Shown here: piece by piece, positions 1-61,948 of the stretch
Layout: each line of letters begins with the position of its first letter
Numbering within the stretch: position 1 is the stretch's first letter
Source of the DNA: a virus
Reading direction: 5' to 3' (one strand)
IMG/VR virus record: IMGVR_UViG_3300014325_000602
Location: 1-61,948 of that record
Length of the DNA: 61,948 nt
Translations under genes and position numbers: made by a program
Notes under the pieces: model-generated
The model's input: only the letters and a program-made list of their open reading frames with translations
Databases searched by the model: none
Told to the model about the DNA's origin: nothing

Positions 1-1305
1 TTACGAGCTTTGGTCGACCGCTGGCGCGTCCGAGCGTTCCCGAGAATTTCCGCGCGTTTCCGCGTCTGGGTCGGCGCGCCTGGCCACAGTTTTTTGCGGC
101 GGGCGCTTGCGCGCGCGCATCACGAGATCCTGAATCGGCAACGCCGCAGAAAGCCGCTCGGCGACGGGCAGCTCGTGTCGCGGCCGCAGGTGCGTGTAGA
201 GCATCGTCGTCGACGCCTGCAGCTGCCCCATCATGTTCATACGCTTCTCGAGGGGCACCTCGAGGTCGGCGAGGAGCGTCGCCGCGGTGTGCCGCAGCGT
301 GTGGAACGTGATGCCGTCCGCGGCCGCGCGACCGTACACCAGGTGCGGCCGCGTCGCGGCCGCGCGCTCGATGGCGCCGCGCATCGCCCCGCGCAGGCCC
401 TTGAGCGAGTCGCCCTGGTACGTGATGACGGATTCGCACGTGCCCGCGCGGACCTTCGCGTCTTCGAGGATGACGCGCAGCTGGTCCGGCACGTAGGCGA
501 CGAGCGGCCGCTTCGTGTGTCGGCGGGTCTTGTGCTCGTGGACGGTGAGCCGCGAGAGATCGGGCGCGAAGTCCCGCCACCGCAACCGGAGAATGTTGCC
601 CTCGCGCAGCTTCGGGGTCAGTAGCGCCAATGCGAGGGCCAAACGCAGGTGATAGCTCGCGACCTCGAGGATCGCGAGGATGTCCTCGATCTCGAGCGAC
701 GCCGTGCGGCCCTCGCGCGGATCGCGCCAGCCGCCGGCAAACGGGTTCGACGTGATCCCCGTCTGCGAGCGCCACAGCGGACTCATCGCGAGCCGAAACA
801 TCTGCGAGAGGAGCGACCGGTACTGGTTCTTCGTCTGGCCTGACCACGGGCGGAACCGAGCCACCGGCGTCTTCGCTTTCGACCGACCGCTCACGCGCTT
901 CGGCTGTTCGAGCCAAGTCTCCCACTTGAGAATCCACGAGGGATCGGTCACGACGTCGCCGAGCGTCAGGTCATGGTACGGTGCGCCGGCTTCGCGGTCC
1001 TTCACTTCGGCCGGCGCCGTGCCCCAGAACCGGAGCGCCACGCGCACCAAGTCGCGCACGCGGCCGGCGTGCAAGCCGCGTTTCACGGCGTTGTCGTAGT
1101 AGTGCGCCGCCCACTCCTGGAACTTCGGCGTCGCCGGCGGGCCGCCCAGGGCCAAGCCATGGGCCGCTTGCCGCGCCTTCAGCTTCGCGTCGCGCTCGAC
1201 GAGCTCCGCGTCCTGGCGCGTGAGCTGCCCCGTGGACCCGCGGTACCGCTGCGCCTGATAGTAGAAGGCATACCACCACACGCCGCCGCGCTTGTAGACG
1301 CTCAT
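1..1305 (-). CDS. int: Tyrosine-recombinase phage integrase
   Basis: This is a 434-residue site-specific recombinase that would integrate and excise the phage. The start is the ATG at 1303-1305, because the protein from there begins with a typical short beta-rich arm-binding segment, whereas the longer open frame upstream reads as arginine-rich noise. The catalytic domain shows Arg234 (LREGN box), Lys259, His335-x-x-Arg338 (FHTLRHT) and the nucleophile Tyr370. The position just after the second conserved glycine, normally His or Trp, is Gln361. The stop codon lies at the window edge. The gene overlaps its upstream neighbour by the four bases ATGA, so the two are probably translated together. 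The family is certain; activity is likely but the Gln substitution is unusual. Confidence 0.95.
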   Translation of the reverse strand: MSVYKRGGVWWYAFYYQAQRYRGSTGQLTRQDAELVERDAKLKARQAAHGLALGGPPATPKFQEWAAHYYDNAVKRGLHAGRVRDLVRVALRFWGTAPAEVKDREAGAPYHDLTLGDVVTDPSWILKWETWLEQPKRVSGRSKAKTPVARFRPWSGQTKNQYRSLLSQMFRLAMSPLWRSQTGITSNPFAGGWRDPREGRTASLEIEDILAILEVASYHLRLALALALLTPKLREGNILRLRWRDFAPDLSRLTVHEHKTRRHTKRPLVAYVPDQLRVILEDAKVRAGTCESVITYQGDSLKGLRGAMRGAIERAAATRPHLVYGRAAADGITFHTLRHTAATLLADLEVPLEKRMNMMGQLQASTTMLYTHLRPRHELPVAERLSAALPIQDLVMRARKRPPQKTVARRADPDAETRGNSRERSDAPAVDQSS

Positions 1306-1739
1306 CGCCGACGCTCGAGCGACAGGCGCAGTTCCGCATCGAACGCGGCGACGGCGCCGAGCAGTTGCTGATCGAGGCGCGTGACGGTCTCGGCCGGCGA
1401 GGCGGCTTCGACCGGATCCGTCCGGACGTGAGCAATCGAGAGCGGCAGGACGTCTGGCACCGCGAATAGCTGCGCGATCGCGGAGTCGGTCGGTAACGGT
1501 TCCGGCGACAATCCCCGCTGGTACTGTTCGAGAATCGCACGCCAGGTCTCGGGGCGCGCGAAGCGCCGATCGAGGCGCGACGCCCTGCGCCAGGCGATCG
1601 ACGCGTACCGCACCTCCGGGCACAGCACCGCCGCGCCGAGCCACGCCAGGGTCATCCCATGGCGAAGAATGAACAGCGACGCGCGCACCTCCGGCGTCGT
1701 CGGCGTGAACTCGGCGTGCGCCACGAGATCTGCGCTCAT
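1302..1739 (-). CDS. Hypothetical protein upstream of integrase
   Basis: This 145-residue soluble protein of unknown function is alanine- and arginine-rich with predicted helices and no membrane segment. It starts four bases inside the preceding minus-strand gene and ends with an ATGA overlap into int, so it sits in the same transcript as the integrase. Its leucine- and arginine-rich C-terminus looks helical. I do not recognise the family. It could be a small accessory or cargo protein expressed in the lysogen; no motif supports a specific role. Confidence 0.6.
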   Translation of the reverse strand: MSADLVAHAEFTPTTPEVRASLFILRHGMTLAWLGAAVLCPEVRYASIAWRRASRLDRRFARPETWRAILEQYQRGLSPEPLPTDSAIAQLFAVPDVLPLSIAHVRTDPVEAASPAETVTRLDQQLLGAVAAFDAELRLSLERRR

Positions 1740-2212
1740 GGCTTGCGGGCCGTCGTGAGCGTCATCACGCCGTCGGTGCCGTTCGCGCGGTGCGCGAGGA
1801 TCGTGAGGTCCAGCACCTTCGTCGCGAGCGAGCTGAAGCGCGTCCCGTCGTCGGTCGTAAAGTCCCGCGACGGGACATGGACCTCTTCATGGGAGCGAAT
1901 CGAGCCCACCCGGGCGGTGTACTTCCGGTGGTTGAGCTCGAGGCGCACCTCCGTCCAGTCCGTGAACTCGTTGTTGCGAATGACGAAGTCCAAGCCTTCC
2001 GACGTCACGCTGCCGAACAAGTGCGTGCCGCGATCTGGGATCACTGGGGTCGGGGAGGCCGCCGGGAGCGGATGCGCAGCCTCGTACTGGCGAGCCTGTC
2101 TGGAATTGATTCCAGCCAGGATGACGATCAGGGCCACGCCGCCGGCGAGGACCGCCAGGACGACGAGGCCGGAGCGATCGCGCTTCGGCGTGGGAGCGCT
2201 TTGATTGGTCAT
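1736..2212 (-). CDS. Single-pass membrane protein, possible lysogenic-conversion gene
   Basis: This 158-residue protein has a short basic N-terminus (about residues 1-15), one strong transmembrane segment (about residues 16-34, LVVLAVLAGGVALIVILAG), then an outside domain of about 120 residues with beta-strand character (residues 65-155). The topology suggests an envelope protein anchored by its N-terminus. It lies between the signal-peptide gene at 2217 and the small gene before int, all on the lysogeny strand. This position is typical of genes that alter the host surface, but that role is inference. The family is not recognised. Confidence 0.65.
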   Translation of the reverse strand: MTNQSAPTPKRDRSGLVVLAVLAGGVALIVILAGINSRQARQYEAAHPLPAASPTPVIPDRGTHLFGSVTSEGLDFVIRNNEFTDWTEVRLELNHRKYTARVGSIRSHEEVHVPSRDFTTDDGTRFSSLATKVLDLTILAHRANGTDGVMTLTTARKP

Positions 2213-2216
2213 GGTG

Positions 2217-2696
2217 CTACTTTCCGTCGCGCGCCTTCTTCATCGCGTCGCGCAGGTGCTCAAGGATGTCGTCGGCCAGCCCGCACTCGATGCCTTTGGC
2301 CACGTCCGTCGCGGTCACGATCTTGTTACCCAGATTCGCGCGCCTGAACTTGCCGCCGTCATCCCACAACTTCGTGCCATCCGGAAGCTCCGCGTACATG
2401 TGGACGCTCGGCGATCCACCAAGCGCGCCTAATGCGTACCGCGAGGTCGCACTGGGAAGGTGAGACGAAACTTTCAGGATGACATCAGCGTCTTCGCGCT
2501 TGTCGACGGCTTTGATCGGGGTCGATTTCGAGATGCGCTCGGCGACACACTGTGAGACTGGGAGATCGTCCCCGAGCGGGTCGACCGGTTCAATCCACGC
2601 TTTTCTGACCTGGGCGAGGCGTGGGTCGAGCTTGTCGGCAATCAGCGTGGCGGCGAGAAGCAGAACGACGATGACGGCGAGGGAGCGACGCGTCAT
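2217..2696 (-). CDS. Exported or membrane-anchored hypothetical protein
   Basis: This 159-residue protein begins with a signal peptide or anchor (MTRRSLAVIVVLLLAATLIA) followed by a soluble domain containing two cysteines (about residues 50 and 138). No lipobox is visible, so it is either cleaved and secreted or held by the N-terminal helix. A good ribosome-binding site (GGAGG, four bases before the ATG) supports the start. The 150 bases upstream are unusually A+T-rich and probably hold its promoter. It is followed by the membrane protein at 1736 with only four bases between them. The function is unknown; exposure outside the cytoplasm is the main clue. Confidence 0.65.
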   Translation of the reverse strand: MTRRSLAVIVVLLLAATLIADKLDPRLAQVRKAWIEPVDPLGDDLPVSQCVAERISKSTPIKAVDKREDADVILKVSSHLPSATSRYALGALGGSPSVHMYAELPDGTKLWDDGGKFRRANLGNKIVTATDVAKGIECGLADDILEHLRDAMKKARDGK

Positions 2697-2847
2697 GGAA
2701 CCTCCAAAACGTGAGGCGACAGATCTGGCCTAAAAATGACAAATGATCACTATTGGCATATTCGATTTTTCTTGAACTGCTAGAAGAACGACCTGGCGGT
2801 CGATGACGAACTCAGGCCAGTTGGGGGTCCGGCCTGCTGTGCCGCGC
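2697..2847. promoter_or_regulatory. A+T-rich intergenic stretch, probable minus-strand promoter
   Basis: These 151 bases lie between two minus-strand genes. The part from about 2730 to 2780 is strikingly A+T-rich against the G+C-rich surroundings, which is what a promoter for the exported and membrane proteins downstream (2696 to 1302) would look like. I cannot fix -35 and -10 boxes with confidence. Confidence 0.3.
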
Positions 2848-3243
2848 TCAGCGCGCGCGCGAGCCCCGCCAACGCTTCCTCGCTTCACGGGCCATTCGTT
2901 CACCGAAATCGAGCGACCATTCAATGGCTTCATCCGGATCAGGCGCTTCGGCCTGTGACGAGAGTAAGCCGATCGCCCCGCATGCCGCGTAGTACTCCTC
3001 GAGCGATGAGATGACCCCTGATGGCAGAGCCGGCGGCTTGGGATTCATCAGTGGCGTCATGCCGGACGGTTTCCTCCAGAGCGTCGTGAAGCGCGGTGAA
3101 GATCCCGCATCCCTGGCGCTTGTTGCCGATCTGCGAGCCATCAAGGAATCCTCTTGAAGTTCAGCCAGGCTCTCATCAAGAACCCTTTCGATCAACGGCC
3201 CGGCCTTTGGGAGCGCTTCTAACAGCTCGTGCACTTTCCTCAC
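2848..3243 (-). CDS. Small hypothetical protein downstream of repressor
   Basis: This is a 131-residue open frame starting at a GTG (3241-3243), inside the 3' end of the repressor gene with a 68-base overlap. The N-terminal 35 residues are a leucine-rich helix; the C-terminal part (from about residue 80) is a compact helical segment. A later ATG at about residue 40 is an alternative start. The family is not recognised. Its position directly behind the repressor suggests co-transcription in the lysogen. The reading frame has gene-like composition, unlike the competing frames here, but the exact extent is uncertain. Confidence 0.45.
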   Translation of the reverse strand: MRKVHELLEALPKAGPLIERVLDESLAELQEDSLMARRSATSARDAGSSPRFTTLWRKPSGMTPLMNPKPPALPSGVISSLEEYYAACGAIGLLSSQAEAPDPDEAIEWSLDFGERMAREARKRWRGSRAR

Positions 3244-3856
3244 GAGCCTCCTGCGTGGCGTGGCGCAGTCGCTTCGCGACCTTACGTTCGCGTTTGAGAT
3301 CACGAGGCTGATTTGGGGAGTTGGCATCAGCACCTCCGTCGGTGTCGATGCGTTCTATACCAGAGATCGTATGCTCTTGGATCTGTGTTATGGAAAGCCC
3401 TGGATCGATCGCGGCGATCAAATTTGTCGCTGCGTCACGCACTGCGGCGAGTCGACGATTTAGATCCTCGGTCTGCTGCTCGAGCCGCCAAATCTTTGCT
3501 GGCAACGTGCTGCCCTCAAGATCGTCCTGCGGACGACTGAGAGCGATCTCTCGGAGTGCAGGTTCTGTAATGTCTTGATTCTTGACGCTCGCGAGGAAGG
3601 CGCGAACGAGCGCCAGCTCATCGAGCGAGTACAACCTGGACAAGCTCCATAGCGCGAGCACATCGGGCACGCGCTCCTGTTTTTCGTACCGCTGCAGGGC
3701 GGAGCTCGAAATCGGTGGCAGGCCTTCTTTGCGGAGCCTGAGCGCGACCTGCTCGTACGAAGCTCTTGGCCGCAGGGCTTCGTTCCGAAGCTTTCCCAGC
3801 ATTGCCCCGAACGTCTTGAGGCCGCGGTCGCCGCCCAAAGGCACGCGCTTCGCCAC
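3176..3856 (-). CDS. XRE-type helix-turn-helix repressor
   Basis: This is the probable lysogeny repressor, about 226 residues from a GTG at 3854-3856; a second GTG at 3844 and an ATG at 3802 are alternatives. Residues 15-85 form an XRE-like DNA-binding domain whose core (SYEQVALRLRKEGL, then SSSALQRYEKQERVP) matches the helix 2 / recognition-helix pattern. Residues 100-150 form a coiled coil suited to dimerisation (KIWRLEQQTEDLNRRL). The tail is charged and disordered. There is no S24/LexA-type peptidase domain, so induction would not use RecA-stimulated self-cleavage. It is divergent from the Cro-like gene at 3953, with GGGGA half-sites between them. Confidence 0.75.
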   Translation of the reverse strand: MAKRVPLGGDRGLKTFGAMLGKLRNEALRPRASYEQVALRLRKEGLPPISSSALQRYEKQERVPDVLALWSLSRLYSLDELALVRAFLASVKNQDITEPALREIALSRPQDDLEGSTLPAKIWRLEQQTEDLNRRLAAVRDAATNLIAAIDPGLSITQIQEHTISGIERIDTDGGADANSPNQPRDLKRERKVAKRLRHATQEAREESARAVRSAPKGRAVDRKGS

Positions 3857-3878
3857 TGGAGCGAGTGTAGACGGGCTT

Positions 3879-3962
3879 CCATCCCCAAAGTGACAGGCGG
3901 ATACTTTTGGTGTTGACAATCGGGGACGCACGGATCTACAGTGCATCCCCAGATGGGGACGC
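3879..3962. promoter_or_regulatory. Candidate operator array of GGGGA half-sites
   Basis: The divergent region between repressor and Cro-like gene carries four copies of a half-site GGGGA[CT]G[CG]: 3879-3886 (minus), 3922-3929 (plus), 3943-3950 (minus) and 3955-3962 (plus). The last two form a near-perfect palindrome, GCATCCCCA-GA-TGGGGACGC, covering the start codon of the Cro-like gene. The two plus-strand copies are 33 bases apart, about three helical turns. This is the expected layout for repressor and Cro-like binding, but binding itself is inferred. Confidence 0.6.
3913..3942 (+). promoter_or_regulatory. Early promoter (TTGACA / TACAGT)
   Basis: A perfect -35 box TTGACA (3913-3918) is followed after 18 bases by TACAGT (3937-3942), matching the TATAAT consensus at four positions. 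Transcription would begin near 3949, only a few bases before the ATG at 3953, so the first message would be almost leaderless. The -35 box overlaps a minus-strand TTGTCA (3914-3919), which may be part of the repressor promoter. The flanking GGGGA half-sites would let a bound repressor block it. Confidence 0.65.
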
Positions 3963-4177
3963 CTCAAAGATTCGACATCGCGAAGCTGCAACACGACATT
4001 GACGTGCGCGGCTGGCTCCCCATCGATCTCGCGCGGGCCGCTGGCGTCTCGAAGATGACCGTCTCGCGGATCTTGAGCGGGGAGCGGTCGAATCCCCGGA
4101 CCTGGGAAAAGCTCGCGCGCGCGCTTGGCCACAGCAATCGACGTTACCTGCTGTCCCTGAAAGCCGAGGTCGCCTGA
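3953..4177 (+). CDS. Cro-like helix-turn-helix regulator
   Basis: This is a 74-residue DNA-binding protein, the first gene of the early operon. The core (WLPIDLARAAGVSKMTVSRI, residues about 20-40) is a clear helix-turn-helix of the XRE/LacI type, followed by SNPRTWEKLARALG. The ATG at 3953 is preferred to the GTG at 3941, because the promoter places the transcript start near 3949. A palindrome of GGGGA half-sites covers the start codon, suggesting auto-repression. Its small size, position and orientation opposite the repressor fit a Cro-type antagonist. Confidence 0.75.
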   Translation: MGTPQRFDIAKLQHDIDVRGWLPIDLARAAGVSKMTVSRILSGERSNPRTWEKLARALGHSNRRYLLSLKAEVA

Positions 4178-4181
4178 CGCC

Positions 4182-4598
4182 ATGTCCGAGAGTCTGTTGC
4201 CTCGGCCACCGCGAACGCCTGCGAAATCGCTTCGCGCCGAATCTCGCGATGATCGCAGCGATTCGCTCCCAGTTCGCACTGCTTCGCAGCCCCTGCGAAT
4301 CGATGCGAAGCAGGAGTTTCTGACGGACATCAACGAGACGCGCACACGTCTCGGCAAATCCGTGGAGGCCATGGCGATCGATGCGGGCTGCCCGCTGTCG
4401 TCGATGAGTGACGCGCTGGCGGGGAAGGAAGGCCGCAATTTCGCCGGGCACTGGCTGATCGCCCAAGGCGATGCCTTTGTCGACACCTTCAATCGCATCC
4501 GCGAGGAACGGCGCGGGATCACGCCGGCCGCGAAGCGTGCAAAGCGGGCCGTGGCCATCGCCGAGCTCGTCCGGTTCATCGTCGAGGAGGCCTCGTGA
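4182..4598 (+). CDS. Phage regulator with HTH-like domain and disordered N-terminus
   Basis: This is a 138-residue protein. Residues 1-45 are proline-, serine- and arginine-rich and look disordered. Residues 46-105 form a helical domain (TDINETRTRLGKSVEAMAID, then AGCPLSSMSDALAGKEGRN) that resembles a helix-turn-helix of CII-like or XRE-like early regulators. The remainder is a basic amphipathic helix. It follows the Cro-like gene after four bases. The DNA encoding the disordered part carries a phased set of GCGAA/TTCGC repeats (see the repeat entry at 4211), so the segment may serve as a DNA site as well as protein. The regulator role is inference. Confidence 0.6.
   Translation: MSESLLPRPPRTPAKSLRAESRDDRSDSLPVRTASQPLRIDAKQEFLTDINETRTRLGKSVEAMAIDAGCPLSSMSDALAGKEGRNFAGHWLIAQGDAFVDTFNRIREERRGITPAAKRAKRAVAIAELVRFIVEEAS
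4211..4313. repeat. Helically phased GCGAA/TTCGC repeats with 10-bp inverted repeat
   Basis: GCGAA occurs at 4211, 4221, 4295 and 4305, and its complement TTCGC at 4231, 4262, 4273 and 4283. Imperfect copies lie at 4243 and 4252. Spacing is close to 10-11 bases or multiples. A perfect 10-bp inverted repeat (CTGCTTCGCA at 4279-4288, TGCGAAGCAG at 4304-4313) ends the cluster, and GCGAA-ATCGC-TTCGC (4221-4235) is a second palindrome. This looks like a multi-site protein-binding locus inside a coding region. Confidence 0.6.
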
Positions 4599-4729
4599 GG
4601 GACGACCTGATCTTCGCGTTCGTGGTGCTGTCGTTCCTGACGGCGATCGGGACGGTCTTGGCGGTGGCCGCGCGCGTGTGGCCGCGCGCGTTCTTCCGGA
4701 TCTTCGATCCGACGCGGTGGGGCCGATGA
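4595..4729 (+). CDS. Small single-pass membrane protein (44 aa)
   Basis: This small gene starts with a GTG overlapping the previous stop as GTGA and ends in ATGATGA overlapping the next start. The 44-residue product has one hydrophobic segment (about residues 5-28, LIFAFVVLSFLTAIGTVLAV) followed by an aromatic and basic tail. The double overlap supports real, coupled translation. The function is unknown; phage early operons often encode such inner-membrane micro-proteins. Confidence 0.5.
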   Translation: MRDDLIFAFVVLSFLTAIGTVLAVAARVWPRAFFRIFDPTRWGR

Positions 4730-4953
4730 TGAGCGCCCGCCGCATCGCTGGCTGCCGCTACTTCGCGGTCGTTGGGGGCGACGACTCAAGTCGAGCCGCC
4801 GTCGCCAGCGCCGGACCGGTGTCGGTTGTCGTCGATCTCCACATCCCTAGGGTCATCGTTGAACGCGATCAGCAGAGCGTCACGCTCACGCGTGGCGAGT
4901 TCATCGCGCTCGCGGCACAAGCGGAACGGATCGTCAAGGAGTGGCAATCATGA
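4726..4953 (+). CDS. Small hypothetical protein
   Basis: This is a 75-residue product starting at one of two adjacent ATGs (4726 or 4729), the first overlapping the previous stop as ATGA. It is predicted to be mixed alpha/beta (a strand-rich middle SVVVDLHIPRVIVE, then a C-terminal helix). The end carries a strong AAGGAG element that serves the next gene. The family is not recognised. Confidence 0.5.
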   Translation: MMSARRIAGCRYFAVVGGDDSSRAAVASAGPVSVVVDLHIPRVIVERDQQSVTLTRGEFIALAAQAERIVKEWQS

Positions 4954-5150
4954 AACCGAAGACGACAGGGAAGTCTCGGAACCCCGCCGCACAGGACGCG
5001 ACACTCATCAATGTCCGGGCGCTCAAGGCCGCAGTCCGCAAGCTCGCCGATCGCGTCGCCACGCAGGAGGAGCTTCTCGCCGCGTACGCGGCCACCCTCC
5101 GCGGCGTGACCGAGCGTCTCGCGACGCTCGAGTCCAGGAGTAGCCGATGA
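4950..5150 (+). CDS. Small coiled-coil protein
   Basis: This is a 66-residue protein. The ATG at 4950 is chosen because AAGGAG lies eight bases upstream; a GTG at 4941 is possible. After a basic disordered N-terminus, residues 22-62 form a single amphipathic helix with heptads (VRALKAAVRKLADRVATQEE, then LLAAYAATLRGVTERLATLE), likely a dimeric coiled coil. It overlaps both neighbours by ATGA. The function is unknown; it could be a small DNA-associated or regulatory protein. Confidence 0.5.
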   Translation: MKPKTTGKSRNPAAQDATLINVRALKAAVRKLADRVATQEELLAAYAATLRGVTERLATLESRSSR

Positions 5151-5494
5151 AGCCGGCCGCGACCGTCCCCGAGCCAGTGAGCGAAGGGCATCCGCTCTAT
5201 CGCGACGAGCGGTACACGCCGCCGCAGGCGGCCGCCTACCTGCACATCTGCGTCGATCGCGTCTATCGCTACGCTGCGGGCGGCCAGCTCGGGCATCGGC
5301 GTGACGGCCGCCGGCGGCTGCGGTTCAGCCAGGCCGATCTGGATGTCTGGCGCGCGGCGCATCGCGTCGAAGCCCGCGACCGGGCGACGGTTCGGCTGAA
5401 GCACGCGAGGTCGAACCGCACCGCGATCCTGCCGCCGACGACCTCTCACGCTCTCTTCGATCCCAGTCACGGTCGCGAGCGGAGGCCCGCATGA
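5147..5494 (+). CDS. Excisionase/MerR-like DNA-binding protein (HTH_17 type)
   Basis: This is a 115-residue protein. Residues 20-65 fit the helix_turn_helix-17 / excisionase pattern: YTPPQAAAYLHICVDRVYRY, then a wing GGQLGHRRDGRRRLRFSQADLD with the basic turn and the final D-[LV] helix. The remaining 50 residues are basic and disordered. Proteins of this type act as excisionases or as transcription regulators. As no other excisionase candidate lies near int, it may direct excision, but it is encoded on the early strand some 4 kb away. Confidence 0.65.
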   Translation: MKPAATVPEPVSEGHPLYRDERYTPPQAAAYLHICVDRVYRYAAGGQLGHRRDGRRRLRFSQADLDVWRAAHRVEARDRATVRLKHARSNRTAILPPTTSHALFDPSHGRERRPA

Positions 5495-5832
5495 GTCTGC
5501 ACTGGACGGCACTGACGCCGGCGCAGCTGCAGATCCTCGCCGTCGTTGTCGTGGTGGCGCTGCTCGCGACGATGGTCCGCCTCGCCTGGCTGCAGGCGCA
5601 GGAGGATTTTCAGAAGGACGCGCCCGCCGTCGTGCGCACGCTCTGCTGCGACGAGCTCGTGGAGCCGCGCGCGGCCGAGTTCGTGACGGCCGACTACTTC
5701 CACGGCCATGTCATTCCGTCGTCCGGCGGCTGGTGCTGTCGACTCGGGCACGGCTGCCGCGCGGCGGATGCGATCGTGATTGAGGCACGTCGAGGGCACC
5801 GCGCCGCGCCCGCACCGCGAACGGTGAACTGA
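5491..5832 (+). CDS. Membrane-anchored small protein with C-x-x-x-C-H residues
   Basis: This 113-residue protein has a short N-terminus, one transmembrane segment (about residues 12-30, QILAVVVVVALLATMVRLAW) and a soluble domain of about 80 residues containing two CC pairs or CR-x-GHGC elements (residues about 52-53 and 83-92) that could bind metal. It overlaps the previous gene by ATGA. It is the last gene before the hairpin at 5844. The function is not recognised. Confidence 0.5.
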   Translation: MSLHWTALTPAQLQILAVVVVVALLATMVRLAWLQAQEDFQKDAPAVVRTLCCDELVEPRAAEFVTADYFHGHVIPSSGGWCCRLGHGCRAADAIVIEARRGHRAAPAPRTVN

Positions 5833-5843
5833 ACAAACACGAA

Positions 5844-5874
5844 GGGCCGCAAGCGCTCGTAACGCCTGCGGCCC
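5844..5874 (+). terminator. 12-bp stem-loop before the recombination genes
   Basis: GGGCCGCAAGCG (5844-5855) and CGCCTGCGGCCC (5863-5874) pair over 12 positions with one mismatch around the loop CTCGTAA. No T-run follows, so it is not a standard intrinsic terminator. It lies in the only sizeable gap of this part of the early operon, just before the ribosome-binding site (GGAG, 5879) of the next gene. An attenuator, RNA processing site or translation-control hairpin is equally possible. Confidence 0.5.
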
Positions 5875-5889
5875 GGATGGAGCAACCAA

Positions 5890-7230
5890 ATGGTCACGCA
5901 AAGTGTAGCACCGAAACCCATGACTGAATCCACGAATCCCGCGCCGGGCGCGTTGACGACGATCGACTCTGGGCGCACGTCGCAGGTCATCCGCACGTCT
6001 GAGCAATACCGGCAGAGTCTGCTGCGGTGGACGGGCGAGCACTATCACGTGCTCTCGCCGTTCGCGAACTTCGCCGCGCTGCCCGGCCACTACGGGATCG
6101 TCCCGACGATGGTCGCCCTCGACGACGATCCGGGGCCGAACGGCAGCGGCGACGTCTACCAGGACAACGTCTTCACCAAGGGCGCCGACGTCGCGATCGC
6201 CAAGATCGGTCTCGCGAAGATCGCCCAGGCCGCCGGCATGTCGATCACGACCGAGCGCACCGATCTCCGCAACATCCCCAATCTCTGGGAGGTTCGCGCG
6301 ACGGTGAAGTTCGTCGGACTCGACGGCACGACCCAGGTGCTGACAGCCACCGAAGAACACGACCTGCGCGATGGCTCGCCGCGCGTCAAGGGCTTCACGG
6401 CGAACCAGCTCAATCAGCAGCGGGCCAAAGGCCTGCGGCAGTGCGAGGCCCGCGCCATCAACGCCGCGATCCGGATGTTCGGCATTCGCCAAAAGTACTC
6501 GCGCGAGGATCTGAAGAAGCCCTTCGTCGTCGTCCGCATCGTGTTCCAGCCGGACATGAGCGACCCCGTCATGCGTCAACAGGTGACCGAGCGCGCACTC
6601 GCCGGCACGTCCGCGCTGTACGGCACGAGCGCGCCGGCGTTGCCGCCGGCCGAGCCGCTCGACGTCATCGGGGTCGATCCCGCCGTGGCGGTGACCGACA
6701 CGGGCAAACCCGCCGCGGCGCCGGCGCCACCCGCCGGCCAGGCGATCGTCGACGTGAAGCACGACATGGAAGCCGGCGTCTACGACGTGACGCTCGAGGG
6801 CGGCGAGCTCCTGCAGACGGCCTCGCACGACATCGCGAAGGGCCTCCTCGAAGCCAAGAAGGGGAAGCTGGTCGTCGCGCTCACGTTCGGGCCGGACAGC
6901 ATGATCGCCGGGTTCACGGTCGTCACCGCGCCGCCGGCGTCGACGGCGCCGCCGTCCGCCGACGCGCTCTTCGTGGACAAGGTCGAGCTGCGCCACGGCA
7001 AGAACGACCGTGGGCCCTGGACGATCGCCACCGTCACCTTCTCGAACGGCAAGATCGCGACCACGTTCTCGAGCTCACTGCACCAGCTGGTGACCGAGGC
7101 GAAAGAGAAGCGGCTGCCCGTGCGGATCAGCACGTCCGAGAAGGCCGGCTACGACGACCAGCTCGACACGCTCTCGATCATCGACACGCGTCAAGGCACG
7201 TTGCCGATCGACGGGAATGGAAAGTACTGA
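5890..7230 (+). CDS. Putative phage single-strand annealing / recombination protein
   Basis: This is a 446-residue protein. Residues 85-215 show a pattern shared by phage recombination-module proteins: a helix (AIAKIGLAKIAQAAGMSI), a threonine/arginine strand pair ending in EEHDLRDG, and the helix RAKGLRQCEARAINAAIRMF followed by SREDLKKPFVVVR. The C-terminal third has two beta-rich segments (about 300-350 and 365-440) that look like OB-type nucleic-acid folds. It lies directly before SbcD and SbcC, where phage annealing proteins usually sit. The start ATG has GGAG seven bases upstream. I infer a RecT/Rad52-like annealing role from context and pattern; the exact family is not certain. Confidence 0.6.
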   Translation: MVTQSVAPKPMTESTNPAPGALTTIDSGRTSQVIRTSEQYRQSLLRWTGEHYHVLSPFANFAALPGHYGIVPTMVALDDDPGPNGSGDVYQDNVFTKGADVAIAKIGLAKIAQAAGMSITTERTDLRNIPNLWEVRATVKFVGLDGTTQVLTATEEHDLRDGSPRVKGFTANQLNQQRAKGLRQCEARAINAAIRMFGIRQKYSREDLKKPFVVVRIVFQPDMSDPVMRQQVTERALAGTSALYGTSAPALPPAEPLDVIGVDPAVAVTDTGKPAAAPAPPAGQAIVDVKHDMEAGVYDVTLEGGELLQTASHDIAKGLLEAKKGKLVVALTFGPDSMIAGFTVVTAPPASTAPPSADALFVDKVELRHGKNDRGPWTIATVTFSNGKIATTFSSSLHQLVTEAKEKRLPVRISTSEKAGYDDQLDTLSIIDTRQGTLPIDGNGKY

Positions 7231-7231
7231 C

Positions 7232-7831
7232 ATGGCGGACACCACGATCCCTGTCGGTCTCTGTCAGTGCGGCTGCGGTCAGCGGACGCCCCTGGCGTCG
7301 CAGACACGGGCTGACCGCGGCCAGCGCAAAGGTGAGCCGGTCGCGTTCGTCACCGGCGCTCACGGCCGACGGGCGGCAGCCCGAGACCTCGCTGAGCGAT
7401 TTTGGGAGAAGGTTCGGCGGAGTGATGGCTGCTGGTTGTGGCTGGGCAACCGGAATGCCGATGGCTACGGCCAGTTCAAGATGCCGCGCGGGAACGCGCG
7501 AGCGCACAGGGTCGCCTACGAACTCGTCCATGGGCCAATTCCGGCCGGGCAGGACATTTTGCACACCTGTGACAACCCGCCGTGCGTACGGCCTGATCAC
7601 CTGCTCGCTGGCACGCATCTCGAGAACATGCGCGACATGGTCGCGAAGGGCCGGAAGAATCCAGCGCTCGGCGCGCATAACGGCAAGTCGAAACTGACCG
7701 CCGCTCAGGTCGAAGAAATCCGGTTCTCGCCTCTCAGCCGGGCTGAGCTGGCTCGTCGTTTCGGCGTGTCATGGACCTCGGTCGATCACGTCCGCCGCGG
7801 GAAGAACTGGAAACAGCGGGGTGCGGCATGA
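7232..7831 (+). CDS. HNH endonuclease with C-terminal helix-turn-helix
   Basis: This is a 199-residue free-standing HNH nuclease. The N-terminus has CQCGCG, a small zinc-type element. Residues about 55-135 carry the HNH core: CWLWLGNRNADGYGQF, RAHRVAYELVHG and HTCDNPPCVRPDHLLAGTH (catalytic H and N with paired cysteines). Residues 150-195 form a helix-turn-helix (LTAAQVEEIRFSP, RAELARRFGVSWTSVDHVRRGKNW), as in homing-type nucleases. The ATG at 7232 follows the previous stop by one base; an in-frame ATG at 7217 is possible. It ends in ATGA, overlapping SbcD. It is probably a mobile gene inserted between the annealing gene and sbcD. Confidence 0.85.
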   Translation: MADTTIPVGLCQCGCGQRTPLASQTRADRGQRKGEPVAFVTGAHGRRAAARDLAERFWEKVRRSDGCWLWLGNRNADGYGQFKMPRGNARAHRVAYELVHGPIPAGQDILHTCDNPPCVRPDHLLAGTHLENMRDMVAKGRKNPALGAHNGKSKLTAAQVEEIRFSPLSRAELARRFGVSWTSVDHVRRGKNWKQRGAA

Positions 7832-9075
7832 CGCGTCTCGTCTGCATCGGCGATTGCCACTTCGGCCCGCAGGGCGGCCGCAACGCGGACCGCTACTGCG
7901 CATTCGACCAGATCGTCAGCTACGGCCTCGCGCTCGAGCACCTTGGCGCCTGGCTGCTGGCCGGCGACCTCAATCACGCGAAGATGACGATTGAGGATCG
8001 GAACGCGCTCGCCACGCGGCTCCAGACGATGGCCAATCGTGCTCCGGTTTTGATGGTCCGTGGCAATCACGACGCCGAAAACGATTTGGAGATTTTTACG
8101 CGGCTCGAGGCGGCCCACGCGATCCAGTTGGCGACCGCACCCCGCGTATATGAGCTGGCCCTTGCCACCGGCCAACGGGCCGCGGTGGCGTGTCTCCCGT
8201 ATGTCTTTAAGGGACCACTCGTCGGCGCCGGCGTGGGACCTGCGGCGCTCGGGCAGGCGGCTCGCGATCACTTTGACGCGATCCTGCTATCCCTCGCGAA
8301 CGATCTCGCGATCGCGCGCAGCTTCGGTGCCTTCACTGTGCTGCTGGGTCACCTGAACATCGGCGGCGCCGTCAGCTCTGTTGGTCAACCACAAGTGGGT
8401 CAAGATATTGAACTCGACTCGGCGCTGCTCGCGCGGGTCCCGCCGACCGTTCCCAAGATCTTCGGCCACATCCACAAGCACCAGCACATTCACGGCGCGT
8501 GGTATCTCGGCTCGATCGCGCGTATGGACTTCGGCGAGCAGGAAGGCAAGGTCTTCGGCGTTCTCTCATTCGAAACGCCGGACGACTACGAGCTCGAGTT
8601 CCTGCCGATCGCCGTGCCCGGCCAGCATCACGTCGACGGGCGGCTCACTCGCGAGGCGTTCACCATCATCGCGATCGACGGCGACCTCGTGACTGAACTG
8701 CCGGCGCAGGAGTCTTGGCGTGGGACTGATATTCGCGCGCGCTACGCATTCAACCCAGCGGAGATCACGGCCCTCGACGTCGCGAAGATTCACGCCGAGT
8801 TCGCCGGCTGCCGCTCGCTCAAGATCGAGCCCGTCCCGGATCGCGCCGTCGAGATTCGCGCGCCGGAGATTGCCGCGGCCACCACGCTCGAAGCCAAGGT
8901 CGAGGCCTTCTGCGCCCGATCGGGGCTCGCGTGGTCGGCGGGCGTGCTCGCCAAATTGACGGCGCTCCAAACCCAGGAGCGCGAGGCGCTCTTGAGCGCC
9001 GTCGCGTCGGCCGCGCAAGACGCCGGGGCCGTCAACCTCACCGAGGCGGCGACGCCGGAACGGGTGGAGGCCTGA
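7828..9075 (+). CDS. sbcD: SbcD/Mre11-type DNA exonuclease
   Basis: This is a 415-residue calcineurin-like phosphoesterase, the nuclease half of an SbcCD/Mre11-Rad50 complex that processes double-strand ends and hairpins. All five metal-binding motifs are visible: D9-x-H11 (GDCHFG), G46-D47-x-N49, G79-N-H-D82, a GH pair near residue 174 (LLGHLNIGG) and G-H-x-H near 213-217 (GHIHKHQ). A C-terminal region of about 170 residues would bind the Rad50 partner. The ATG at 7828 overlaps the HNH stop; the SbcC gene follows after one base. It is about the usual length for SbcD. Confidence 0.92.
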   Translation: MTRLVCIGDCHFGPQGGRNADRYCAFDQIVSYGLALEHLGAWLLAGDLNHAKMTIEDRNALATRLQTMANRAPVLMVRGNHDAENDLEIFTRLEAAHAIQLATAPRVYELALATGQRAAVACLPYVFKGPLVGAGVGPAALGQAARDHFDAILLSLANDLAIARSFGAFTVLLGHLNIGGAVSSVGQPQVGQDIELDSALLARVPPTVPKIFGHIHKHQHIHGAWYLGSIARMDFGEQEGKVFGVLSFETPDDYELEFLPIAVPGQHHVDGRLTREAFTIIAIDGDLVTELPAQESWRGTDIRARYAFNPAEITALDVAKIHAEFAGCRSLKIEPVPDRAVEIRAPEIAAATTLEAKVEAFCARSGLAWSAGVLAKLTALQTQEREALLSAVASAAQDAGAVNLTEAATPERVEA

Positions 9076-9076
9076 C

Positions 9077-11665
9077 ATGGATCTCCGCACCGTCCAGGCG
9101 AAGGGCCTCAAGGGCCTGTTTCACTTCCCCGAGGGACTCGCGTTCGATTTCAGCGCGCTGCCCGAGGGCGTCATCGCGATCGTCGGCGCCAACGGCGCCG
9201 GCAAGAGCACGCTTCTCGAGCTGCCGATCGCGGCGTTCTACCACGCGTTTCCGTCTCGACCGGAGGCCAAGCTGCTCGACGCGGTCGACGGCCGCGACGC
9301 CTTCCTGGACGTCCAGATCGCGTGCGAAGGCCGCGGGGTCTATCGCGCGCGCGTGAATGTCGACGGCGTCGCGCGCACGGCCCAGGCGCTCCTCGAGTGC
9401 ACCCGACCGGACGGGACGATCGTGCGCGTCAACGACGGCAAGATCTCCACGTTCAAGGACGCGGTCGCGCGCGAGTTCCCGTCGCTCACGTTGCTCCTGG
9501 CCTCGGCCTTCGCCGATCAGCTGCGCACGGGATCCTTCCGGACGGCCGGCAAAAAGGAATGCCGCGAGCTCTTCGCCGACCTGCTCGGCCTGGCGCTGTA
9601 CGAACAGCGGGCGACGACCGCCCGGGCTGCGGCGCTCCTCGTCGACAAACGCCTCGAGGGCCTGCGGAGCCTCATCGCGCATCTGGCCCCGAGGACGACC
9701 GAGGCCGAGCTCGAGGCGATCAGCGCCCGCGCGAACCGCCTGCACGTCGATCTCGCGGCGGCCGTCAACGACGTCGAGACCTGCGCTCGCGTCCTGGCCG
9801 AGCGTGAGGGCGCCGTCGCCGATCTGCGGTCGGCGGCGGCGCGTTTCATCGCGGCCGACGAGCAGCATCGTGCGCACATACAGCGTCGGCAAGATCGCGC
9901 CCGCGACGTTGACGCGTGTGCCGACCAGCGCCGGCAGCTCGAGCAGGACCTCGCGCGCGAGCGGGGACAGATCCTCGGCCGGCGGGATGGCGCGATCGCC
10001 GCCGCCGAACAGGCGATCGGCCGGCTGCCGACCGAGGCGCAGCTGACGGCCACGCGGACGCGTCGCCTGGCCGAGATCGACGCGCGCGCGACCGCGGCGT
10101 GTGCCGAGATCGATGAGCGGATTATGAACAACCGCGGCTTGCTTGATCGCGAGCGGGAGATCCGTGCCGCGGCGACCGAGCTCCGCCAGCTCGAGGCGGA
10201 GCTCGAGACCGCCGGCGCCGACGAACGCACGAGTCAAGCCGCGTGGCTCGCGGCCGAGCGCGTGTATCACGACGCGCACCTGCAGAAGCAGCACACCGCC
10301 GCGGCCGTCACCCGTCTGCGCACGAGCCAAGAACGCGCCGGGTGGCTGACCGGCGTGCCTTGTCACGGGGAAGGGCCCTACGCGGCGTGCCGCTTCCTCG
10401 TCGACGCCGTCGCCGCGCGCGACACCGTCCGCGAGATCGCGACGGCGACGGAGGAGGCGGACCGTGACGCCCTCGCGCGGCTTACCGCGGCGGACCAGGC
10501 ACGCGCCGAAGCGCACGAGCGCACGCAGTCGGCCCGCACGCGCCTCGGCGAGCTCACGTCACGGACGACCGTGATCCAACCGCTGGCGCAGCGTCTCGCC
10601 TTGCTCGAGGCGGCCCAGGCACGCGTGCAGGAGCTCGCCCACGAGCGGCAGCGCCTCGAGACGCAAGCCGACCTCGACCGTGCAGCCGCGCACCAAGCCC
10701 ACGACGAGGCGGTCGAGGCAGGCCTCGTGGCCGTCGCGCAGCACCACGAAACCATCAACACGGCGCGGCAGCACGCCACCGACGAACAGAACGACCTCAC
10801 CCGGCGCGCGGACGTCAAGTTCACGGCGATCGCGACCGCTGAAGCGGCGATCGCCCGCGACCTGACGGCGCTCGACCAGACGATCGAGAGTCTGGCCGCG
10901 CTCCGCGATCAGCACGCCGGCGCGAAGGTGGCGCTCGAGCAGGCCGAGACGGGGCTCGTGAGCGCCCGCGCGCACGACGTCGGCGCCCGACAGACCCTGA
11001 CACGGCTCGAGGCTGATATAGCCGCCTTCGAGGATCAGCGCGCGCGCTTCCAGGAGGAGCTGGCCCAACGCCTTGCGCTCGACGCGGAGGCGACCAGGCT
11101 CGAGACCGAGCAGATCGAATGGACGGTGCTCGCGAAAGCCCTCGGCCGCGATGGGCTGCCGACGCTCGAGATTGACGCGGCCGGGCCCGGCGTGACGGCG
11201 CTCGCCAACGATCTGCTCCAGGCCTGCTTCGGCGCGCGCTTCAGCGTGCAGATCGTGACGCAGGTGCCGACCGTCGACGGCAAGGGCGTGAAGGAAGTCT
11301 TCGAAGTCCAGGTCTTCGACGGCGAGCGCGGCGGCGAGACGAAGGATCTCCGGCTGCTGTCCGGCGGGGAAGCCGTGATTGTGGATGAAGCAATCAAGAG
11401 TTCCATCGCGCTCTACAACAACCAGCAGAACATCTTTCCGATCCGCACGTGCTTCCGCGACGAGACGATCGGCGCGCTCGATCCTGAGAATGCGCTCCGC
11501 TACGTCGCAATGCTCCGCCGGATTCGCGAGCGCGGCGGGTTCAGCCGCGTCCTCTTTGTCTCGCACAACCTGGACGCCGCCCGGCTGGCCGATGCGCAGC
11601 TGCACGTGCATGACGGCCGGATTGACGTCGTCTATCCCCCGTTCGCCGGCGCGGAGGCCGCATGA
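9077..11665 (+). CDS. sbcC: SbcC/Rad50-type ATPase
   Basis: This is an 862-residue SMC-like ATPase partner of SbcD. Walker A is G37-A-N-G-A-G-K43-S44. Long coiled coils (about 190-420 and 450-690) flank a central hook where the usual C-x-x-C is replaced by Cys429 and Cys438 separated by eight residues (VPCHGEGPYAAC). The signature LSGGE is at 761-765 and Walker B at 790-800 (CFRDETIGALD, with Arg instead of a hydrophobic residue before Asp795-Glu796). The H-loop LFVSHN follows. The protein is a little shorter than bacterial SbcC. It ends in ATGA, overlapping the next gene. Confidence 0.92.
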   Translation: MDLRTVQAKGLKGLFHFPEGLAFDFSALPEGVIAIVGANGAGKSTLLELPIAAFYHAFPSRPEAKLLDAVDGRDAFLDVQIACEGRGVYRARVNVDGVARTAQALLECTRPDGTIVRVNDGKISTFKDAVAREFPSLTLLLASAFADQLRTGSFRTAGKKECRELFADLLGLALYEQRATTARAAALLVDKRLEGLRSLIAHLAPRTTEAELEAISARANRLHVDLAAAVNDVETCARVLAEREGAVADLRSAAARFIAADEQHRAHIQRRQDRARDVDACADQRRQLEQDLARERGQILGRRDGAIAAAEQAIGRLPTEAQLTATRTRRLAEIDARATAACAEIDERIMNNRGLLDREREIRAAATELRQLEAELETAGADERTSQAAWLAAERVYHDAHLQKQHTAAAVTRLRTSQERAGWLTGVPCHGEGPYAACRFLVDAVAARDTVREIATATEEADRDALARLTAADQARAEAHERTQSARTRLGELTSRTTVIQPLAQRLALLEAAQARVQELAHERQRLETQADLDRAAAHQAHDEAVEAGLVAVAQHHETINTARQHATDEQNDLTRRADVKFTAIATAEAAIARDLTALDQTIESLAALRDQHAGAKVALEQAETGLVSARAHDVGARQTLTRLEADIAAFEDQRARFQEELAQRLALDAEATRLETEQIEWTVLAKALGRDGLPTLEIDAAGPGVTALANDLLQACFGARFSVQIVTQVPTVDGKGVKEVFEVQVFDGERGGETKDLRLLSGGEAVIVDEAIKSSIALYNNQQNIFPIRTCFRDETIGALDPENALRYVAMLRRIRERGGFSRVLFVSHNLDAARLADAQLHVHDGRIDVVYPPFAGAEAA

Positions 11666-12021
11666 TCGACACATTCGACGCTCGTGCTGCCGTCGCCCTG
11701 CTCGCGCTGACGTCGGCGATGGTCTTCGCCGTGGCCTACGTCTTGGCGCGCCGATCTGTGCGGGATCTCAAGGAGGAAGTCGCGCGGCGCGGGCGAGCGA
11801 TCGTGGGCCTCAGCGAGGACCTGCGCGGGTGCCAGATCCAGCGCGACGACTTGAAAAAGCAGGTCGCCCTCTTTCAGGCGCAGTGCCGGATCGCGGAAGG
11901 CCTGTGGTACCGGCCGGATGGATCGCAATTGCGGGTCCAGCGCTTGACCGACGTCACCATCACGCCGGCCGCGATCGCGGACCCGTTCGCTGACCTGCCC
12001 ACGGACGGGAGGCGGCACTGA
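11662..12021 (+). CDS. Membrane-anchored coiled-coil protein
   Basis: This is a 119-residue protein with a transmembrane segment (about residues 8-28, AAVALLALTSAMVFAVAYVL) followed by a coiled coil (about 33-75) and a short polar tail. It overlaps sbcC by ATGA, so it is coupled to the nuclease genes. Spanin-like topology is possible, but the position in the early operon argues against lysis. The function is unknown. Confidence 0.55.
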   Translation: MIDTFDARAAVALLALTSAMVFAVAYVLARRSVRDLKEEVARRGRAIVGLSEDLRGCQIQRDDLKKQVALFQAQCRIAEGLWYRPDGSQLRVQRLTDVTITPAAIADPFADLPTDGRRH

Positions 12022-12260
12022 TGCTGCGCGCGCTCCTCCGCCTGCTGCGACGGCGCCACTGGCAGCGTCGTCACGTCGATCCGGCGTGGACGAAGCAGAC
12101 GCCGGTCCTGAAGTTCGCCGGCCACGATCCGTCGAAGGCCGCCGCGGTCTTCGCGCGGGAGCAACGACAGGCGGCCCAACGGCGGGCGAGGAGTGCGCGG
12201 GCGCGAACGCGCGTGAAGCGATCAACGGACGTCTTCGTGCTGCCGCGGAAGCAGGCCTGA
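12021..12260 (+). CDS. Small basic hypothetical protein
   Basis: This is a 79-residue, very arginine-rich protein (MLRALLRLLRRRHWQRRH at the start). It begins on the last base of the previous stop (TGATG) and ends in another TGATG with the next gene, a strong sign of coupled translation. High basicity suggests nucleic-acid binding. The family is not recognised. Confidence 0.45.
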   Translation: MLRALLRLLRRRHWQRRHVDPAWTKQTPVLKFAGHDPSKAAAVFAREQRQAAQRRARSARARTRVKRSTDVFVLPRKQA

Positions 12261-12661
12261 TGCGGCAGGGCGCCTTCCGAGAGTTCTACCAGCCAGATCT
12301 TGTCCCGCGACCGCGCGCACACAAACGCCAGCGGCAGAGCGCCCGCGAGGTGTACCGACAACAGCGGGCCGTCGACGTGACGAAGGCGGCGCGCGGCCAG
12401 GAGACGCGGGAAGGCCAAGTGCTTCGGACGCTCGCGGCCCACTGGAACGCGACGCAACGATCGCCGACGGCGCTCGAACTCCTCGAGTGGGCGCGCGCCC
12501 GCGGCGAGCGCGTGTTCGACGTGAACTCGATCCGCCCGCGGCTCAACGAGCTCGTCGCGCGTGGTCTCGTCGAGCCGCGGGCCAAGCGGCGCTGCACAGT
12601 GAGTGGCAAGACGGTCTGGACGTGGGCGGTACGGGAGATCGGCAGTCAGGAACCTCGGTAG
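12260..12661 (+). CDS. Winged-helix-like small protein
   Basis: This is a 133-residue protein; the ATG at 12260 overlaps the previous stop as TGATG. The N-terminal 50 residues are basic and disordered. Residues 60-125 read as a winged helix: EGQVLRTLAAHWNATQRSPT, ALELLEWARARGERVFDVNS, IRPRLNELVARGLVEPR, then a hairpin with SGKTVWTW. This fits phage proteins that regulate or assist replication by binding DNA. It precedes the replication-protein gene. Confidence 0.6.
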   Translation: MRQGAFREFYQPDLVPRPRAHKRQRQSAREVYRQQRAVDVTKAARGQETREGQVLRTLAAHWNATQRSPTALELLEWARARGERVFDVNSIRPRLNELVARGLVEPRAKRRCTVSGKTVWTWAVREIGSQEPR

Positions 12662-12699
12662 CACGACAGACGGGAAGGTTGGCGTTGGCCAGAGGACGC

Positions 12700-13524
12700 A
12701 TGATTTCAAAATCCCTCAGCACTTCCGTGTGCTTCGCTCGCCTCTTTGAGGTGTGCCCTGACCTGGCCGAGTTTGCGCAGTCGCTCTATCCGCTCCTCGT
12801 CTCACACGCGGACGATTTTGGCCGAGAGCAGGGGGACGTCCTCACCGTCAAGTACCGGATTCATCCTCGATCGCCACGTTCCGAACAGGAATTTGAGCGC
12901 GCGATTCACGCCCTGCATGACGTCGGGCTCATCGTGTGGTACGAGGCGAAGGGGCGGCGCTGCTACCAAGTCGTCAAGTTCGACGACCATCAAACTGGGC
13001 TCCATAAACGCACCAAAAGCGCATTCCCGGCGGTTCCCGGAAATTCCGGGAATTTCCCGGAAAGTCCCGGCCAACTAAAGAGAACAGAAGAGAAGAGAAC
13101 TGAAGGGAAGGGAACAGAACAAGAGACTAGCTCGACGCCGCTTCGCGCCGCCGAGCCGGCCGTCATCAGCTTCCCGACGGTGGGCAAGGTTCCCACCTGG
13201 GCACTGACCCGCCCGCAGATCGCCGAGTGGGGCGAGCAGTTCCCAGGAATCGACGTCCCCGGCGAAGCCCGCAAGGCCCTCGCCTGGGTGAAGGCGAATC
13301 CGACGAAGCGTAAGACCGCCAGCGGCATGCCGCGGTTCCTCGTCAGCTGGCTGGGCCGGTCGGTGAACTCAGGGCGCGCCGCTCATCTACCGCGCCAGCA
13401 GCCGGCCTACGAGCACATGCACGTCTGGCGCGAGGAGTGCGAGCGCCTTCACGGGAGTCGCTGTGGGAATCCGCGATTTCACGCCGCAAAGATGGCCGAA
13501 GAGGCTGAAACGGCGGTGGGCTGA
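12700..13524 (+). CDS. Phage replication initiator / replisome organiser-like protein
   Basis: This is a 274-residue protein; the ATG at 12700 follows AGAGGA. The N-terminal domain (residues 10-105) has the phage DNA-replication pattern FEVCPDLAEFAQSLYPLLVS, HADDFGREQGDVL, AIHALHDVGLIVWYEA and KFDDHQTGLHKRT, a winged-helix domain found in replisome organisers. Residues 108-145 are a low-complexity linker whose DNA is a set of 10-bp iterons plus a purine tract (13021-13130). The C-terminus (PTKRKTASGMPRFLVSWLGR) matches the end of many helicase-loader proteins. As in lambda O, origin and initiator probably coincide. Confidence 0.75.
   Translation: MISKSLSTSVCFARLFEVCPDLAEFAQSLYPLLVSHADDFGREQGDVLTVKYRIHPRSPRSEQEFERAIHALHDVGLIVWYEAKGRRCYQVVKFDDHQTGLHKRTKSAFPAVPGNSGNFPESPGQLKRTEEKRTEGKGTEQETSSTPLRAAEPAVISFPTVGKVPTWALTRPQIAEWGEQFPGIDVPGEARKALAWVKANPTKRKTASGMPRFLVSWLGRSVNSGRAAHLPRQQPAYEHMHVWREECERLHGSRCGNPRFHAAKMAEEAETAVG
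13021..13130 (+). repeat. Candidate replication origin: five 10-bp iterons and purine tract
   Basis: Five direct 10-bp units (13021-13070) each contain TTCCCGG or a one-base variant, at 13024, 13034, 13044 (TTCCGGG), 13054 and 13064. The core TTCC[CG]GGAA is nearly self-complementary. Directly after them, 13071-13130 is an almost pure purine strand built of AGAACAGAAG-like units. Iterons followed by an easily melted tract, inside the initiator gene, is the arrangement of lambda ori. Confidence 0.65.
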
Positions 13525-13748
13525 TGGAATGGCGCGTTTCGGACGGCCGCACCTGCGGCTTGTGTGGCGTGTGGATTCCCGCCGGGCAGCCGGTCGCACT
13601 CATGACCGATCGACATCTCCGCCGATGTGAGGCCTGCGCCGGCGCGCCGGTTGATGGAGCCCAACTCAACGAGACCGCGCTCGAACGCCAGGCCCTGCGC
13701 GAAGACGGTATGACGTCGCCGACGGCGACCAAAGGAGCCAGCCAATGA
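13524..13748 (+). CDS. Small zinc-ribbon protein
   Basis: This 74-residue protein starts on the last base of the previous stop (TGATG). It has CGLC near residue 11 and CEAC near residue 36, a four-cysteine zinc-ribbon spacing, followed by a polar tail. It ends overlapping the ParB start by ATGA. It could be a small DNA- or protein-binding adaptor. The specific role is unknown. Confidence 0.55.
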   Translation: MEWRVSDGRTCGLCGVWIPAGQPVALMTDRHLRRCEACAGAPVDGAQLNETALERQALREDGMTSPTATKGASQ

Positions 13749-15274
13749 AAGCCGACGTAACGTTTCACGACCTGCCGCTCGACGCGATCGTCGCGTCGAA
13801 AACAAACCCGCGCACACACTTCGATCCGAGCTATCTCGCGCAGCTCCGCGACAGCATCGCCGACAAAGGCGTCGTCTCGCCGATTCTGGTGCGGCCGCAT
13901 GTGAACGGCCGGCCGGCGGGGGAGCGCTTCGAGATTGTCGCCGGTGAGTGTCGCGTCCGCGCCTCCCGTTCAGCCGGGCGCATGACGATTCCGGCGATCG
14001 TGCGCGAGCTCACGGACGATCAAGCGCTCGAGATCCAGCTCGTCGAGAACGTGCACCGCCGCGATCTGACGCCGCTCGAGCAGGCGCGCGGGTATCGCCA
14101 GCTCATCGATTCGAATCCGACGAAGCACAGCGCGGAGTCGATCGCCGCACGGCTCGGGCTGTCCCCGCAGTGGGTCTGGGATCGGATGAAGCTCAACGAC
14201 CTGCACCCCGCCGCGAAGACGCTGCTCGAACGCGAGCGGATGTCAGTCGGCCACGCGATCTTGATCGCGCGCTTGAAGCCGGAGGATCAGCTGCGCGTGA
14301 TTGACCACGAGCCGATGACCGAGGGCATTGGGGGAAATCGCGAAGGCCTCTGGCGCCAGGACACGTCGCTGCTCGACGATGAGACCGACGAGAAGGCGCG
14401 CAAGGCCGATCCCACGCACGGCCTGCAGCCGGTCTCGGTGCGCGAGCTGCAGAAGTGGATCGACGATCACATTCGGTTCGACGTGAAGCATGCCGCGAAA
14501 GCGGTCCCGTTCGAGTTCGAACCTCTCGCCGCGCAGGTCGCCGACGCCGTCGCGCAGCCCGGCCGCGGGAAGAAAGTGATCGCGATCTCGTTCGAGCACT
14601 ACACGCAGCCTGACGCCCGCAGCGACGAGGAGCGGACCTACGGGCCGCAGTCCTGGCGCCGCGCCGACGGCAGTAAGAAATCGCAGCCGGCGCCCGGCTA
14701 TGTCAACAAGATGCTCGACTCGCCGACGTGCGAGTTCGCTGTCCTCGGCGTCGTCGCCGCCGGCGAGCGCCGCGGCCAGGCCTTCGACGTCTGCGTCGCG
14801 CGCGACCGGTGCGAGGTGCACTGGAAGACCGAGGTGGCGGAGAAGCGGAAGCGCGAGCAGGCGAAGGCGAGCGGGAAGCCCAGCGCGACTGCCGCGGCGA
14901 AGAAGCGCGCCGACGACCGCGAAGCGCGTGAACGTGACGTGGAGGAACAGCGTGCGGCCCGCTGGAAGGCCTTCTCCGCCAACCTCAAGAAAGCGGTCCT
15001 GGCGGCCCCCATCCCCGCGACGCTGCCGAAGCCGCTCTACGCGGCCATTCTGAAGAACTACAAGCTGCCGGCGACCACGAAGCCGGCGCACTTGGCACAC
15101 GCCCTGCTGCGGCGAGCGCTCGCCAGCGACTTCGACCGCTACATGTGGGACAGCAATGAGCGCGAGTACGTCGCCTGGGCGAAGCTGCTCGGTGTCGACG
15201 TCAAGGCCTGCGAGCCCGCGCCAGTCCAGACGTCTGGAGCCACAGCCGGGAAGAACGCGAAGGCCAAGAAGTGA
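13745..15274 (+). CDS. ParB/RepB/Spo0J-family protein
   Basis: This 509-residue protein has a classical N-terminal ParB domain: SKTNPRTHFDP, LRDSIADKGVVSPILVRP, the CTP-binding box GECRVRAS (residues about 67-74), then LVENVHRRDLTPLEQARGY and a helix-turn-helix (SAESIAARLGLSPQWVWDRM). The C-terminal half is long, lysine/alanine-rich and not recognised. ParB proteins load on parS by a CTP-dependent clamp. No ParA gene accompanies it, so a partition role is uncertain; phage ParB-like proteins can also be nucleases or regulators. The start overlaps the previous stop as ATGA. Confidence 0.85.
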   Translation: MKADVTFHDLPLDAIVASKTNPRTHFDPSYLAQLRDSIADKGVVSPILVRPHVNGRPAGERFEIVAGECRVRASRSAGRMTIPAIVRELTDDQALEIQLVENVHRRDLTPLEQARGYRQLIDSNPTKHSAESIAARLGLSPQWVWDRMKLNDLHPAAKTLLERERMSVGHAILIARLKPEDQLRVIDHEPMTEGIGGNREGLWRQDTSLLDDETDEKARKADPTHGLQPVSVRELQKWIDDHIRFDVKHAAKAVPFEFEPLAAQVADAVAQPGRGKKVIAISFEHYTQPDARSDEERTYGPQSWRRADGSKKSQPAPGYVNKMLDSPTCEFAVLGVVAAGERRGQAFDVCVARDRCEVHWKTEVAEKRKREQAKASGKPSATAAAKKRADDREARERDVEEQRAARWKAFSANLKKAVLAAPIPATLPKPLYAAILKNYKLPATTKPAHLAHALLRRALASDFDRYMWDSNEREYVAWAKLLGVDVKACEPAPVQTSGATAGKNAKAKK

Positions 15275-15819
15275 ACGACGTCGCTACACGGGCCTGTGAA
15301 GGGTGCGGCCAGTCGTTCAAGCCGCGACTGCGCGCGGTGCGCGCCGGGCAGGGACGATTCTGCTCACGGCGCTGCACCGCCCGTGCGACGAGGTCAGGGC
15401 CAGCCAGCGCATGGTGGCGCGGTGGCCGGTCTGTGGAGCCTTCAGGCTACATCACGCAGTGCACCAGCCCAGGAGAGAAGCAGCGCGAGCACATCCTCGT
15501 TGCTGAACGAGCGCTGGGGCGTCCGTTGCCACCAGCGGCGGTGGTGCATCACGTTGACGGCAATCGGCAGAACAATCGCAACAACAACCTCGTGATCTGC
15601 CAGGACACCGCCTATCACTTGCTGTTGCACCGGCGCGATCGCGTCCGACGACTGGGTGGGCGACCAGGTCTCGACAAGTACTGCCCGCGCTGCTGCCGGC
15701 CACGTCCCATCACGGAGTTCTGGCGTAACCGCGCGTGTAAGACGGACGGTCTCTCGCCCTACTGCATCACATGCGGACGCGCCGATCGCGCGCTCAGAAA
15801 GGCCCGGCAATCAGCATGA
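15271..15819 (+). CDS. HNH endonuclease with zinc-binding cysteines
   Basis: This is a 182-residue protein starting at a GTG overlapping the ParB stop. The N-terminal CEGCGQSF...CSRRC is a zinc ribbon. The HNH core lies at residues 65-115: REHILVAERALGRPLPPAAV, VHHVDGNRQNNRNNNLVICQ, HLLLH. A second four-cysteine cluster (CPRCCRP, CITCGR) closes the protein. This is the usual architecture of phage HNH homing-type nucleases. It lies next to another HNH gene at 16073. Confidence 0.85.
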   Translation: MNDVATRACEGCGQSFKPRLRAVRAGQGRFCSRRCTARATRSGPASAWWRGGRSVEPSGYITQCTSPGEKQREHILVAERALGRPLPPAAVVHHVDGNRQNNRNNNLVICQDTAYHLLLHRRDRVRRLGGRPGLDKYCPRCCRPRPITEFWRNRACKTDGLSPYCITCGRADRALRKARQSA

Positions 15820-16076
15820 GCGATCATCCGCGGAGGCTCTTGAAGGCATGGAAGGACACCGCGCGTGTCGACGTCTGTCGCGCGGCGAGCTGCCGGCGGA
15901 CCATCACGTTCATCCAGAACGCGAAGACGCTGAAGTTCGTGCCGTTCGACGACATCTCGCCGATCGTCCGCGAGAGCGAGATCGGCACCGGCCGTGAGCT
16001 GTGGACGCTCGACCTGGCCAAGACCCACTTCGCGAGCTGCAAGGCGGCGCCGCAATTCAAGCGGAGGCGCCGGTGA
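15816..16076 (+). CDS. Small hypothetical protein between two HNH genes
   Basis: This is an 86-residue protein beginning at the ATG at 15816 (ATGA overlap with the HNH gene). It has cysteines at about residues 20, 25 and 76 and a histidine at about 73 that could bind zinc. The middle is beta-rich (TITFIQNAKTLKFVPFDD). It ends overlapping the next HNH gene as GTGA. It is conserved-looking in composition, but the family is not recognised. Confidence 0.5.
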   Translation: MSDHPRRLLKAWKDTARVDVCRAASCRRTITFIQNAKTLKFVPFDDISPIVRESEIGTGRELWTLDLAKTHFASCKAAPQFKRRRR

Positions 16077-16684
16077 CGACCGCTTCAAAGTCCCGAGCGC
16101 GAGGGCTGCCCGTTGAGCTGCTCACGCCAGATGTTCGCGAGCGGTTCTGGGGAAAGGTCGATCGCTCGACTGGACCGGATGCGTGTTGGCCTTGGCGTGG
16201 AGCTATCTCGGGTCGATACGGCTACTTCAGGCTCGGGAGCCTCAAGGACGGCACTCGCCGGCAGGTCGGGGCGCATCAGGTCGCGTGCGTCTTGAGGCAC
16301 GGATCGCTCATGCCAGATCAAGAGCCGCACCATACCTGCCGCAATGGTCGATGTGTCAATCCTGCGCACCTCGAGCCGCGGGATCGGCCCTCGCACGACG
16401 TAGAGCACACAACTGATCGGATCGTGTCGGGTCGGCGTTTGGCTCGTCATCCGAACACCGTCAAGAGCTGGGGTCGGTTTCAGCGGGAGAAAACGCACTG
16501 CCGGAACGGGCATCCGTATGACGACGACAACACGATGCGTTCAGGGAGCGAGCGAATTTGCAGGACATGCTCCAAGGCTGCCGGCATTCGCCATCGGTTG
16601 AAACAGGGGCAGGCTGTCACTCTTGAGATTCGGTCGTGGCTCGATGAATTTGATCGGGATGTACGAGCGAGGCGCAGGACATGA
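16073..16684 (+). CDS. HNH endonuclease, homing type
   Basis: This is a 203-residue protein from a GTG at 16073 overlapping the previous stop. The HNH core is visible as CWPWRGAISGRYGYFRLG, AHQVACVLRHG and HHTCRNGRCVNPAHLEPR, the same family as the gene at 7232. A C-terminal zinc element (CRNGHPY...CRTCSKAA) follows. No intron is visible around it. It overlaps the RusA-like gene by ATGA. Confidence 0.85.
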   Translation: MTTASKSRARGLPVELLTPDVRERFWGKVDRSTGPDACWPWRGAISGRYGYFRLGSLKDGTRRQVGAHQVACVLRHGSLMPDQEPHHTCRNGRCVNPAHLEPRDRPSHDVEHTTDRIVSGRRLARHPNTVKSWGRFQREKTHCRNGHPYDDDNTMRSGSERICRTCSKAAGIRHRLKQGQAVTLEIRSWLDEFDRDVRARRRT

Positions 16685-17451
16685 CGGGCCTCGAGCGCTT
16701 CACCGCGGCGGTGCCGGAGCTGCTCGCGGCGGCGCAGGCCCGCGATCATCGGATCGGCGTCCGCACGCGCGAGGCGCTCCGCGAACTCCAGCACTACGAG
16801 TGTCCAGTTGGCCTCAAGGTTGGCGAGGCCTGGATCTTCGTCGTCGCGCAGAAGCTCGACACGCCGAACCGCTTCCGCGCGCACTGGTCGCTGCAAAACA
16901 GCGCGCGCGCGAAGTGGGAGCGCCAGCTCCGCGGGGTCATCTGCCGGGCGCTCGGCGTCGCGTCGTGGGAAGGCCTGCAGCTGCTCGGGCGCCGGCCGAC
17001 GTGCTCGGTGCGGATGACGCTCCAGGTCGTCCGCCTGGTCGCCTCGTCCCGCGAGTTCATCCGCGACGACGACAATCTCGCGTTCTCCCGCAAAGGCGCC
17101 ACCGACGCCATGAAGCGCACGGGCCTGCTCAAAGAGGACCGGCGCGAGTGGCTCGAGGCGCTGCCCATCACCCAGGACGTGGCGGCTGCCGGCCACGCCC
17201 TCACTGTGTTCTATCTCTGGCCGGACGACGGCGACGGCCTTTTCTCAGGAGCGACGAATGTTCACCGACAAGCACGTCCGCATGCACGTCCAGAAGGCCG
17301 TCATCAAGACCGAGGAGCGCAAGAAGGACGAGCGGTTCCCGGTCCTCGCCGTCGCGTTGGTCCTCGAGCCGTTGACGTTGCACCTGGCGAAACAGCTGGG
17401 CCCCGACGTCGCCGCGCACTGCTTCACGCCGACCAAAAAGATCCGCGATGA
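16681..17451 (+). CDS. RusA-like Holliday-junction resolvase
   Basis: This is a 256-codon frame. The first about 190 residues match the RusA resolvase pattern: an N-terminal strand and WSLQNSARAKWERQLRGVIC, a central pair of strands, and the metal-binding segment REFIRDDDNLAFSRKGATDA with MKRTGLLKEDRRE, giving the acidic residues and the basic patch. From about 17250 the frame continues for 64 codons as arginine/proline-rich sequence that overlaps the next gene by 194 bases, so the functional protein probably ends near residue 190. RusA enzymes cut four-way junctions, in keeping with the annealing and SbcCD genes. Confidence 0.65.
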   Translation: MTGLERFTAAVPELLAAAQARDHRIGVRTREALRELQHYECPVGLKVGEAWIFVVAQKLDTPNRFRAHWSLQNSARAKWERQLRGVICRALGVASWEGLQLLGRRPTCSVRMTLQVVRLVASSREFIRDDDNLAFSRKGATDAMKRTGLLKEDRREWLEALPITQDVAAAGHALTVFYLWPDDGDGLFSGATNVHRQARPHARPEGRHQDRGAQEGRAVPGPRRRVGPRAVDVAPGETAGPRRRRALLHADQKDPR

Positions 17452-17953
17452 GATGACGAAGATCGAGATCCGGCTCCGCGAGAAGGAGCAGGCGCTGACG
17501 GTCTGCATGGCCGACGTCGCCCCGCACTGCGTGCTGCGCCAGGTCCGCCTGACCGGACTCACGATCGCCAAGCGCGTCGAGAACGACCAGGTCGAGCGGA
17601 AGTCGAAGAAGGTCGCCCCACAGGGCGCGACGCTGCGCCTGACGCTCAACTGCCTCATCGATCCCGCGGAGCGCGTCCACCGCGATTTCTTCTGCAGCTT
17701 CATCGGGTCCACGTTCGCGTTCACCTTCGATCCCGAGGAGCGGGACCTCTTCGTCGACGTCCACACCGACGAGGACGATGACGACGACGGCGACGGCGAG
17801 GAGCAGCGCGAGCTCGAGGGCCACGCGCCGCCCGCGAATCCCGACGCCGGCGACGTCCTCGACGAGCCGACGCCGAAGGACAAGAAGAAGCCTGGCCGGC
17901 CGAAGCTCGTCAAAAAGCACACCAACGGCAGCGGGAAGAGCGCGGAGGCGTAG
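17258..17953 (+). CDS. Phage protein with acidic segment and AT-hook-like tail
   Basis: This is a 231-residue protein; the ATG at 17258 has AGGAG seven bases upstream. Residues 1-165 are alpha/beta and of unknown fold. Residues about 168-180 are a run of Asp and Glu. The tail contains KKPGRPKLVKKH, resembling an AT-hook (GRP core flanked by basic residues). It overlaps the end of the RusA-like frame by 194 bases in another frame. A DNA-linked role in recombination is possible from the tail and context only. Confidence 0.6.
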   Translation: MFTDKHVRMHVQKAVIKTEERKKDERFPVLAVALVLEPLTLHLAKQLGPDVAAHCFTPTKKIRDEMTKIEIRLREKEQALTVCMADVAPHCVLRQVRLTGLTIAKRVENDQVERKSKKVAPQGATLRLTLNCLIDPAERVHRDFFCSFIGSTFAFTFDPEERDLFVDVHTDEDDDDDGDGEEQRELEGHAPPANPDAGDVLDEPTPKDKKKPGRPKLVKKHTNGSGKSAEA

Positions 17954-18313
17954 GTGGCGCGGTTTCTGGATGGGCCCGCGGAAGGGGTCACGCTCGGGTT
18001 GTCGCGCGCGCCGTTGTTCCTGCGCGCGGTCGTGAAGGCGCACGCGCGACCGCGGCAGTGGGACGCGCTCGACCAGCTCGGGGACGCGCCGGCGCCCGAC
18101 GAAATGATCATCGCGTACCGCCGGGTGACGGAGCCGGTCCGGGCGCACATCAATCGCGGCCGCCGTGCCGGCGGCTGCGGGTGGATGGAGATCGCCGACT
18201 ATCGCGTCGTTAGCCCACAGCCTGAGGAGCGCGAGCTCCGCGACAACACCGCCTGGCGCGCGTGGGCGATGCGGCAACCCCGCGAGACGGAGGCGGTCGA
18301 TGGGCGCGGATGA
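17954..18313 (+). CDS. Hypothetical phage protein
   Basis: This 119-residue protein starts at a GTG directly behind the previous stop. The N-terminus ARFLDGPAEGVTLGLSRAPL and the segment EMIIAYRRVTEP recall small phage proteins of unknown role. No membrane segment or metal site is seen. It overlaps the next gene by 14 bases. Confidence 0.55.
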   Translation: MARFLDGPAEGVTLGLSRAPLFLRAVVKAHARPRQWDALDQLGDAPAPDEMIIAYRRVTEPVRAHINRGRRAGGCGWMEIADYRVVSPQPEERELRDNTAWRAWAMRQPRETEAVDGRG

Positions 18314-18611
18314 CAAGGCCAGAGCCAGCCACGCGGCGTTCGACCTCTTGCCGGTCACGCGCACGGCGGACCAAACGCATGACTACATCTACGACCAGGG
18401 GTTTCTGTGCGAGGGCTGCGGGCATCGGCATGTCGGGCGAGAGCACGAGCAGATCGCATTCGTCTGCGTCTGGTGCGAGTGCGCCCATCGCGCGGTGACC
18501 GTCGCGGAGTTTGATCGGATGCGCCGCGTGCGATTCTGCTCGCCGCACTCTCTGATCGAGGTCTTCGACCGCCGGCCGCCGACGACGCCCGAGTCCAATC
18601 GTCAGCACTGA
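18300..18611 (+). CDS. Small zinc-finger-like protein
   Basis: This is a 103-residue protein; the ATG at 18300 lies within the end of the previous gene. CEGCGHRHVG and CVWCECAH (about residues 36-63) give a four-cysteine cluster with histidines, probably one zinc site. Flanks are polar. The role is unknown; the early operon contains several such micro-zinc proteins. Confidence 0.5.
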   Translation: MGADDKARASHAAFDLLPVTRTADQTHDYIYDQGFLCEGCGHRHVGREHEQIAFVCVWCECAHRAVTVAEFDRMRRVRFCSPHSLIEVFDRRPPTTPESNRQH

Positions 18612-18628
18612 GGAACCAGGAGATGAGG

Positions 18629-18670
18629 ATGACCGACCGACCGACCGACCGACCGACCGACCGACCGACA
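18629..18670 (+). repeat. Tetranucleotide microsatellite (GACC), nine full copies
   Basis: Nine uninterrupted GACC units run from 18631 to 18666, followed by GAC. The tract lies directly after two in-frame ATGs (18623 and 18629) and before a third ATG (18683) with its own ribosome-binding site. A change by one unit would shift the frame between the upstream ATGs and the gene body. Confidence 0.9.
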
Positions 18671-18682
18671 AGGGAGATCCCG

Positions 18683-19144
18683 ATGGTGAAAGCCCGCGTG
18701 GTGATCATCGACGCCGAAGGCAGCGACGAGGCGCTGCGCGCGATCATCGCGGCGTTCCAAACCGCCGTCGCGCCGACGTCGGCGCCGGTCTTGGCCGCGC
18801 CACCTGCGCCACTCGTGCTCGCGCCAGCGCCGCCCGCGGCCCCGCGGGCCAAACACGCGAAGGCCGCGCCGCGTGGGGGCGTCAGACGCACGCCGGCGTC
18901 GACGTCGAAGGCCGCGCCGGCCGCCGGCGGCTCGGTGAAGGACGCAGTCGACGATCTGCGCGCCTTCTTCAACAGGCTGAAAGCGCCGGTGCGCGCGAAC
19001 GACGTCAAGGCGGCGCTGTCGCTCAACCATTCGACATTCACGCGCGCCCTCAAGCAGTTGACCGACGGCAAGCAGGTCGTCCGTCGCGGGTGGAAGCTCG
19101 GGAGCCCAGAGGTCATGGCCGGGCTCGATCAGGAGGGCGATTGA
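18683..19144 (+). CDS. Winged-helix-like protein with Ala/Pro-rich linker
   Basis: This is a 153-residue protein from the ATG at 18683, which has AGGGAG six bases upstream. The in-frame ATGs at 18623 and 18629 would add a T-D-R-P repeat encoded by the GACC microsatellite. Residues 1-25 are an alpha/beta start (KARVVIIDAEGSDEALRAII), residues 30-90 a disordered Ala/Pro linker, and residues 90-150 a winged-helix-like domain (VDDLRAFFNRLKAPVRANDV, STFTRALKQLTDGKQVVRRG). The repeat may allow on/off or length switching of the longer form. The function is unknown. Confidence 0.6.
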   Translation: MVKARVVIIDAEGSDEALRAIIAAFQTAVAPTSAPVLAAPPAPLVLAPAPPAAPRAKHAKAAPRGGVRRTPASTSKAAPAAGGSVKDAVDDLRAFFNRLKAPVRANDVKAALSLNHSTFTRALKQLTDGKQVVRRGWKLGSPEVMAGLDQEGD

Positions 19145-19154
19145 CGAGGCCCCG

Positions 19155-19877
19155 GTGCTGACGTCCCCCGTTGAGACGCCGGCGCCGGCGGAGCCCCCCG
19201 CGCTCGCGTACCACCGCCGCATCGCCGCGACGTCGACGTCGGCCGACCGCGTCGAGCGGGCGAACCGCGCGATCGCGCGCCTGACGAAACGGACCGCCGC
19301 GCCCGCGGCGCCGGCGCCCGTCAAATCGGCGCCGTCGACGCCCCGGCCCGACACGGTGACCCACCGCCACCACGGCGAGGCGGTCGCGCGGCAGCAGGCG
19401 CTGCGCGATCAGGTCCTCGCGTGCCTCGCCGATGGGCAGCTGCACATCTACACGGCCCTGCTCGCGGAGCTCGAGGTGTCGACGGTCAGACTGTGGCCGG
19501 TGATCGAGGCGCTCGTCGCGAGCGCCCAAATCGTCGAACGGCCGGCGCCGGCCGGATCGCCCAAGCACGCGCGCTCAGCGTACCGGCTCGCGACCGATGC
19601 GGACCGCGCGTCGCGGCCGCCCGTGCGCTCAGTCGCCGTGCCCGCCTTCGACGCCACCGCGCTCCGCCAGAAAGTGGAGAGCGTCTTGCGATCTGGCGCG
19701 AGCTACTCGCTGAGCGAGATCGTCCGCAACGCCAGCCTCACGCAGCCGCACGCGAACAGCGAGACCGTAACGGAGGCACTCGAGGCCCTCATGGCCGCGG
19801 GGAAAGTCACACGCATTCCCATCGGCACGTTCAGCCGCTACCAGGGCCGCGCGCTCGCGGAGGGCGCCAGCGCATGA
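19155..19877 (+). CDS. Protein with two winged-helix domains
   Basis: This is a 240-residue protein from a GTG at 19155. After a disordered Ala/Pro-rich N-terminus, residues about 80-145 (LRDQVLACLADGQLHIYTAL, LRLWPVIEAL-type helices) and residues about 170-235 (RQKVESVLRSGASYSLSEIV, EALEALMAAGKVTRIP) read as two winged helix-turn-helix domains. It could be a DNA-binding regulator or a partner of the HerA-like ATPase, which carries similar domains. It ends with ATGA over the next gene. Confidence 0.55.
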   Translation: MLTSPVETPAPAEPPALAYHRRIAATSTSADRVERANRAIARLTKRTAAPAAPAPVKSAPSTPRPDTVTHRHHGEAVARQQALRDQVLACLADGQLHIYTALLAELEVSTVRLWPVIEALVASAQIVERPAPAGSPKHARSAYRLATDADRASRPPVRSVAVPAFDATALRQKVESVLRSGASYSLSEIVRNASLTQPHANSETVTEALEALMAAGKVTRIPIGTFSRYQGRALAEGASA

Positions 19878-20092
19878 AGACCATTCGATTTCGGTGCGAG
19901 CGGTGCAAGCGCCGGCTCACCAGGAAGACCGCGTGCGAGGTGGCCGCGTCGTTCGCGTCCTCCGCCGGCGGCAACTTCGAGCTCGGGAGCGGCGGCACGA
20001 TCGATCACGCCTGGGTGCTCTGCCCGGGCTGCTGCCGGACGATCGTCACGCGCCTGCGCGGGTTCACCGGTCAGGGTGGGAAATGCCGCTGA
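19874..20092 (+). CDS. Small zinc-ribbon protein
   Basis: This is a 72-residue protein overlapping its predecessor by ATGA. CERCKRRLTRKTAC near the start and CPGCCRTIVTRL near the end give a zinc ribbon with the second CxxC about 35 residues after the first. It overlaps the ATPase start by ten bases. The function is unknown; it may modulate transcription or DNA binding. Confidence 0.5.
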   Translation: MKTIRFRCERCKRRLTRKTACEVAASFASSAGGNFELGSGGTIDHAWVLCPGCCRTIVTRLRGFTGQGGKCR

Positions 20093-21900
20093 AGAGCTCA
20101 TTGAAGATGGCGGACGACCTGGCGCTGCCGCTCGAGACGGCGCCCACGCAAACGTACGCCTTCATCGCACGGAAGGGCGCCGGCAAGACCTACGCCGCCG
20201 GAAAGCTGGTCGAGCTGTTCCTGGCCGCCGGTGTCCAGGTCGTCATCCTCGACACCGTCGGCAACTGGTACGGGCTGCGCCTCGGCGCGGACGGGAAAGC
20301 GGGCGGCGGATTCGACGTGCCCGTGCTCGGCGGCCTGCGCGGGGACATTCCGCTCGAGGCGCATGGCGGCGCGCTCGTCGCCGACCTGGTCGTCGACACC
20401 GGACGGTCGCTCATCCTCGACATGAGCCAGTTCTCGCTGGCGGACCGGAAGCGCTTCGCGGTCACGTTCGGCGAACGGCTGTGGCAGCGCCGCAAGGGCG
20501 AGGCCGATCCGGCGCCGGTGCACGTCGTGATCGAGGAGAGCCAGCTCATCGTGCCGCAGTTCACCGGCCGCGGCGGCGACGACGGCCGCATGGTCGGCAT
20601 CTTCGAAGAGATCATCCGCCTCGGCCGCAACTACGGGATCGGCGTCTCGATGATCACGCAGCGGCCACAGTCGGTGAACAAGGAAGTCCTCAATCAAACC
20701 GAGTGCCTTTTCGTCGGCCAGGTGAATGGCGCCCAGGAACGCGACGCCCTGAAGAAGTGGATCGTCCACCAGGGCATGGATGCCCACCTGGTCGATCAAC
20801 TGCCGAGCCTCAAGATCGGGACGTTCTACGTCTGGTCGCCGCAGTGGCTGCAGCTGCTCGAGCGCATCGCGATCCTCCCCAAGGTCACGTATGACGCGAG
20901 CGCCACGCCGAAGCTTGGGACGAAGCGCGCCCAGCGCGAGCTCAAGCCGCTCGACCTGAGCGAGCTCCAGCAGAAGATGTCGGCCACGATCGAACGCGCG
21001 AAGGCCGAGGATCCGAAGGAGCTGGGCAAGAAGATCGCCGAGCTCGAGCGGGAGGTGCGTACGGCCAAAGCCGCGCCACCCGCAGCCGCGCCGGCGGCGC
21101 CGGTGGAGATCCTGACCGAGCACGACCGGGAGCAGCTGGCGAAGCTGCTGGGGCTCGTCGCCGAGGTGGATCTGCGGCTGACGCGGTTCGCGGCCGCGCA
21201 GATGGACGCGCTGACCACGAAGCTCGCCATCCTGCTCGAGACCGCCCGCGCCGCGGCCGTGGACAATGCCGCGGTCGGTGCCTCCGCGCTCAAGACGATT
21301 GCCGACCGCGCGGGATTCCGGACGGTCGTCGAGAAGATGGTCTCGGTCGCCGCTCAGGCCCCGAAGGTGGTAATTCCTCAAAACAGGCCGGAAATTGCAC
21401 GCCCCGAAAAAAAGCCCAATGAAAACGCGCGATCGGCTCGAGGTGTGGATTCCGCATCACATTCAGGCCTGAGCGGGGGCCAACGGAACATCCTCGACGT
21501 GCTGGCCATGCTCGAAGTCCGTCTCGTCGCGCGTTCGCTCGAGTCGCTGACCGCGTGGCTGGACCTGCATCCCAACGGGGGCACCTTCCGCGGGAATCTC
21601 AAGGTGCTTCGCGACGCGGGGCTGCTCGAGGACTTCGAGCTGACCGCCAATGGCCGCGCGGCCGCGCGCGCGCTGGAGACGGGACTGGCCGCGGCCAAAG
21701 CGAGACTCACCGGCGGCCAGGTCACCATCGTCGAGCGGCTCGAGCAGGAGGAGGCGGCCGCGATCCCCATCGAGACGCTCGCCGAGCGGCTCGGCCTCCA
21801 TCCGAATGGCGGCACGTTCCGCGGCAACGTCTCGCGGCTGCGCAAGATGGGCCTCATCACCAGCGGTCACATGAAGCTGACCGAAGCCGCCTACCGATGA
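20083..21900 (+). CDS. HerA/FtsK-like DNA-translocating ATPase
   Basis: This is a 605-residue P-loop ATPase. Walker A is at residues 29-36 (ARKGAGKT), Walker B near 147-158 (VHVVIEESQLIVPQ), and the sensor region is MITQRPQSVNKEVLNQTECL, all typical of HerA-like or DUF853-like motors. A coiled coil follows (about 300-420). The C-terminus has two winged helices sharing the exact motif LHPNGGTFRGN (about residues 490-505 and 568-585). HerA motors pump or remodel DNA ends with Mre11/Rad50 and NurA; no NurA is seen here. The ATG at 20083 overlaps the previous gene; an ATG at 20107 is an alternative. Confidence 0.8.
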   Translation: MPLKSSLKMADDLALPLETAPTQTYAFIARKGAGKTYAAGKLVELFLAAGVQVVILDTVGNWYGLRLGADGKAGGGFDVPVLGGLRGDIPLEAHGGALVADLVVDTGRSLILDMSQFSLADRKRFAVTFGERLWQRRKGEADPAPVHVVIEESQLIVPQFTGRGGDDGRMVGIFEEIIRLGRNYGIGVSMITQRPQSVNKEVLNQTECLFVGQVNGAQERDALKKWIVHQGMDAHLVDQLPSLKIGTFYVWSPQWLQLLERIAILPKVTYDASATPKLGTKRAQRELKPLDLSELQQKMSATIERAKAEDPKELGKKIAELEREVRTAKAAPPAAAPAAPVEILTEHDREQLAKLLGLVAEVDLRLTRFAAAQMDALTTKLAILLETARAAAVDNAAVGASALKTIADRAGFRTVVEKMVSVAAQAPKVVIPQNRPEIARPEKKPNENARSARGVDSASHSGLSGGQRNILDVLAMLEVRLVARSLESLTAWLDLHPNGGTFRGNLKVLRDAGLLEDFELTANGRAAARALETGLAAAKARLTGGQVTIVERLEQEEAAAIPIETLAERLGLHPNGGTFRGNVSRLRKMGLITSGHMKLTEAAYR

Positions 21901-22184
21901 GCCATCGCCATCATCGCCCGCGCGCCGCGCGCCCGATTCCGGAGCGCCCCACGATGGTCGATCTGACCGCCGAGGACGATCGCGCGCACCAGATGCGGGT
22001 CGCCGACCGGATCTGTCTGGCGACGAACAAGATGAAGCTCACGGCCAGCCAGGCCGCGCGCCGCGCCGAGTGGATGATGCGCCGCGGGTTCGTGCGGCCG
22101 GGCTGCCACGTCGAACCGTACGCGTGCGCCGAGTGCGGCACGCATCACGTCGGCAATCGCCGGATCGTGTTTCCTGAGGACTGA
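21897..22184 (+). CDS. Small zinc-binding-type protein
   Basis: This is a 95-residue protein whose ATG overlaps the ATPase stop as ATGA. Residues 45-65 are a basic helix (NKMKLTASQAARRAEWMMRR) and the C-terminus has CAECGTHHVG, a partial zinc site with CxxC and two histidines. It could be a small DNA-associated protein. The family is not recognised. Confidence 0.5.
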   Translation: MSHRHHRPRAARPIPERPTMVDLTAEDDRAHQMRVADRICLATNKMKLTASQAARRAEWMMRRGFVRPGCHVEPYACAECGTHHVGNRRIVFPED

Positions 22185-22186
22185 CG

Positions 22187-22507
22187 ATGACTGACGACCT
22201 GATCGCGAGGATTCGAGCGGCGATTGACGATCAACTCCTCGACAATGCGTTTGCCAAGATGTATTGGCGATTCGCGCGGCCGCTGCCTGACTGCCGAAAC
22301 GATGTCCGCGATCTGGTCGTCCCAGCCATCGCCCGACTGCTGGAGGATGAGACGGCGACGCTGCGAGCGCGGATTGCTGCGGCTCAAGCCCACATGGAGA
22401 AGTTGCAGGAGCTGCCTGGGTACTGGAGCGCAGCGGAATGCGAAGCCCTCAGCGATGCGATGGACGCGCTGGGTCTACCAACAGTCCAACCGCAAGGAGC
22501 GAAGTAG
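22187..22507 (+). CDS. Hypothetical protein
   Basis: This is a 106-residue, mostly helical, soluble protein (RLLEDETATLRARIAAAQAH is a probable coiled coil). It starts two bases after the previous stop and ends two bases before the next start. No family is recognised. Confidence 0.5.
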   Translation: MTDDLIARIRAAIDDQLLDNAFAKMYWRFARPLPDCRNDVRDLVVPAIARLLEDETATLRARIAAAQAHMEKLQELPGYWSAAECEALSDAMDALGLPTVQPQGAK

Positions 22508-22509
22508 CC

Positions 22510-22983
22510 ATGCCGTTCCTCGAAACGCCGGAAGAACTTGCCGAGCAGATTGCTGATTGGGTTGGTCGCTGGGGCGCCGGGCCAGGCGACGAGGATCATC
22601 CCGATGACTGCAAGTGCAGGTTGTGCTTTGTCGGCGAGGTTGAGCGCCGCATCCGGGCAAGCGTCGAGAACGCGCGCCGCTTGACCCCATCGGAGCCGCC
22701 CGACAAGCTGAGCGACGGGAGTAGTCCCGCGGCCGATTCGCCGATCGCGCCAGAGACGCCCGAACCTGAGCCAGACCTGGTGATCGACATTGGCGCCGCC
22801 GAACTGACACCAGGCACCTTGGTCAACTTCCTCGTCACGCTCGACGGCGCGGATGGTACCGCGCTGGTTCGCCGCATCCACGGCATCAACTACCTGTCGG
22901 CCGAAGTGATCGGCCGCCATCGCTCGCTCGACGTCCTGAAAGTTATCGCGGACGATGTCGCGGCGCGCAAGGGAGAGAAGTAG
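22510..22983 (+). CDS. Hypothetical protein with C-x-C-x-x-C motif
   Basis: This 157-residue protein starts two bases after its neighbour. The N-terminal helix is followed by HPDDCKCRLCFVGEV, a possible metal site. The middle is acidic and proline-rich. The C-terminal 60 residues are alpha/beta. The family is not recognised. It is the last gene before the packaging block. Confidence 0.5.
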   Translation: MPFLETPEELAEQIADWVGRWGAGPGDEDHPDDCKCRLCFVGEVERRIRASVENARRLTPSEPPDKLSDGSSPAADSPIAPETPEPEPDLVIDIGAAELTPGTLVNFLVTLDGADGTALVRRIHGINYLSAEVIGRHRSLDVLKVIADDVAARKGEK

Positions 22984-23283
22984 ATGGGCGACCGCAAACA
23001 GCCGACGTCCGTGCCGACGAACCAGGTCAAGCCGACGCCGCCGCCGGCGCCACCACAACGACGTGATTCCATGGAGGCCACGAGGATGGACGCCACCGAA
23101 CCGATGCTGCAGTTCTTCAGATTCGATCACCTGCCCGACCATCTCCAGGACGTGAGCCAGCCGTTCAGCACGCTCGCGCGCCGGATGGTCGACACGCTCC
23201 CGCGCAATCCGGAGCGGACCGCCGCGCTGCGCAAGCTCCTCGAGGCGAAGGACTGCGCCGTCCGCGCGTTGATCTACCAGTGA
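22984..23283 (+). CDS. Conserved small phage protein before terminase
   Basis: This is a 99-residue protein. After a proline-rich N-terminus, residues 40-95 (MLQFFRFDHLPDHLQDVSQP, FSTLARRMVDTLPRNPERT, AALRKLLEAKDCAVRA) match a small helical protein commonly encoded in phage genomes, often near packaging genes, and left as hypothetical. The function is not known. The gene is fully packed between neighbours. Confidence 0.65.
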   Translation: MGDRKQPTSVPTNQVKPTPPPAPPQRRDSMEATRMDATEPMLQFFRFDHLPDHLQDVSQPFSTLARRMVDTLPRNPERTAALRKLLEAKDCAVRALIYQ

Positions 23284-23317
23284 GCAGCACCACATGGATT
23301 GAGGTCTGACCTCATGG

Positions 23318-23878
23318 ATGGACGATCGGATGGCACAGTGCACGGCCCAATCGAAGCAGCAGAAACGACGATGCCGGCGGCATGCGACGCCGGGCTCGAC
23401 GGTCTGCAAGTTCCACGGGGGCAAGAGCTTGAAGGGCATCGCGTCCCCATCCTTCAAACACGGCCGCTACTCGAAGGTCCTGCCGAAGGGGCTGAGCACG
23501 CACTACCTCCGCGCCCAGGAAGACCGCGACCTCCTCGCGCTACGCGAAGAGGTGGCCCTCGTGGACGCCCGCGTCGCCGAGCTGCTCGAGCGGGCGACGA
23601 CGAAGCGCGCCGGCGACCGCGTCTGGGCCGCGCTCGAGCCGCTGATCAACCAGCGCCGCAAGCTCGTCGAGTCGGAGAGCCGGCGCATGAAGGATCTGCA
23701 CCAGATGATCACGCTCGAGCGCGCGTATGCGCTCGTCGCGGCCTACATCGCCGTCGTCCAACGCCATGTCACTGACCGCGCCGTCCTCACGCTCATCTCG
23801 GAGGAGTTCAGCCGACTCACTGCGGGAGGAGATGATCCGCCGGATGCGGCCGCCGATGGACGACCGCCCCGCGGTTGA
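23318..23878 (+). CDS. terS: Terminase small subunit-like protein
   Basis: This is a 186-residue protein. The N-terminal element CTAQSKQQKRRCRRHATPGS followed by CKFHGGKS is a cysteine/histidine motif typical of phage small terminases of the HGG type. Residues 70-140 are long helices suited to oligomerisation. The C-terminus is acidic. It overlaps the large subunit by about 47 bases in another frame. A second in-frame ATG (23330) is possible. It would recognise the packaging site and recruit the large subunit. Confidence 0.75.
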   Translation: MDDRMAQCTAQSKQQKRRCRRHATPGSTVCKFHGGKSLKGIASPSFKHGRYSKVLPKGLSTHYLRAQEDRDLLALREEVALVDARVAELLERATTKRAGDRVWAALEPLINQRRKLVESESRRMKDLHQMITLERAYALVAAYIAVVQRHVTDRAVLTLISEEFSRLTAGGDDPPDAAADGRPPRG

Positions 23879-25319
23879 ACGCGTCGTCGCCGGCGGCCCG
23901 ACGACGGACGCGGAGCTCAAGACGTACCTGCTCGACACGTTCGGCGTGCGCCTGCCGGACCAGCGGTGCTGCCACGCGCACACGACACCGTTCCGCGCCT
24001 TCGCCGACGCGTACTTCGCGCGCGCCTCGGTCACGGTCTGGGAGGCCTCGCGCGGCTTCGGCGGCAAGTCCTTCATGCTCGCGCTCCTGAGCCTGGCCGA
24101 AGCGCACAGCCTGCGCGCACGCGTGAACCTCCTCGGCGGCACCGGCGAACAGGCGAAGCGCGTGCTCGAGGCGATGAACGAGTTCTGGAACTACCCGGCG
24201 GCGCCGCGGCATGACCTGGCGTCGGCGCCGGCGCAGCGCGAGACGCGTTTCCGATCGGGCAATTGGGTCCGCGCGCTGATGGCGTCGACGGCGTCCGCCC
24301 GCGGGCCCCACCCGCAACGCCTGCGCCTCGACGAGGTCGACGAGATGACGCTCGAGATTCTCGACGCCGCGATGGGCCAGACGATGTCGCTCGCCGGTGT
24401 GCCGGCGCAGACTGTGCTGAGCTCGACGCATCACTACGCCGACTACACTTTCACCGAAGTGAAGAAGCGCGCCGCAGCGAAGGGCTGGCCGGTCTATGAG
24501 TGGTGCTTCCGCGAATCGCTCGAGCCGCACGGCTGGCTCGCGCCCGCGGAAGTCTCGCGCAAGAAGGCCGAAGTCACCGAGGCGATGTGGTCGGCCGAGT
24601 ACGAGCTCCAGGAGCCGAACCCGGAAGGCCGCGCGATTGTGCCCGAGGCCGTCGAAGCGATGTTCAAGCGCGAGCTCGGGACCTTCCGCGGCGGAGAGGG
24701 CGAGCTCGTCGAGCTCGAGCCACCCGTGCCAGGCGCGCGCTACGCCACCGGCGGCGACTGGGCGAGGAAGAAAGACCACACCGTCATCTGGACGTTCCGC
24801 ACCGACGTCACGCCGCTGCGCCTGGTCGCGTTCGAACGGATGCAGCGCCGGCCCTGGCCGACGATGGTCGGCAAGTTCGACGCGCGGATGAAGCGCTATC
24901 CCGGGTCGGGCGCACACGATGCCACCGGCCTGGGCGACGTCGTCAGCGGCTACATGACCTCGGACGCTGAGGGCGTGATTCTCGTCGGTCGCGCACGCGC
25001 TGACGTGTTCACTGAATACATCGCCGCGATCGAGCGCGGGGAATGTGAAGCCCCGATGGTCGATGCCGCCTACGGCGCCCACAAGTACTGCGCCGTCGAC
25101 GACCTCTACGGCAACGGGCATCCGCCGGATGAGTTTGTCGCCGGCGCGCTCGCGTACCGCGCATCCACCCGCGGCCGCGATCCGAATCCGCCAGGCGTCA
25201 TGGAGGCGACCGGGCCCACCGGCTATCGCAGCCCGGACACCCGCGGCCGTCGACAGGCCGACGACGACGATGATAACGACGAACAAAGCGAGAGCGGCCG
25301 CTGGCCGAAGAAGCTATGA
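23832..25319 (+). CDS. terL: Terminase large subunit
   Basis: This is a 495-residue packaging motor. The ATPase shows a Walker A-like S73-R-G-F-G-G-K79-S80 and Walker B RLRLD167-E168. The nuclease half shows [15 protein letters not shown] (about 305-320) and a later [10 protein letters not shown], the acidic metal-binding pattern of RNase H-fold terminases. The C-terminus is polar and disordered. ATGs at 23832, 23844 and 23856 are possible starts; the first is chosen because GGAGG lies just upstream. It ends in ATGA, coupled to the next gene. Confidence 0.9.
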
Positions 25320-25522
25320 CGCCACGCCGGCCACGATCGCGTCGCGGTTTTCTCTGTGAGCGCTGCGACAGCCCGGATCTGGTCGTCCTCGACTCGCGCT
25401 GGTCCAACGCGCGCGGCGCGATCTGGCGCCGGCGCGAGTGTCGTGCCTGCGGGCATCGGAAGACGTACTATGAGAGCGCCGTCGCCGAGCCGACATTGGC
25501 TCGAGCGATCGGGCAGCGATGA
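25316..25522 (+). CDS. Small zinc-ribbon protein (NrdR-like fold)
   Basis: This is a 68-residue protein overlapping terL by [37 protein letters not shown] has two CxxC pairs separated by about 25 residues, resembling the zinc ribbon of NrdR or TFIIS-type domains. Such proteins in phages can regulate transcription of late genes, but this is not shown. It overlaps the next gene as well. Confidence 0.6.
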
Positions 25523-25839
25523 CCATGGTCGATGAGACTCTCGCGGTGACCGCCGCAGTGGAGCGCCGGGCCATCATGGCGTTCATGCGCCTCGAGTCAC
25601 AGAAGGGCGTCGTGTCCGTCGAGGACATCGGCCGAGGCGTCTTTGGTGTGCAGTTTTTCCCGCCGTACGGCCGGCATCAAAGCCGTCCGCTGGTCGTGTC
25701 GCGCATCCTGGCGCACATGGAGCACCTCGGGAATCGGGGATGGGTCACCGGATGCTCGGTGCAATCGAGCCACGGTATGTATTTCTTAGGCTGGGCGCTC
25801 ACGCTCAAGGGCGGCCAGGACGAGTACGCGGGCGACTGA
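25519..25839 (+). CDS. Hypothetical protein between terminase and portal
   Basis: This 106-residue soluble protein is mostly alpha/beta ([20 protein letters not shown]) and is coupled to the zinc-ribbon gene by an overlap. No family is recognised. The hairpin at 25876 follows it. Confidence 0.5.
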
Positions 25840-25875
25840 GGGCACGCGCAACCACAACATCTTGGGGCTGAAGAC

Positions 25876-25909
25876 GGCGGGAGCCCTTCTAGACTCAAGG
25901 CACCCCGCC
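25876..25909 (+). other. Stem-loop just before portal gene
   Basis: GGCGGG (25876-25881) pairs with CCCGCC (25904-25909), with an inner CCTT/AAGG pairing. It ends four bases before the portal ATG, so it may act as an attenuator or shield the start. No T-run follows. Confidence 0.35.
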
Positions 25910-25913
25910 GCTC

Positions 25914-28190
25914 ATGGCGACACGCCGTCCGCCAGACCGCTCACACGCCACCCGACGTCGTCGAACCATCCACGCGGCCACGACCACGCCCGCCGTCCTC
26001 GCGCCGAGCAAGCGTGAAGCGCTCGCGCAAGCGCTGACCAGTGGGACCTCGGCCGGCGCGTACGCGGATCAGCCGACGCCCGGTAACGACGATCCGACTG
26101 AAGCGATCGGCGCGCCGGGCAATCTCAACGTCTCCGGCTTTCTGACCGGGGAGGACTACAACCCCAATCTCGACGGGCAATCGGCGTACGCGGTCTACGA
26201 CCAGATGCGCCGGAGCGACGCGCAAGTCCAGGCCACGCTCGCGATGTGCAAGCTGCCGGTGAAGGCCGCGACCTGGGACGTCGAGGCAGCGAGCGACGAC
26301 GCGCAGGACCAGGCGATCGCGGATTTCGTGCGCGCGGCGCTCCTCGACGAAGACGCGATGGATTTGTCGTGGCACCAGGTCCTCGACAACGTGCTCCTCA
26401 AGTTCGACTTCGGCGCGAGCGCGGGGGAGAAAGTGTGGCGCCTCGACGATACCGGCGCATTGCGTTTCAAGGCGATCGAGCCGCGCCTCCCGCGGACGTT
26501 CTACCGGTGGATTGAGGACCCGGCGACGGGCCGCCTCGTCGCGCTCCAGCAGTTCGCCCCGAAGGCCGGGCGGTACGGGTTCTGGACGATCCCGGTCGAT
26601 CGCCTCGTGCTGCATCTGCTGGGCCGCGAGGGCAATAACTGGTACGGCCGGTCGATTCTCCGCGCCGCCTACCAGCACTGGTTCTACAAGAAGCAGCTCT
26701 ACGAGATCGCGGCCGTCGCCGCCGATCGCGAACATCAGGGCATCCCGCGCGCGAAGATCCTCGAGACGTACAAGGCCGAGACGGCGCCGCTCGGGAAAAT
26801 CGTGACCACGCTCAAAGGCCTGCGCGCCCATCACACCGGCTACGTCGTGCAGCCGTTCGGTGTCGAGTATGACTGGCTCACGAGCGCCAACGCCGAGCAG
26901 CGCATGCAGGGGACGATCTCACTCCTCGAGCACCACAACGTGATGATCGCGCGCAGCTGCCTGCAGCAGTTCACCGCGCAGGGCGAGCAGCGTCATGGAT
27001 CGTTCGGCGCCGCGTCCGTCACCCTTGAAGCCTTCTACGACGGGCTCGAGGGCATGGTGAAGGAGATCTGCAGCGAGCTCCGCGCCCAGGTCGTGAAGCC
27101 CCTCTGCGAGATGAACTTCGACATGACCAATCGGCCGTGTCCGAAGCTCGTCGTCTCGGACCTCGGCAAGATGGACGCGAAGGCGCTCGCCGAAGCGATG
27201 GGGCGCCTGGCCGCCACCAAGGTCATTACGCCCGATGACGATCTCGAGGATTGGGTCCGCGGCATCATGAACGCGCCGCCATTGCCGGCCGAGCTGCGCG
27301 GGCAGGAGCGCACGCGCTCGAGCGGCCTGTCGCCAGATCTGTTCGGCGGGGACGCGCTCGGGCCGACTCCGCAGGATCGCCCGCTCGATGCCCCGGTGGG
27401 CCTGGCGCGCCAGCCGAACGCCCGCGAGCGTCGCGTGCTTAATCTCAAAGGCATCCGTCGACGACTCGAGAGCGAGAAGGCGAAGCTGGCCACCTCGCTC
27501 GTCCGCCTCCGTACTGCCCACGCGCGATCGCTCGCCGACACGCTCGCGAAGAAAGACGCGCGCGACACGGCCGCGTTCACCGACCTGCGCGCGAAACATC
27601 TGCCCGGGCCCGACGCGTCGGCGATCAAGAGCGCCATCCGCGCGATGCAGAGCCGCGTGGCCGAGTTCGGCGCCGGCGAAGTCCGCCGCGAGCTGCGCCG
27701 CCAGGGCGCCGTGGTCCGCCACCTGGGCGGCCAGCGCGCGACCGCGAACAAGCGGACGCTCACCTCAGCCCTCGTCTCGAGCGCGGAAGCGACCTCCGAT
27801 CGCCTCGTCCAGTCCTGGCATTCCCTCGCGCTCGACAACGCCGTGCGCCTGCGTCGATCTGGCCTCGTGGGCCAGGCGCTCGCCGATGCGCTCGTCGACG
27901 CGTTGACCGAGGTGGCCGAGCAGGCGATCAAGCGCGCCGCCGGCGAGGAAGTGAACGAGGCCTTCGCGCTCGGCCGCCACTGGCAAGCCGACCAGGCGAA
28001 AGACTCGATCGAGCTCGCGGTCTACAGCTGCGTGATGGACGACCGCAGCTGCGACACGTGTGAGGAGCTCGACGGCGAAGAGTTCGAAGTCGGCAGCGAC
28101 GAGTACGAATCGAACGCCCCGCCCAACAAGAACTGCGACGGCAAAGACAACTGCCGCTGCGTGTACCTCTTCCTCGTGAAAGGCGAGTAA
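25914..28190 (+). CDS. Portal protein fused to MuF-type head-morphogenesis domain
   Basis: This is a 758-residue protein. Residues about 70-480 match the Mu gp29/DUF935-type portal: MRRSDAQVQATLAMCKLPVK, a WDV strand, AYQHWFYKKQLYEIAAVAAD and LEAFYDGLEGMVKEICSELR. Residues about 500-640 are a long helical linker. Residues about 640-758 match the MuF/SPP1 gp7 domain, ending with a cysteine cluster (CVMDDRSCDTCEELDGEEFE, then CDGKDNCRCVYLF). Portal and MuF are usually two genes; here they are one frame. The portal forms the DNA port, and MuF proteins are minor head proteins. Confidence 0.85.
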   Translation: MATRRPPDRSHATRRRRTIHAATTTPAVLAPSKREALAQALTSGTSAGAYADQPTPGNDDPTEAIGAPGNLNVSGFLTGEDYNPNLDGQSAYAVYDQMRRSDAQVQATLAMCKLPVKAATWDVEAASDDAQDQAIADFVRAALLDEDAMDLSWHQVLDNVLLKFDFGASAGEKVWRLDDTGALRFKAIEPRLPRTFYRWIEDPATGRLVALQQFAPKAGRYGFWTIPVDRLVLHLLGREGNNWYGRSILRAAYQHWFYKKQLYEIAAVAADREHQGIPRAKILETYKAETAPLGKIVTTLKGLRAHHTGYVVQPFGVEYDWLTSANAEQRMQGTISLLEHHNVMIARSCLQQFTAQGEQRHGSFGAASVTLEAFYDGLEGMVKEICSELRAQVVKPLCEMNFDMTNRPCPKLVVSDLGKMDAKALAEAMGRLAATKVITPDDDLEDWVRGIMNAPPLPAELRGQERTRSSGLSPDLFGGDALGPTPQDRPLDAPVGLARQPNARERRVLNLKGIRRRLESEKAKLATSLVRLRTAHARSLADTLAKKDARDTAAFTDLRAKHLPGPDASAIKSAIRAMQSRVAEFGAGEVRRELRRQGAVVRHLGGQRATANKRTLTSALVSSAEATSDRLVQSWHSLALDNAVRLRRSGLVGQALADALVDALTEVAEQAIKRAAGEEVNEAFALGRHWQADQAKDSIELAVYSCVMDDRSCDTCEELDGEEFEVGSDEYESNAPPNKNCDGKDNCRCVYLFLVKGE

Positions 28191-28196
28191 GTCCCG

Positions 28197-28523
28197 ATGG
28201 GGTATCAGCCTCCGCGCCAATTCCCGCCGCCGCCTCCCGCTGCGAACGGTGTGCCGATCGTGGGCCAAGCGCTCGACGTCTACGCCTGGACGCCGGTGGT
28301 CTCGCTCGCGTGCCGTTGCCGCACACCGTCGACGCCGCTGCTCTTGACTGGACTGGGCACTGTCGTGATGTGCCCGCACTGCCGCAGGCTCTTCGCGGTG
28401 ACGAAGGTCCGCTTTGCCCACGATCGGCCGGACAACGAGCTGCAGGTCTCGCTCGTGGGGACGGCGCCCGCGCCGCCGGCGCCCGGCCCCGCCCCAGCGC
28501 CCGAGGCGCCGACGTCCGACTGA
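28197..28523 (+). CDS. Small proline-rich protein with cysteine pairs
   Basis: This is a 108-residue protein. Proline-rich ends flank a core with CRCR near residue 39 and CPHC near 60, a possible zinc site (VMCPHCRRLFAV). It starts six bases after the portal gene and overlaps the next gene by one base (TGATG). The function is unknown. Confidence 0.5.
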   Translation: MGYQPPRQFPPPPPAANGVPIVGQALDVYAWTPVVSLACRCRTPSTPLLLTGLGTVVMCPHCRRLFAVTKVRFAHDRPDNELQVSLVGTAPAPPAPGPAPAPEAPTSD

Positions 28524-28747
28524 TGAATCCCGCTATGTCCCGATTCGACGGGCCCGCCACGCCGCGACGAGAGCCGCGCCATCCGGATGATCTCTTGACC
28601 GTCGAGCAGGCGGCCGAGCAGTACGGCGTGTCGCAGAAGACGATCCGTCGCCACATCGACAAAGGCGCGATCAAGGTGATCCAGTTCGGCGAGAACGGCG
28701 CGATTCGCATCAAACGATCCGTCCTCGACGAGTACGTCGGCTGGTAG
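28523..28747 (+). CDS. Excisionase-type helix-turn-helix protein in the head module
   Basis: This is a 74-residue protein; the ATG at 28523 overlaps the previous stop as TGATG, and an ATG at 28535 is possible. The domain DDLLTVEQAAEQYGVSQKTI, RRHIDKGAIKVIQFGENGAI, RIKRSVLDEYV is a textbook HTH_17 / excisionase fold. Its placement among virion genes is unusual. It might regulate late transcription or be an excisionase; it is a second member of the family besides the gene at 5147. Confidence 0.7.
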   Translation: MNPAMSRFDGPATPRREPRHPDDLLTVEQAAEQYGVSQKTIRRHIDKGAIKVIQFGENGAIRIKRSVLDEYVGW

Positions 28748-28837
28748 TCACGCACGTACACGCGCGGTCACGCGTGGACAGCCTGCCACGCACCCTCTAG
28801 CGCGCGCGCGGGATCGCTCCGCACACTGCCAAGCGAC

Positions 28838-30472
28838 ATGCCCGCCGGCGCGTCTGTGCATCTCAAGAACGTCGACCCCGAGGTGGGGAACGGCGTTGAC
28901 CGAGACAAACTGCCGGCGAGCGACTTTGCGGGGAAGGATCGATCCTTTCCCATCAAGACCCCGAAGGACGTGGCCGATGCGGCGGCGTCGATCGGCCGCG
29001 CCGGGGACGACAACTACTCCAGCGACCAGCTGAAGAAGAACATCATCCGGATCGCCAAGCGCAAGGGCGCCGCGTTCGTCGCGAAGCTCCCGAAGGCCTG
29101 GCGCGGGTCCGGCAAGAAAGACACCGCCCGCCGGATCGCGCCGTTCGTGGCGCTCGTCGCGCTCGACGTTCAGACGGGCGACGAGGCACGCACGAGCTGG
29201 GTGCAGGTGCTGCGGACCGGCGAGTTCTACGACCCGCGGTACGGCGACTTCACGGTCACGACGACCGACCTGGCCACGATGGCCGAGAACTTTGAGACCG
29301 GCAAGTACCCGGTCTCGCCGACCCGACTCCCGATCGACTTCAATCACGGCACCACGCGCGCGGCCTCAGCCGAGCAGGGCAAGGCGGCGGGCTGGATCGT
29401 GGATGTCGAGATCCGCGCCGGCGGCGACGAGCTCTGGTGCTGTGTCGAGTGGACGGACGACGCGGCCGCGATGATTGAGGCCAAGGAGTATCAGGGCCTC
29501 TCCGCGAGCTTTTCCTTCGGCTACAAGAACAGCAACGGCGGCGAAGAGATCGGGCCGACCCTCTTCGGCGCCGCCCTGACGAACGTGCCAGTGGTGCACG
29601 GGATGCAGCCCGCCATGCTCGGCCTGGCCAACGCCCACGCGTGCGACCTCGCCGACTTCGACGAAGAGAGCGAGGCGCAGTTCAGTTTCGACGAGCAGCG
29701 GCGACGGGTCGGCGAAGCCCTCCGGATCACCTACGGCCAGACCACGAGCTGCTACCTCGTCGATATGTTCGACGGCCGCGTGGTCTACCGCCAGTTGAGC
29801 GCCGGCTACTACGGCGACGGCAACCTCTACGAAGTTCCGTTCGAGATCGACGCCGATGGCGTCGTGATTTTCACCGGCAGCCCCGTTGAGGTGGTCGCCG
29901 ACTACCGCCCCTTGGGCGCAGGAGCAACGAACATGGCGAAGACGATCACGGTCAAGGGCGCGGACGGCAAGGACGTGCAGCTGAGCGAAGAGGTCGTCCG
30001 CGATCTCGCGAAGGCGCACGCGCCGGCCGCGGAGGTGGTCGAGCTCGCCGCGTTCAAGGCCTTGGAAGCGAAGGTCACCGCGCAGGACACGACGATCCAG
30101 GACCTCTCGACGAAGAACCTGGCGCTCGTCAAGGAGCGCGACGAGAAGACCGCGCGCGACAAGGTCGACTCGCTCATCCGCGCCGGCAAGGCCACGCCGG
30201 CCGAGAAGGACGGGCTCTTCGAGCTCGCGGTCGCGAATCCCACGCTCTTCGACAAAGTCACGGCGAGCCGCCCGGCGATCGATCGCAGCACGGCGATCGG
30301 CTCGGGCTCGGACACGGGGGCGACGACGGCCGCGACCGAAGCGATGGCGCTCGCGCGCACCGAGCAGGAGCAGGACAAGGCCCTCTCGAGCCACGACGCG
30401 CTCGCGCGGGTGTTCAACAAGAACCCGGCGCTCTACGAACGCTACAAGGTCGAGACGGCCGTCAAGGTCTAG
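28838..30472 (+). CDS. Mu I-like prohead protease with C-terminal scaffold
   Basis: This is a 544-residue protein. Residues about 20-95 form a basic helical domain (KDVADAAASIGRAGDDNYSS). Residues about 100-280 carry the Mu-type protease fold: LPIDFNHGTTR (His), a strand core WIVDVEIRAGGDELWCCVEW and GLSASFSFGYKN (Ser), typical of peptidase U35/S78-like proteases. Residues from about 366 to the end are a scaffold-like coiled coil. An in-frame ATG with a strong ribosome-binding site at 29933 would give the scaffold alone (see that entry). The upstream start has no clear ribosome-binding site. Confidence 0.8.
   Translation: MPAGASVHLKNVDPEVGNGVDRDKLPASDFAGKDRSFPIKTPKDVADAAASIGRAGDDNYSSDQLKKNIIRIAKRKGAAFVAKLPKAWRGSGKKDTARRIAPFVALVALDVQTGDEARTSWVQVLRTGEFYDPRYGDFTVTTTDLATMAENFETGKYPVSPTRLPIDFNHGTTRAASAEQGKAAGWIVDVEIRAGGDELWCCVEWTDDAAAMIEAKEYQGLSASFSFGYKNSNGGEEIGPTLFGAALTNVPVVHGMQPAMLGLANAHACDLADFDEESEAQFSFDEQRRRVGEALRITYGQTTSCYLVDMFDGRVVYRQLSAGYYGDGNLYEVPFEIDADGVVIFTGSPVEVVADYRPLGAGATNMAKTITVKGADGKDVQLSEEVVRDLAKAHAPAAEVVELAAFKALEAKVTAQDTTIQDLSTKNLALVKERDEKTARDKVDSLIRAGKATPAEKDGLFELAVANPTLFDKVTASRPAIDRSTAIGSGSDTGATTAATEAMALARTEQEQDKALSSHDALARVFNKNPALYERYKVETAVKV
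29933..30472 (+). CDS. Nested in-frame scaffold protein
   Basis: This internal start lies in the same frame as the protease. GCAGGAG (29918-29924) lies eight bases before the ATG. The 179-residue product (MAKTITVKGADGKDVQLSEE at the start) is a charged coiled coil with Asp/Lys-rich helices, as expected for a capsid scaffold. Phage lambda (C/Nu3) and Mu (I/Z) use the same nested design. Internal initiation here is inferred from the ribosome-binding site and domain border. Confidence 0.65.
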   Translation: MAKTITVKGADGKDVQLSEEVVRDLAKAHAPAAEVVELAAFKALEAKVTAQDTTIQDLSTKNLALVKERDEKTARDKVDSLIRAGKATPAEKDGLFELAVANPTLFDKVTASRPAIDRSTAIGSGSDTGATTAATEAMALARTEQEQDKALSSHDALARVFNKNPALYERYKVETAVKV

Positions 30473-30535
30473 CGCCACGCGGCGCACGCGCACGAGCGGT
30501 TTACAGCCCCAGCTCGGGGCCCAGGAGTCATCGCG

Positions 30536-30928
30536 ATGGCGACGGCAATCGAAATTCTCAACGTGAACATGAAGGCCAACAGCGACCTGTCGGCCAAGCA
30601 GTTCTTCATCGTCAAGCAGACCGCGGCGGACACGGTCGACCTCACCTCGGCGGTCACCGATCGCCCGTTCGGTGTGCTCATCAACGCGCCGAAGCAGAAC
30701 CAAGCCGGCGAAGTCCAGACGGACGGCATCGCGAAGGTCGCGAGCGACGGATCCGGCTCGGCCATTGCCGCCGGCGATCAGCTCGGGACCGACGCGAACG
30801 GCCGCGCGGTCAAGTGCACCACGAACGATCGGCCGTTGCTCGGCGAGGCGATGGACGCGTCCACGGCGCTCGGCACCGTCATCCGCGTGAAGTTGAAGCC
30901 CGGCACGTCGTTCCGGACCCCGGCGTAG
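30536..30928 (+). CDS. Capsid decoration protein (DUF2190-like)
   Basis: This is a 130-residue protein of beta-rich, small-residue composition (VTDRPFGVLINAPKQNQAGE, GIAKVASDGSGSAIAAGDQL, GTDANGRAVKCTTNDRP). This pattern of a repeated small-beta unit is typical of DUF2190 head-decoration proteins encoded between scaffold and major capsid protein. It would bind the expanded shell. Confidence 0.75.
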   Translation: MATAIEILNVNMKANSDLSAKQFFIVKQTAADTVDLTSAVTDRPFGVLINAPKQNQAGEVQTDGIAKVASDGSGSAIAAGDQLGTDANGRAVKCTTNDRPLLGEAMDASTALGTVIRVKLKPGTSFRTPA

Positions 30929-30967
30929 GCGCCGGCCGAAGTTCTCGACTTTTGAGGAGTTGGCGTC

Positions 30968-31942
30968 ATGCCCATGCAGCCTGTTCCCGGTTCCCTGCAC
31001 GTCGACCAGTTGCTGACAAATGTCAGCGTCTCGTACCAGAACGCCGAGTACATCGCGGATCAGATCTTCCCGATCGTCCCGGTCGGTAAGCAGAGCAACA
31101 AGATCCCGAAGTACGACCAGAGCCACTGGTTCCGTGACGAGGGCAAGCTCCGCACGCCCGGTGCCAAGTCGCAGCGCGGCGGCTTCACGGTCGACACGTC
31201 CGCGGTCTACTTCTGCGACCGCTATTCGTACGGCTTCGAGATCGCCGACGAGCAGCGCGACAACCAGGACGCGCCGTTCAACATGGACCGCGACGGCACG
31301 GAGTTCGCGACCGACAAGGTCATGATGCGCCGCGAGGTCAGCTTCGCGACCAACTGGTTCACCACCGGCAAGTGGGGCGCGGCCGACAAGGTCGGTGGCA
31401 CCGACTTCACGAAGTGGTCGGACTACGGCGGCAGCCAGCCGCTCGTCGACATCGCGTCCTTCAAGGACAGCGTCGAAGCGGTCATCGGCCGCGAGCCCAA
31501 TATGGGCGTCCTCGGCAAGCTCGTGCAGCTGCAGTTGCGCTGGCACCCGGACATCGTCGACCTGATCAAGTACACCGCGGGCGCGGCCACGCCGGCCAAG
31601 CCCACGACCGAAACGATCGCGAACGTGTTCGACCTGCAGAGGCTGCTCGTTGGCCGCGCGATTTACACGACCTCGCCGGAAGGCACGGTCGAGGCCTCGG
31701 TGACCTACACGCGCGTGTGGGGCAAGAACATGCTGCTCCTCTACACGCCGCAGCGGCCGTCGCTGCTCACGCCGGCCGCCGGCTACTGCTTCGTGTGGCA
31801 GCGGGTCGAGCAGGCGCTCACCTACGTCAAGCGGATGCGCGACGAAGAGCGCGAGATCGACATCCTCGAGGCCAACACGTACTTCACGCACGCGCAGACG
31901 GCCAAGAACGCCGGCGTGTTCCTCTCGAACGCGGTCCAGTAA
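30968..31942 (+). CDS. Major capsid protein (HK97-fold, gpE-like)
   Basis: This is a 324-residue protein. The N-terminal part (YQNAEYIADQIFPIVPVGKQ), E-loop region and later VTYTRVWGKNMLLLYTPQRP, VWQRVEQALTYVKRMRDEER follow the pattern of phage major capsid proteins of the gpE-like type. A good ribosome-binding site (GAGGAG) precedes the ATG. The position after decoration protein and scaffold and before connectors fits. It is the shell subunit. Confidence 0.88.
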   Translation: MPMQPVPGSLHVDQLLTNVSVSYQNAEYIADQIFPIVPVGKQSNKIPKYDQSHWFRDEGKLRTPGAKSQRGGFTVDTSAVYFCDRYSYGFEIADEQRDNQDAPFNMDRDGTEFATDKVMMRREVSFATNWFTTGKWGAADKVGGTDFTKWSDYGGSQPLVDIASFKDSVEAVIGREPNMGVLGKLVQLQLRWHPDIVDLIKYTAGAATPAKPTTETIANVFDLQRLLVGRAIYTTSPEGTVEASVTYTRVWGKNMLLLYTPQRPSLLTPAAGYCFVWQRVEQALTYVKRMRDEEREIDILEANTYFTHAQTAKNAGVFLSNAVQ

Positions 31943-31946
31943 CGCC

Positions 31947-32195
31947 ATGGCCCGCCGACGACCGGAGACCGCCGCCGCTCCACGCTCCGCACCCACGGTG
32001 CGCGAGGCGATGGGCCACGACGCGCTCGTGCGCCTCGAGGGCTGGCTCACACACCACGTTGCTGCGTCCGATGTCGGACGAGCGAAGACCGAGCTGGACA
32101 CGATTCTCGACCGTCCGGTCGGTGGCACGGCTACCGACGAGGGGAGCGAGACCGACGCCGACGAGGCCGGCGATCCGGCCACGGACACCGAGTAA
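31947..32195 (+). CDS. Small acidic-tailed protein after major capsid
   Basis: This is an 82-residue protein with a basic N-terminus, a helical core (VREAMGHDALVRLEGWLTHH) and an Asp/Glu/Thr-rich tail. It starts four bases after the capsid gene. It may be a head-associated protein. No family is recognised. Confidence 0.5.
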   Translation: MARRRPETAAAPRSAPTVREAMGHDALVRLEGWLTHHVAASDVGRAKTELDTILDRPVGGTATDEGSETDADEAGDPATDTE

Positions 32196-32228
32196 CGCAC
32201 GGGCACGCACGGACGGAGGGTACGGGCG

Positions 32229-32693
32229 ATGGGACGCACGACGGGACGGGTCGAACGGAATCCTGAGACCGGCAAGGCCGCGCTCGACGGCGTGGTGAAG
32301 GACGACGCGGGCCGGATTCTCTACTTCGCGCGCCGGTACTTCGGCTACGGCGGCCAGGAGCTCGAGCGCGGGGAGGTCATCGGTCTCACCGGGTTGCGGA
32401 ACGACGCCAGGCTCGTCGAGCTCGGCTACGTGCGGGCCTTGCAACCGGGGGATCTGCCGCTGCCGTGTCGCGTCTGCGCCAAACGGTTCATCGACCACGA
32501 CTCGCGCGAGCACCACGGCCGCAGGGCGCACGAGGCCGACCAGGACGGCGCGAACGTGCCGTTCAGCCCGCGGGGCGCGACGGTCGACGACACCGCGAGC
32601 GACGTGCAGCGGCTCGAGCGCCAGCAGGTGGAAGACGAGAGTCGCGCGCCCCTCGATCTCGACAAGACGATCGCGAATCGCGCGCGCGTGTAA
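32229..32693 (+). CDS. Protein with C2H2 zinc-finger-like element
   Basis: This is a 154-residue protein. Residues about 75-98 read CRVCAKRFIDHDSREHHGRR followed by AH, a Cys2-His2-like finger. The N-terminal part (ILYFARRYFGYGGQELERGE) is beta-rich. The C-terminus is polar. It is encoded among head genes; the function is unknown. Confidence 0.55.
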   Translation: MGRTTGRVERNPETGKAALDGVVKDDAGRILYFARRYFGYGGQELERGEVIGLTGLRNDARLVELGYVRALQPGDLPLPCRVCAKRFIDHDSREHHGRRAHEADQDGANVPFSPRGATVDDTASDVQRLERQQVEDESRAPLDLDKTIANRARV

Positions 32694-32734
32694 CCCGGAT
32701 GGCCGCCGACAGGCGGATGTGAAGGGAGCAGGTC

Positions 32735-33241
32735 ATGAACAAGGGCACCGGCGGAATCTGGAAAACGCGCTCACTGATGTACGGCGACAACGTGGGCGTG
32801 CTCAAGCGCGCCGTGCTGCTCGCCCTGACCAACGCGCAGGCGAAGGCCTTCCGCGCGACGCCCGTGACGATCGTGGCCGCGCAGGGCGCGGGCAAGCTCA
32901 TCGTCCCGATGTCGTGCACGATTGCGCTCCTCTATGGCGGGACGAACGCGTTCGTCCAGGGCGGCGCCGGCTCGAACTTCTCCCTCAAGTACAAGGACGG
33001 CTCGACGGCGTCGCTCATGTCGGGCGGCATCGGTGCGTTCGTCCAGAACACGACTAGCGCGACGTCGCTCATGGTGCCGGCCGTCGCCGCCGGATCGGAA
33101 GTCAACATCACAAAGGCGAACGCCGACAACCAGCCGCTCGTGGTCCACAACCCGGCGGCGGCTGAGCTCACCGGCAACGCCGGCGCCGACAACACGTTCC
33201 AGATCTTCCTCGAATATCTGGTGCTGCCGGTCGCCTGGTAA
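32735..33241 (+). CDS. Putative virion structural protein
   Basis: This 168-residue beta-rich protein of small-residue composition (VPMSCTIALLYGGTNAFVQG, ITKANADNQPLVVHNPAAAE) resembles a capsid-fibre or decoration beta-sandwich. The ATG has AGGGAG nearby. It lies between the capsid gene and the connectors, a usual place for decoration or head-fibre proteins. Confidence 0.55.
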   Translation: MNKGTGGIWKTRSLMYGDNVGVLKRAVLLALTNAQAKAFRATPVTIVAAQGAGKLIVPMSCTIALLYGGTNAFVQGGAGSNFSLKYKDGSTASLMSGGIGAFVQNTTSATSLMVPAVAAGSEVNITKANADNQPLVVHNPAAAELTGNAGADNTFQIFLEYLVLPVAW

Positions 33242-33253
33242 GGACGCCGCGCG

Positions 33254-33685
33254 ATGCAGCTGATTGTTCCGTCCGGAGTGGTGACGGCCAGCGGGACTGG
33301 CCCGGCGGGCAATTTCGTCAGCCACACCGAAGTCATCACGTCGGCGATCTACATCCTCGACGTGACCGCCGCCGCCAGCGCTGCGGGCGATCTGCTGAAC
33401 GTCTACGTCCAGCATTCCTGGGACGACGGCGTCAGCTGGGACGACTTCATCAGCTTCACGCAGGTCCTCGGCAACGGCGGCGCGAAAAAGTTCCTGGCGT
33501 TCTGGTCGCTCTACGGCACCGCGCCGTCGACGCCCATGAAAGCGCCGCAGGACGCCGCGCTCACCGCCGGCAACGTGCAGCAAGGGCCGGTCGGCAACAC
33601 GCTTCGCGCGAAGTGGGCGGTCGTCAACGGCGGCGGTTCCCACTCGTTCACGTTCTCGGTCGGTATCCAGCAGGTGGAGGGCTAG
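33254..33685 (+). CDS. Putative virion protein, beta-sandwich type
   Basis: This is a 143-residue, beta-strand-rich protein (VQHSWDDGVSWDDFISFTQV, VNGGGSHSFTFSVGIQQVEG). Such folds occur in head decoration and tail proteins. It starts 12 bases after the previous gene. A specific role is not assignable. Confidence 0.5.
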   Translation: MQLIVPSGVVTASGTGPAGNFVSHTEVITSAIYILDVTAAASAAGDLLNVYVQHSWDDGVSWDDFISFTQVLGNGGAKKFLAFWSLYGTAPSTPMKAPQDAALTAGNVQQGPVGNTLRAKWAVVNGGGSHSFTFSVGIQQVEG

Positions 33686-33688
33686 CGC

Positions 33689-34177
33689 GTGGCCACCGAC
33701 CATTACGCCACCGTCGACGATGTCAACGCGATCGTCCCGCAGGCGCCCTTCTCGTCGACCTCGGTTCCGACGGAAGGCGACATCGCGAAGCTTATCGAGG
33801 TCTTCGCGCTCCGGATCGACGCGACGATCGGGAATCTCGGCTACGTCGTGCCCGTCACGACCGGGGCGAAGTCGCTCGCGCTCCTGCGTGATGCGTGCGC
33901 GAAGGGCGCGCTCGGCGAGGCGCAGATGCGCCGCCAGACGGGCGTCAACGTGGCCACCGACGATCGCGGCCGGCCTATCAAGAATTACTGGACGCAAGAG
34001 TTCGAGTGCTTCCTCGAGAAGCTCGCCGATCCACAGGATTCCTTCGAGCTCCCGGACGCCCAGAGGACCGACGAGCAGGTCATCAAGTCCGCGGGCGATC
34101 TCGTGCTCAGCAGCGGCCTTGACGAGACCGACACGCTCGTCGACGCGCCGGCCATCACGAGGCAGCAGACGCTGTGA
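33689..34177 (+). CDS. Head-tail connector (adaptor-like)
   Basis: This 162-residue protein starts from a GTG. The N-terminus DHYATVDDVNAIVPQAPFSS and the helix-rich core (IAKLIEVFALRIDATIGNLG) fit the gp6-like adaptor that binds under the portal. It is the first of three connector-type genes. It overlaps the next gene as GTGA. Confidence 0.65.
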   Translation: MATDHYATVDDVNAIVPQAPFSSTSVPTEGDIAKLIEVFALRIDATIGNLGYVVPVTTGAKSLALLRDACAKGALGEAQMRRQTGVNVATDDRGRPIKNYWTQEFECFLEKLADPQDSFELPDAQRTDEQVIKSAGDLVLSSGLDETDTLVDAPAITRQQTL

Positions 34178-34671
34178 TCCTCGCCGTCGCCAAGCCGCTC
34201 GGAGATGTCGAGAGCGTGACCGCCGCGATCGCCGCGGCGCTCCGGAGCGCCGACTTCGCGCAGCTCCTCGCCAACGTCGACGCCGCCGAGAACACGGGCG
34301 ACGACACGCCGGCGCCGAAGGTCGTCTACGCGTACGAGCGCGCCCAGCTCGAGAAGTTTCCCGCGGCCGAGGTCATTGCGCTCAACACGGCGTTCAATCC
34401 CCAGGCCGACGAAGCCGCGGGCGCGCACCGGATCCTCGTCGACTGGACGCAAATCGGCGACAGCGAAGCGCGCATCACGCGCGAGGTGCAGCGGCTCGTG
34501 TTGGCCACGCGGCTGTTCTTCCGCCGTAGCGTGCTGCAGGGCGACTACGCGCTGGCGCCCATGACCATCGAGTTCGAAGACTACAGCCGCATCGAACCGC
34601 TCCAGAACGCGCCGCAGCCCTTTCTCAAAGGCGGCCGCGTGGTCCTGGTCGCGGAGACCTGGAGCCTCTAG
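34174..34671 (+). CDS. Neck/tail terminator-like protein
   Basis: This is a 165-residue alpha/beta protein from a GTG overlapping the previous stop. It occupies the site of the tail terminator or stopper. Its composition fits (RITREVQRLVLATRLFFRRS, VLVAETWSL at the end). The assignment is from gene order, not sequence identity. Confidence 0.5.
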   Translation: MILAVAKPLGDVESVTAAIAAALRSADFAQLLANVDAAENTGDDTPAPKVVYAYERAQLEKFPAAEVIALNTAFNPQADEAAGAHRILVDWTQIGDSEARITREVQRLVLATRLFFRRSVLQGDYALAPMTIEFEDYSRIEPLQNAPQPFLKGGRVVLVAETWSL

Positions 34672-34673
34672 CC

Positions 34674-35030
34674 ATGGCCGTCCTGACCGTCAACCAAATC
34701 GCCGCGGCGAAGCAGGCCCAGGCGCTGGCCGCTGCCAACGGCGGCGGTGACAGCTTCCCGAACACCGGGAAGGAGTTCATCGCCGTGCGGAACGCCGGCG
34801 CCGGCGCCATCACGCTCACCGTCGTCGCGCAGGGTGACCCGTGCAGCCTCGAGGTCGCGGCCTCGCCCGCGCATGACGGCGTCTACTCGATTCCGAACGA
34901 CTCGGCTACCTACGTCTTCGGCCCGTTCAAGCCGAAGCGGTTCAATGACGTGAACGGCCGCGCGCAAGTCACCTACAGCGGCGTGACGAGCGTGACGATC
35001 GAAATCTTCTCCTTGCCGCCGGCGGCCTAA
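34674..35030 (+). CDS. Small beta-rich virion protein
   Basis: This is a 118-residue protein with a mostly beta structure (TGKEFIAVRNAGAGAITLTV, TYVFGPFKPKRFNDVNGRAQ). The pattern resembles small phage proteins of unknown role seen beside connectors. It starts two bases after its neighbour. Confidence 0.5.
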   Translation: MAVLTVNQIAAAKQAQALAAANGGGDSFPNTGKEFIAVRNAGAGAITLTVVAQGDPCSLEVAASPAHDGVYSIPNDSATYVFGPFKPKRFNDVNGRAQVTYSGVTSVTIEIFSLPPAA

Positions 35031-35035
35031 CGACC

Positions 35036-35482
35036 ATGGCGACCTATCGCGTGCGTGACGGTCAGCAGCTCGCCCATGAGGGCCAGGTCCTCGAGGGCGG
35101 CGCCACGGTCGAGCTCTCGCGCCGCGTGGCGGCCGAAGTCGCGCACCTCGTCGACGAGGTCGGCCCCGCCAGTCCCGCGTGGGCGGAGGACGCCGAGGCC
35201 GTCCGCGCGCATGAGCGCGCGAGTGCGCTCCAGCCCAAGCTCGTGGCCGCCCAGCTCAAGGCGGAACTGGCGGCGGACGCGGCCGCGCGGAGCGCCGACG
35301 AGTGCGAGCGCGCCAAGGCGTACCTCGCCACCTGTCAGCGCGAGGTCGAGACGATCCGCGAGGCCATCGCCAGCGCCACGCGCGAGGCGGAGCGGCCCGC
35401 GAAGAAACCGAGCAAGACGGCGAAGCCGGACCAGGCCGCCGTGTCCGAGTCCGTGACGCCGGCGCCGCCGGCAAAGGAGTAG
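35036..35482 (+). CDS. Coiled-coil protein with basic tail
   Basis: This is a 148-residue protein. The N-terminal 45 residues are strand-like (TYRVRDGQQLAHEGQVLEGG), followed by a long helix and a lysine/proline-rich tail. It lies directly before the tail tube gene. The function is unknown; it may be a minor connector or tail protein. Confidence 0.5.
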   Translation: MATYRVRDGQQLAHEGQVLEGGATVELSRRVAAEVAHLVDEVGPASPAWAEDAEAVRAHERASALQPKLVAAQLKAELAADAAARSADECERAKAYLATCQREVETIREAIASATREAERPAKKPSKTAKPDQAAVSESVTPAPPAKE

Positions 35483-35486
35483 CGCC

Positions 35487-36080
35487 GTGGCCATCGACAC
35501 CACCAAGATTCACGTCGGCACCGCCCGCATCTTTGTTGGGGTGACCCCGCCGGCGACGGGCACGCCGCCGACCTGGCTGACCCACACCGCCGGCGTGCCG
35601 GCGACGGGCACCGACATCGGCGCCACCGATGGCGACTGCGTCTTCAAGTACCAGCTGACGAAGCAGGAGATCTTCGCCGAGCAGGAGCTCGCGCCGGTCG
35701 ACGTCTACTCGAGCGACGAGGCGTGCTCCCTGGTCTTCACGCTCAAGGAGCTCAACTACACGGCCCTCAAGGTCGCGTTCGACTCGGGCACCTCGAGCGG
35801 CATCGGCAACGTCGACGACGGCACGCGCACCGGCTTCTACGGCGGCGGCGGCTCGGCGATTCTGCTGCCGACGCAGCAGTGCTTCGTGTTCTCGGCGATG
35901 AACCGCGTGGCCCCGACGAAGTTCATCATCGGGGTCATCTACAAGGCCTACTCGCTGCTCGGCACCGAGGCGCCCATCCGCAAGAAGGGCGAAACGATGA
36001 TCAAGTGCGAGCTGCACGGCCTGGCCGACCTGACCCGCAACGCGGGCGACCGCATGTTCCAGCTGTCGCGCGAGAAGTAA
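35487..36080 (+). CDS. Major tail tube protein
   Basis: This is a 197-residue protein from a GTG. The strand pattern (KIHVGTARIFVGVTPPATGT, YQLTKQEIFAEQELAPVDVY, SLVFTLKELNYTALKVAFDS) is that of tail tube subunits of siphoviruses. It lies before the chaperones and tape measure, the standard order. No sheath gene is nearby, so the tail is non-contractile. Confidence 0.75.
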   Translation: MAIDTTKIHVGTARIFVGVTPPATGTPPTWLTHTAGVPATGTDIGATDGDCVFKYQLTKQEIFAEQELAPVDVYSSDEACSLVFTLKELNYTALKVAFDSGTSSGIGNVDDGTRTGFYGGGGSAILLPTQQCFVFSAMNRVAPTKFIIGVIYKAYSLLGTEAPIRKKGETMIKCELHGLADLTRNAGDRMFQLSREK

Positions 36081-36108
36081 CGCGCGCCGCACGGGCCGGA
36101 CGGGAACC

Positions 36109-36645
36109 ATGGCGGGCATCAAGACCTTCGGCGTTGGGCTGCGGTTCAGCTTCAGCGTCATCGGCGCCGAGGCGTTGTCCGTCGATCTGTCGCGGTTCGC
36201 CGACGAGATTACCGACTACCGCCCCTTCTGGAACGGGCCGTTCCTCGACGTCTGGCGGCCGTGGATTCAGCAGGCATTCGCCACCCAAGGCGCGTCGACG
36301 GGCCGCCCGTGGGCGCCGCTCTCGCCGAGCTACGCGGCCTGGAAGGCCCGGCGTGGGTACGCGTATGAGGGGCTCCTCGTGCGTAGCGGCGATCTCTCGA
36401 GCGCGCTGATGCACCCGGAGCGTTCGCGCGTCGGCGTCTGGGACCCGCAGCCGTCCTCGCTCCGCGTGGGCACGACGCGCGAAGGCGCGATCTTTCACCA
36501 GACGGGCACCCGCCGCATGCCGGCGCGTCCGCCCATTCGGCCAACGAAGGACTTCATGTTGTCGATCGGCAAAGCGCTGCAGGTCCACGTGGCCGCGGCG
36601 TGGAGCGCGCGTCGCCGACAACAGTCGAGTTATTCCGGCGCCTGA
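36109..36645 (+). CDS. Mu gpG-like virion morphogenesis protein
   Basis: This is a 178-residue protein. The segment ATQGASTGRPWAPLSPSYAA followed by WKARRGYAYEGLLVRSGDLS and HQTGTRRMPARPPIRPTKDF is the signature of phage virion morphogenesis proteins (gpG of Mu; tail completion). It assists head-tail joining. It is unusual here in lying after the tail tube gene. Confidence 0.8.
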   Translation: MAGIKTFGVGLRFSFSVIGAEALSVDLSRFADEITDYRPFWNGPFLDVWRPWIQQAFATQGASTGRPWAPLSPSYAAWKARRGYAYEGLLVRSGDLSSALMHPERSRVGVWDPQPSSLRVGTTREGAIFHQTGTRRMPARPPIRPTKDFMLSIGKALQVHVAAAWSARRRQQSSYSGA

Positions 36646-36673
36646 GGGCGCCTCACGAAACGAGGACGAGCGT

Positions 36674-37186
36674 ATGGGTGTGTTGAGCGCAGCTGAGTTC
36701 AAGAAGACCGCGGCGCCGGAAATCGAAGTGCCGGTCCCGGGCGGCATGGGCCACGTGCTCGTCCGCAAGCCGGACCTGCAGAGCTTGCTCTTCAAGAAGC
36801 TCTTGCCGCTGCCGCTCATGATGCGGGTCCTGCAGGACATCCCGACGCTCCAACGCGCGGGCGACAACCTGGAGTCGTTCATGGCGGCGGCGGACAGTTC
36901 CGCGGCCGAGTTTATCGACAAGTGGATCTGCCTGGTCGCGGTCACGCCGCGCATCGTCGCCACGCGGGCCGAGGTGACCGACGACAGCGTGTGCGTCGAC
37001 GACCTCCCGCTCGAGCTCAAGACCGCGATTATCGTGGCCACCTTCGAGATCGGTGATCTCACCCGGCGGGTCGAGGCCGCCGCGGAGTTTCGTCGTCGGG
37101 ACGACGGCGTGCTTCCTGGACCGGATCGCGCGCCGGTGGCCGGGGACGCGGCCGTCGTCGCTGATCGGCCTGACGGACCTAGCTGA
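36674..37186 (+). CDS. Tail assembly chaperone, short form
   Basis: This is a 170-codon frame. The first about 135 residues (VLSAAEFKKTAAPEIEVPVP to LTRRVEAAAEF) look like a true protein and fit the gpG-type chaperone before the tape measure. After about 37085 the frame turns to arginine/proline-rich sequence, while the frame one base over (37053-37316) continues with gene-like sequence. A ribosomal frameshift between 36978 and about 37110 would make a fusion. Such paired products are standard in phage tails. Confidence 0.7.
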   Translation: MGVLSAAEFKKTAAPEIEVPVPGGMGHVLVRKPDLQSLLFKKLLPLPLMMRVLQDIPTLQRAGDNLESFMAAADSSAAEFIDKWICLVAVTPRIVATRAEVTDDSVCVDDLPLELKTAIIVATFEIGDLTRRVEAAAEFRRRDDGVLPGPDRAPVAGDAAVVADRPDGPS

Positions 37187-37316
37187 GGCGCTCGACTTCG
37201 ACGCGGCGCTGCTGCTCGCGCGCGAAGCCGACGAGGCGCACGAGCTCACGCAGATCCTCGCGGGCGACGAGGGCGACTGGATGCGGTTGATCTTGCACTT
37301 CCTGAGCCGGCGGTAA
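37053..37316 (+). CDS. Tail assembly chaperone, frameshift extension
   Basis: This is the second frame of the chaperone pair, offset by +1 (equal to -2). The frame is open from 36978. Its gene-like part (TACFLDRIARRWPGTRPSSL, IGLTDLAEALDFDAALLLAR) matches the second half of chaperone fusions. The only start-like codon is a GTG at 37053 without a ribosome-binding site, so translation most likely arrives by frameshift. TTT-C at 37088-37091 is a plausible slip site. It ends five bases before the tape measure. Confidence 0.65.
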   Translation: MISPGGSRPPRSFVVGTTACFLDRIARRWPGTRPSSLIGLTDLAEALDFDAALLLAREADEAHELTQILAGDEGDWMRLILHFLSRR

Positions 37317-37320
37317 CCAC

Positions 37321-40300
37321 ATGGGCTTTTCCGAAGATCTCTCACTGCGGATCACCGGCGACTCGAAAGAGGCGCAGGCCGCCGTGTCGGATCTCGGCAA
37401 TCGCCTGGCGGACGCCTTCAATCAACCCGAAGACGCGCTCGAACAATTCGGCGAGCAGCTCGAGAAGTGGCTCACCAATCCGTTCCTGATAGCGACGGCC
37501 GCGGTCGGGACGTTCGTCGTGGCGGGCCTCGAGGTGGTCGCGACGCTACGCGACTGGGCGGAACACGCCGCCGAGACCGGCGAGGGGATCCGCGAGCTCA
37601 GTTACAAGATGAACGACACCGTCGAGAACGTCTCGGCGGTGGGCGCGGCCGTGAAGGCCTCGGGCAGCTCCTTCGAAACGCTCGGCAACGCGTCGTTCAT
37701 GCTCCAGCAGCGGCTCGGCGAGAACTTCGCCAAAGTGAGCGGCGCGCTCCGCCAGGTCGGGATCGACGTCGCCGCGTTCCAGGCCTCCGCCCCGTCCGAG
37801 CAGATCCTGATGCTGTCGGACGCCTTCCGCAATCTGCCGGCGGGCATCAACGTCGCGCAGGCCGCCTTTGAACTGTTCGGTCGGCAGGGCCGCGAGCTGC
37901 TCCCGCAGCTGATGCAGCCGTTGCGCGAGATGACGGACCAAGCCCGCGAGCTCGGCCTGGTCTGGTCTCAGCAGGACGCGCAGGCCGCGGAGGATTTCGA
38001 GGACAAGACGCGGCTGCTCGACGAAGCGTTCGAGCGGATGCGCGATCGGATCGGGATGGCGTTCCTGCCGGTCCTCGATGCGCTCGTCACGTCGCTGCTC
38101 AAGAACAAAGACGCGGTGGCGGACGTCGCTGTCGGGGCCGGTCTGCTCAAGACGGCCGTGGAAGTGGCGATCCCGGTCGTCAAGACCTGGTTCGACGTGC
38201 AAGTGACCGGGCTGAAGGTGCTGGTCGACATGGGCCGGTACCTGCCCATCCTGGGCGATGTGATCGGCCAGGCGGCGGACCAATTCGGCGCGCTGGGCGA
38301 TGCGCTCCGGAAGGCGGCCCAACGCCACGAAGAGGAAGAGCGGGCGGCCGAGGCAGCGCGGAAAGCACTCGACGACTGGTTCACGAAGACGCAGGCGGAG
38401 ACCGAAGCGCTGCGGAAGCAGCTCGGCGTGTCCGGCGAGTACGTCGACAAGCTCAACGCGGTCAAGAAGGCCGTCGCGGACTTGGAACCCGCGACGAAAG
38501 CTCAGATCGACGCGGCCCTGAAGCTCGGCGAGTCCGAGGGCAAGGTGGACGAGGCGCTCGGCCTGGTCGCCGGCACGACGCGCGAATACAAGAGAGAACT
38601 CGAGGACCAAAAGAGAGCCCAGGACGAGGCGACCAAGGCCGACAAGGAGCGCGCAAAAGCGCTCGAGGACTTCAACGAGAAGACCGTCATCTTTGCCGGC
38701 TCCAGCCGCGCCGAGAACGAAATCCTCGCGGGCCGCATCAACATCCTCAAAGATCTCGCGCCCCCGTGGAAGAGCCTCGACGGCGCCATCAAGGAAACCG
38801 GCGTCGGCGTCGACTGGATCATCAAGCACGGCGGCCCCAACATCGTCAAGGCGCTCGACGTCTCGGTGCCCGCCGATCAGTGGAAGAAGTTCCACGAACA
38901 ACTCGATGGGTTCGCGCAGAGCCTGACGCGCTTGGCTCAGGTGACCGGTGGCACGTTCAGCGGCCTGGTGAAAGGCATCGCCGAGATCGTCACCGCGTGG
39001 GACATGGCCGCGAAGGCGGCGGACAATTTCAAGAAAGCCACGAGCGCGGCCGGCAAGGCGCTCGCGTTGGTCCAGGGCGTGACCGCCGTCGCCGCCGCGA
39101 CGCAGGGCGGTGGTGCGAAAGGGATTGCTGGCGGCGCTCTGACCGGGGCCGAAATGGGGGCCATGTTCGGCCCGATCGGCTTGGGCGTCGGCGCCGCCGT
39201 CGGGGCGCTCATTGGCGCCGTGCGCGGGCACGGCAACGAGACCAAGACCGATCGGGAGGCTCTCGCGAAGCAACTCGGGTTCAGCGATCTCGGCGGGCTC
39301 TACGCCGACCTCGAGAAGCTCGGCGAGCAGGGGCAGAAACTCGCCGACATCGGGATGCACGTCGTCGGCAAGCACGACCAGGCGGCGAACGAACAGTGGA
39401 TGAAGGAGGTCTCGCAATTCTACGACGACCTCAAGAAGAAGCAGCAGGATCTGCTCAACAGCCTCACGGATCTCGACCAAAAGTTCGCGGCGCTGGGCGC
39501 CTCGGTGCCGGACGACCTCGACAGCATCATCCAGGGCCTCATCGCCGCGGGGCATACGAAGGAAGCACAGCAGGGCATTGACGATCTGACCGCGGCCTAC
39601 ACCAAGTACACGGACGCGGTCGCCGCCACCGAGGCCTTCAAGACGATCGAGCAGGAGATGAAGGACGTCGGCCTGACGGCCGACGACATGAACGCGAAAT
39701 TCCGGCAGGCGCGCGACGAGGAGGCCGCGCGCACGATCGCCAAGGACTGGAAGGACCTCGCGCCGTACGTCCAGGACGTCAACGTGCTGGGCGACAAGTT
39801 CCTCGCCCAGATCCAGCAGATGGTGATCGACGCCCGGTCGTACGAGACGGCGATCCCCGAGTCGATGAAGCCGGTCATCCAGAACCTCATCGACCAGGGC
39901 AAGCTCCTCGACGCGAATGGCGAGAAGCTCACCGACATGAGCGCGTTGAACTTCGAGGAGGACCCGCTCCAGAAGTCGATGGACGTGCTCAACCAGACGA
40001 TGCAGGACATCCGCGACGTCCTGAAGCATCTCTTCGATGGGGTCTCGAACAGCGGTGTCCAAGCGGCGGAGGACGTCGGCCGCGCGCTGCGCGACAACAT
40101 CCCGAGCGACATCGACGTCAACGTCCACCCGCGCTTCGGCCAGCCCTCCGGCGGCGCGGACCTGGGCGACGTGCCCATCGCGGACTCGCCGCTGCGATCC
40201 GTGCTGCGCGGCGGGCTCGTGCGCGTCAATCCGGGCGACGTCGTGGGCATGCCGCACCTGACGCCCGGGTTCGGCGGCATCCACTTCGGCGACATCAACG

Positions 40301-40452
40301 TGAGTGGCGCCGCCGGGACTGACAGCGACTCGCTCCGGCGCATGGCGCGCGACCTGCGGATCTACATGACGAAAGAGATGCAGAGCGCGGCGGCGCGCGG
40401 GGAGTTCGCAATGCCGGCGAGCGGCGTGCGCACGAACGTCAGCGCGAGATAG
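37321..40452 (+). CDS. Tape measure protein
   Basis: This 1043-residue protein sets tail length. The N-terminal 40 residues are charged; residues about 45-75 are a hydrophobic segment (NPFLIATAAVGTFVVAGLEV). Most of the protein is coiled coil. A glycine-rich hydrophobic stretch at about 595-640 (GALTGAEMGAMFGPIGLGVG) is the usual tape-measure membrane segment. The C-terminus is low-complexity. It follows the chaperone pair, as expected. Confidence 0.9.
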   Translation: MGFSEDLSLRITGDSKEAQAAVSDLGNRLADAFNQPEDALEQFGEQLEKWLTNPFLIATAAVGTFVVAGLEVVATLRDWAEHAAETGEGIRELSYKMNDTVENVSAVGAAVKASGSSFETLGNASFMLQQRLGENFAKVSGALRQVGIDVAAFQASAPSEQILMLSDAFRNLPAGINVAQAAFELFGRQGRELLPQLMQPLREMTDQARELGLVWSQQDAQAAEDFEDKTRLLDEAFERMRDRIGMAFLPVLDALVTSLLKNKDAVADVAVGAGLLKTAVEVAIPVVKTWFDVQVTGLKVLVDMGRYLPILGDVIGQAADQFGALGDALRKAAQRHEEEERAAEAARKALDDWFTKTQAETEALRKQLGVSGEYVDKLNAVKKAVADLEPATKAQIDAALKLGESEGKVDEALGLVAGTTREYKRELEDQKRAQDEATKADKERAKALEDFNEKTVIFAGSSRAENEILAGRINILKDLAPPWKSLDGAIKETGVGVDWIIKHGGPNIVKALDVSVPADQWKKFHEQLDGFAQSLTRLAQVTGGTFSGLVKGIAEIVTAWDMAAKAADNFKKATSAAGKALALVQGVTAVAAATQGGGAKGIAGGALTGAEMGAMFGPIGLGVGAAVGALIGAVRGHGNETKTDREALAKQLGFSDLGGLYADLEKLGEQGQKLADIGMHVVGKHDQAANEQWMKEVSQFYDDLKKKQQDLLNSLTDLDQKFAALGASVPDDLDSIIQGLIAAGHTKEAQQGIDDLTAAYTKYTDAVAATEAFKTIEQEMKDVGLTADDMNAKFRQARDEEAARTIAKDWKDLAPYVQDVNVLGDKFLAQIQQMVIDARSYETAIPESMKPVIQNLIDQGKLLDANGEKLTDMSALNFEEDPLQKSMDVLNQTMQDIRDVLKHLFDGVSNSGVQAAEDVGRALRDNIPSDIDVNVHPRFGQPSGGADLGDVPIADSPLRSVLRGGLVRVNPGDVVGMPHLTPGFGGIHFGDINVSGAAGTDSDSLRRMARDLRIYMTKEMQSAAARGEFAMPASGVRTNVSAR

Positions 40453-40455
40453 ACG

Positions 40456-41235
40456 ATGGCGAACGCGCGATTCATGTGGAAGAACTGGGGCGTCCAGCCT
40501 GGCGTGACGATCACGTCCTCGTCGGACGCGACCGGCTACGCCGCGGCGGCCGCGCTCGCGTCGGTCGACCGCTCGAACATCTGGCGCTCGGGCACCTCGA
40601 CGGGCAATCAGAACGTCGATTTCGATTTCACGTCGCTCGGCGCGAAGACCATCACGGCGGTCGCCGCGATCAACTACAAGGTGCACGCGAGCGGCGGCAC
40701 GCTCAAAGCGCAGTATTCGACCGGCGGCGCGTTCGCGGACTTCGGGACGTTCACGTTGACGTCACCAAACCGGACGAACTGCCTCATCGTCTACAGCAGC
40801 CAGGCCGCGGTCACAAAGATCCGGTTCCTGTTCACGAACACCAATACGGTCAGCGACTTCGTCGAGCTGGGCGTCGGGTTCATCTGCGACAGCGGGCACG
40901 ACTTCACGCCGGTCGGGCATCTCGTCAATCAGCGCGGGTTCACGCCGGTCGACCCGTCGCCCGTGCAGTACAGCGTCGGCGGGCAGCGTCGCGTCTATCG
41001 CCGGCCGCAGTATCTCGAGCTGGACGCCGTGTTCCCGGTGCTGCGCCCGGCGGACGTCGCGACGCTGACCGACAATATCTACAGCGAGACGGGCACGGCG
41101 ACCCCGATCGTCTTCGACCTGTCCGCGCGGCAAGCCGACGAGATTGTCTACGGCGTCATGCCGGCGGCGGTGCCGTTCGCGGGGATGAACGGCGCGCAGA
41201 AGTCGGTGCAGTTCACCATCGAGGAGCTGCGGTAA
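40456..41235 (+). CDS. Distal tail protein-like structural protein
   Basis: This is a 259-residue beta-rich protein placed directly after the tape measure, the slot of the distal tail protein. The C-terminal half (YRRPQYLELDAVFPVLRPAD, DNIYSETGTATPIVFDLSAR) fits the arm or body of tail-tip proteins. It starts three bases after the tape measure. A hub-adaptor role is inferred by position. Confidence 0.6.
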   Translation: MANARFMWKNWGVQPGVTITSSSDATGYAAAAALASVDRSNIWRSGTSTGNQNVDFDFTSLGAKTITAVAAINYKVHASGGTLKAQYSTGGAFADFGTFTLTSPNRTNCLIVYSSQAAVTKIRFLFTNTNTVSDFVELGVGFICDSGHDFTPVGHLVNQRGFTPVDPSPVQYSVGGQRRVYRRPQYLELDAVFPVLRPADVATLTDNIYSETGTATPIVFDLSARQADEIVYGVMPAAVPFAGMNGAQKSVQFTIEELR

Positions 41236-43899
41236 GTGGCGCGCGTCTCGAGGGCGGCCGCCGGCAGCACGGCGTCAGCGGGCACGATCGCGGCGCCGGC
41301 GACCGCGCACGTCGCCGGCAATCTCATCGTCGTCGCGACGTCGCGCAACGGCTCGGCCGCGGTCACGCAGGTCCAAGACACCGCGCTCAACACGTATCAC
41401 CCCGCCGGCACGATCGGCGGCGGTGGCGCGGCCGGCAATTCGATGGACCTGTGGTACGCCTACAACATCGCCGGCAATGCCGCGAACGTCGTGACGGTGA
41501 CGTTCTCGAGCGGCTGCACCTATCGCACCGTCGTGGTGTCGGAGTTCGATAGCTTCGGCACGTCTGACCCGTTCGTGGCGTTCGCGAGCAACACCGGGAG
41601 CAGCACGGCACTGTCGTCGGGCACGGTGAGCGTCGGCGGCGCGTCGTCCGCGCTCATCGCCGCGTTCTTCTTGGACGCGTCGAACAGCATTGTCGATACG
41701 TCACCGGCGTACAACACGACACCGTTCAACGCGACCGGCGACGCGGTCAACTACTTCGCGGACGGCTACCGCTTTGTCTCGGCCAACGAAGCCGCGGTCG
41801 CGACGGGCGCGAATACCGCGTGGGGCGCGATCGCGGCGGCCTTTGTTCCGCCGAGCACCTCGACGGGGCCGACGACCTGGGCGCAGCTGGTCACGCAGGC
41901 GAACGCGGAGTTCGTCGTGCTCGCGGACGTGCAGGTCCGTCAGTCGCTGCGCGGCTGGACGAGCGATGGCGCGGGCGCGTACTACGTGCCCTACGACCTG
42001 TACACGCATCCGACGACGATCCGCACGGACCACGGGCTGTATCGCGGCGTCGATAGCGTGCTGGAGAATCTGACCCCGCTTACGCTGCGCGCGAGCATCG
42101 CCGCGGTGCAGGCCAACAGCGGCAGCTACTTCTACGACTCGGCGACGGGCCGCATCTACGTGCGCACCGCGGCCGCCGTGAACCCCGACACCATCAGCTT
42201 GATGCAGGCGGTCTTCACCGTCTGCGCGAGCACGCACGCGCGCAACTTCGTGGCTGGCCGTCACTACGCGCCGATGCTCGACGGCAACTCGATTCCGTCG
42301 CTGCACGCGGAGCAGTCAGACTTCCTCTCGGGCCTCACGATCGCGCCCTCCGGGGCGCTGTCGATGCAGAACGCAGACGGCTTCTGGGACTATCCCGCGT
42401 CGGCGTGGAACTGGATGAACGGGTCCGTCACGATCCGGATCGGCGGCGAAGCCCTGCCGCTCAGCGAATACCAGACGCTCTCGACGCTGCTCATCACGCA
42501 GAACCCGGCGGCCGGCGACCTGGCCGCGACGTTGTCGCTGCGGTCGCTGAACGACGCGCTCGCCGCCGCCCTGCCACAGCACACCTACGACGACCTCGCG
42601 GACGGCAGCGCGATGTTGACGTTTCCGAACGCCGTGGCCGCGTCCGAACTGCATGGCCAATACATGCCGGTCATCTTCGGCACGGTCTATGGGGTGCCGT
42701 TGCAGCGACTCGACATCGCTGGTGTCACCGATGCGAGCTACACCATTTGCTCGATTGGCGATCCGCGCGTGAGTCCTGGCGGTCCGCGTGGGAGCTACGA
42801 ATGGATCATGACGTTCGATCTGCTCGGCGGCCGCCGTCGAAACAAAGCGACCGGAGCGATCACAGAACTAGCGTTGGGCACTGAGATTCAGAAGTTCTCG
42901 TTCAGCACGACAACAGGAAATGTGAAGGTCACGAACGGCTATTCGCCGGACACCTACGACTTCTTCGCGGACGTGAACGTGCAATGGCTCGTCAACGATT
43001 CGGCGGCCACCGTGTTCGGATCGGTGACGTCGCCGACCGTGGGGTCGCTGCTCTTGTTGCTCCTCGTCGCCGCGGGCATTCCGCTGTCACAGATCGACAC
43101 GGCCGCACTCGCGACGGCTGATGCGGCGGCGCCGGAGATCCGCGGCGTCTACATCGCTGGCGGTACGGCGCCGCAGTGTCTCGTGACCACGCAGGACGCG
43201 GTCAATCGGCTGCGCACGTTCGAGCTGATTTACGTCAACACGATTGGGAAGTGGACCTGCAAGGTGTGGGACCCCTCGTTCGCGTTCACGAGCCTGCCGA
43301 TCTTGACGGACCGAGACATCTTGTCGTGGACGCCGAACGACAACCCCTCGCAGCCGGTCGCGTCAAATGTGCCCGTCCTGTCTCGCGTCGAGCCGGGCAC
43401 CGGCCGCGCCGTGTCGACGTCGGCGAGCAGCTTGGAGTCGGTCTCCGCGTTGCAGCAGCGGCGCGGCTTCGGCGCCGTCTCGTCGCCCTATGTCGACAGC
43501 GTGGACGCCGCGACGTATGCACAGCGCTTGCTCGCGCTCGCGCAGCAGCCGCCCGTCGAGATCGACGTCGTGGTCGGGCCAGCGTTCATGACGGTCTCGT
43601 TCGGCGACAAGTTCCGCGTGATGCGAGCGCGCGGCCCGTCGACCGGCACGACTGGCTTCGATCAAGTCATGGAAGTCATCTCGTTCACGAAGAACCCGGC
43701 GTCGATGACGGTCGACCTGCGGCTGTCGAACATGCGCGGGCTCGGAGAATCCGTGAAGCGCGTCGCTCCGGCGGGCACTCCGGATTGGGGCAGCGCGACA
43801 GCCGATCAGAAGCGGCAATACCTGTATGCCGTCGACGACACGCTGCAACGCGCGTCGGCCGGCGATCCAGCGAGCTTTCGCCCGGGAGTGTGGTGGTAG
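41236..43899 (+). CDS. Tail tip / baseplate hub protein
   Basis: This is an 887-residue protein from a GTG. The N-terminal about 210 residues form a beta-sandwich (NLIVVATSRNGSAAVTQVQD, ANVVTVTFSSGCTYRTVVVS) of a kind common in carbohydrate or adhesion domains. The middle and C-terminal parts (about 230-860) are a long beta-rich tail-hub-like segment ending in TPDWGSATADQKRQYLYAVD. It lies at the expected site of the Tal/hub protein. Confidence 0.6.
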   Translation: MARVSRAAAGSTASAGTIAAPATAHVAGNLIVVATSRNGSAAVTQVQDTALNTYHPAGTIGGGGAAGNSMDLWYAYNIAGNAANVVTVTFSSGCTYRTVVVSEFDSFGTSDPFVAFASNTGSSTALSSGTVSVGGASSALIAAFFLDASNSIVDTSPAYNTTPFNATGDAVNYFADGYRFVSANEAAVATGANTAWGAIAAAFVPPSTSTGPTTWAQLVTQANAEFVVLADVQVRQSLRGWTSDGAGAYYVPYDLYTHPTTIRTDHGLYRGVDSVLENLTPLTLRASIAAVQANSGSYFYDSATGRIYVRTAAAVNPDTISLMQAVFTVCASTHARNFVAGRHYAPMLDGNSIPSLHAEQSDFLSGLTIAPSGALSMQNADGFWDYPASAWNWMNGSVTIRIGGEALPLSEYQTLSTLLITQNPAAGDLAATLSLRSLNDALAAALPQHTYDDLADGSAMLTFPNAVAASELHGQYMPVIFGTVYGVPLQRLDIAGVTDASYTICSIGDPRVSPGGPRGSYEWIMTFDLLGGRRRNKATGAITELALGTEIQKFSFSTTTGNVKVTNGYSPDTYDFFADVNVQWLVNDSAATVFGSVTSPTVGSLLLLLLVAAGIPLSQIDTAALATADAAAPEIRGVYIAGGTAPQCLVTTQDAVNRLRTFELIYVNTIGKWTCKVWDPSFAFTSLPILTDRDILSWTPNDNPSQPVASNVPVLSRVEPGTGRAVSTSASSLESVSALQQRRGFGAVSSPYVDSVDAATYAQRLLALAQQPPVEIDVVVGPAFMTVSFGDKFRVMRARGPSTGTTGFDQVMEVISFTKNPASMTVDLRLSNMRGLGESVKRVAPAGTPDWGSATADQKRQYLYAVDDTLQRASAGDPASFRPGVWW

Positions 43900-44340
43900 A
43901 TGGCGAGCCTCTTTGCTCAAGGCAACGCGATCACCGCCGACAAATTGAACGGCGCGTACACCGCGTACAGCGTGGTCTGGTCGACGACCGGGTCGGCGCC
44001 CGCGATCGGCAATGGGTCAGTCAGCGGTGCGTGGCAACGCCTGGGCGACGTGATGTTTGTGCTCGTCGTGCTCCAGTGGGGCACGACGACGACATCGGGG
44101 ACGGGCGCCTTCAAGTTTTCGCTGCCGCTCGCAGCATCGACAACAGGGTCGACGCCGCATGACTCAGGCTATGGGTGGGGCATCGATCAAGGCGTCGCGT
44201 ACTACCAAGGCACGATCCAACTCTACGACTCGACCCACCTCATCGTGAGCAATAGCGCGGGCGCCTGGGGCGCGACCGCGCCGTTCACCTGGGGGAACAC
44301 GGACGAGCTGGTTGCGTGCGGCTGGTTTCCGATTGGCTGA
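43900..44340 (+). CDS. Tail-tip paralog 1 (of three)
   Basis: This is a 146-residue beta-rich protein. It shares with its two successors the pattern Y-x-x-V-W then IGNG-x-x-x-AWQR-x-GD, then a threonine/glycine segment and F-S-L-P, and an end of the type W-x-x-G-D/E-x-x-x-x-x-GW. It may be a receptor-binding or tip-plug unit. Tandem duplication is clear; the exact role is inference. Confidence 0.6.
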   Translation: MASLFAQGNAITADKLNGAYTAYSVVWSTTGSAPAIGNGSVSGAWQRLGDVMFVLVVLQWGTTTTSGTGAFKFSLPLAASTTGSTPHDSGYGWGIDQGVAYYQGTIQLYDSTHLIVSNSAGAWGATAPFTWGNTDELVACGWFPIG

Positions 44341-44343
44341 GCG

Positions 44344-44805
44344 ATGGCGACCAATTTCAAGAGCGGCGATCCGGCGTTTGCGTCTCGTCTCAACGGGACA
44401 TGGACGAGCTATGCCGTCGTCTGGTCCTCGACGGGCACGCCGCCCGCGATCGGGAACGGCACGATCACGGCCGCCTGGCAACGGATCGGCGACATCTTTT
44501 TCTACAGTATCACCGTGATCTTCGGCTCGACGACGACGGCCGGGACTGGCCGCTGGCAATTCTCGTTGCCGCTCACCGCCAAGCTTCCATTCGGGCTCAC
44601 GGTCGACGGTTCCGGCCAAGCGCACAGCTATCGCCCGATCGGGGTCGCTGAGAAGGACGGAATCGTCCTGTTGAATGGCCCCCAGCTCGTCGCGATTTAT
44701 TCAAACGGTGCCACACCTACCTCGAACGGCTGGCCCGAAGGTCTCCCGTGGGCGAACGGTGACGTATTCCACCTCGGCGGCTGGCAGCCGGTGGAGACGC
44801 CATGA
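44344..44805 (+). CDS. Tail-tip paralog 2 (of three)
   Basis: This is a 153-residue paralog of the previous gene (SYAVVWSSTGTPPAIGNGTI, AAWQRIGDIFFYSITVIFGS, GRWQFSLPL). It begins three bases after its neighbour and overlaps the next by ATGA. The middle part differs (HSYRPIGVAEKDGIVLLNGP), so the copies have diverged in the segment most likely to contact the receptor. Confidence 0.6.
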   Translation: MATNFKSGDPAFASRLNGTWTSYAVVWSSTGTPPAIGNGTITAAWQRIGDIFFYSITVIFGSTTTAGTGRWQFSLPLTAKLPFGLTVDGSGQAHSYRPIGVAEKDGIVLLNGPQLVAIYSNGATPTSNGWPEGLPWANGDVFHLGGWQPVETP

Positions 44806-45239
44806 GCAATCTGTGGGCCGGTGGCGATCTGCCGCTCGAGGCGAAGTATGACGGCCGCTGGACCGCCTACGTGCCCGTGTGGACAGGGACGACCACCAAC
44901 CCGTTTTTGGTAGACGGCCGTCTTAGCGGCGCGTACCTGCGCGAAGGGCAAGTCGTGTTCTTTACGTTGACGCTGGTCATGGGGGCCAGCACGACGTTCG
45001 GGAGCGGCTTCTGGGAGTTCACCGTCCCGATCGCAAGCGTGACCGGGATATATGCCGGCGGCGCGCTCGGCTATGACGTCTCGGCGGATGCCTTCTACAC
45101 CGGGACGCTCGCGCCGGATACCACGACCAAGTTCTACATCACGGTCAATGCGGCCAGCAACGCTTTTTCCCCGACATACCCGTTCACCTGGGCCGCCGGA
45201 GATCAGCTCTTCGTGAGCGGCTGGTACGCGATTCCGTAG
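44802..45239 (+). CDS. Tail-tip paralog 3 (of three)
   Basis: This is a 145-residue paralog with weaker similarity (AYVPVWTGTTTNPFLVDGRL, SGAYLREGQVVFFTLTLVMG, GFWEFTVPI). It overlaps the previous gene by ATGA. The shared end (TWAAGDQLFVSGWYAIP) confirms common descent. It is the last gene of the tail module before the lysis region. Confidence 0.6.
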   Translation: MSNLWAGGDLPLEAKYDGRWTAYVPVWTGTTTNPFLVDGRLSGAYLREGQVVFFTLTLVMGASTTFGSGFWEFTVPIASVTGIYAGGALGYDVSADAFYTGTLAPDTTTKFYITVNAASNAFSPTYPFTWAAGDQLFVSGWYAIP

Positions 45240-45252
45240 GAGGGCTGAGGCG

Positions 45253-45858
45253 TTGAAACCCGAAACGGTCGAACTCGTGAAGGCTTTCATCGCGGCGGTG
45301 GCGCCGGCGCTCGGGGCGAGCCTCGCGGCCTGGCGGTTCTTCATCCGTCCGCGGATCGTCAAGCCCGCCCACGCGTTCGCCAAACGTCTCGTGGCCACGC
45401 TCGACAAGGTCGATGAGATGTCGGTCTCGTTTGGCGCGAACGGTGGGAAGTCGCTCGCCGACATGATCCGCAGCACCCACCGCGACACGGCCATCACGGG
45501 GATCCGCGTCTCGTGGCTCCTCGACCAGACCGACCGGCCGATGTTTGAGCAGGCGCCGGATGGACGCAACCTCCGGATCAACAGCAAATTCACGGACGCG
45601 TTCGGGTATGGCGCCGTCGAAATGCTCGGGCAGCAATGGATCCGGCTCATTCACGAGGCCGATCGTCCGGGCTTCATGCGCGAATGGGATCACGCGCTCG
45701 AGGACGTACGGCTCTTCGAGGCGACCGTGCGCGTCGTCACGCGATCCCGCGCGACCCAGCAGGCCCGCATCATCCTCGAGCCGCGGCTGCATGAAGTGAC
45801 CGGCGAGCTCCTCCGCTGGCTCGGACGCATCGAGACGGTGAGCGGAGGCCAGCCGTGA
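45253..45858 (+). CDS. Membrane protein with PAS-like domain
   Basis: This is a 201-residue protein; the start is probably the TTG at 45253. Residues about 8-28 form a membrane segment (ELVKAFIAAVAPALGASLAA). Residues about 80-170 fit a PAS fold: SWLLDQTDRPMFEQAPDGRN, LRINSKFTDAFGYGAVEMLG, QQWIRLIHEADRPGF and RLFEATVRVVTR. PAS domains sense small molecules, redox state or light, or mediate dimerisation. No kinase or cyclase domain follows. It overlaps the endolysin gene, so it may tie lysis to a signal; the role is unknown. Confidence 0.65.
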   Translation: MKPETVELVKAFIAAVAPALGASLAAWRFFIRPRIVKPAHAFAKRLVATLDKVDEMSVSFGANGGKSLADMIRSTHRDTAITGIRVSWLLDQTDRPMFEQAPDGRNLRINSKFTDAFGYGAVEMLGQQWIRLIHEADRPGFMREWDHALEDVRLFEATVRVVTRSRATQQARIILEPRLHEVTGELLRWLGRIETVSGGQP

Positions 45859-46388
45859 TCAGCGAACCGGTCTGCGACGCGATCATCGCCCAGATTCAGA
45901 GCGATGAGGGCGGCGTGGCCGATGTGCGCGACGGCGCCGGCCTGACGCACTACGGGCAGACCGAGCCATGGTTGAACGAATGGGGTCTGCCGGTGCCGAC
46001 GTCGCCTGAAATGGCGGCGCAGAACTGGCGTCGGTGGATGGCGAAGACCGGGCTCGAGCAGCTCACTGGGATCGACCAGCCAACGGCCCACGCGGTGATC
46101 GATTGGGCGGTGATGTCCGGTCCGTCAACGCCGATTCGTGCGTTGCAGCAGGCGGTCCGAGCGAAGCAGGACGGGCTGTTAGGCAAGGACACGCTCACCG
46201 CGTTCGCGCACGCCGACGCCAGGCGCGTCGCGCATGTCGTGCTCGAGCAACGACGCTCGGCCTATCTCGCGCTGGTGATCGCGCGGCCCTTTGACACGCC
46301 GCAAGGTCCTGGGCGACTGAAGTTTCTGGCTGGCTGGAACGCGCGGATCACGCGCGAGCTCGCCGAAGTCCACGGCATCACGTTCTGA
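45855..46388 (+). CDS. Endolysin, GH108 muramidase-like
   Basis: This is a 177-residue protein from a GTG overlapping the previous stop. Residues 14-30 carry the E-G-G motif (SDEGGVADVRDGAGLTHYGQ, catalytic Glu18), followed by EWGLPVPTSPEMAAQNWRRW and a C-terminal peptidoglycan-binding-3-type segment (AVRAKQDGLLGKDTLTAFAH). This is the layout of phage GH108 N-acetylmuramidases. There is no signal peptide, so it needs a holin. The holin-like gene follows 18 bases later. Confidence 0.8.
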   Translation: MISEPVCDAIIAQIQSDEGGVADVRDGAGLTHYGQTEPWLNEWGLPVPTSPEMAAQNWRRWMAKTGLEQLTGIDQPTAHAVIDWAVMSGPSTPIRALQQAVRAKQDGLLGKDTLTAFAHADARRVAHVVLEQRRSAYLALVIARPFDTPQGPGRLKFLAGWNARITRELAEVHGITF

Positions 46389-46405
46389 CGGAGGAGAGAG
46401 TCGAC

Positions 46406-46837
46406 ATGCAGGATCCAATCGCACCACCGTCCGCGGACCAACTTCAGCAGCTGAACGTGCTGCTCGGGCAGATCGTGCAGTTCACTTCGCACATTTCCAC
46501 GGGCGCGATGACCGCCCACGCGATTCAGTGGTTCAAGGGCATGGGCTGGTTCGGCACGCTCTGGGACAGCTTGTCTGACCGCGGGAAGGTCATCTTCGGC
46601 GCGATCGCCGCCGCACTGCCGGCCGCGGGCATCACCGTGACGTTTCATCATCCAGCGGCGGGGCATTACCTCCTCGACGTCCAGAACCTGACGGTCGCGA
46701 CCGGCGTCGCGTTCGTCTGGTCACTGCTCCAAAACTGGGTTTTCCAACAAGGATGGTACCAAGCCGTGATCAAACCCAAGCCGGTGGTCGGGCCCGTCGT
46801 GCCGGCGACGCCGGTCGCGGTCGAAGTCAAACCGTAG
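46406..46837 (+). CDS. Holin-like membrane protein
   Basis: This is a 143-residue protein with two hydrophobic segments (about 65-88, VIFGAIAAALPAAGITVTF; about 100-120, VATGVAFVWSLLQNWVF) and a proline/valine-rich tail. Location directly after the endolysin supports a holin role. It starts with GGAGGAG upstream of the ATG. Confidence 0.6.
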   Translation: MQDPIAPPSADQLQQLNVLLGQIVQFTSHISTGAMTAHAIQWFKGMGWFGTLWDSLSDRGKVIFGAIAAALPAAGITVTFHHPAAGHYLLDVQNLTVATGVAFVWSLLQNWVFQQGWYQAVIKPKPVVGPVVPATPVAVEVKP

Positions 46838-46848
46838 GAGGGAAGCCA

Positions 46849-47058
46849 ATGGGCATCATTGAGTTCTTCGTGCTCGTGCTGATCGTCGTGGCCGCTGGGG
46901 CGCTGACCCTCTGGGCGATCAAGAGGTTCGGTTCGGAGCCGCCGCCAGCGATCGTCATCAACATCGTCTGGTTCGTCGTCGTGCTGATCATTATCGTCGC
47001 GCTCGCGCGCGCGCTCGGACTGACCGGCGCCGATCCCCAAATTCCACGATTGCGCTGA
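46849..47058 (+). CDS. Small two-helix membrane protein
   Basis: This is a 69-residue protein from the ATG at 46849. Two membrane segments (about 4-22, FFVLVLIVVAAGALTLWAI; about 35-55, IVINIVWFVVVLIIIVALAR) with a short loop suggest a second holin or an antiholin. It has a good ribosome-binding site (GGAGGGAAG). Confidence 0.55.
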   Translation: MGIIEFFVLVLIVVAAGALTLWAIKRFGSEPPPAIVINIVWFVVVLIIIVALARALGLTGADPQIPRLR

Positions 47059-47081
47059 TCTCACATCCAGGGAGGTTCACG

Positions 47082-47621
47082 ATGCGTGTTTCTTTTTTGT
47101 CACTGGTCTTGGTCGCGGCACTCGGCATCGCCGGCTGCGCGGGTCACCGCGCGCCGATCACGCCCACACCCGACGAGGCCGCCATCCAGCAGACGCGCCA
47201 GGATTCAGTCCGCGCGGCCGATTCACTGACGACCGCCATCAACGTCGCGCGCTCGATCGGGAAAACGATCGACGCCTTGCCGTTGCCCGCGGGCGTGAAG
47301 GACGGCTTCGACTGCGACGTCCTGCGCATCGTCGGCGCGCCGGCCAGCAATCCGGAGGTGCTCGTGCGCGCGCAGGTGCTCTGCGGTCCGACGCCGTATC
47401 CAATTCCGGCCGCGCCCGGCCCGGTGGGACAGCTTGCGGAGGTCGCGAAGGCAACGACAAGCCAGCCGGCCCTCAAGGCGACGCTCGTCCAGGCGCTCGT
47501 CTACTTCAAGCCGCTGCTGCAACGACTCGCGGGATCGACGGACCCCGCCACCAAGAGTCTCGGCGCCATCTTGCTCGCGGCCCTCACGGTCGCCCAGGCG
47601 CTCTCAGGAGGTGTGGCGTGA
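47082..47621 (+). CDS. Lipoprotein, possible outer-membrane spanin
   Basis: This is a 179-residue protein with a signal sequence ending in a lipobox (LGIAGC, Cys19). It is rich in alanine, proline and helices afterwards. A lipoprotein next to holin and endolysin could be the outer spanin; an inner spanin with a coiled coil is not obvious. It overlaps the next gene as GTGA. Confidence 0.55.
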   Translation: MRVSFLSLVLVAALGIAGCAGHRAPITPTPDEAAIQQTRQDSVRAADSLTTAINVARSIGKTIDALPLPAGVKDGFDCDVLRIVGAPASNPEVLVRAQVLCGPTPYPIPAAPGPVGQLAEVAKATTSQPALKATLVQALVYFKPLLQRLAGSTDPATKSLGAILLAALTVAQALSGGVA

Positions 47622-47866
47622 AGGATTTCATCCACAACATCGACGGCATCACGAACCTGATTACGGTCGGGGCGACGACGGCCTCGACGATCATCGGGTT
47701 GATTCGGGCCGGCCGGGTGCAAGTCCAGAACGCGCAGGGCCAGCTCCTCACCGCCGAGGACGTGGTCGCGCACTGGAACACGCTCATCGCCGCGGCGATC
47801 GCCGCCGGCGACGAGACGACGGCGCGGTTGCTCGCGCGGCATGCCGGCGAGGACGACGGTGCGTAA
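47618..47866 (+). CDS. Small hypothetical protein
   Basis: This is an 82-residue protein from a GTG overlapping the lipoprotein stop. A weak hydrophobic stretch (about 11-28, NLITVGATTASTIIGLIRAG) and a helical C-terminus are seen. It could be a lysis accessory protein. Not recognised. Confidence 0.45.
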   Translation: MKDFIHNIDGITNLITVGATTASTIIGLIRAGRVQVQNAQGQLLTAEDVVAHWNTLIAAAIAAGDETTARLLARHAGEDDGA

Positions 47867-48143
47867 GAAGTCGGTGCGGGCGGGACGAGGTGGGCTGGGA
47901 GCGAGGCCGCCCCGGCCTCGTGGCCCCTCGGCTCCGTCCCGCCGACGTGACGCGCGTCATCCGTACTACGTTCAGCTGACCGCCAGTGGCCGCGCGACAT
48001 CGGTCACGGCGATGCGCCAGGCGATCCGCCGCTTCCTGCGCGCGATCGGGTCGCGCTGGACCGAGCGGATCCTTGTGAAGCGCATCTACGAGGTCCGCGC
48101 AGAGACGGTCTACGACCCGCGCCACCTCGGAGGCGGGGCATGA
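47859..48143 (+). CDS. Small basic hypothetical protein
   Basis: This is a 94-residue, arginine-rich protein. A GTG at 47859 is preferred to the ATG at 47841 because it follows a GAGGACG stretch; both are possible. The C-terminal half (AMRQAIRRFLRAIGSRWTER) is a helix. It overlaps its neighbours at both ends. Unknown function. Confidence 0.4.
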   Translation: MRKKSVRAGRGGLGARPPRPRGPSAPSRRRDARHPYYVQLTASGRATSVTAMRQAIRRFLRAIGSRWTERILVKRIYEVRAETVYDPRHLGGGA

Positions 48144-49966
48144 GCGCCTGGACCGACATCCGGCAGGGCCGACGTCTCATCGACGTCCCGCCGAACTGTC
48201 CCGTCACGCCCTATCGGCCCGTCATTGATGGCGCCGGCAACGTCGCGACGAAGGACTGGAACGGCCACGCGCTCGTCGTGTATGTCGCGGCCACCGGCAC
48301 GTGGCGCACGTTGTCGGATCCGAGCTTCGGATCGTGGTCGATTACCTTCGACTACGCCGGCAACGTCCTCTACCTCACGTGGAAGACCGGCGAGGATCAG
48401 CCGTCGATGTGGACGCAGCCGGTCGATGGCTCCAGCGCGCCCGTCGAGATTCCATGGGTTTACAACGGCGGCGGCATCCTCGACTACGACCCGATGAGAG
48501 GCGTCATCACTGACACCGGCTGGCCGACGATCGTCACGCGCCCAGGCCTTCCCGACGTAATGTTGCATCACGCGGTCTACCGCGCCGGCCGCTGGCTCGG
48601 GTACGCGAACCCGTACCCGGACGGGACGCCGCGCCAGATTGGCCTGCTCGTCGTGGACGTCCTCACGAACACGCTCTACCGGGCGTGGACCGGAGACCCG
48701 CGGTCGTTGCCGGTGCGTCTTGACGACGACGGCAAAACGGTCGCGATCTCCGGTCCGGCCTGGGGATTCATCACCGAGGATCAGTGGACGATTGAGCCCG
48801 AGGCGCCTCCGGCGCCGACGCCCACGCCAGTCGAGCCGATGCCCTCGCTCGAGCTCGTCTTGCCGCTCAAACAGTCCGCACGCCGGTGGGTGATTGGCCT
48901 CTGCTACGGCGGGGAGACCGAGCCGATCGGGAATGCCGCCATCGCGTTCGGTCCCGATGAAGGCCCGGTCGCGCCAGGCGACCTGCAGAAGATTCGCCAG
49001 GGCGGCTATCGGTTGATCGTGATGCCGATCGATGCGGTGGGCCTGCACCCCGACAACTACGACTTCGTCGCCTGCTACACCGAGGGCACCGCGGACGTGC
49101 TGGGTCGCATTGACTCGGTCCGCGCGTTTGCCAACGCCAAGGGCAAGCCGCTGTACCTCTTCGGCCCGTCGTTCGATCAGGCGGCGATCGTGCGGATGGA
49201 ACGGGGCGACATCTGCGCGCCGTACCTGGTGCCCCTGCCGGGCGAGTCCGAGGCGAACTACGAAGCCCGCTGGATCGCGTTACTCGAGCTCTACCTCCAG
49301 GAATTGCCTCTCGATGTGGTCTTCGCGCCCATCGCGTTCCTGACGCTCCGGTACGAAGCCGGCACCGGCCGCGTCGTCGTCGACGAGCCGCAGCTGGCGC
49401 GCTGCACGATCGTGCTCTCGCGCGTCCTCGCGAAGTACCCGGACGTCGATCTCTCGATCTTCCGCTTCGGCCGCATCGACATGCGGCCGGCCGTGCGGCC
49501 CTTCATCCAACGTCTGTACAACGACGTCGAGGCGCCGGCGGTCGAGCCCGGCCCAGGGCCGCAGCCAGAGCCCCATCCCGAACCCCCGCCGGGTCCGCAT
49601 CCTGACCCGGCACCGATTCCCGAACCCGTCCCTGAACCCGAGGATCCACCCATGCGTGTCCCTGACAGCGAAATCGCCGCCTACACCAAGTCCGTCGCCG
49701 ACATCTGCGGCGACCTGTTCGACAACGTCCACGTGTTCCCGGATACCGGCTACACGCTCGCCCAGCAGCGCGCCAGCCAGTGCATCGGCGAGTGGCGCGC
49801 CTACGCGGCCTCCGCCGCCGGCGGCGGCAAGGAATTTGACGGGTCCACCGTCGAGATCCGAGGCGCGATGGCGTTCTACAAGGCGAACGGCGGCGACGAC
49901 TGCCTGGGCGAGGGCAAGCCGATGCGGACCGTCTACCTGCCGTACGCGGTGCGTCTTCGGCGGTGA
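48140..49966 (+). CDS. Large accessory protein with beta-propeller-like start and TIM-barrel-like centre
   Basis: This is a 608-residue protein. Residues 1-215 are beta-rich with repeated small blades (WSITFDYAGNVLYLTWKTGE). A proline-rich hinge (about 217-235) leads to an alpha/beta region (about 250-450) like a TIM barrel (RRWVIGLCYGGETEPIGNAA, LIVMPIDAVGLHPDNYDFVA). A second proline/glutamate linker (about 462-502) leads to a 100-residue C-terminal domain, which also begins with an in-frame ATG (49652). This resembles tail-associated hydrolases or fibres. The role is inference. Confidence 0.6.
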   Translation: MSAWTDIRQGRRLIDVPPNCPVTPYRPVIDGAGNVATKDWNGHALVVYVAATGTWRTLSDPSFGSWSITFDYAGNVLYLTWKTGEDQPSMWTQPVDGSSAPVEIPWVYNGGGILDYDPMRGVITDTGWPTIVTRPGLPDVMLHHAVYRAGRWLGYANPYPDGTPRQIGLLVVDVLTNTLYRAWTGDPRSLPVRLDDDGKTVAISGPAWGFITEDQWTIEPEAPPAPTPTPVEPMPSLELVLPLKQSARRWVIGLCYGGETEPIGNAAIAFGPDEGPVAPGDLQKIRQGGYRLIVMPIDAVGLHPDNYDFVACYTEGTADVLGRIDSVRAFANAKGKPLYLFGPSFDQAAIVRMERGDICAPYLVPLPGESEANYEARWIALLELYLQELPLDVVFAPIAFLTLRYEAGTGRVVVDEPQLARCTIVLSRVLAKYPDVDLSIFRFGRIDMRPAVRPFIQRLYNDVEAPAVEPGPGPQPEPHPEPPPGPHPDPAPIPEPVPEPEDPPMRVPDSEIAAYTKSVADICGDLFDNVHVFPDTGYTLAQQRASQCIGEWRAYAASAAGGGKEFDGSTVEIRGAMAFYKANGGDDCLGEGKPMRTVYLPYAVRLRR

Positions 49967-49994
49967 CGAGCCGGCTGAGCGGCCCGTCGATCCC

Positions 49995-51014
49995 GTGCCT
50001 GATCCCGCGCCCCGGCCTCTGGTCGGCGCGCGTGAGCTCGTGCGGGCGAACTTCTGCGGGCACCGCGACCACAAGGGCCGCGTCGTCTTCGATCCCGAAT
50101 ACTTCCCGACGGCGACGCGCGAGGATCGGATCGCCTGCTACGGCGTGAAGCGCGGCCTCGGGCTGACGCACGTCGTGCTCGAGATTCCCGAGGGGAATCC
50201 ATACCCGCGCTATCGCGATCGCCCGGGCCCGCTGCCCGACTGGCGCGCGGATCCGTCGCCGGTCGTCGAGCTCATTCGCGAGGCGGCCGCCGAGGGGTTC
50301 TACACGGTCCTGATGCTCACGAGCGGCGACACGCCCGCGTCGGTCGGCCTCTACGACGGCGAGCTCGCGCGCAAGGCCGCGTACTTCCGCGTCTGCAAGG
50401 CGTCGACCGTCTTCGTGCCGGGGTATGAGCTCGTCGGCTCTGAGAATCCGACGATCCGGACGGCCGAGCTCGGCCTGGCCGGCCGCATCCTGCACGCCGC
50501 GCTCGGCGACGACGCCGTGCTCGCGGTGCACTTCGATCCGGCCGAGCGCTGGACGGCCGCCTCGAAGCGCCCGGCCGGCACGCCAGGCTGTCACTACAGC
50601 GCCGAGCACGACGTCTGGGTTGAGGACGACGACCCGAGCGGCGGCGACGAGATCGGCTGGTGGCACACCGACGACGGCAAGCACTTCACGATCGCCCTGT
50701 GGCAGGCCCGGCACGGCCGCGGGAACACTGACGACGACAAGCTCAACGGGCCAGAGGGCACGCTCGATCCCCAGCTGATCGGCTGGCGCGGCCGTCTCTG
50801 GGAGGGGTACATCCGGTTCAATCGGCCGCGCCCGCCGGCGATGGCCGCGTTTCAGCCTGGCGCGCCCGACTGGATGGCGGGCCGGCCGCCGGTCGCCGGC
50901 TGCGGCTTCGAGCTCGCGCCGTACGGTTACGTCGACGGATCGCTCTCCGACGATTGGATGCGTCAACTACACGCGCAGCTCGATGCGGACGGCGTCGTCT
51001 GCCGGGGAGGATGA
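49995..51014 (+). CDS. TIM-barrel-like protein, possible tail hydrolase
   Basis: This is about 339 residues from a GTG at 49995; another GTG at 50040 is possible and no ATG is in place. The alpha/beta pattern (GVKRGLGLTHVVLEIPEGNP, IREAAAEGFYTVLMLTSGDT, VFVPGYELVGSENPT, DAVLAVHFDPAERW) suggests a TIM barrel such as a glycosidase. Aspartates and glutamates end several strands. It probably acts with the previous large protein. It ends with ATGA over the next gene. Confidence 0.55.
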   Translation: MPDPAPRPLVGARELVRANFCGHRDHKGRVVFDPEYFPTATREDRIACYGVKRGLGLTHVVLEIPEGNPYPRYRDRPGPLPDWRADPSPVVELIREAAAEGFYTVLMLTSGDTPASVGLYDGELARKAAYFRVCKASTVFVPGYELVGSENPTIRTAELGLAGRILHAALGDDAVLAVHFDPAERWTAASKRPAGTPGCHYSAEHDVWVEDDDPSGGDEIGWWHTDDGKHFTIALWQARHGRGNTDDDKLNGPEGTLDPQLIGWRGRLWEGYIRFNRPRPPAMAAFQPGAPDWMAGRPPVAGCGFELAPYGYVDGSLSDDWMRQLHAQLDADGVVCRGG

Positions 51015-51286
51015 CCGTGACGCGCCGCGAGCTCACCCTCACCGGCTGGCTGTTCGCGCTCGCGCTGTTGTTCGTCGGCGCCGGCGTGTGGCCGACGTTC
51101 TGGCCCTGGTTCCTCCTCATTGGCGTCGCCGCGACGCTCGAGGCCGTCTTTCTCCTGGCCGGCCAGCGCACGCTGAGCCAACGCTATTGGACCCTGACCG
51201 GCCGCGCGCGCGTGATCGTCAGCGTGATCGCCGCGGTCGGATTGATCGTGCTGTGGGGGCATCTCGCACTCGGGTGGTTCCGATGA
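51011..51286 (+). CDS. Membrane protein with two or three helices
   Basis: This is a 91-residue protein from an ATG at 51011 with GGGAGG just upstream. Hydrophobic segments at about 13-28, 32-50 and 68-88 (VIVSVIAAVGLIVLWGHLAL) suggest two or three membrane helices. It is coupled by ATGA to the gene before. It could be a holin-type or host-envelope protein. Unknown. Confidence 0.5.
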   Translation: MTVTRRELTLTGWLFALALLFVGAGVWPTFWPWFLLIGVAATLEAVFLLAGQRTLSQRYWTLTGRARVIVSVIAAVGLIVLWGHLALGWFR

Positions 51287-51687
51287 GGGCGCGCCTGGCC
51301 GATCCCTGGTTCGAGGCCGAGTTCTACGGCCACGTGAGCGCCACTGGACTCAGGAGGCAGGGCGGGAACATCGATGGCGCGCAAGGGCTCTTCCTATGGT
51401 GCCCGTGCGGCTATCAGGTGCTCGATGCCGACGGCAAAGAAAAGTATCCGCTCGATCTCTCGCTCAAGAAGGGCCGGCCGCACGGCGTGATGATCCCGTT
51501 TGCTAACCCGCGTAACGCCCTGGCCTGTCCTGCGGATCACGGGCCCGTCGACAGAGCCGGCGGCCATCCGCGCTGGACGATGACCGGAACTGGGCTCGAC
51601 GACTTGACGTTGACGCCATCGGTCGCGGTCGGCGGTGCGCCGGAGTGCTGGCACGGATTCATCACAAACGGTGAGGTCACGGGATGA
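51283..51687 (+). CDS. DUF6527-type small phage protein
   Basis: This is a 134-residue protein. The pattern GLFLWCPCGYQVL, then RWTMTGTGLDDLTLTPSVAV and WHGFITNGEV matches a small protein family often found in phages and annotated as DUF6527, with a metal-like CPC and histidines. It overlaps its neighbours as ATGA. The biochemical role is unknown. Confidence 0.65.
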   Translation: MRARLADPWFEAEFYGHVSATGLRRQGGNIDGAQGLFLWCPCGYQVLDADGKEKYPLDLSLKKGRPHGVMIPFANPRNALACPADHGPVDRAGGHPRWTMTGTGLDDLTLTPSVAVGGAPECWHGFITNGEVTG

Positions 51688-51860
51688 AGCACGGCGACGC
51701 GATTCGCTGGTTGATCGTAGGAGGTCTCTACGCCGCGGGCGCGGTCTGCGCCTGGCGCGCGGCCGCGAACTTCCCGAGCGTGCGCGCTGGCGCCTACGGC
51801 TGCGGCGCGCTCGCGCTCGTCGGCCTCGCCTGGGCGCTCAACAAGGCGGTCACGTCGTGA
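51684..51860 (+). CDS. 58-residue membrane protein
   Basis: This small gene overlaps its neighbours as ATGA and GTGA. The product has two hydrophobic stretches (about 8-24, RWLIVGGLYAAGAVCAW; about 35-52, GAYGCGALALVGLAWAL). It was supported by frame, start and coupling rather than by homology. Unknown function. Confidence 0.5.
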   Translation: MKHGDAIRWLIVGGLYAAGAVCAWRAAANFPSVRAGAYGCGALALVGLAWALNKAVTS

Positions 51861-52069
51861 ACGGCACGCCGCTGACTGCGCCGGTCAGGGAATCCGTCGT
51901 GGCCAAGGAAATCGCGAACTGGGTGCCGGTATTCTGCGAATGCTGTCAGACCGTCATCGCTCGCGCGCCGAAGGGGACCGCCGTCCTCACGAGGCCGGCC
52001 AAACTGGCGACCACGGAAATTCGGTGTCGTTCGTGTAAGCAGACGAACTATCTCGTGCGTCCAGGGTGA
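51857..52069 (+). CDS. Small zinc-ribbon protein, Com-like
   Basis: This is a 70-residue protein from a GTG at 51857. CECCQTVIARA and IRCRSCKQTNYLV form two cysteine pairs about 38 residues apart, like the Mu Com translational regulator or other zinc ribbons. It overlaps the previous stop. In Mu, Com controls mom; no mom gene is seen here. Function is a guess. Confidence 0.5.
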   Translation: MNGTPLTAPVRESVVAKEIANWVPVFCECCQTVIARAPKGTAVLTRPAKLATTEIRCRSCKQTNYLVRPG

Positions 52070-52158
52070 CGTGTTACCCTAGGCGTCAACAACTTCATCC
52101 GTACGATCCTGGCGTGAGCCGCACCAAGGCCGGAGCCGAGAAATGAGGGCTTCGACCT

Positions 52159-52683
52159 ATGCGGCAGCGGTTCCTCGACCTCCTCGCACCTGTTGTCGGT
52201 TTTCTGATCGTCGCCGCGCCGGCGCGCCTCCTCGCGCAGACGCCCGCGAGTCCGACGCACGTCTCGCAGGCCGACGCGCAAGCGAAAGCGCAGTGCTTGA
52301 TTTGGGATCTCGACGGCACGGACGTCGCCCAGGTTCAAGGCCGCGTCTTCAAGCTGTACGACAAGGGCGCGACCGGGACCGCGACGACGCCGGGCGTTGT
52401 CGCGCTGCCGGTCAGCGTCACGGCCGCCAGCGGTGGCGTCGCCGGCGTCTTCACGGTCAAATTCGACCTGCCGGACATCACGGTCACCGTCACGCACTGC
52501 TACGCCTTCACGTCGACAGACGGGACTAGCGACGAATCCGATCAGAGCACGGTCACGTGCTACATCGTCGACGCGAAGAAGCCAAAGCCGGCGCCGGGCC
52601 GAAACGGGCACATCGGGCCGAAACTCGCGGTGATCGCGGCTGCGGTTGTCGGCGTCGTGGCGTACCTGCTGACCCGAGGCTGA
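52159..52683 (+). CDS. Exported Ig-like protein with C-terminal anchor
   Basis: This is a 174-residue protein with an N-terminal signal peptide (LLAPVVGFLIVAAPARLLA, about residues 8-26), a beta-rich domain (about 40-145) with paired cysteines and an Ig-like strand pattern, and a C-terminal hydrophobic segment (about 155-171, LAVIAAAVVGVVAYLL). It would sit in the envelope facing outwards, as for superinfection-exclusion or surface proteins. That role is inference. It overlaps its successor by one base (TGATG). Confidence 0.55.
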   Translation: MRQRFLDLLAPVVGFLIVAAPARLLAQTPASPTHVSQADAQAKAQCLIWDLDGTDVAQVQGRVFKLYDKGATGTATTPGVVALPVSVTAASGGVAGVFTVKFDLPDITVTVTHCYAFTSTDGTSDESDQSTVTCYIVDAKKPKPAPGRNGHIGPKLAVIAAAVVGVVAYLLTRG

Positions 52684-53174
52684 TGACCTCCGCCATCGTG
52701 CCCGTCGTGCCCGGTCGACCGCCGTTCGTCCGTCTCCAACACTGGGACGGATCGGTTGCGGTCCTGGCACTCTCCGTACGCGATCGGTTTCATCTGCGCG
52801 GACGCGAGGCCTTGCGGCGGCAATTGGTGGCGGCCGCGGACCGCTCGGCCAGCCAGCGACGGTATCTGTCGTGGCTGGCCGAGGAGGCGCGGTGGTATCG
52901 CGCGCACGGCCTGCGGCCTCCGCTCGCGATCGGCGCCAAGATTCGCGATCGTCACGCGCGGGCGTCGGCAGCCGCGCGCCTCGCGAGCGCCATCCGTCGC
53001 GCGCGGTACGGAGCGAGCGGGTATCGATCGCCGGAAGCGCAGCGTCGCACCGGGCGAAAGCCCGCGGAATCCTGCCGGCGCGGGCATCCGATTCTCAAGC
53101 TGAGCGGAGGACGGCGGTGTGTGGAATGCCGGCGCGAGGCCGCGCGCCGACGGCGGGCTCGAATCGACGGCTGA
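52683..53174 (+). CDS. Arginine-rich protein with zinc element
   Basis: This is a 163-residue protein, starting at TGATG. It is rich in arginine and alanine; the C-terminal part (CRRGHPILKLSGGRRCVECR) is a small zinc-ribbon-type motif often seen attached to HNH or DNA-binding proteins. No HNH core is present. Possible DNA-binding protein. Confidence 0.5.
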   Translation: MTSAIVPVVPGRPPFVRLQHWDGSVAVLALSVRDRFHLRGREALRRQLVAAADRSASQRRYLSWLAEEARWYRAHGLRPPLAIGAKIRDRHARASAAARLASAIRRARYGASGYRSPEAQRRTGRKPAESCRRGHPILKLSGGRRCVECRREAARRRRARIDG

Positions 53175-53204
53175 GGAGTCAGTCCTTTCCAAGGAGCACA
53201 TGCG

Positions 53205-53645
53205 ATGAAGTATCGAGTACCAGCAAACAAGGGCACGGCGAGCGTCAGGAGCATCGTCAACGTGCGGGCCGACGCGACCACACCACAGCGCGGCAAGATG
53301 AACGACTACTCGTTTGGCTCGGTCACCACCCCGGCGGACAACGTCTTCGACCACGAGCTGCTGCGGTCGTCGACGGCGCCGACCGGGGGGACGGTCACGC
53401 CGAGTCCGAATGACCCGGCCGATGCGGCGTCGCTCTTTGACGCCATGGACACGATCACGGCGGATCCGACGTTCGGCGCCGTGCTGTTCCGGTGCGCGTT
53501 GAACATGCGCGCGTCGTTCCGCTGGGTCGCGGCTCCGGGCGACGAGCTGATCTGGCCGGCTACCGCGAACAACGGCATCACGGGCGCGCTGGCCGCCGCG
53601 ACGACGACCGATTTTTCGGCGTCGGTGGGCGTCGACGCGTCGTAG
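53205..53645 (+). CDS. Putative virion protein
   Basis: This is a 146-residue protein of mixed composition with beta-rich and Thr/Ala-rich parts (DPTFGAVLFRCALNMRASFR, GITGALAAATTTDFSASVGV). A good ribosome-binding site (AGGAGCACATGCG region) precedes it. It is likely a second-block structural protein; no family is recognised. Confidence 0.5.
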   Translation: MKYRVPANKGTASVRSIVNVRADATTPQRGKMNDYSFGSVTTPADNVFDHELLRSSTAPTGGTVTPSPNDPADAASLFDAMDTITADPTFGAVLFRCALNMRASFRWVAAPGDELIWPATANNGITGALAAATTTDFSASVGVDAS

Positions 53646-53655
53646 GAGACTCGCG

Positions 53656-53964
53656 ATGTTGAAGGCGGGAGGGTACGCGATCGCCGTCGATCCCGACGCG
53701 AAGGGTGGCACGCTCTTCGAACGGGACACGATCACCTGCAAGCACTGCCAGCGCATCGTGTTCACGAAGCCTGGCAGTGCGTCGACGGTCTACCTCTTTC
53801 CTCAACGACAGGGCCCGGACAAGGAAGAGCCGGGCGCGTTCTGTCGGGTGTGCATGTCGCCGATCTGTCTCGCCTGTTGCGCGGTCGGCACATGCACGCC
53901 CTGGGAACGACGGATGGAAAAGATCGAGGCGCGCGATCGCATGCTGCGATCGGTCGGCCTCTAG
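53656..53964 (+). CDS. Small cysteine-rich zinc protein
   Basis: This is a 102-residue protein. CKHCQRIVF (residues 28-36) and CRVCMSPICLACCAVGTC (about 63-80) form a dense cysteine cluster, likely binding one or two zincs. The C-terminus is a charged helix. This type of small protein is common in tailed-phage genomes and is of unknown role. Confidence 0.55.
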   Translation: MLKAGGYAIAVDPDAKGGTLFERDTITCKHCQRIVFTKPGSASTVYLFPQRQGPDKEEPGAFCRVCMSPICLACCAVGTCTPWERRMEKIEARDRMLRSVGL

Positions 53965-53974
53965 GAGACGCAGG

Positions 53975-54091
53975 ATGACCGACCTCGTGCTGTGGCTGAT
54001 TCTCGGCGCGTTGCTCATGCCCTACATCGAGCTCGCGTTACCGCGCCGCTGGCGCCAGACCCTGCGGCGCCACCGCAGCGGGGACGCGTAG
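53975..54091 (+). CDS. 38-residue membrane micro-protein
   Basis: The frame runs from an ATG at 53975 with AGGAG close upstream to a TAG. The product has one membrane segment (about 4-22, LVLWLILGALLMPYIELAL) and a basic tail. It lies in a short gap between two genes and fits the operon spacing. Real but small; function unknown. Confidence 0.45.
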   Translation: MTDLVLWLILGALLMPYIELALPRRWRQTLRRHRSGDA

Positions 54092-54098
54092 CGCGAAC

Positions 54099-56090
54099 AT
54101 GCCGGTTCTGCAGAAATCTGACCTGACGTATCTCGGCTGCTTCCGGGTGCCCGGCTGGGACGGATCCGGCGCGGCGCCGGATCAAAGCAATCCGTCCGCG
54201 ATGGCTGGCCGCCGAGTCGGCGGCAAGAATCGACTCTTTCTCACGCAGAACTTCTATGCAGGCGTTGGGCCGTGGTCCGTGTACGAGATCGAAGATCCCG
54301 GGACCTACGACACGCACTACGCCTCTGCGCCAGTCGCCACGCTCGTGCGTAATTGGGGCATCAGCGGTGGGGCCCCGTACGACATGTGGCACGGGATCTA
54401 CGGGATGACCTACGACGCCGGCGGAACGCTTATTCAAAACGGCGGGAACCGACTCGCCAACACGCCGCAGGGCATGTCGTGCAAGGTCGTCGGCGGCGAC
54501 ACCTATCTTTATATGAGCTACGGGGCGGCGTACGGCACGCCACCGCTACCGTTGCCCTGGACGACCGTGATCGCGCGCTTGACGACCGAAGGGACGGGCG
54601 GCCCGCTCACGGAAACAGGCCTCGCCACTGATGCCGCGGGTCCGTTCAGGTTTTCCGCAGGAGTGTTCCCTTATGGCGGCGCGGAGAGCACCGGCCCGCG
54701 CCGCGTGGGCTACTTCGTCGATCTACCGGACGGCACGCTGGGCATCGTCAACGGTAAGCTCTCGCTTCAGCAGGACTTCATCAACAAAGGACCGTCCCTC
54801 TTCGGCGGGCTGGCTCCCCTCACGCTGAGCACGCCGCAGGGCTTTGGTTCCGCGCGCGGCGGCGATCCGAACTATCGGACGACGGACCTCATCGCGGGGG
54901 ACGACTATCTCGCTCATTACCCGGTCGAGGGGCATCTTTCGGCCGACGGCACGCTCAACGGCGGCACGCCGAACTGGTCGATGCGCCGGCCGCCGCACAT
55001 CGGCGGCACCTATACGAACTACACGTATGAGGGCGGCGCCTGCACCTCGAAGGCTGGCACGCCTGACGTCTGCGTCATGGAGGAGATCGATCCGAATGCC
55101 TATGGCGGCATCGGCTGCTGGACGTCGATGGACGGCATGGGCGGCGCTGAGTTCGTGCATGGCTCGAAGTTCGGCTTCCTCTGCGCGGTGAGCGTCTCGG
55201 TCGGCCGCACCTGGTATCGCACACGCGTGGATCTGTCCTCGAAGCCGTTCGGCACCGGCACCGATGTGCTTTATGCGCGGAACGTCGAGGAAGCCTGGAG
55301 TGCCACGTTTCCTGGCGATCCAGCGGCCGCGCCGTTGAAAGATTCGGCCGTGCGGTTCGACGTGACGCCTGCGAACTACTCGAACGTCGTCGCCGACCTT
55401 GTGACCGTGACCTACGTGAACGACGGGCCGAGTCAGCCGTTGACGATCTCAGTCTCGGGCAAAGCGATCACGGTGCATCTCGCGACGAACGGATCGTCGG
55501 TCATTACGAGCACCGGCAACGACGTCGTGGCTGCCGTCAATGCCAGCGGACCGGCGTCTGCCCTAGTGACGGCCTCGCTCTACACCGACGGCATTTTCAC
55601 GAATGACGGCACAGGCGTGGTCGAACTGTTTACGCAAGACTACGCGAAAGTCGTTGTCCCGACAGCGCATCGTCTAGATCTCGCGGGCGGCCCGGCGTGG
55701 TCGCCGCACGAAAATGAAAACTCCGGCGCGCAGATTACCGGACCCGTGACCACGAAGATGGAACCCGCGATTGTGATTTACGACCCGGCCGATCTGAGGC
55801 AGACGCCAGACTATTCGCCCGACCCCACGGAGTGGATCTGGCTGCACGACGTCGATGCGGACATCCCAGTCGACCACACGATCAATTGCCCGATGGCCGG
55901 CATGTGGTTCGATTCGGTCGAGCGGAAGTTGTACGTGCAGATGACGAATGCCGACAAAACGACGCAAGGGTCATCGACGCCGTTGCCGGTGATTCTCGTG
56001 TTCGCCGTCGCGGGCACCAGCGATGAGGTGGTTCCGCCAGCCGCTGGCTGGATGGGAAGCTTTCCAACTGTGCCCGTGCCGGAGTACTGA
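54099..56090 (+). CDS. Large virion-associated protein with fibre-like beta structure
   Basis: This is a 663-residue, beta-rich protein. The N-terminal 420 residues (VLQKSDLTYLGCFRVPGWDG, KNRLFLTQNFYAGVGPWSVY) resemble a propeller or large beta domain, with a later Ig-like part (about 430-520). The C-terminus ends in GWMGSFPTVPVPEY, sharing the W-x-x-x-[YF]-P motif with the next genes. A tail fibre or capsid-surface role is likely. Confidence 0.6.
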   Translation: MPVLQKSDLTYLGCFRVPGWDGSGAAPDQSNPSAMAGRRVGGKNRLFLTQNFYAGVGPWSVYEIEDPGTYDTHYASAPVATLVRNWGISGGAPYDMWHGIYGMTYDAGGTLIQNGGNRLANTPQGMSCKVVGGDTYLYMSYGAAYGTPPLPLPWTTVIARLTTEGTGGPLTETGLATDAAGPFRFSAGVFPYGGAESTGPRRVGYFVDLPDGTLGIVNGKLSLQQDFINKGPSLFGGLAPLTLSTPQGFGSARGGDPNYRTTDLIAGDDYLAHYPVEGHLSADGTLNGGTPNWSMRRPPHIGGTYTNYTYEGGACTSKAGTPDVCVMEEIDPNAYGGIGCWTSMDGMGGAEFVHGSKFGFLCAVSVSVGRTWYRTRVDLSSKPFGTGTDVLYARNVEEAWSATFPGDPAAAPLKDSAVRFDVTPANYSNVVADLVTVTYVNDGPSQPLTISVSGKAITVHLATNGSSVITSTGNDVVAAVNASGPASALVTASLYTDGIFTNDGTGVVELFTQDYAKVVVPTAHRLDLAGGPAWSPHENENSGAQITGPVTTKMEPAIVIYDPADLRQTPDYSPDPTEWIWLHDVDADIPVDHTINCPMAGMWFDSVERKLYVQMTNADKTTQGSSTPLPVILVFAVAGTSDEVVPPAAGWMGSFPTVPVPEY

Positions 56091-56092
56091 CG

Positions 56093-56689
56093 GTGAGCCT
56101 CCCAGCATCCGATGGCTTCAATCGCGGCCCAGCGGTCCTCGGGTCGAGCTGGACCGATGTCAACGGGACGTGGGTCATCGCCATCAGCAACAACGTCACG
56201 CAAAGCGACGCCGCCGAGGCCTTTACCTTTTGGAATGCCGATGCCTTTCCGGCGGATCAGTATTCGAAGGCCAAGATGACCAACCTCTCGGGCTTTCCTG
56301 GAGTGGCGGGGCGGATCGCCGCAGGGCCGAACGCATACGGCGTCTATGCGAACGACACTGGGATCTACAAATGGGTCGGCGGCGGCCGATCGTCCTTGGG
56401 TTCATGGTCGGGCGCATTTTCCGTCGGCGACGTGCTGGAAGTCAGGATCACTGGCCTCGTGACCGTAACTGTGGCCGTCTATGTCAACGGCGTGCTTCAG
56501 GGCTCTGCACCTGACACCGTGAGTCCGCTGACGTCCGGCGCGGCCGGACTTCTGGGGTTTAGCAGCCTGGGCATCGACGATTGGGAAGGTGGAAGCCTCG
56601 CCGCGGCACCGCCGACGGGGTCGGTCCCGCTGGGCTGGGTCGGACACTATCCGACGATCCCGACGATTGGCTACCGGCGAGTTATCTGA
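56093..56689 (+). CDS. Lectin-like virion protein
   Basis: This is a 198-residue protein from a GTG. The jelly-roll-like pattern (SSWTDVNGTWVIAISNNVTQ, YSKAKMTNLSGFPGVAGRIA, GAFSVGDVLEVRITGL, VTVAVYVNGVL) fits a concanavalin/laminin-G-like sugar-binding domain. The tail LGWVGHYPTIPTIGYRRV repeats the W-x-x-x-Y-P motif. It starts two bases after its neighbour. Confidence 0.6.
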   Translation: MSLPASDGFNRGPAVLGSSWTDVNGTWVIAISNNVTQSDAAEAFTFWNADAFPADQYSKAKMTNLSGFPGVAGRIAAGPNAYGVYANDTGIYKWVGGGRSSLGSWSGAFSVGDVLEVRITGLVTVTVAVYVNGVLQGSAPDTVSPLTSGAAGLLGFSSLGIDDWEGGSLAAAPPTGSVPLGWVGHYPTIPTIGYRRVI

Positions 56690-56703
56690 GTAAGGGAGCC
56701 GAC

Positions 56704-57816
56704 ATGTTCAGCACGCACGCGCAACGGGTCGATCGCTGGTTAGGCACCGAAACGGCCGAGGCGCTCTCGCGCGCGATGAAAGAGTGGTACGGACCGCCGA
56801 TCGCGCTCGCCGGCGTGCCCGGCAACGTGTGGGCCGCGCGCGGCGGCGATTTCGTCGGCCGCATCAAGGCCGGCGAGACGATGTCAGCCGTCGATTTCGC
56901 GGTCGAACGCCTCAAGCGCGCGTGGAAGACCACCGCGCGGCGGCAGCTCTACACCTGCAACACGGGCTTCTCGTCGCTGTCTGATCTCATCAGCGAAGCG
57001 ACGAACGGCAAGCGCCGAGAATATCCGTTCTCGAAGTCCGGACCGACGGGTGTCGTCAACGTCTCAAGCTCCCTCTGGCGGCTGGGCGCGTCGCCGCCAG
57101 CGGGCAGCGCTCCTGGCAACGCGGCCGCAGGCACGGCGTTTGACAGCACGTCGACTGGCGGCTTCCCGTTCACGAACCCTTCGAATCCGGACACGCAGCA
57201 TTTCGTCAGCGGCTATCCGCTAGCGAGCGTCGGCGCCAACACGCTGCTGCTGTATGACCTCCTGTTCGGCGTCAACAAGACGATGGCGAGCACGGGGACC
57301 GAGGCTGTGACCGGCGTACCGTCGCGCTATCAGAGCACGACGGCGTCGAACCCGGATTACGTCGGCGGCAATTTTCTGTTCGTGCAAGTTGGCGGCACGG
57401 CGCTCGCGGCGACCGCCCACAACTGGACCGTGTGCCAGTACACCGATCAGGCGGGCAACACGGGCAACAACCTGCCCAGCCTCGCCGGCAACGCGTCGGC
57501 CATCGTCGATCGTCTCGATCACCCGGCCGGGCAATGGTTCGCGCCGCTCGCGACCGGCGACACGGGGATCAAGGCCCTGACGCAAATGCAATGCGACGCG
57601 TCGGTGGCGACAGGCGTCGTCTGGTTTATGATCGGCCATCCGATCGCCTTCATGCCGTGCCCGATCGCGAATGTCGTTTGCGTGGCTGACGGCATCAACA
57701 CGGCGTTCAACCTGACGCGGATCTTCGACAGCGCCTGCCTGGCGTTCTTGGAGATTTGCAAGTCGGCCACGACGGCGACGACCTACTCCGGCAGCTTCAC
57801 CACGGTCGCGGGATAA
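56704..57816 (+). CDS. Putative virion structural protein
   Basis: This is a 370-residue protein. The N-terminal 90 residues are helical (TETAEALSRAMKEWYGPPIA, AVERLKRAWKTTARRQLYTC); the rest is beta-rich with many small residues and a cluster of cysteines near the end. This composition fits a capsid or fibre protein. The ATG at 56704 is preceded by AAGGGAG. No family is recognised. Confidence 0.55.
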   Translation: MFSTHAQRVDRWLGTETAEALSRAMKEWYGPPIALAGVPGNVWAARGGDFVGRIKAGETMSAVDFAVERLKRAWKTTARRQLYTCNTGFSSLSDLISEATNGKRREYPFSKSGPTGVVNVSSSLWRLGASPPAGSAPGNAAAGTAFDSTSTGGFPFTNPSNPDTQHFVSGYPLASVGANTLLLYDLLFGVNKTMASTGTEAVTGVPSRYQSTTASNPDYVGGNFLFVQVGGTALAATAHNWTVCQYTDQAGNTGNNLPSLAGNASAIVDRLDHPAGQWFAPLATGDTGIKALTQMQCDASVATGVVWFMIGHPIAFMPCPIANVVCVADGINTAFNLTRIFDSACLAFLEICKSATTATTYSGSFTTVAG

Positions 57817-57823
57817 CACGGCC

Positions 57824-59941
57824 GTGTCGATCTTCGGCGGCGGCGGCCTGACGGACTCGTCGCGGACGCAATGGGCGCCGACGACGACGGCGCATGATCC
57901 AAATCCGCCGATTCCGCTCGAGGAGGGCGGGCTCGGCTGGCTCCCGAGCTATCCCGATCGCATTGAACCCCAGCCGCACCGGGGTGCCCTGATCGCGGCG
58001 CTGCCGTTCTTCTTCTACGCGGCGATCTCGGCGACGACGCCGTATGATCCGGCGCGGCTCGATTGGCAAGCGCGCGGGCAAACGCAACCCGTGCGCGCCG
58101 TGGTCGGGCTGAGAACGGACCTGCCGGCGGCCGCGGCGATCCCGCCGCTCTTTTCCTGGCTGCCGAGTTACCCGGACCGCCTCGACCCGCGTGGCCCGCA
58201 CGCCTCGCAGCAACGCGCATACTTCGGGCCCGACCGCGCGCCGGTCGTGCCGTTCGATCCGTCGACGATCGCGGGCCTCTTGGCCCGGCAGCCCGACATG
58301 GCACCGGGCCGCCCGGACGGGCGCGCCGGCTGGCCAGCATTCTTCGGCACGACGGGCGCCCTCGCGCAGCTGCCTGTCCCGCCGCTGTCGTGGAAGGCGA
58401 CCCATCCCGACCGGATCGATCCGCGCGCGAGTCTCAGCGCGGCACAACAGCGCGCGTACTTCCGGCCTGAGACGCCGCTGCCGGCCGCGCCGCCGCTGTC
58501 ATGGCTGTCGAGCTTTCCTGAGCGGATCGATCCGCCGCGCGCGCTCCACGCGTCGCTACAGCGTGCTGCGTCGGATGTGCCGCGCGTCACGGTCGCGTAT
58601 GACCCGGCGCAACTCGATTGGTTGTCGCGCGATCCGGTTCGGCCGATCCGGTTCGTCGTCGGACTGCTGACGACGCCGCCGACGACAGCGCCCGAGCGGC
58701 GCGACGTCTCCTGGCTCAGCACGTATCCGGCGATCGTCCCCGGGCGCGCGCTGCCGGTGGCGCTGCAACGCGCGTTCTTCGGGCCCGACCGGCCGATCGT
58801 TGCCGCGCCGTTTGATCCCGCGACCGGCGCTGGCTTCTACGCCGTCTATCCGTCGCGCGTCGACGCGCGGCCTGGCGTCGCGCAGCACCGCGCCTTCTTC
58901 AAGGGCGAGTTCACGCCGGCGGCTGCGCCGTATAACCCGGCGCTCCTGGATTGGCTGGGCCGCTACGACCCGCCGCTGTTTAAGCGCCGGTTCCGCCTGC
59001 TGACGTCGGCGCTGGCCACGCAGCAAGAGCCGCTGCCGATCATCGTCGATCCGGTCTATCCGTCTCGGATCGACGCGCGGCCTGGTCTCAGCGCGGCGCA
59101 GCAGCTCGCGTACTTTGGGCCGACGTTCGTCCCCGTCTCATTCAATCCGGCGACGGGCGCCGGCTACTTCGCGGTCTATCCCGCGCGCATCGATCCGCGG
59201 CCGGGTCTGCATGCGTCTCAGCAGCGCGCGTACTTCCGACCAGAGACGCCGTTGCCCGCCGCGCCGCTACTCTCATGGCTGCCCACCTATCCGGATCGCA
59301 TCGACCCGCCCAAGGGGTTGGGGGCACCGTGGCAGGCGTTCTATCGATCGAACTACGTCCCCATCACCTTTGACATTCGGCAGGCGGCAGGATTCTTGGC
59401 CGTCTACCCGAATTGGATTGAGCCCGCGAGAGGACTCCACGCGTCGCAGCAGCGGGCATTCTTCCGCCCGGAGACGCCACTGCCGGCGGCGCCGCCGCTC
59501 TCCTGGCGTGGTGTTTTTCCTGAGCGGATCGATCCGCCGCGCGCGCTCCACGCCTCGCAGCAGCGACCGTTCTTCGGCAGCGCGCTGGTGGTTCCTGGGG
59601 GCGCCGATCCGTCGACCTTCGCGGCGTGCTTGACGAGTGCGCCCTCGAGCGTGCCCCGCGGGATCGACCGGCGTCACATGGCGCCGGCGTTCTTCTATCA
59701 ACCACTGATCGTTCCCGTGGTCGTCCCGCCGCTCAGCTGGCTGGGCACCTGGCCGACGCTCGTCCGCCCGGCCGCGATCGTGTTCGCGCCGGCCTGTGCC
59801 GGTCCGGCGGCAATTGAGACAGGCGTCTTTTCCATTGTCATCACGCCGTACGACGTCGAGCGTCCCACGACCGAGCCGACGTCTCTGCGACCAACGACGA
59901 ATGCACTGGCCGTCGAACGTCCAACGACCGAGGAGACCTGA
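57824..59941 (+). CDS. Repeat protein with W-x-x-x-[YF]-P-x-R-I-D-P modules
   Basis: This is a 705-residue protein from a GTG. About a dozen degenerate modules carry [SG]W-x-x-x-[YF]-P-[DE]-R-[IL]-D-P, then a Q-Q-R-A-[YF]-F-x-P or D-P-[AS]-x-x-x-[GD] segment. Examples are SWLPSYPDRLDPR, SWKATHPDRIDPR and SWLPTYPDRIDPP. The end is a short threonine/proline repeat (ERPTTEPTSLRPTTNALAVE). It overlaps the last virion gene by one base (TGATG). The modules look like binding units for a repeated surface or a carrier; the role is unknown. Confidence 0.6.
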   Translation: MSIFGGGGLTDSSRTQWAPTTTAHDPNPPIPLEEGGLGWLPSYPDRIEPQPHRGALIAALPFFFYAAISATTPYDPARLDWQARGQTQPVRAVVGLRTDLPAAAAIPPLFSWLPSYPDRLDPRGPHASQQRAYFGPDRAPVVPFDPSTIAGLLARQPDMAPGRPDGRAGWPAFFGTTGALAQLPVPPLSWKATHPDRIDPRASLSAAQQRAYFRPETPLPAAPPLSWLSSFPERIDPPRALHASLQRAASDVPRVTVAYDPAQLDWLSRDPVRPIRFVVGLLTTPPTTAPERRDVSWLSTYPAIVPGRALPVALQRAFFGPDRPIVAAPFDPATGAGFYAVYPSRVDARPGVAQHRAFFKGEFTPAAAPYNPALLDWLGRYDPPLFKRRFRLLTSALATQQEPLPIIVDPVYPSRIDARPGLSAAQQLAYFGPTFVPVSFNPATGAGYFAVYPARIDPRPGLHASQQRAYFRPETPLPAAPLLSWLPTYPDRIDPPKGLGAPWQAFYRSNYVPITFDIRQAAGFLAVYPNWIEPARGLHASQQRAFFRPETPLPAAPPLSWRGVFPERIDPPRALHASQQRPFFGSALVVPGGADPSTFAACLTSAPSSVPRGIDRRHMAPAFFYQPLIVPVVVPPLSWLGTWPTLVRPAAIVFAPACAGPAAIETGVFSIVITPYDVERPTTEPTSLRPTTNALAVERPTTEET

Positions 59942-60309
59942 TGCCGCTCAACTACCAGCTTGCGCCGATGATCGAGAAGGAGACGGGGACGATCCCATTC
60001 AGGCTCCGTGACGAGGATGGCGGCCTCGTGCTCGCGCTCGACTCGATGACGCTGACGCTCTACAACCAAGCCGATGGCAGCATCATCAACGGCCGAGACG
60101 CCCAGAACGTGCTGAATGCTAACAATGTGAGCTTCGCCAATGGGCTGGTGTCATGGAGCGTGCAGACCGCCGATACGCCGATCGTCGACGACAGTAAATC
60201 GATCGAGACGCATATGGCGGTGTTCTATATGACGTGGAACCTAGGACAGCGATCGACGACCCATCGCGTGCGGATGGACATCGAGAACGTCATCAAGCAG
60301 AACGGCTAG
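59941..60309 (+). CDS. BppU-like small virion protein
   Basis: This is a 122-residue protein starting at TGATG. The pattern IPFRLRDEDGGLVLALDSMT, LTLYNQADGSIINGRDAQNV and FYMTWNLGQ is typical of phage baseplate-associated beta proteins (BppU N-terminal domain-like). It is the last gene of the plus-strand late transcript. Confidence 0.6.
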   Translation: MPLNYQLAPMIEKETGTIPFRLRDEDGGLVLALDSMTLTLYNQADGSIINGRDAQNVLNANNVSFANGLVSWSVQTADTPIVDDSKSIETHMAVFYMTWNLGQRSTTHRVRMDIENVIKQNG

Positions 60310-60341
60310 GTCAGCGCGATGAACGATCTTCTGATGACGGC

Positions 60342-60491
60342 CTAGATCCAATCGGCCGCGCGGCCGCCGCTGGCCAAGTATTGCTTGAACCTCGCATCGC
60401 TGCGCCGCTTTAGCCAGGGGCGGATCTGCGTCGCGAACAACCAACAACTCAAACCGGTCACGAAGCCGAGCGCGAAGACAATGAGCAGCAT
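60342..60491 (-). CDS. Small membrane protein, minus strand
   Basis: This is a 49-residue protein starting at the ATG at 60489-60491 with AAAGGGG upstream. Residues 1-20 are a membrane segment (MLLIVFALGFVTGLSCWLFA) followed by a basic tail. It faces the late operon convergently. A longer upstream frame to 60557 lacks coding character. Possible holin-like or cargo protein. Confidence 0.5.
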   Translation of the reverse strand: MLLIVFALGFVTGLSCWLFATQIRPWLKRRSDARFKQYLASGGRAADWI

Positions 60492-60709
60492 GGCTGGGGA
60501 GCCCCTTTCCGAGCGTCCTTGAGATCTTACTCGGCCCAAGGATCGGCCATAGGACAACAGTGATCATCAGGCGAATATATTTTCAGGCCCGCGTCGCGCA
60601 TGTCGGCGCGGCGGGGGCACCCGCCGAAAGTCAGACGCTGGGGTGCCAATAGTGTCAGCCGGCTGGCACGCAGACCCCAGATCCGGGCCGAAGGAGGCGA
60701 CTTCGTCGT
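60492..60709. other. 218-base gap with strong inverted repeats
   Basis: This stretch between two minus-strand genes has CGGCGGG-GGCA-CCCGCCG (60609-60626) and a longer inverted repeat, CTGGGGT with TGCCA (60638-60648) facing TGGCA and ACCCCAG (60664-60680). An A+T-rich patch (60571-60585) lies next to them. It may contain terminators of the gene at 60710 and a promoter for the one at 60491; no T-run is seen. Confidence 0.45.
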
Positions 60710-61093
60710 CTATTCTTGAGGCAGGGTTTTTGCAGCAGGATCTGGCGGAGTTGAGGTTTTCGCCTCATCTTCGCGATTGTGCTTTTTGGTGAGGCGATAG
60801 AGAATCTCGCCGTCGAGAAGGCGCTTCGGATCGGGACGACCCGAGGCGCCGAGCGAACCATCGGGGCGAAGGTATTGATGGACGCGCGCGACCTCGTTGT
60901 CGTCGCGATCTCGGTATGACATCATCTGACTGATGGTGCCTGGTGGTTCGCCCTTGTTGGGGCCGGGTACTCCTCGGTCGATTTCGTAGGCTGTCAGTTC
61001 CCCAGCTTGGACTCGTTCCCAGAAGCGTCCGGTGTTGAACCGCTGACGCAGTTCAGGTTCGAGGACCCGGACGACTTTGAGGGTTGAAGTCAT
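60710..61093 (-). CDS. Conserved hypothetical cargo-type protein
   Basis: This is a 127-residue protein. The core (YRDRDDNEVARVHQYLRPDG then GASGRPDPKRLLDGEILYRL) matches a small conserved hypothetical family found in bacteria and phages. Its ATG shares the palindrome CATG (61091-61094) with the plus-strand gene that starts there. Function unknown. Confidence 0.65.
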   Translation of the reverse strand: MTSTLKVVRVLEPELRQRFNTGRFWERVQAGELTAYEIDRGVPGPNKGEPPGTISQMMSYRDRDDNEVARVHQYLRPDGSLGASGRPDPKRLLDGEILYRLTKKHNREDEAKTSTPPDPAAKTLPQE

Positions 61094-61535
61094 GCTTTCG
61101 GTCGAGCTAATTCGCGAAACACTTCAGAACGCCCTCGCGGGCGGAGCCTCATTCGAAGAGTTCGAAGACTGGCTCGTCGGCGCCAGCTGGAACATGCACC
61201 AGAACGCTGATCTCGAAGCGCAGCGCCTCGCGGGTGCGATCGAGCATCGCTTTGCCGAGTACTCAAGTGGCTGCCTCGACGACACGACCCTTCGCGAAGA
61301 GCTCCTCGCGCTGTTTGTGTACGGGTGTCCGACGCCCGCGCTCGAGATGCCCGTCTTCTCGACCGGCTTTTTGCCGTCAGTCATCGCCGTCTCGTCGTCG
61401 TCGCCCGACCCGGATCCAGCGGCGGTGCAATACGTTCGCATCGGTCAGCAAGTGCCGTGCGGTCCGCGTTCAACCGGGTCAAGCGGCGGGCGCACCATCA
61501 CCGCGCGCCAACCGCTCGAGCTCACGGTCGCCTAG
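61092..61535 (+). CDS. Conserved hypothetical helical protein
   Basis: This is a 147-residue protein. The first 70 residues (LAGGASFEEFEDWLVGASWN, LEAQRLAGAIEHRFAEYSSG) match a small helical family frequent in bacterial genomes. GAGG lies nine bases before the ATG. Its stop shares the palindrome CTAG (61532-61535) with the convergent gene to its right. Function unknown; perhaps host-derived cargo. Confidence 0.65.
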   Translation: MLSVELIRETLQNALAGGASFEEFEDWLVGASWNMHQNADLEAQRLAGAIEHRFAEYSSGCLDDTTLREELLALFVYGCPTPALEMPVFSTGFLPSVIAVSSSSPDPDPAAVQYVRIGQQVPCGPRSTGSSGGRTITARQPLELTVA

Positions 61536-61948
61536 ACCTCTGGTTTCGCCGGCGCCTGGATTTTCGCCACGACAAACGACACGGTCTTTGGCACCTTCTT
61601 CTCGTCGGGCGCCTTCTTGTCGTCAATGAAGATGTTGAAGCTATAGATCCCCCAGTCGGGGATCGGCAGGCCGGCGATGTTCGTGATGAACTCGGACGTG
61701 CCGGTGTCGCCGAGCTTGCCCTGGCCAGCGACGGTGCCGATGGTGCCGCCGGATGGCCGCACGATCTCCACGCGAAAGCTGATGTCCTCCTGAGCTTCGC
61801 CGACGAATTTCACGACGAGCGCTGCTTGATGATGATGGGCGGGGACGACCTGCGTGTAGATCCGATCGAACGCGCCAATAATGCAGGTCTTTCGCGCTGA
61901 GTCCTGGAATGCGTAGTCGCAGAGGATTGCCCACTCGACTTCAGCCAT
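61532..61948 (-). CDS. DUF6941-like hypothetical protein
   Basis: This is a 138-residue protein whose ATG is the last three bases of the window. The start (AEVEWAILCDYAFQDSARKT, CIIGAFDRIYTQ) followed by a beta-sandwich-type body (ISFRVEIVRPSGGTIGTVAG) fits a small conserved bacterial family (DUF6941-like). Ends in the shared CTAG. Unknown function; possible cargo or flanking host gene. Confidence 0.6.
   Translation of the reverse strand: MAEVEWAILCDYAFQDSARKTCIIGAFDRIYTQVVPAHHHQAALVVKFVGEAQEDISFRVEIVRPSGGTIGTVAGQGKLGDTGTSEFITNIAGLPIPDWGIYSFNIFIDDKKAPDEKKVPKTVSFVVAKIQAPAKPEV

What the first reader, a model, noticed from the sequence alone, without database searches (positions are those of the whole stretch)
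13021..13130. Lambda-like origin inside the replication gene
Five 10-bp tandem units with a nearly palindromic TTCC[CG]GGAA core are followed directly by a 60-base purine tract. They lie in the low-complexity linker of the initiator-like protein. Lambda places its iterons and melting tract inside O in the same way, but this exact 10-bp phased sequence is not one I recognise.
Basis: seen in the sequence. Interest (0 to 1): 0.7.

Follow-up and report, generated by a model that had tools for sequence, protein, structure and literature searches.

The report
Phage origin inside its initiator gene
Inside the gene for a phage's DNA-replication starter protein lies a DNA element that very probably marks where copying begins: repeated 10-base sites for the protein followed by a five-base 'GAA ladder', a pairing also found next to quite different repeats in unrelated phage starter genes.

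Summary
At 13024-13070 there are five 10-bp units, three with an exact TTCC[CG]GGAA core; these are the only three exact cores in the window. A purine-rich tract follows (13075-13122). Both periodicities are the strongest in the 62-kb window and are lost on synonymous recoding. The encoded residues form a predicted disordered linker between a winged-helix domain and a helical C-terminal domain. Homologues found by protein sequence alone keep the 10-bp array and the ladder while the linker peptide and C-terminal domain change. In two phages whose initiator gene lacks the element, a detached copy (iterons plus ladder) lies kilobases away, so it is a DNA module and not a protein feature. A second initiator family with different iterons (GTCCGC/GCGGAC) carries the ladder in all 44 non-redundant linkers. 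Best reading: a replication origin embedded in its initiator gene, working like lambda O/ori or pSK41 RepA_N, with the ladder as a weak-duplex, strand-asymmetric unwinding element. It is not a sequence member of either family. The ladder appears undescribed in the papers I could search. Origin activity itself is untested.

The parts
12700..13524 (+). initiator protein gene (274 aa; P0001)
   Evidence: PHROG 2149/1408/16167/5810 'replication initiation protein', best E 1.9e-9; no Pfam match
12700..13026 (+). N-terminal winged-helix (DNA-binding) domain, residues about 1-109
   Evidence: AlphaFold2 pLDDT mostly above 90 and helix/strand order; winged-helix matches, Z 6.8-8.4
13024..13070 (+). 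iteron array: five 10-bp units (TTCCCGGCGG, TTCCCGGAAA, TTCCGGGAAT, TTCCCGGAAA, GTCCCGG), three exact TTCC[CG]GGAA cores
   Evidence: conserved in homologues
13075..13122 (+). GAANN ladder: GAA every 5 nt (GAACA/GAAGA/GAACT/GAAGG units), second-weakest duplex region of the window; proposed unwinding / single-strand element
   Evidence: conserved in homologues and in a second initiator family
13027..13158 (+). linker of the protein (about residues 110-153), largely predicted disordered, encoded by the iterons and ladder
   Evidence: pLDDT below 50 for residues 120-123, 127-129 and 131-150
13165..13371 (+). C-terminal helical domain (residues about 156-224), the interchangeable part; probable helicase/primosome contact
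   Evidence: AlphaFold2; similar C-termini in other phage replication proteins; DnaD-type C-terminus (DnaB_2) in 8 of 45 relatives

Best explanation
This is the phage's replication origin, embedded in the linker-coding part of its initiator gene. Inferred mechanism: (1) the winged-helix N-domain binds the palindromic TTCCSGGAA sites, which recur about once per helical turn, so bound protomers line up on one face of the DNA; (2) the nucleoprotein complex strains the adjacent weak, strand-asymmetric GAANN ladder and opens it; (3) one strand of the ladder (GAA on the coding strand, TTC on the other) is held by initiator, helicase loader or a host factor reading one unit per 5 nt; (4) the C-terminal domain, or a partner it recruits, loads the replicative helicase. 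Shown here: the DNA-level conservation, the architecture, its detachability from the gene, and the recurrence of the ladder beside unrelated iterons. Inferred: binding, opening, strand choice and helicase loading.
For: DNA-level signal: highest period-10 and period-5 windows in 62 kb; synonymous recoding never restored period 10 (0/40,000) and restored period 5 once (1/40,000). Arg codon AGA is 0.7% of Arg codons in eight window genes, yet both Arg codons of the ladder are AGA. Homologues chosen by protein sequence only (77 non-redundant): 50 have at least 2 cores in the linker, 46 have a ladder of at least 5 GAA, 39 have both. Core density is 10.6/kb in the linker against 0.30 and 0.37/kb in the rest of the gene, and the commonest spacing by far is exactly 10 (73 cases). 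Word-free analysis of 50 ladders: three near-invariant columns (mean entropy 0.15-0.29 bit; 'GAA' in 39/50) and two free columns (1.1-1.2 bit). In 2.9 million viral contigs TTCCSGGAAWTTCCSGGAA occurs in 38 stretches: 29 inside or just upstream of these initiators, 6 in detached arrays with a ladder on the same contig. Detached copies, 9.3 kb from the gene in one phage, where the initiator gene has none. Second family, queried by N-domain only: all 44 non-redundant linkers have GTCCGC/GCGGAC repeats then the ladder; ladder Arg codons are AGA in 129/129 against 111/884 elsewhere. Linker predicted disordered between two folded domains. Precedents: lambda O binds iterons, and A+T-rich-tract ssDNA, inside the O gene (PMC7466680); pSK41 Rep boxes lie inside rep and encode its linker (PMC5703833); plasmid Rep proteins bind one DUE strand (PMC4081077).
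Against: No replication-start, binding or melting data. GC skew shows no switch at 13 kb. The weakest duplex in the window is at about 2.73 kb, not here. The window has no upstream operator copy, and some family members lack the element with no detached copy seen, several of them on short contigs. That the same ladder occurs beside unrelated iterons leaves open which protein, if any, reads it. The synonymous null for core number alone is weak for single genes (p<0.01 in only 6 of 77); the case rests on spacing, density, detachment and codon choice.
Confidence: 0.85

Rival explanations
1. The repeats are only a by-product of a low-complexity, disordered protein linker (protein-level selection or replication slippage), with no DNA function.
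For: The linker is predicted disordered. Pentamer arrays do arise by slippage in phage genes such as DNA methyltransferases (slippage is inferred).
Against: 10-nt and 5-nt periods are not multiples of 3, so successive copies are read in different frames. Synonymous recoding destroys both signals. Rare Arg codon AGA is fixed in the ladder. Ladder units vary at two positions but keep GAA, unlike a slippage array. A detached copy with no initiator reading frame exists. The mirror pentamer (ACAAG)6 gives no initiator-family match.
Confidence: 0.04
2. The palindromes are an operator for autoregulation of the initiator gene or neighbouring transcription, not an origin; the ladder is an incidental or RNA-level element.
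For: 16 of 77 relatives carry a copy of the same site 53-68 nt upstream of the start codon, a promoter-like position, so the protein probably also represses itself.
Against: The intragenic array is coupled to the ladder and to a weak duplex, which the upstream copies are not. Diverse iterons recur upstream of the same ladder in many replication-gene families. A wholly intragenic operator, absent upstream in this window, would be unusual.
Confidence: 0.08
3. It is an origin, but the ladder is simply a weak, purine-rich unwinding tract with no unit-by-unit reading; its period is of no mechanistic importance.
For: The tract is among the weakest 0.05% of 60-bp windows. The period can also be 6 in a minority of relatives, and 6-7 is seen by eye in L002 and in Streptomyces phages. 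Lambda's tract has no 5-nt period.
Against: GAA is retained at every fifth base with two free bases between. The same word is fixed in two initiator families, which composition alone would not require.
Confidence: 0.35

Closest known systems
Lambda O protein and ori-lambda (lambdoid origins)
   Same: Initiator gene carries its own iterons in the linker-coding DNA with a strand-opening tract on the 3' side; O also binds single-stranded DNA of its tract (PMC7466680).
   Different: No Pfam match for this protein and no match to the O-like PHROGs 678 or 345. Iterons are 10-bp palindromes, not 18-bp lambda iterons; lambda's tract shows no 5-nt period.
RepA_N plasmid initiators (pSK41)
   Same: N-terminal winged helix binding boxes inside rep; the ori DNA encodes the linker; exchangeable, host-related C-terminal domain (PMC5703833).
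   Different: No Pfam RepA_N match. Rep structures 4pql, 4pt7 and 5kbj are in the fold list (Z 6.9-7.4) but do not stand above generic winged helices. No GAANN ladder is described there in the passages read.
DnaA-trio element of bacterial oriC
   Same: A short word repeated at fixed spacing next to double-strand initiator boxes, read as single strand.
   Different: 3-nt period and DnaA boxes there; 5-nt GAANN and phage-specific iterons here.
DnaD recognition element (pairs of TnnT; PMC10201434)
   Same: Strand-specific single-strand motif in an unwinding region that recruits a helicase loader; several relatives have DnaD-type C-termini.
   Different: The commonest ladder unit, GAACT, makes no TnnT on either strand when repeated.
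13-mer repeats of RK2 oriV read by TrfA (PMC4081077)
   Same: Repeats in the unwinding element, bound as one single strand by a winged-helix Rep protein.
   Different: 13-nt A+T-rich repeats there, 5-nt purine-rich units inside the initiator gene here.

Membership tests
Lambda O-type initiator/origin | origin (iterons plus unwinding tract) inside the initiator gene's linker-coding DNA | tested here: met
   layout only:
Lambda O-type initiator/origin | protein homologous to O (Pfam Phage_rep_O or O-like PHROGs) | tested here: not met
   P0001 has no Pfam match and no match to phrog_678 or phrog_345
Lambda O-type initiator/origin | 18-bp iterons and A+T-rich tract | tested here: not met
   10-bp units; ladder 43% GC, period 5; lambda tract lacks period 5
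RepA_N plasmid initiator | RepA_N domain (PF06970) in the N-terminus | tested here: not met
   no RepA_N match for P0001 or among 45 relatives
RepA_N plasmid initiator | N-domain fold of RepA_N proteins | tested here: inconclusive
   4pql/4pt7/5kbj listed at Z 6.9-7.4, tied with Fur-type winged helices
RepA_N plasmid initiator | boxes inside rep encoding a linker; exchangeable C-terminal domain | tested here: met
DnaA-trio origin | 3-nt repeats next to DnaA boxes | tested here: not met
   period is 5; the adjacent boxes are TTCCSGGAA
DnaD recognition element | paired TnnT motifs on one strand | tested here: inconclusive
   GAACA and GAAGA units give TnnT on the complementary strand, GAACT and GAAGG do not (unit counts)
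PHROG 2149/1408/16167 replication initiation proteins | profile match over the N-terminal domain | tested here: met
   E 1.9e-9 to 1.1e-6
Active replication origin (any type) | replication starts here / autonomous replication | not testable with these tools
   needs marker-frequency mapping or a plasmid assay

The most novel reading that the evidence does not exclude
The GAANN ladder is a widespread, previously undescribed single-strand origin code: a 5-nt-step element, analogous to but distinct from the DnaA-trio, paired with initiator-specific iterons across unrelated phage initiator families and read by a shared factor (initiator oligomer, helicase loader or a host protein).
Probability: 0.4. 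Interest if true: 0.88.

Novelty: new variant of a known kind. Interest (0 to 1): 0.72.

Why it matters
It gives a sequence signature (iterons followed by GAANN units) that can locate replication origins in many uncultured phages from DNA alone, and predicts the binding site of each initiator. That the same ladder sits beside different iterons and different C-terminal domains suggests a common step of strand opening or helicase entry. That step can be tested directly, for instance with prophages of the second family that occur in Escherichia coli. Detached copies show the module can move between coding and non-coding DNA.

Tried and rejected
GC skew as evidence for the start site: flat, uninformative. 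A scan for (AAGTT)6 as another ladder: found mostly near-identical non-coding repeats and no initiator; in hindsight a pure AAGTT array soon meets a TAA stop in any frame, so it was a poor test. Mirror control (ACAAG)6: 16 stretches, the named matches are mostly DNA methyltransferases and no initiator family is among them; by eye one, L126, also follows possible repeats. Counting in which reading frame each core falls is partly trivial because 10 is not a multiple of 3; I used the frame of the first core per array instead (frames 0/1/2: 23/15/17). GTCCGC/GCGGAC density in the second family is not clearly higher in the linker than in the N-domain, because a second cluster lies near the start of that gene, so I rely on the ladder and codon choice there. 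The genome search with phrog_2509 over one class gave a single hit. Fold search gave only generic winged helices. Profile search of solved structures gave at best a weak DnaD match, E 0.04, in the C-terminal half. DnaD-type TnnT reading as the general ladder code: rejected because the commonest unit, GAACT, does not make it. Literature searches for this ladder found nothing, but subscription reviews are not held.

Full report
What is there. The window is an IMG/VR virus record of 61,948 bp. It carries an integrase, SbcCD-like genes, a ParB-like gene, terminase, portal, major head protein and tape-measure gene, so it reads as a temperate tailed phage. The gene at 12700-13524 encodes a 274-aa protein that matches four PHROG 'replication initiation protein' families through its N-terminal half and no Pfam family. 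At 13024-13070 lie five 10-bp units, the middle three with the exact core TTCC[CG]GGAA; no other exact core exists in the window. The tract that follows is 82% purine over 13071-13130 and is organised as GAA every 5 nt: GAACA GAAGA GAAGA GAACT GAAGG GAAGG GAACA GAACA in its core.

More than chance, and not the protein's doing. In the 62-kb window the best 48-nt windows for period 10 and for period 5 are both here. Over two null models the gene was recoded synonymously 40,000 times; period 10 was never reached and period 5 was reached once. AGA is under 1% of 402 Arg codons in eight window genes, yet both arginines of the ladder use it. Because 10 and 5 are not multiples of 3, successive copies are read in different frames, so the repeating unit is a DNA unit. 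Only 0.05% of 60-bp windows are less stable than 13070-13129.

Relatives. A DNA-only scan of 2.9 million viral contigs for TTCCSGGAAWTTCCSGGAA gave 38 stretches. By my reading, 29 lie inside the linker of, or just upstream of the start codon of, an initiator of this family; 6 are detached arrays or fragments with a ladder on the same contig; 3 (L031, L034, L045) are unexplained. A protein-only search gave 77 non-redundant homologues, from an Acidobacteria MAG and Paenibacillus to a WOR-1 MAG. Of these, 50 have at least two cores in the linker, 46 a ladder of five or more GAA, 39 both; the spacing between successive cores is 10 in 73 cases; density is 10.6 per kb in the linker against 0.30 (N-domain) and 0.37 (C-terminal part). 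The reading frame of the first core differs between relatives (23/15/17). Where a period-5 ladder is found without assuming any word, the three best-conserved columns spell GAA in 39 of 50, with two free columns. The C-terminal domains are of different types, including DnaD-type in 8 of 45, while the DNA element stays. Sixteen relatives also have a copy 53-68 nt upstream of the start, probably an autoregulatory site.

The element can leave the gene. The phage of L149 (G390) has an initiator without cores or ladder; on the same contig, 9.3 kb away, six exact cores in two groups of three are followed by GAACTGAAGGGAACTGAAGGGAAAG, with no initiator reading frame. G401 likewise has a core-free initiator and detached arrays. 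This is the strongest single argument that the element acts as DNA and can be separate from the gene.

The ladder is wider than this family. A DNA scan for six GAASA units gave 69 stretches. Many lie in ORFs of several different replication-initiation PHROGs; of ten checked singly, seven matched replication or primosome families. In 54 distinct loci the 110 nt upstream hold far more repeated 7-mers than the 110 nt downstream (mean 19.5 against 3.2; background 2.1; Wilcoxon p = 1e-6), and the repeats differ from phage to phage. The mirror pentamer control gave 16 stretches whose named matches are mostly methyltransferase families, with no initiator family. A second family was then collected by its N-domain alone: in all 44 non-redundant linkers GTCCGC/GCGGAC repeats are followed by the GAAGA ladder, identical over 21 nt in 41; all 129 ladder arginines are AGA against 111 of 884 elsewhere (p = 2e-96). 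Caution: these 44 are related sequences, so the p-value overstates independence. Related E. coli prophage copies are annotated 'DnaT-like ssDNA-binding domain-containing protein'.

Structure. The AlphaFold2 model has a confident winged-helix domain (to about residue 110), a low-confidence stretch (mainly residues 120-150) and a helical C-terminal domain. The iterons and ladder encode residues 109-141, so the origin DNA is spelled where the protein tolerates almost any sequence. Fold searches return winged helices in general and do not single out one initiator family.

Mechanism. Shown: the architecture, DNA-level conservation, detachability and recurrence. Inferred from precedent: the winged-helix domain binds the iterons, the ladder opens, one strand is held, and the C-terminal domain brings in the helicase. 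Lambda O binds iterons inside its gene and single-stranded DNA of its tract (PMC7466680); pSK41 Rep binds boxes inside rep whose DNA encodes the linker, with a host-specific C-terminal domain (PMC5703833); plasmid Rep proteins bind one strand of repeated unwinding elements (PMC4081077); DnaD reads TnnT pairs on one strand (PMC10201434). The ladder's use by phages with different iterons argues for a shared reader or a shared physical role; which one is open.

Novelty. Origins inside initiator genes are known. The 10-bp TTCCSGGAA iteron family and above all the GAANN ladder, shared by different initiator families, were not found in the literature searched; most subscription papers, including older phage-replication reviews, are not held, so this is not proof of novelty.

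Noticed in passing
window 18631-18669: Perfect (GACC)n tetranucleotide array, 9.75 copies, starting 8 nt after the A of the ATG of ORF 18623-19144; a possible phase-variable switch.
   Followed up: no
L103, L107, L118-L125, L127, L130, L131: Pentamer arrays (ACAAG)n, some contigs also with (GAACA)n, in or near DNA methyltransferase genes of other phages; candidates for slippage phase variation, separate from the origin ladders.
   Followed up: partly
L156, L164, L168, L171, L178, L210 and others, 53-68 nt upstream of the initiator start: Second TTCCSGGAA pair at 10-bp spacing upstream of the initiator gene in 16 of 77 relatives; likely autoregulatory operator. Absent in the window.
   Followed up: partly
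L270, L295, L314, L334 positions about 55-111 of the gene: The second initiator family has a further GTCCGC/GCGGAC cluster near the start of the gene, paralleling the upstream operator of the first family.
   Followed up: no
L031, L034, L045: Paired TTCCSGGAA sites in phage contigs with no detectable member of this initiator family.
   Followed up: no
L198, L200, L201, L183: Homologues of the N-domain with long, different C-terminal regions sharing a motif, and with no iterons or ladder in the gene and no core pair elsewhere on the contig.
   Followed up: no
window 2717-2790: Lowest-GC, weakest duplex of the window, just beyond the reverse-strand ORF 2217-2696; not examined.
   Followed up: no
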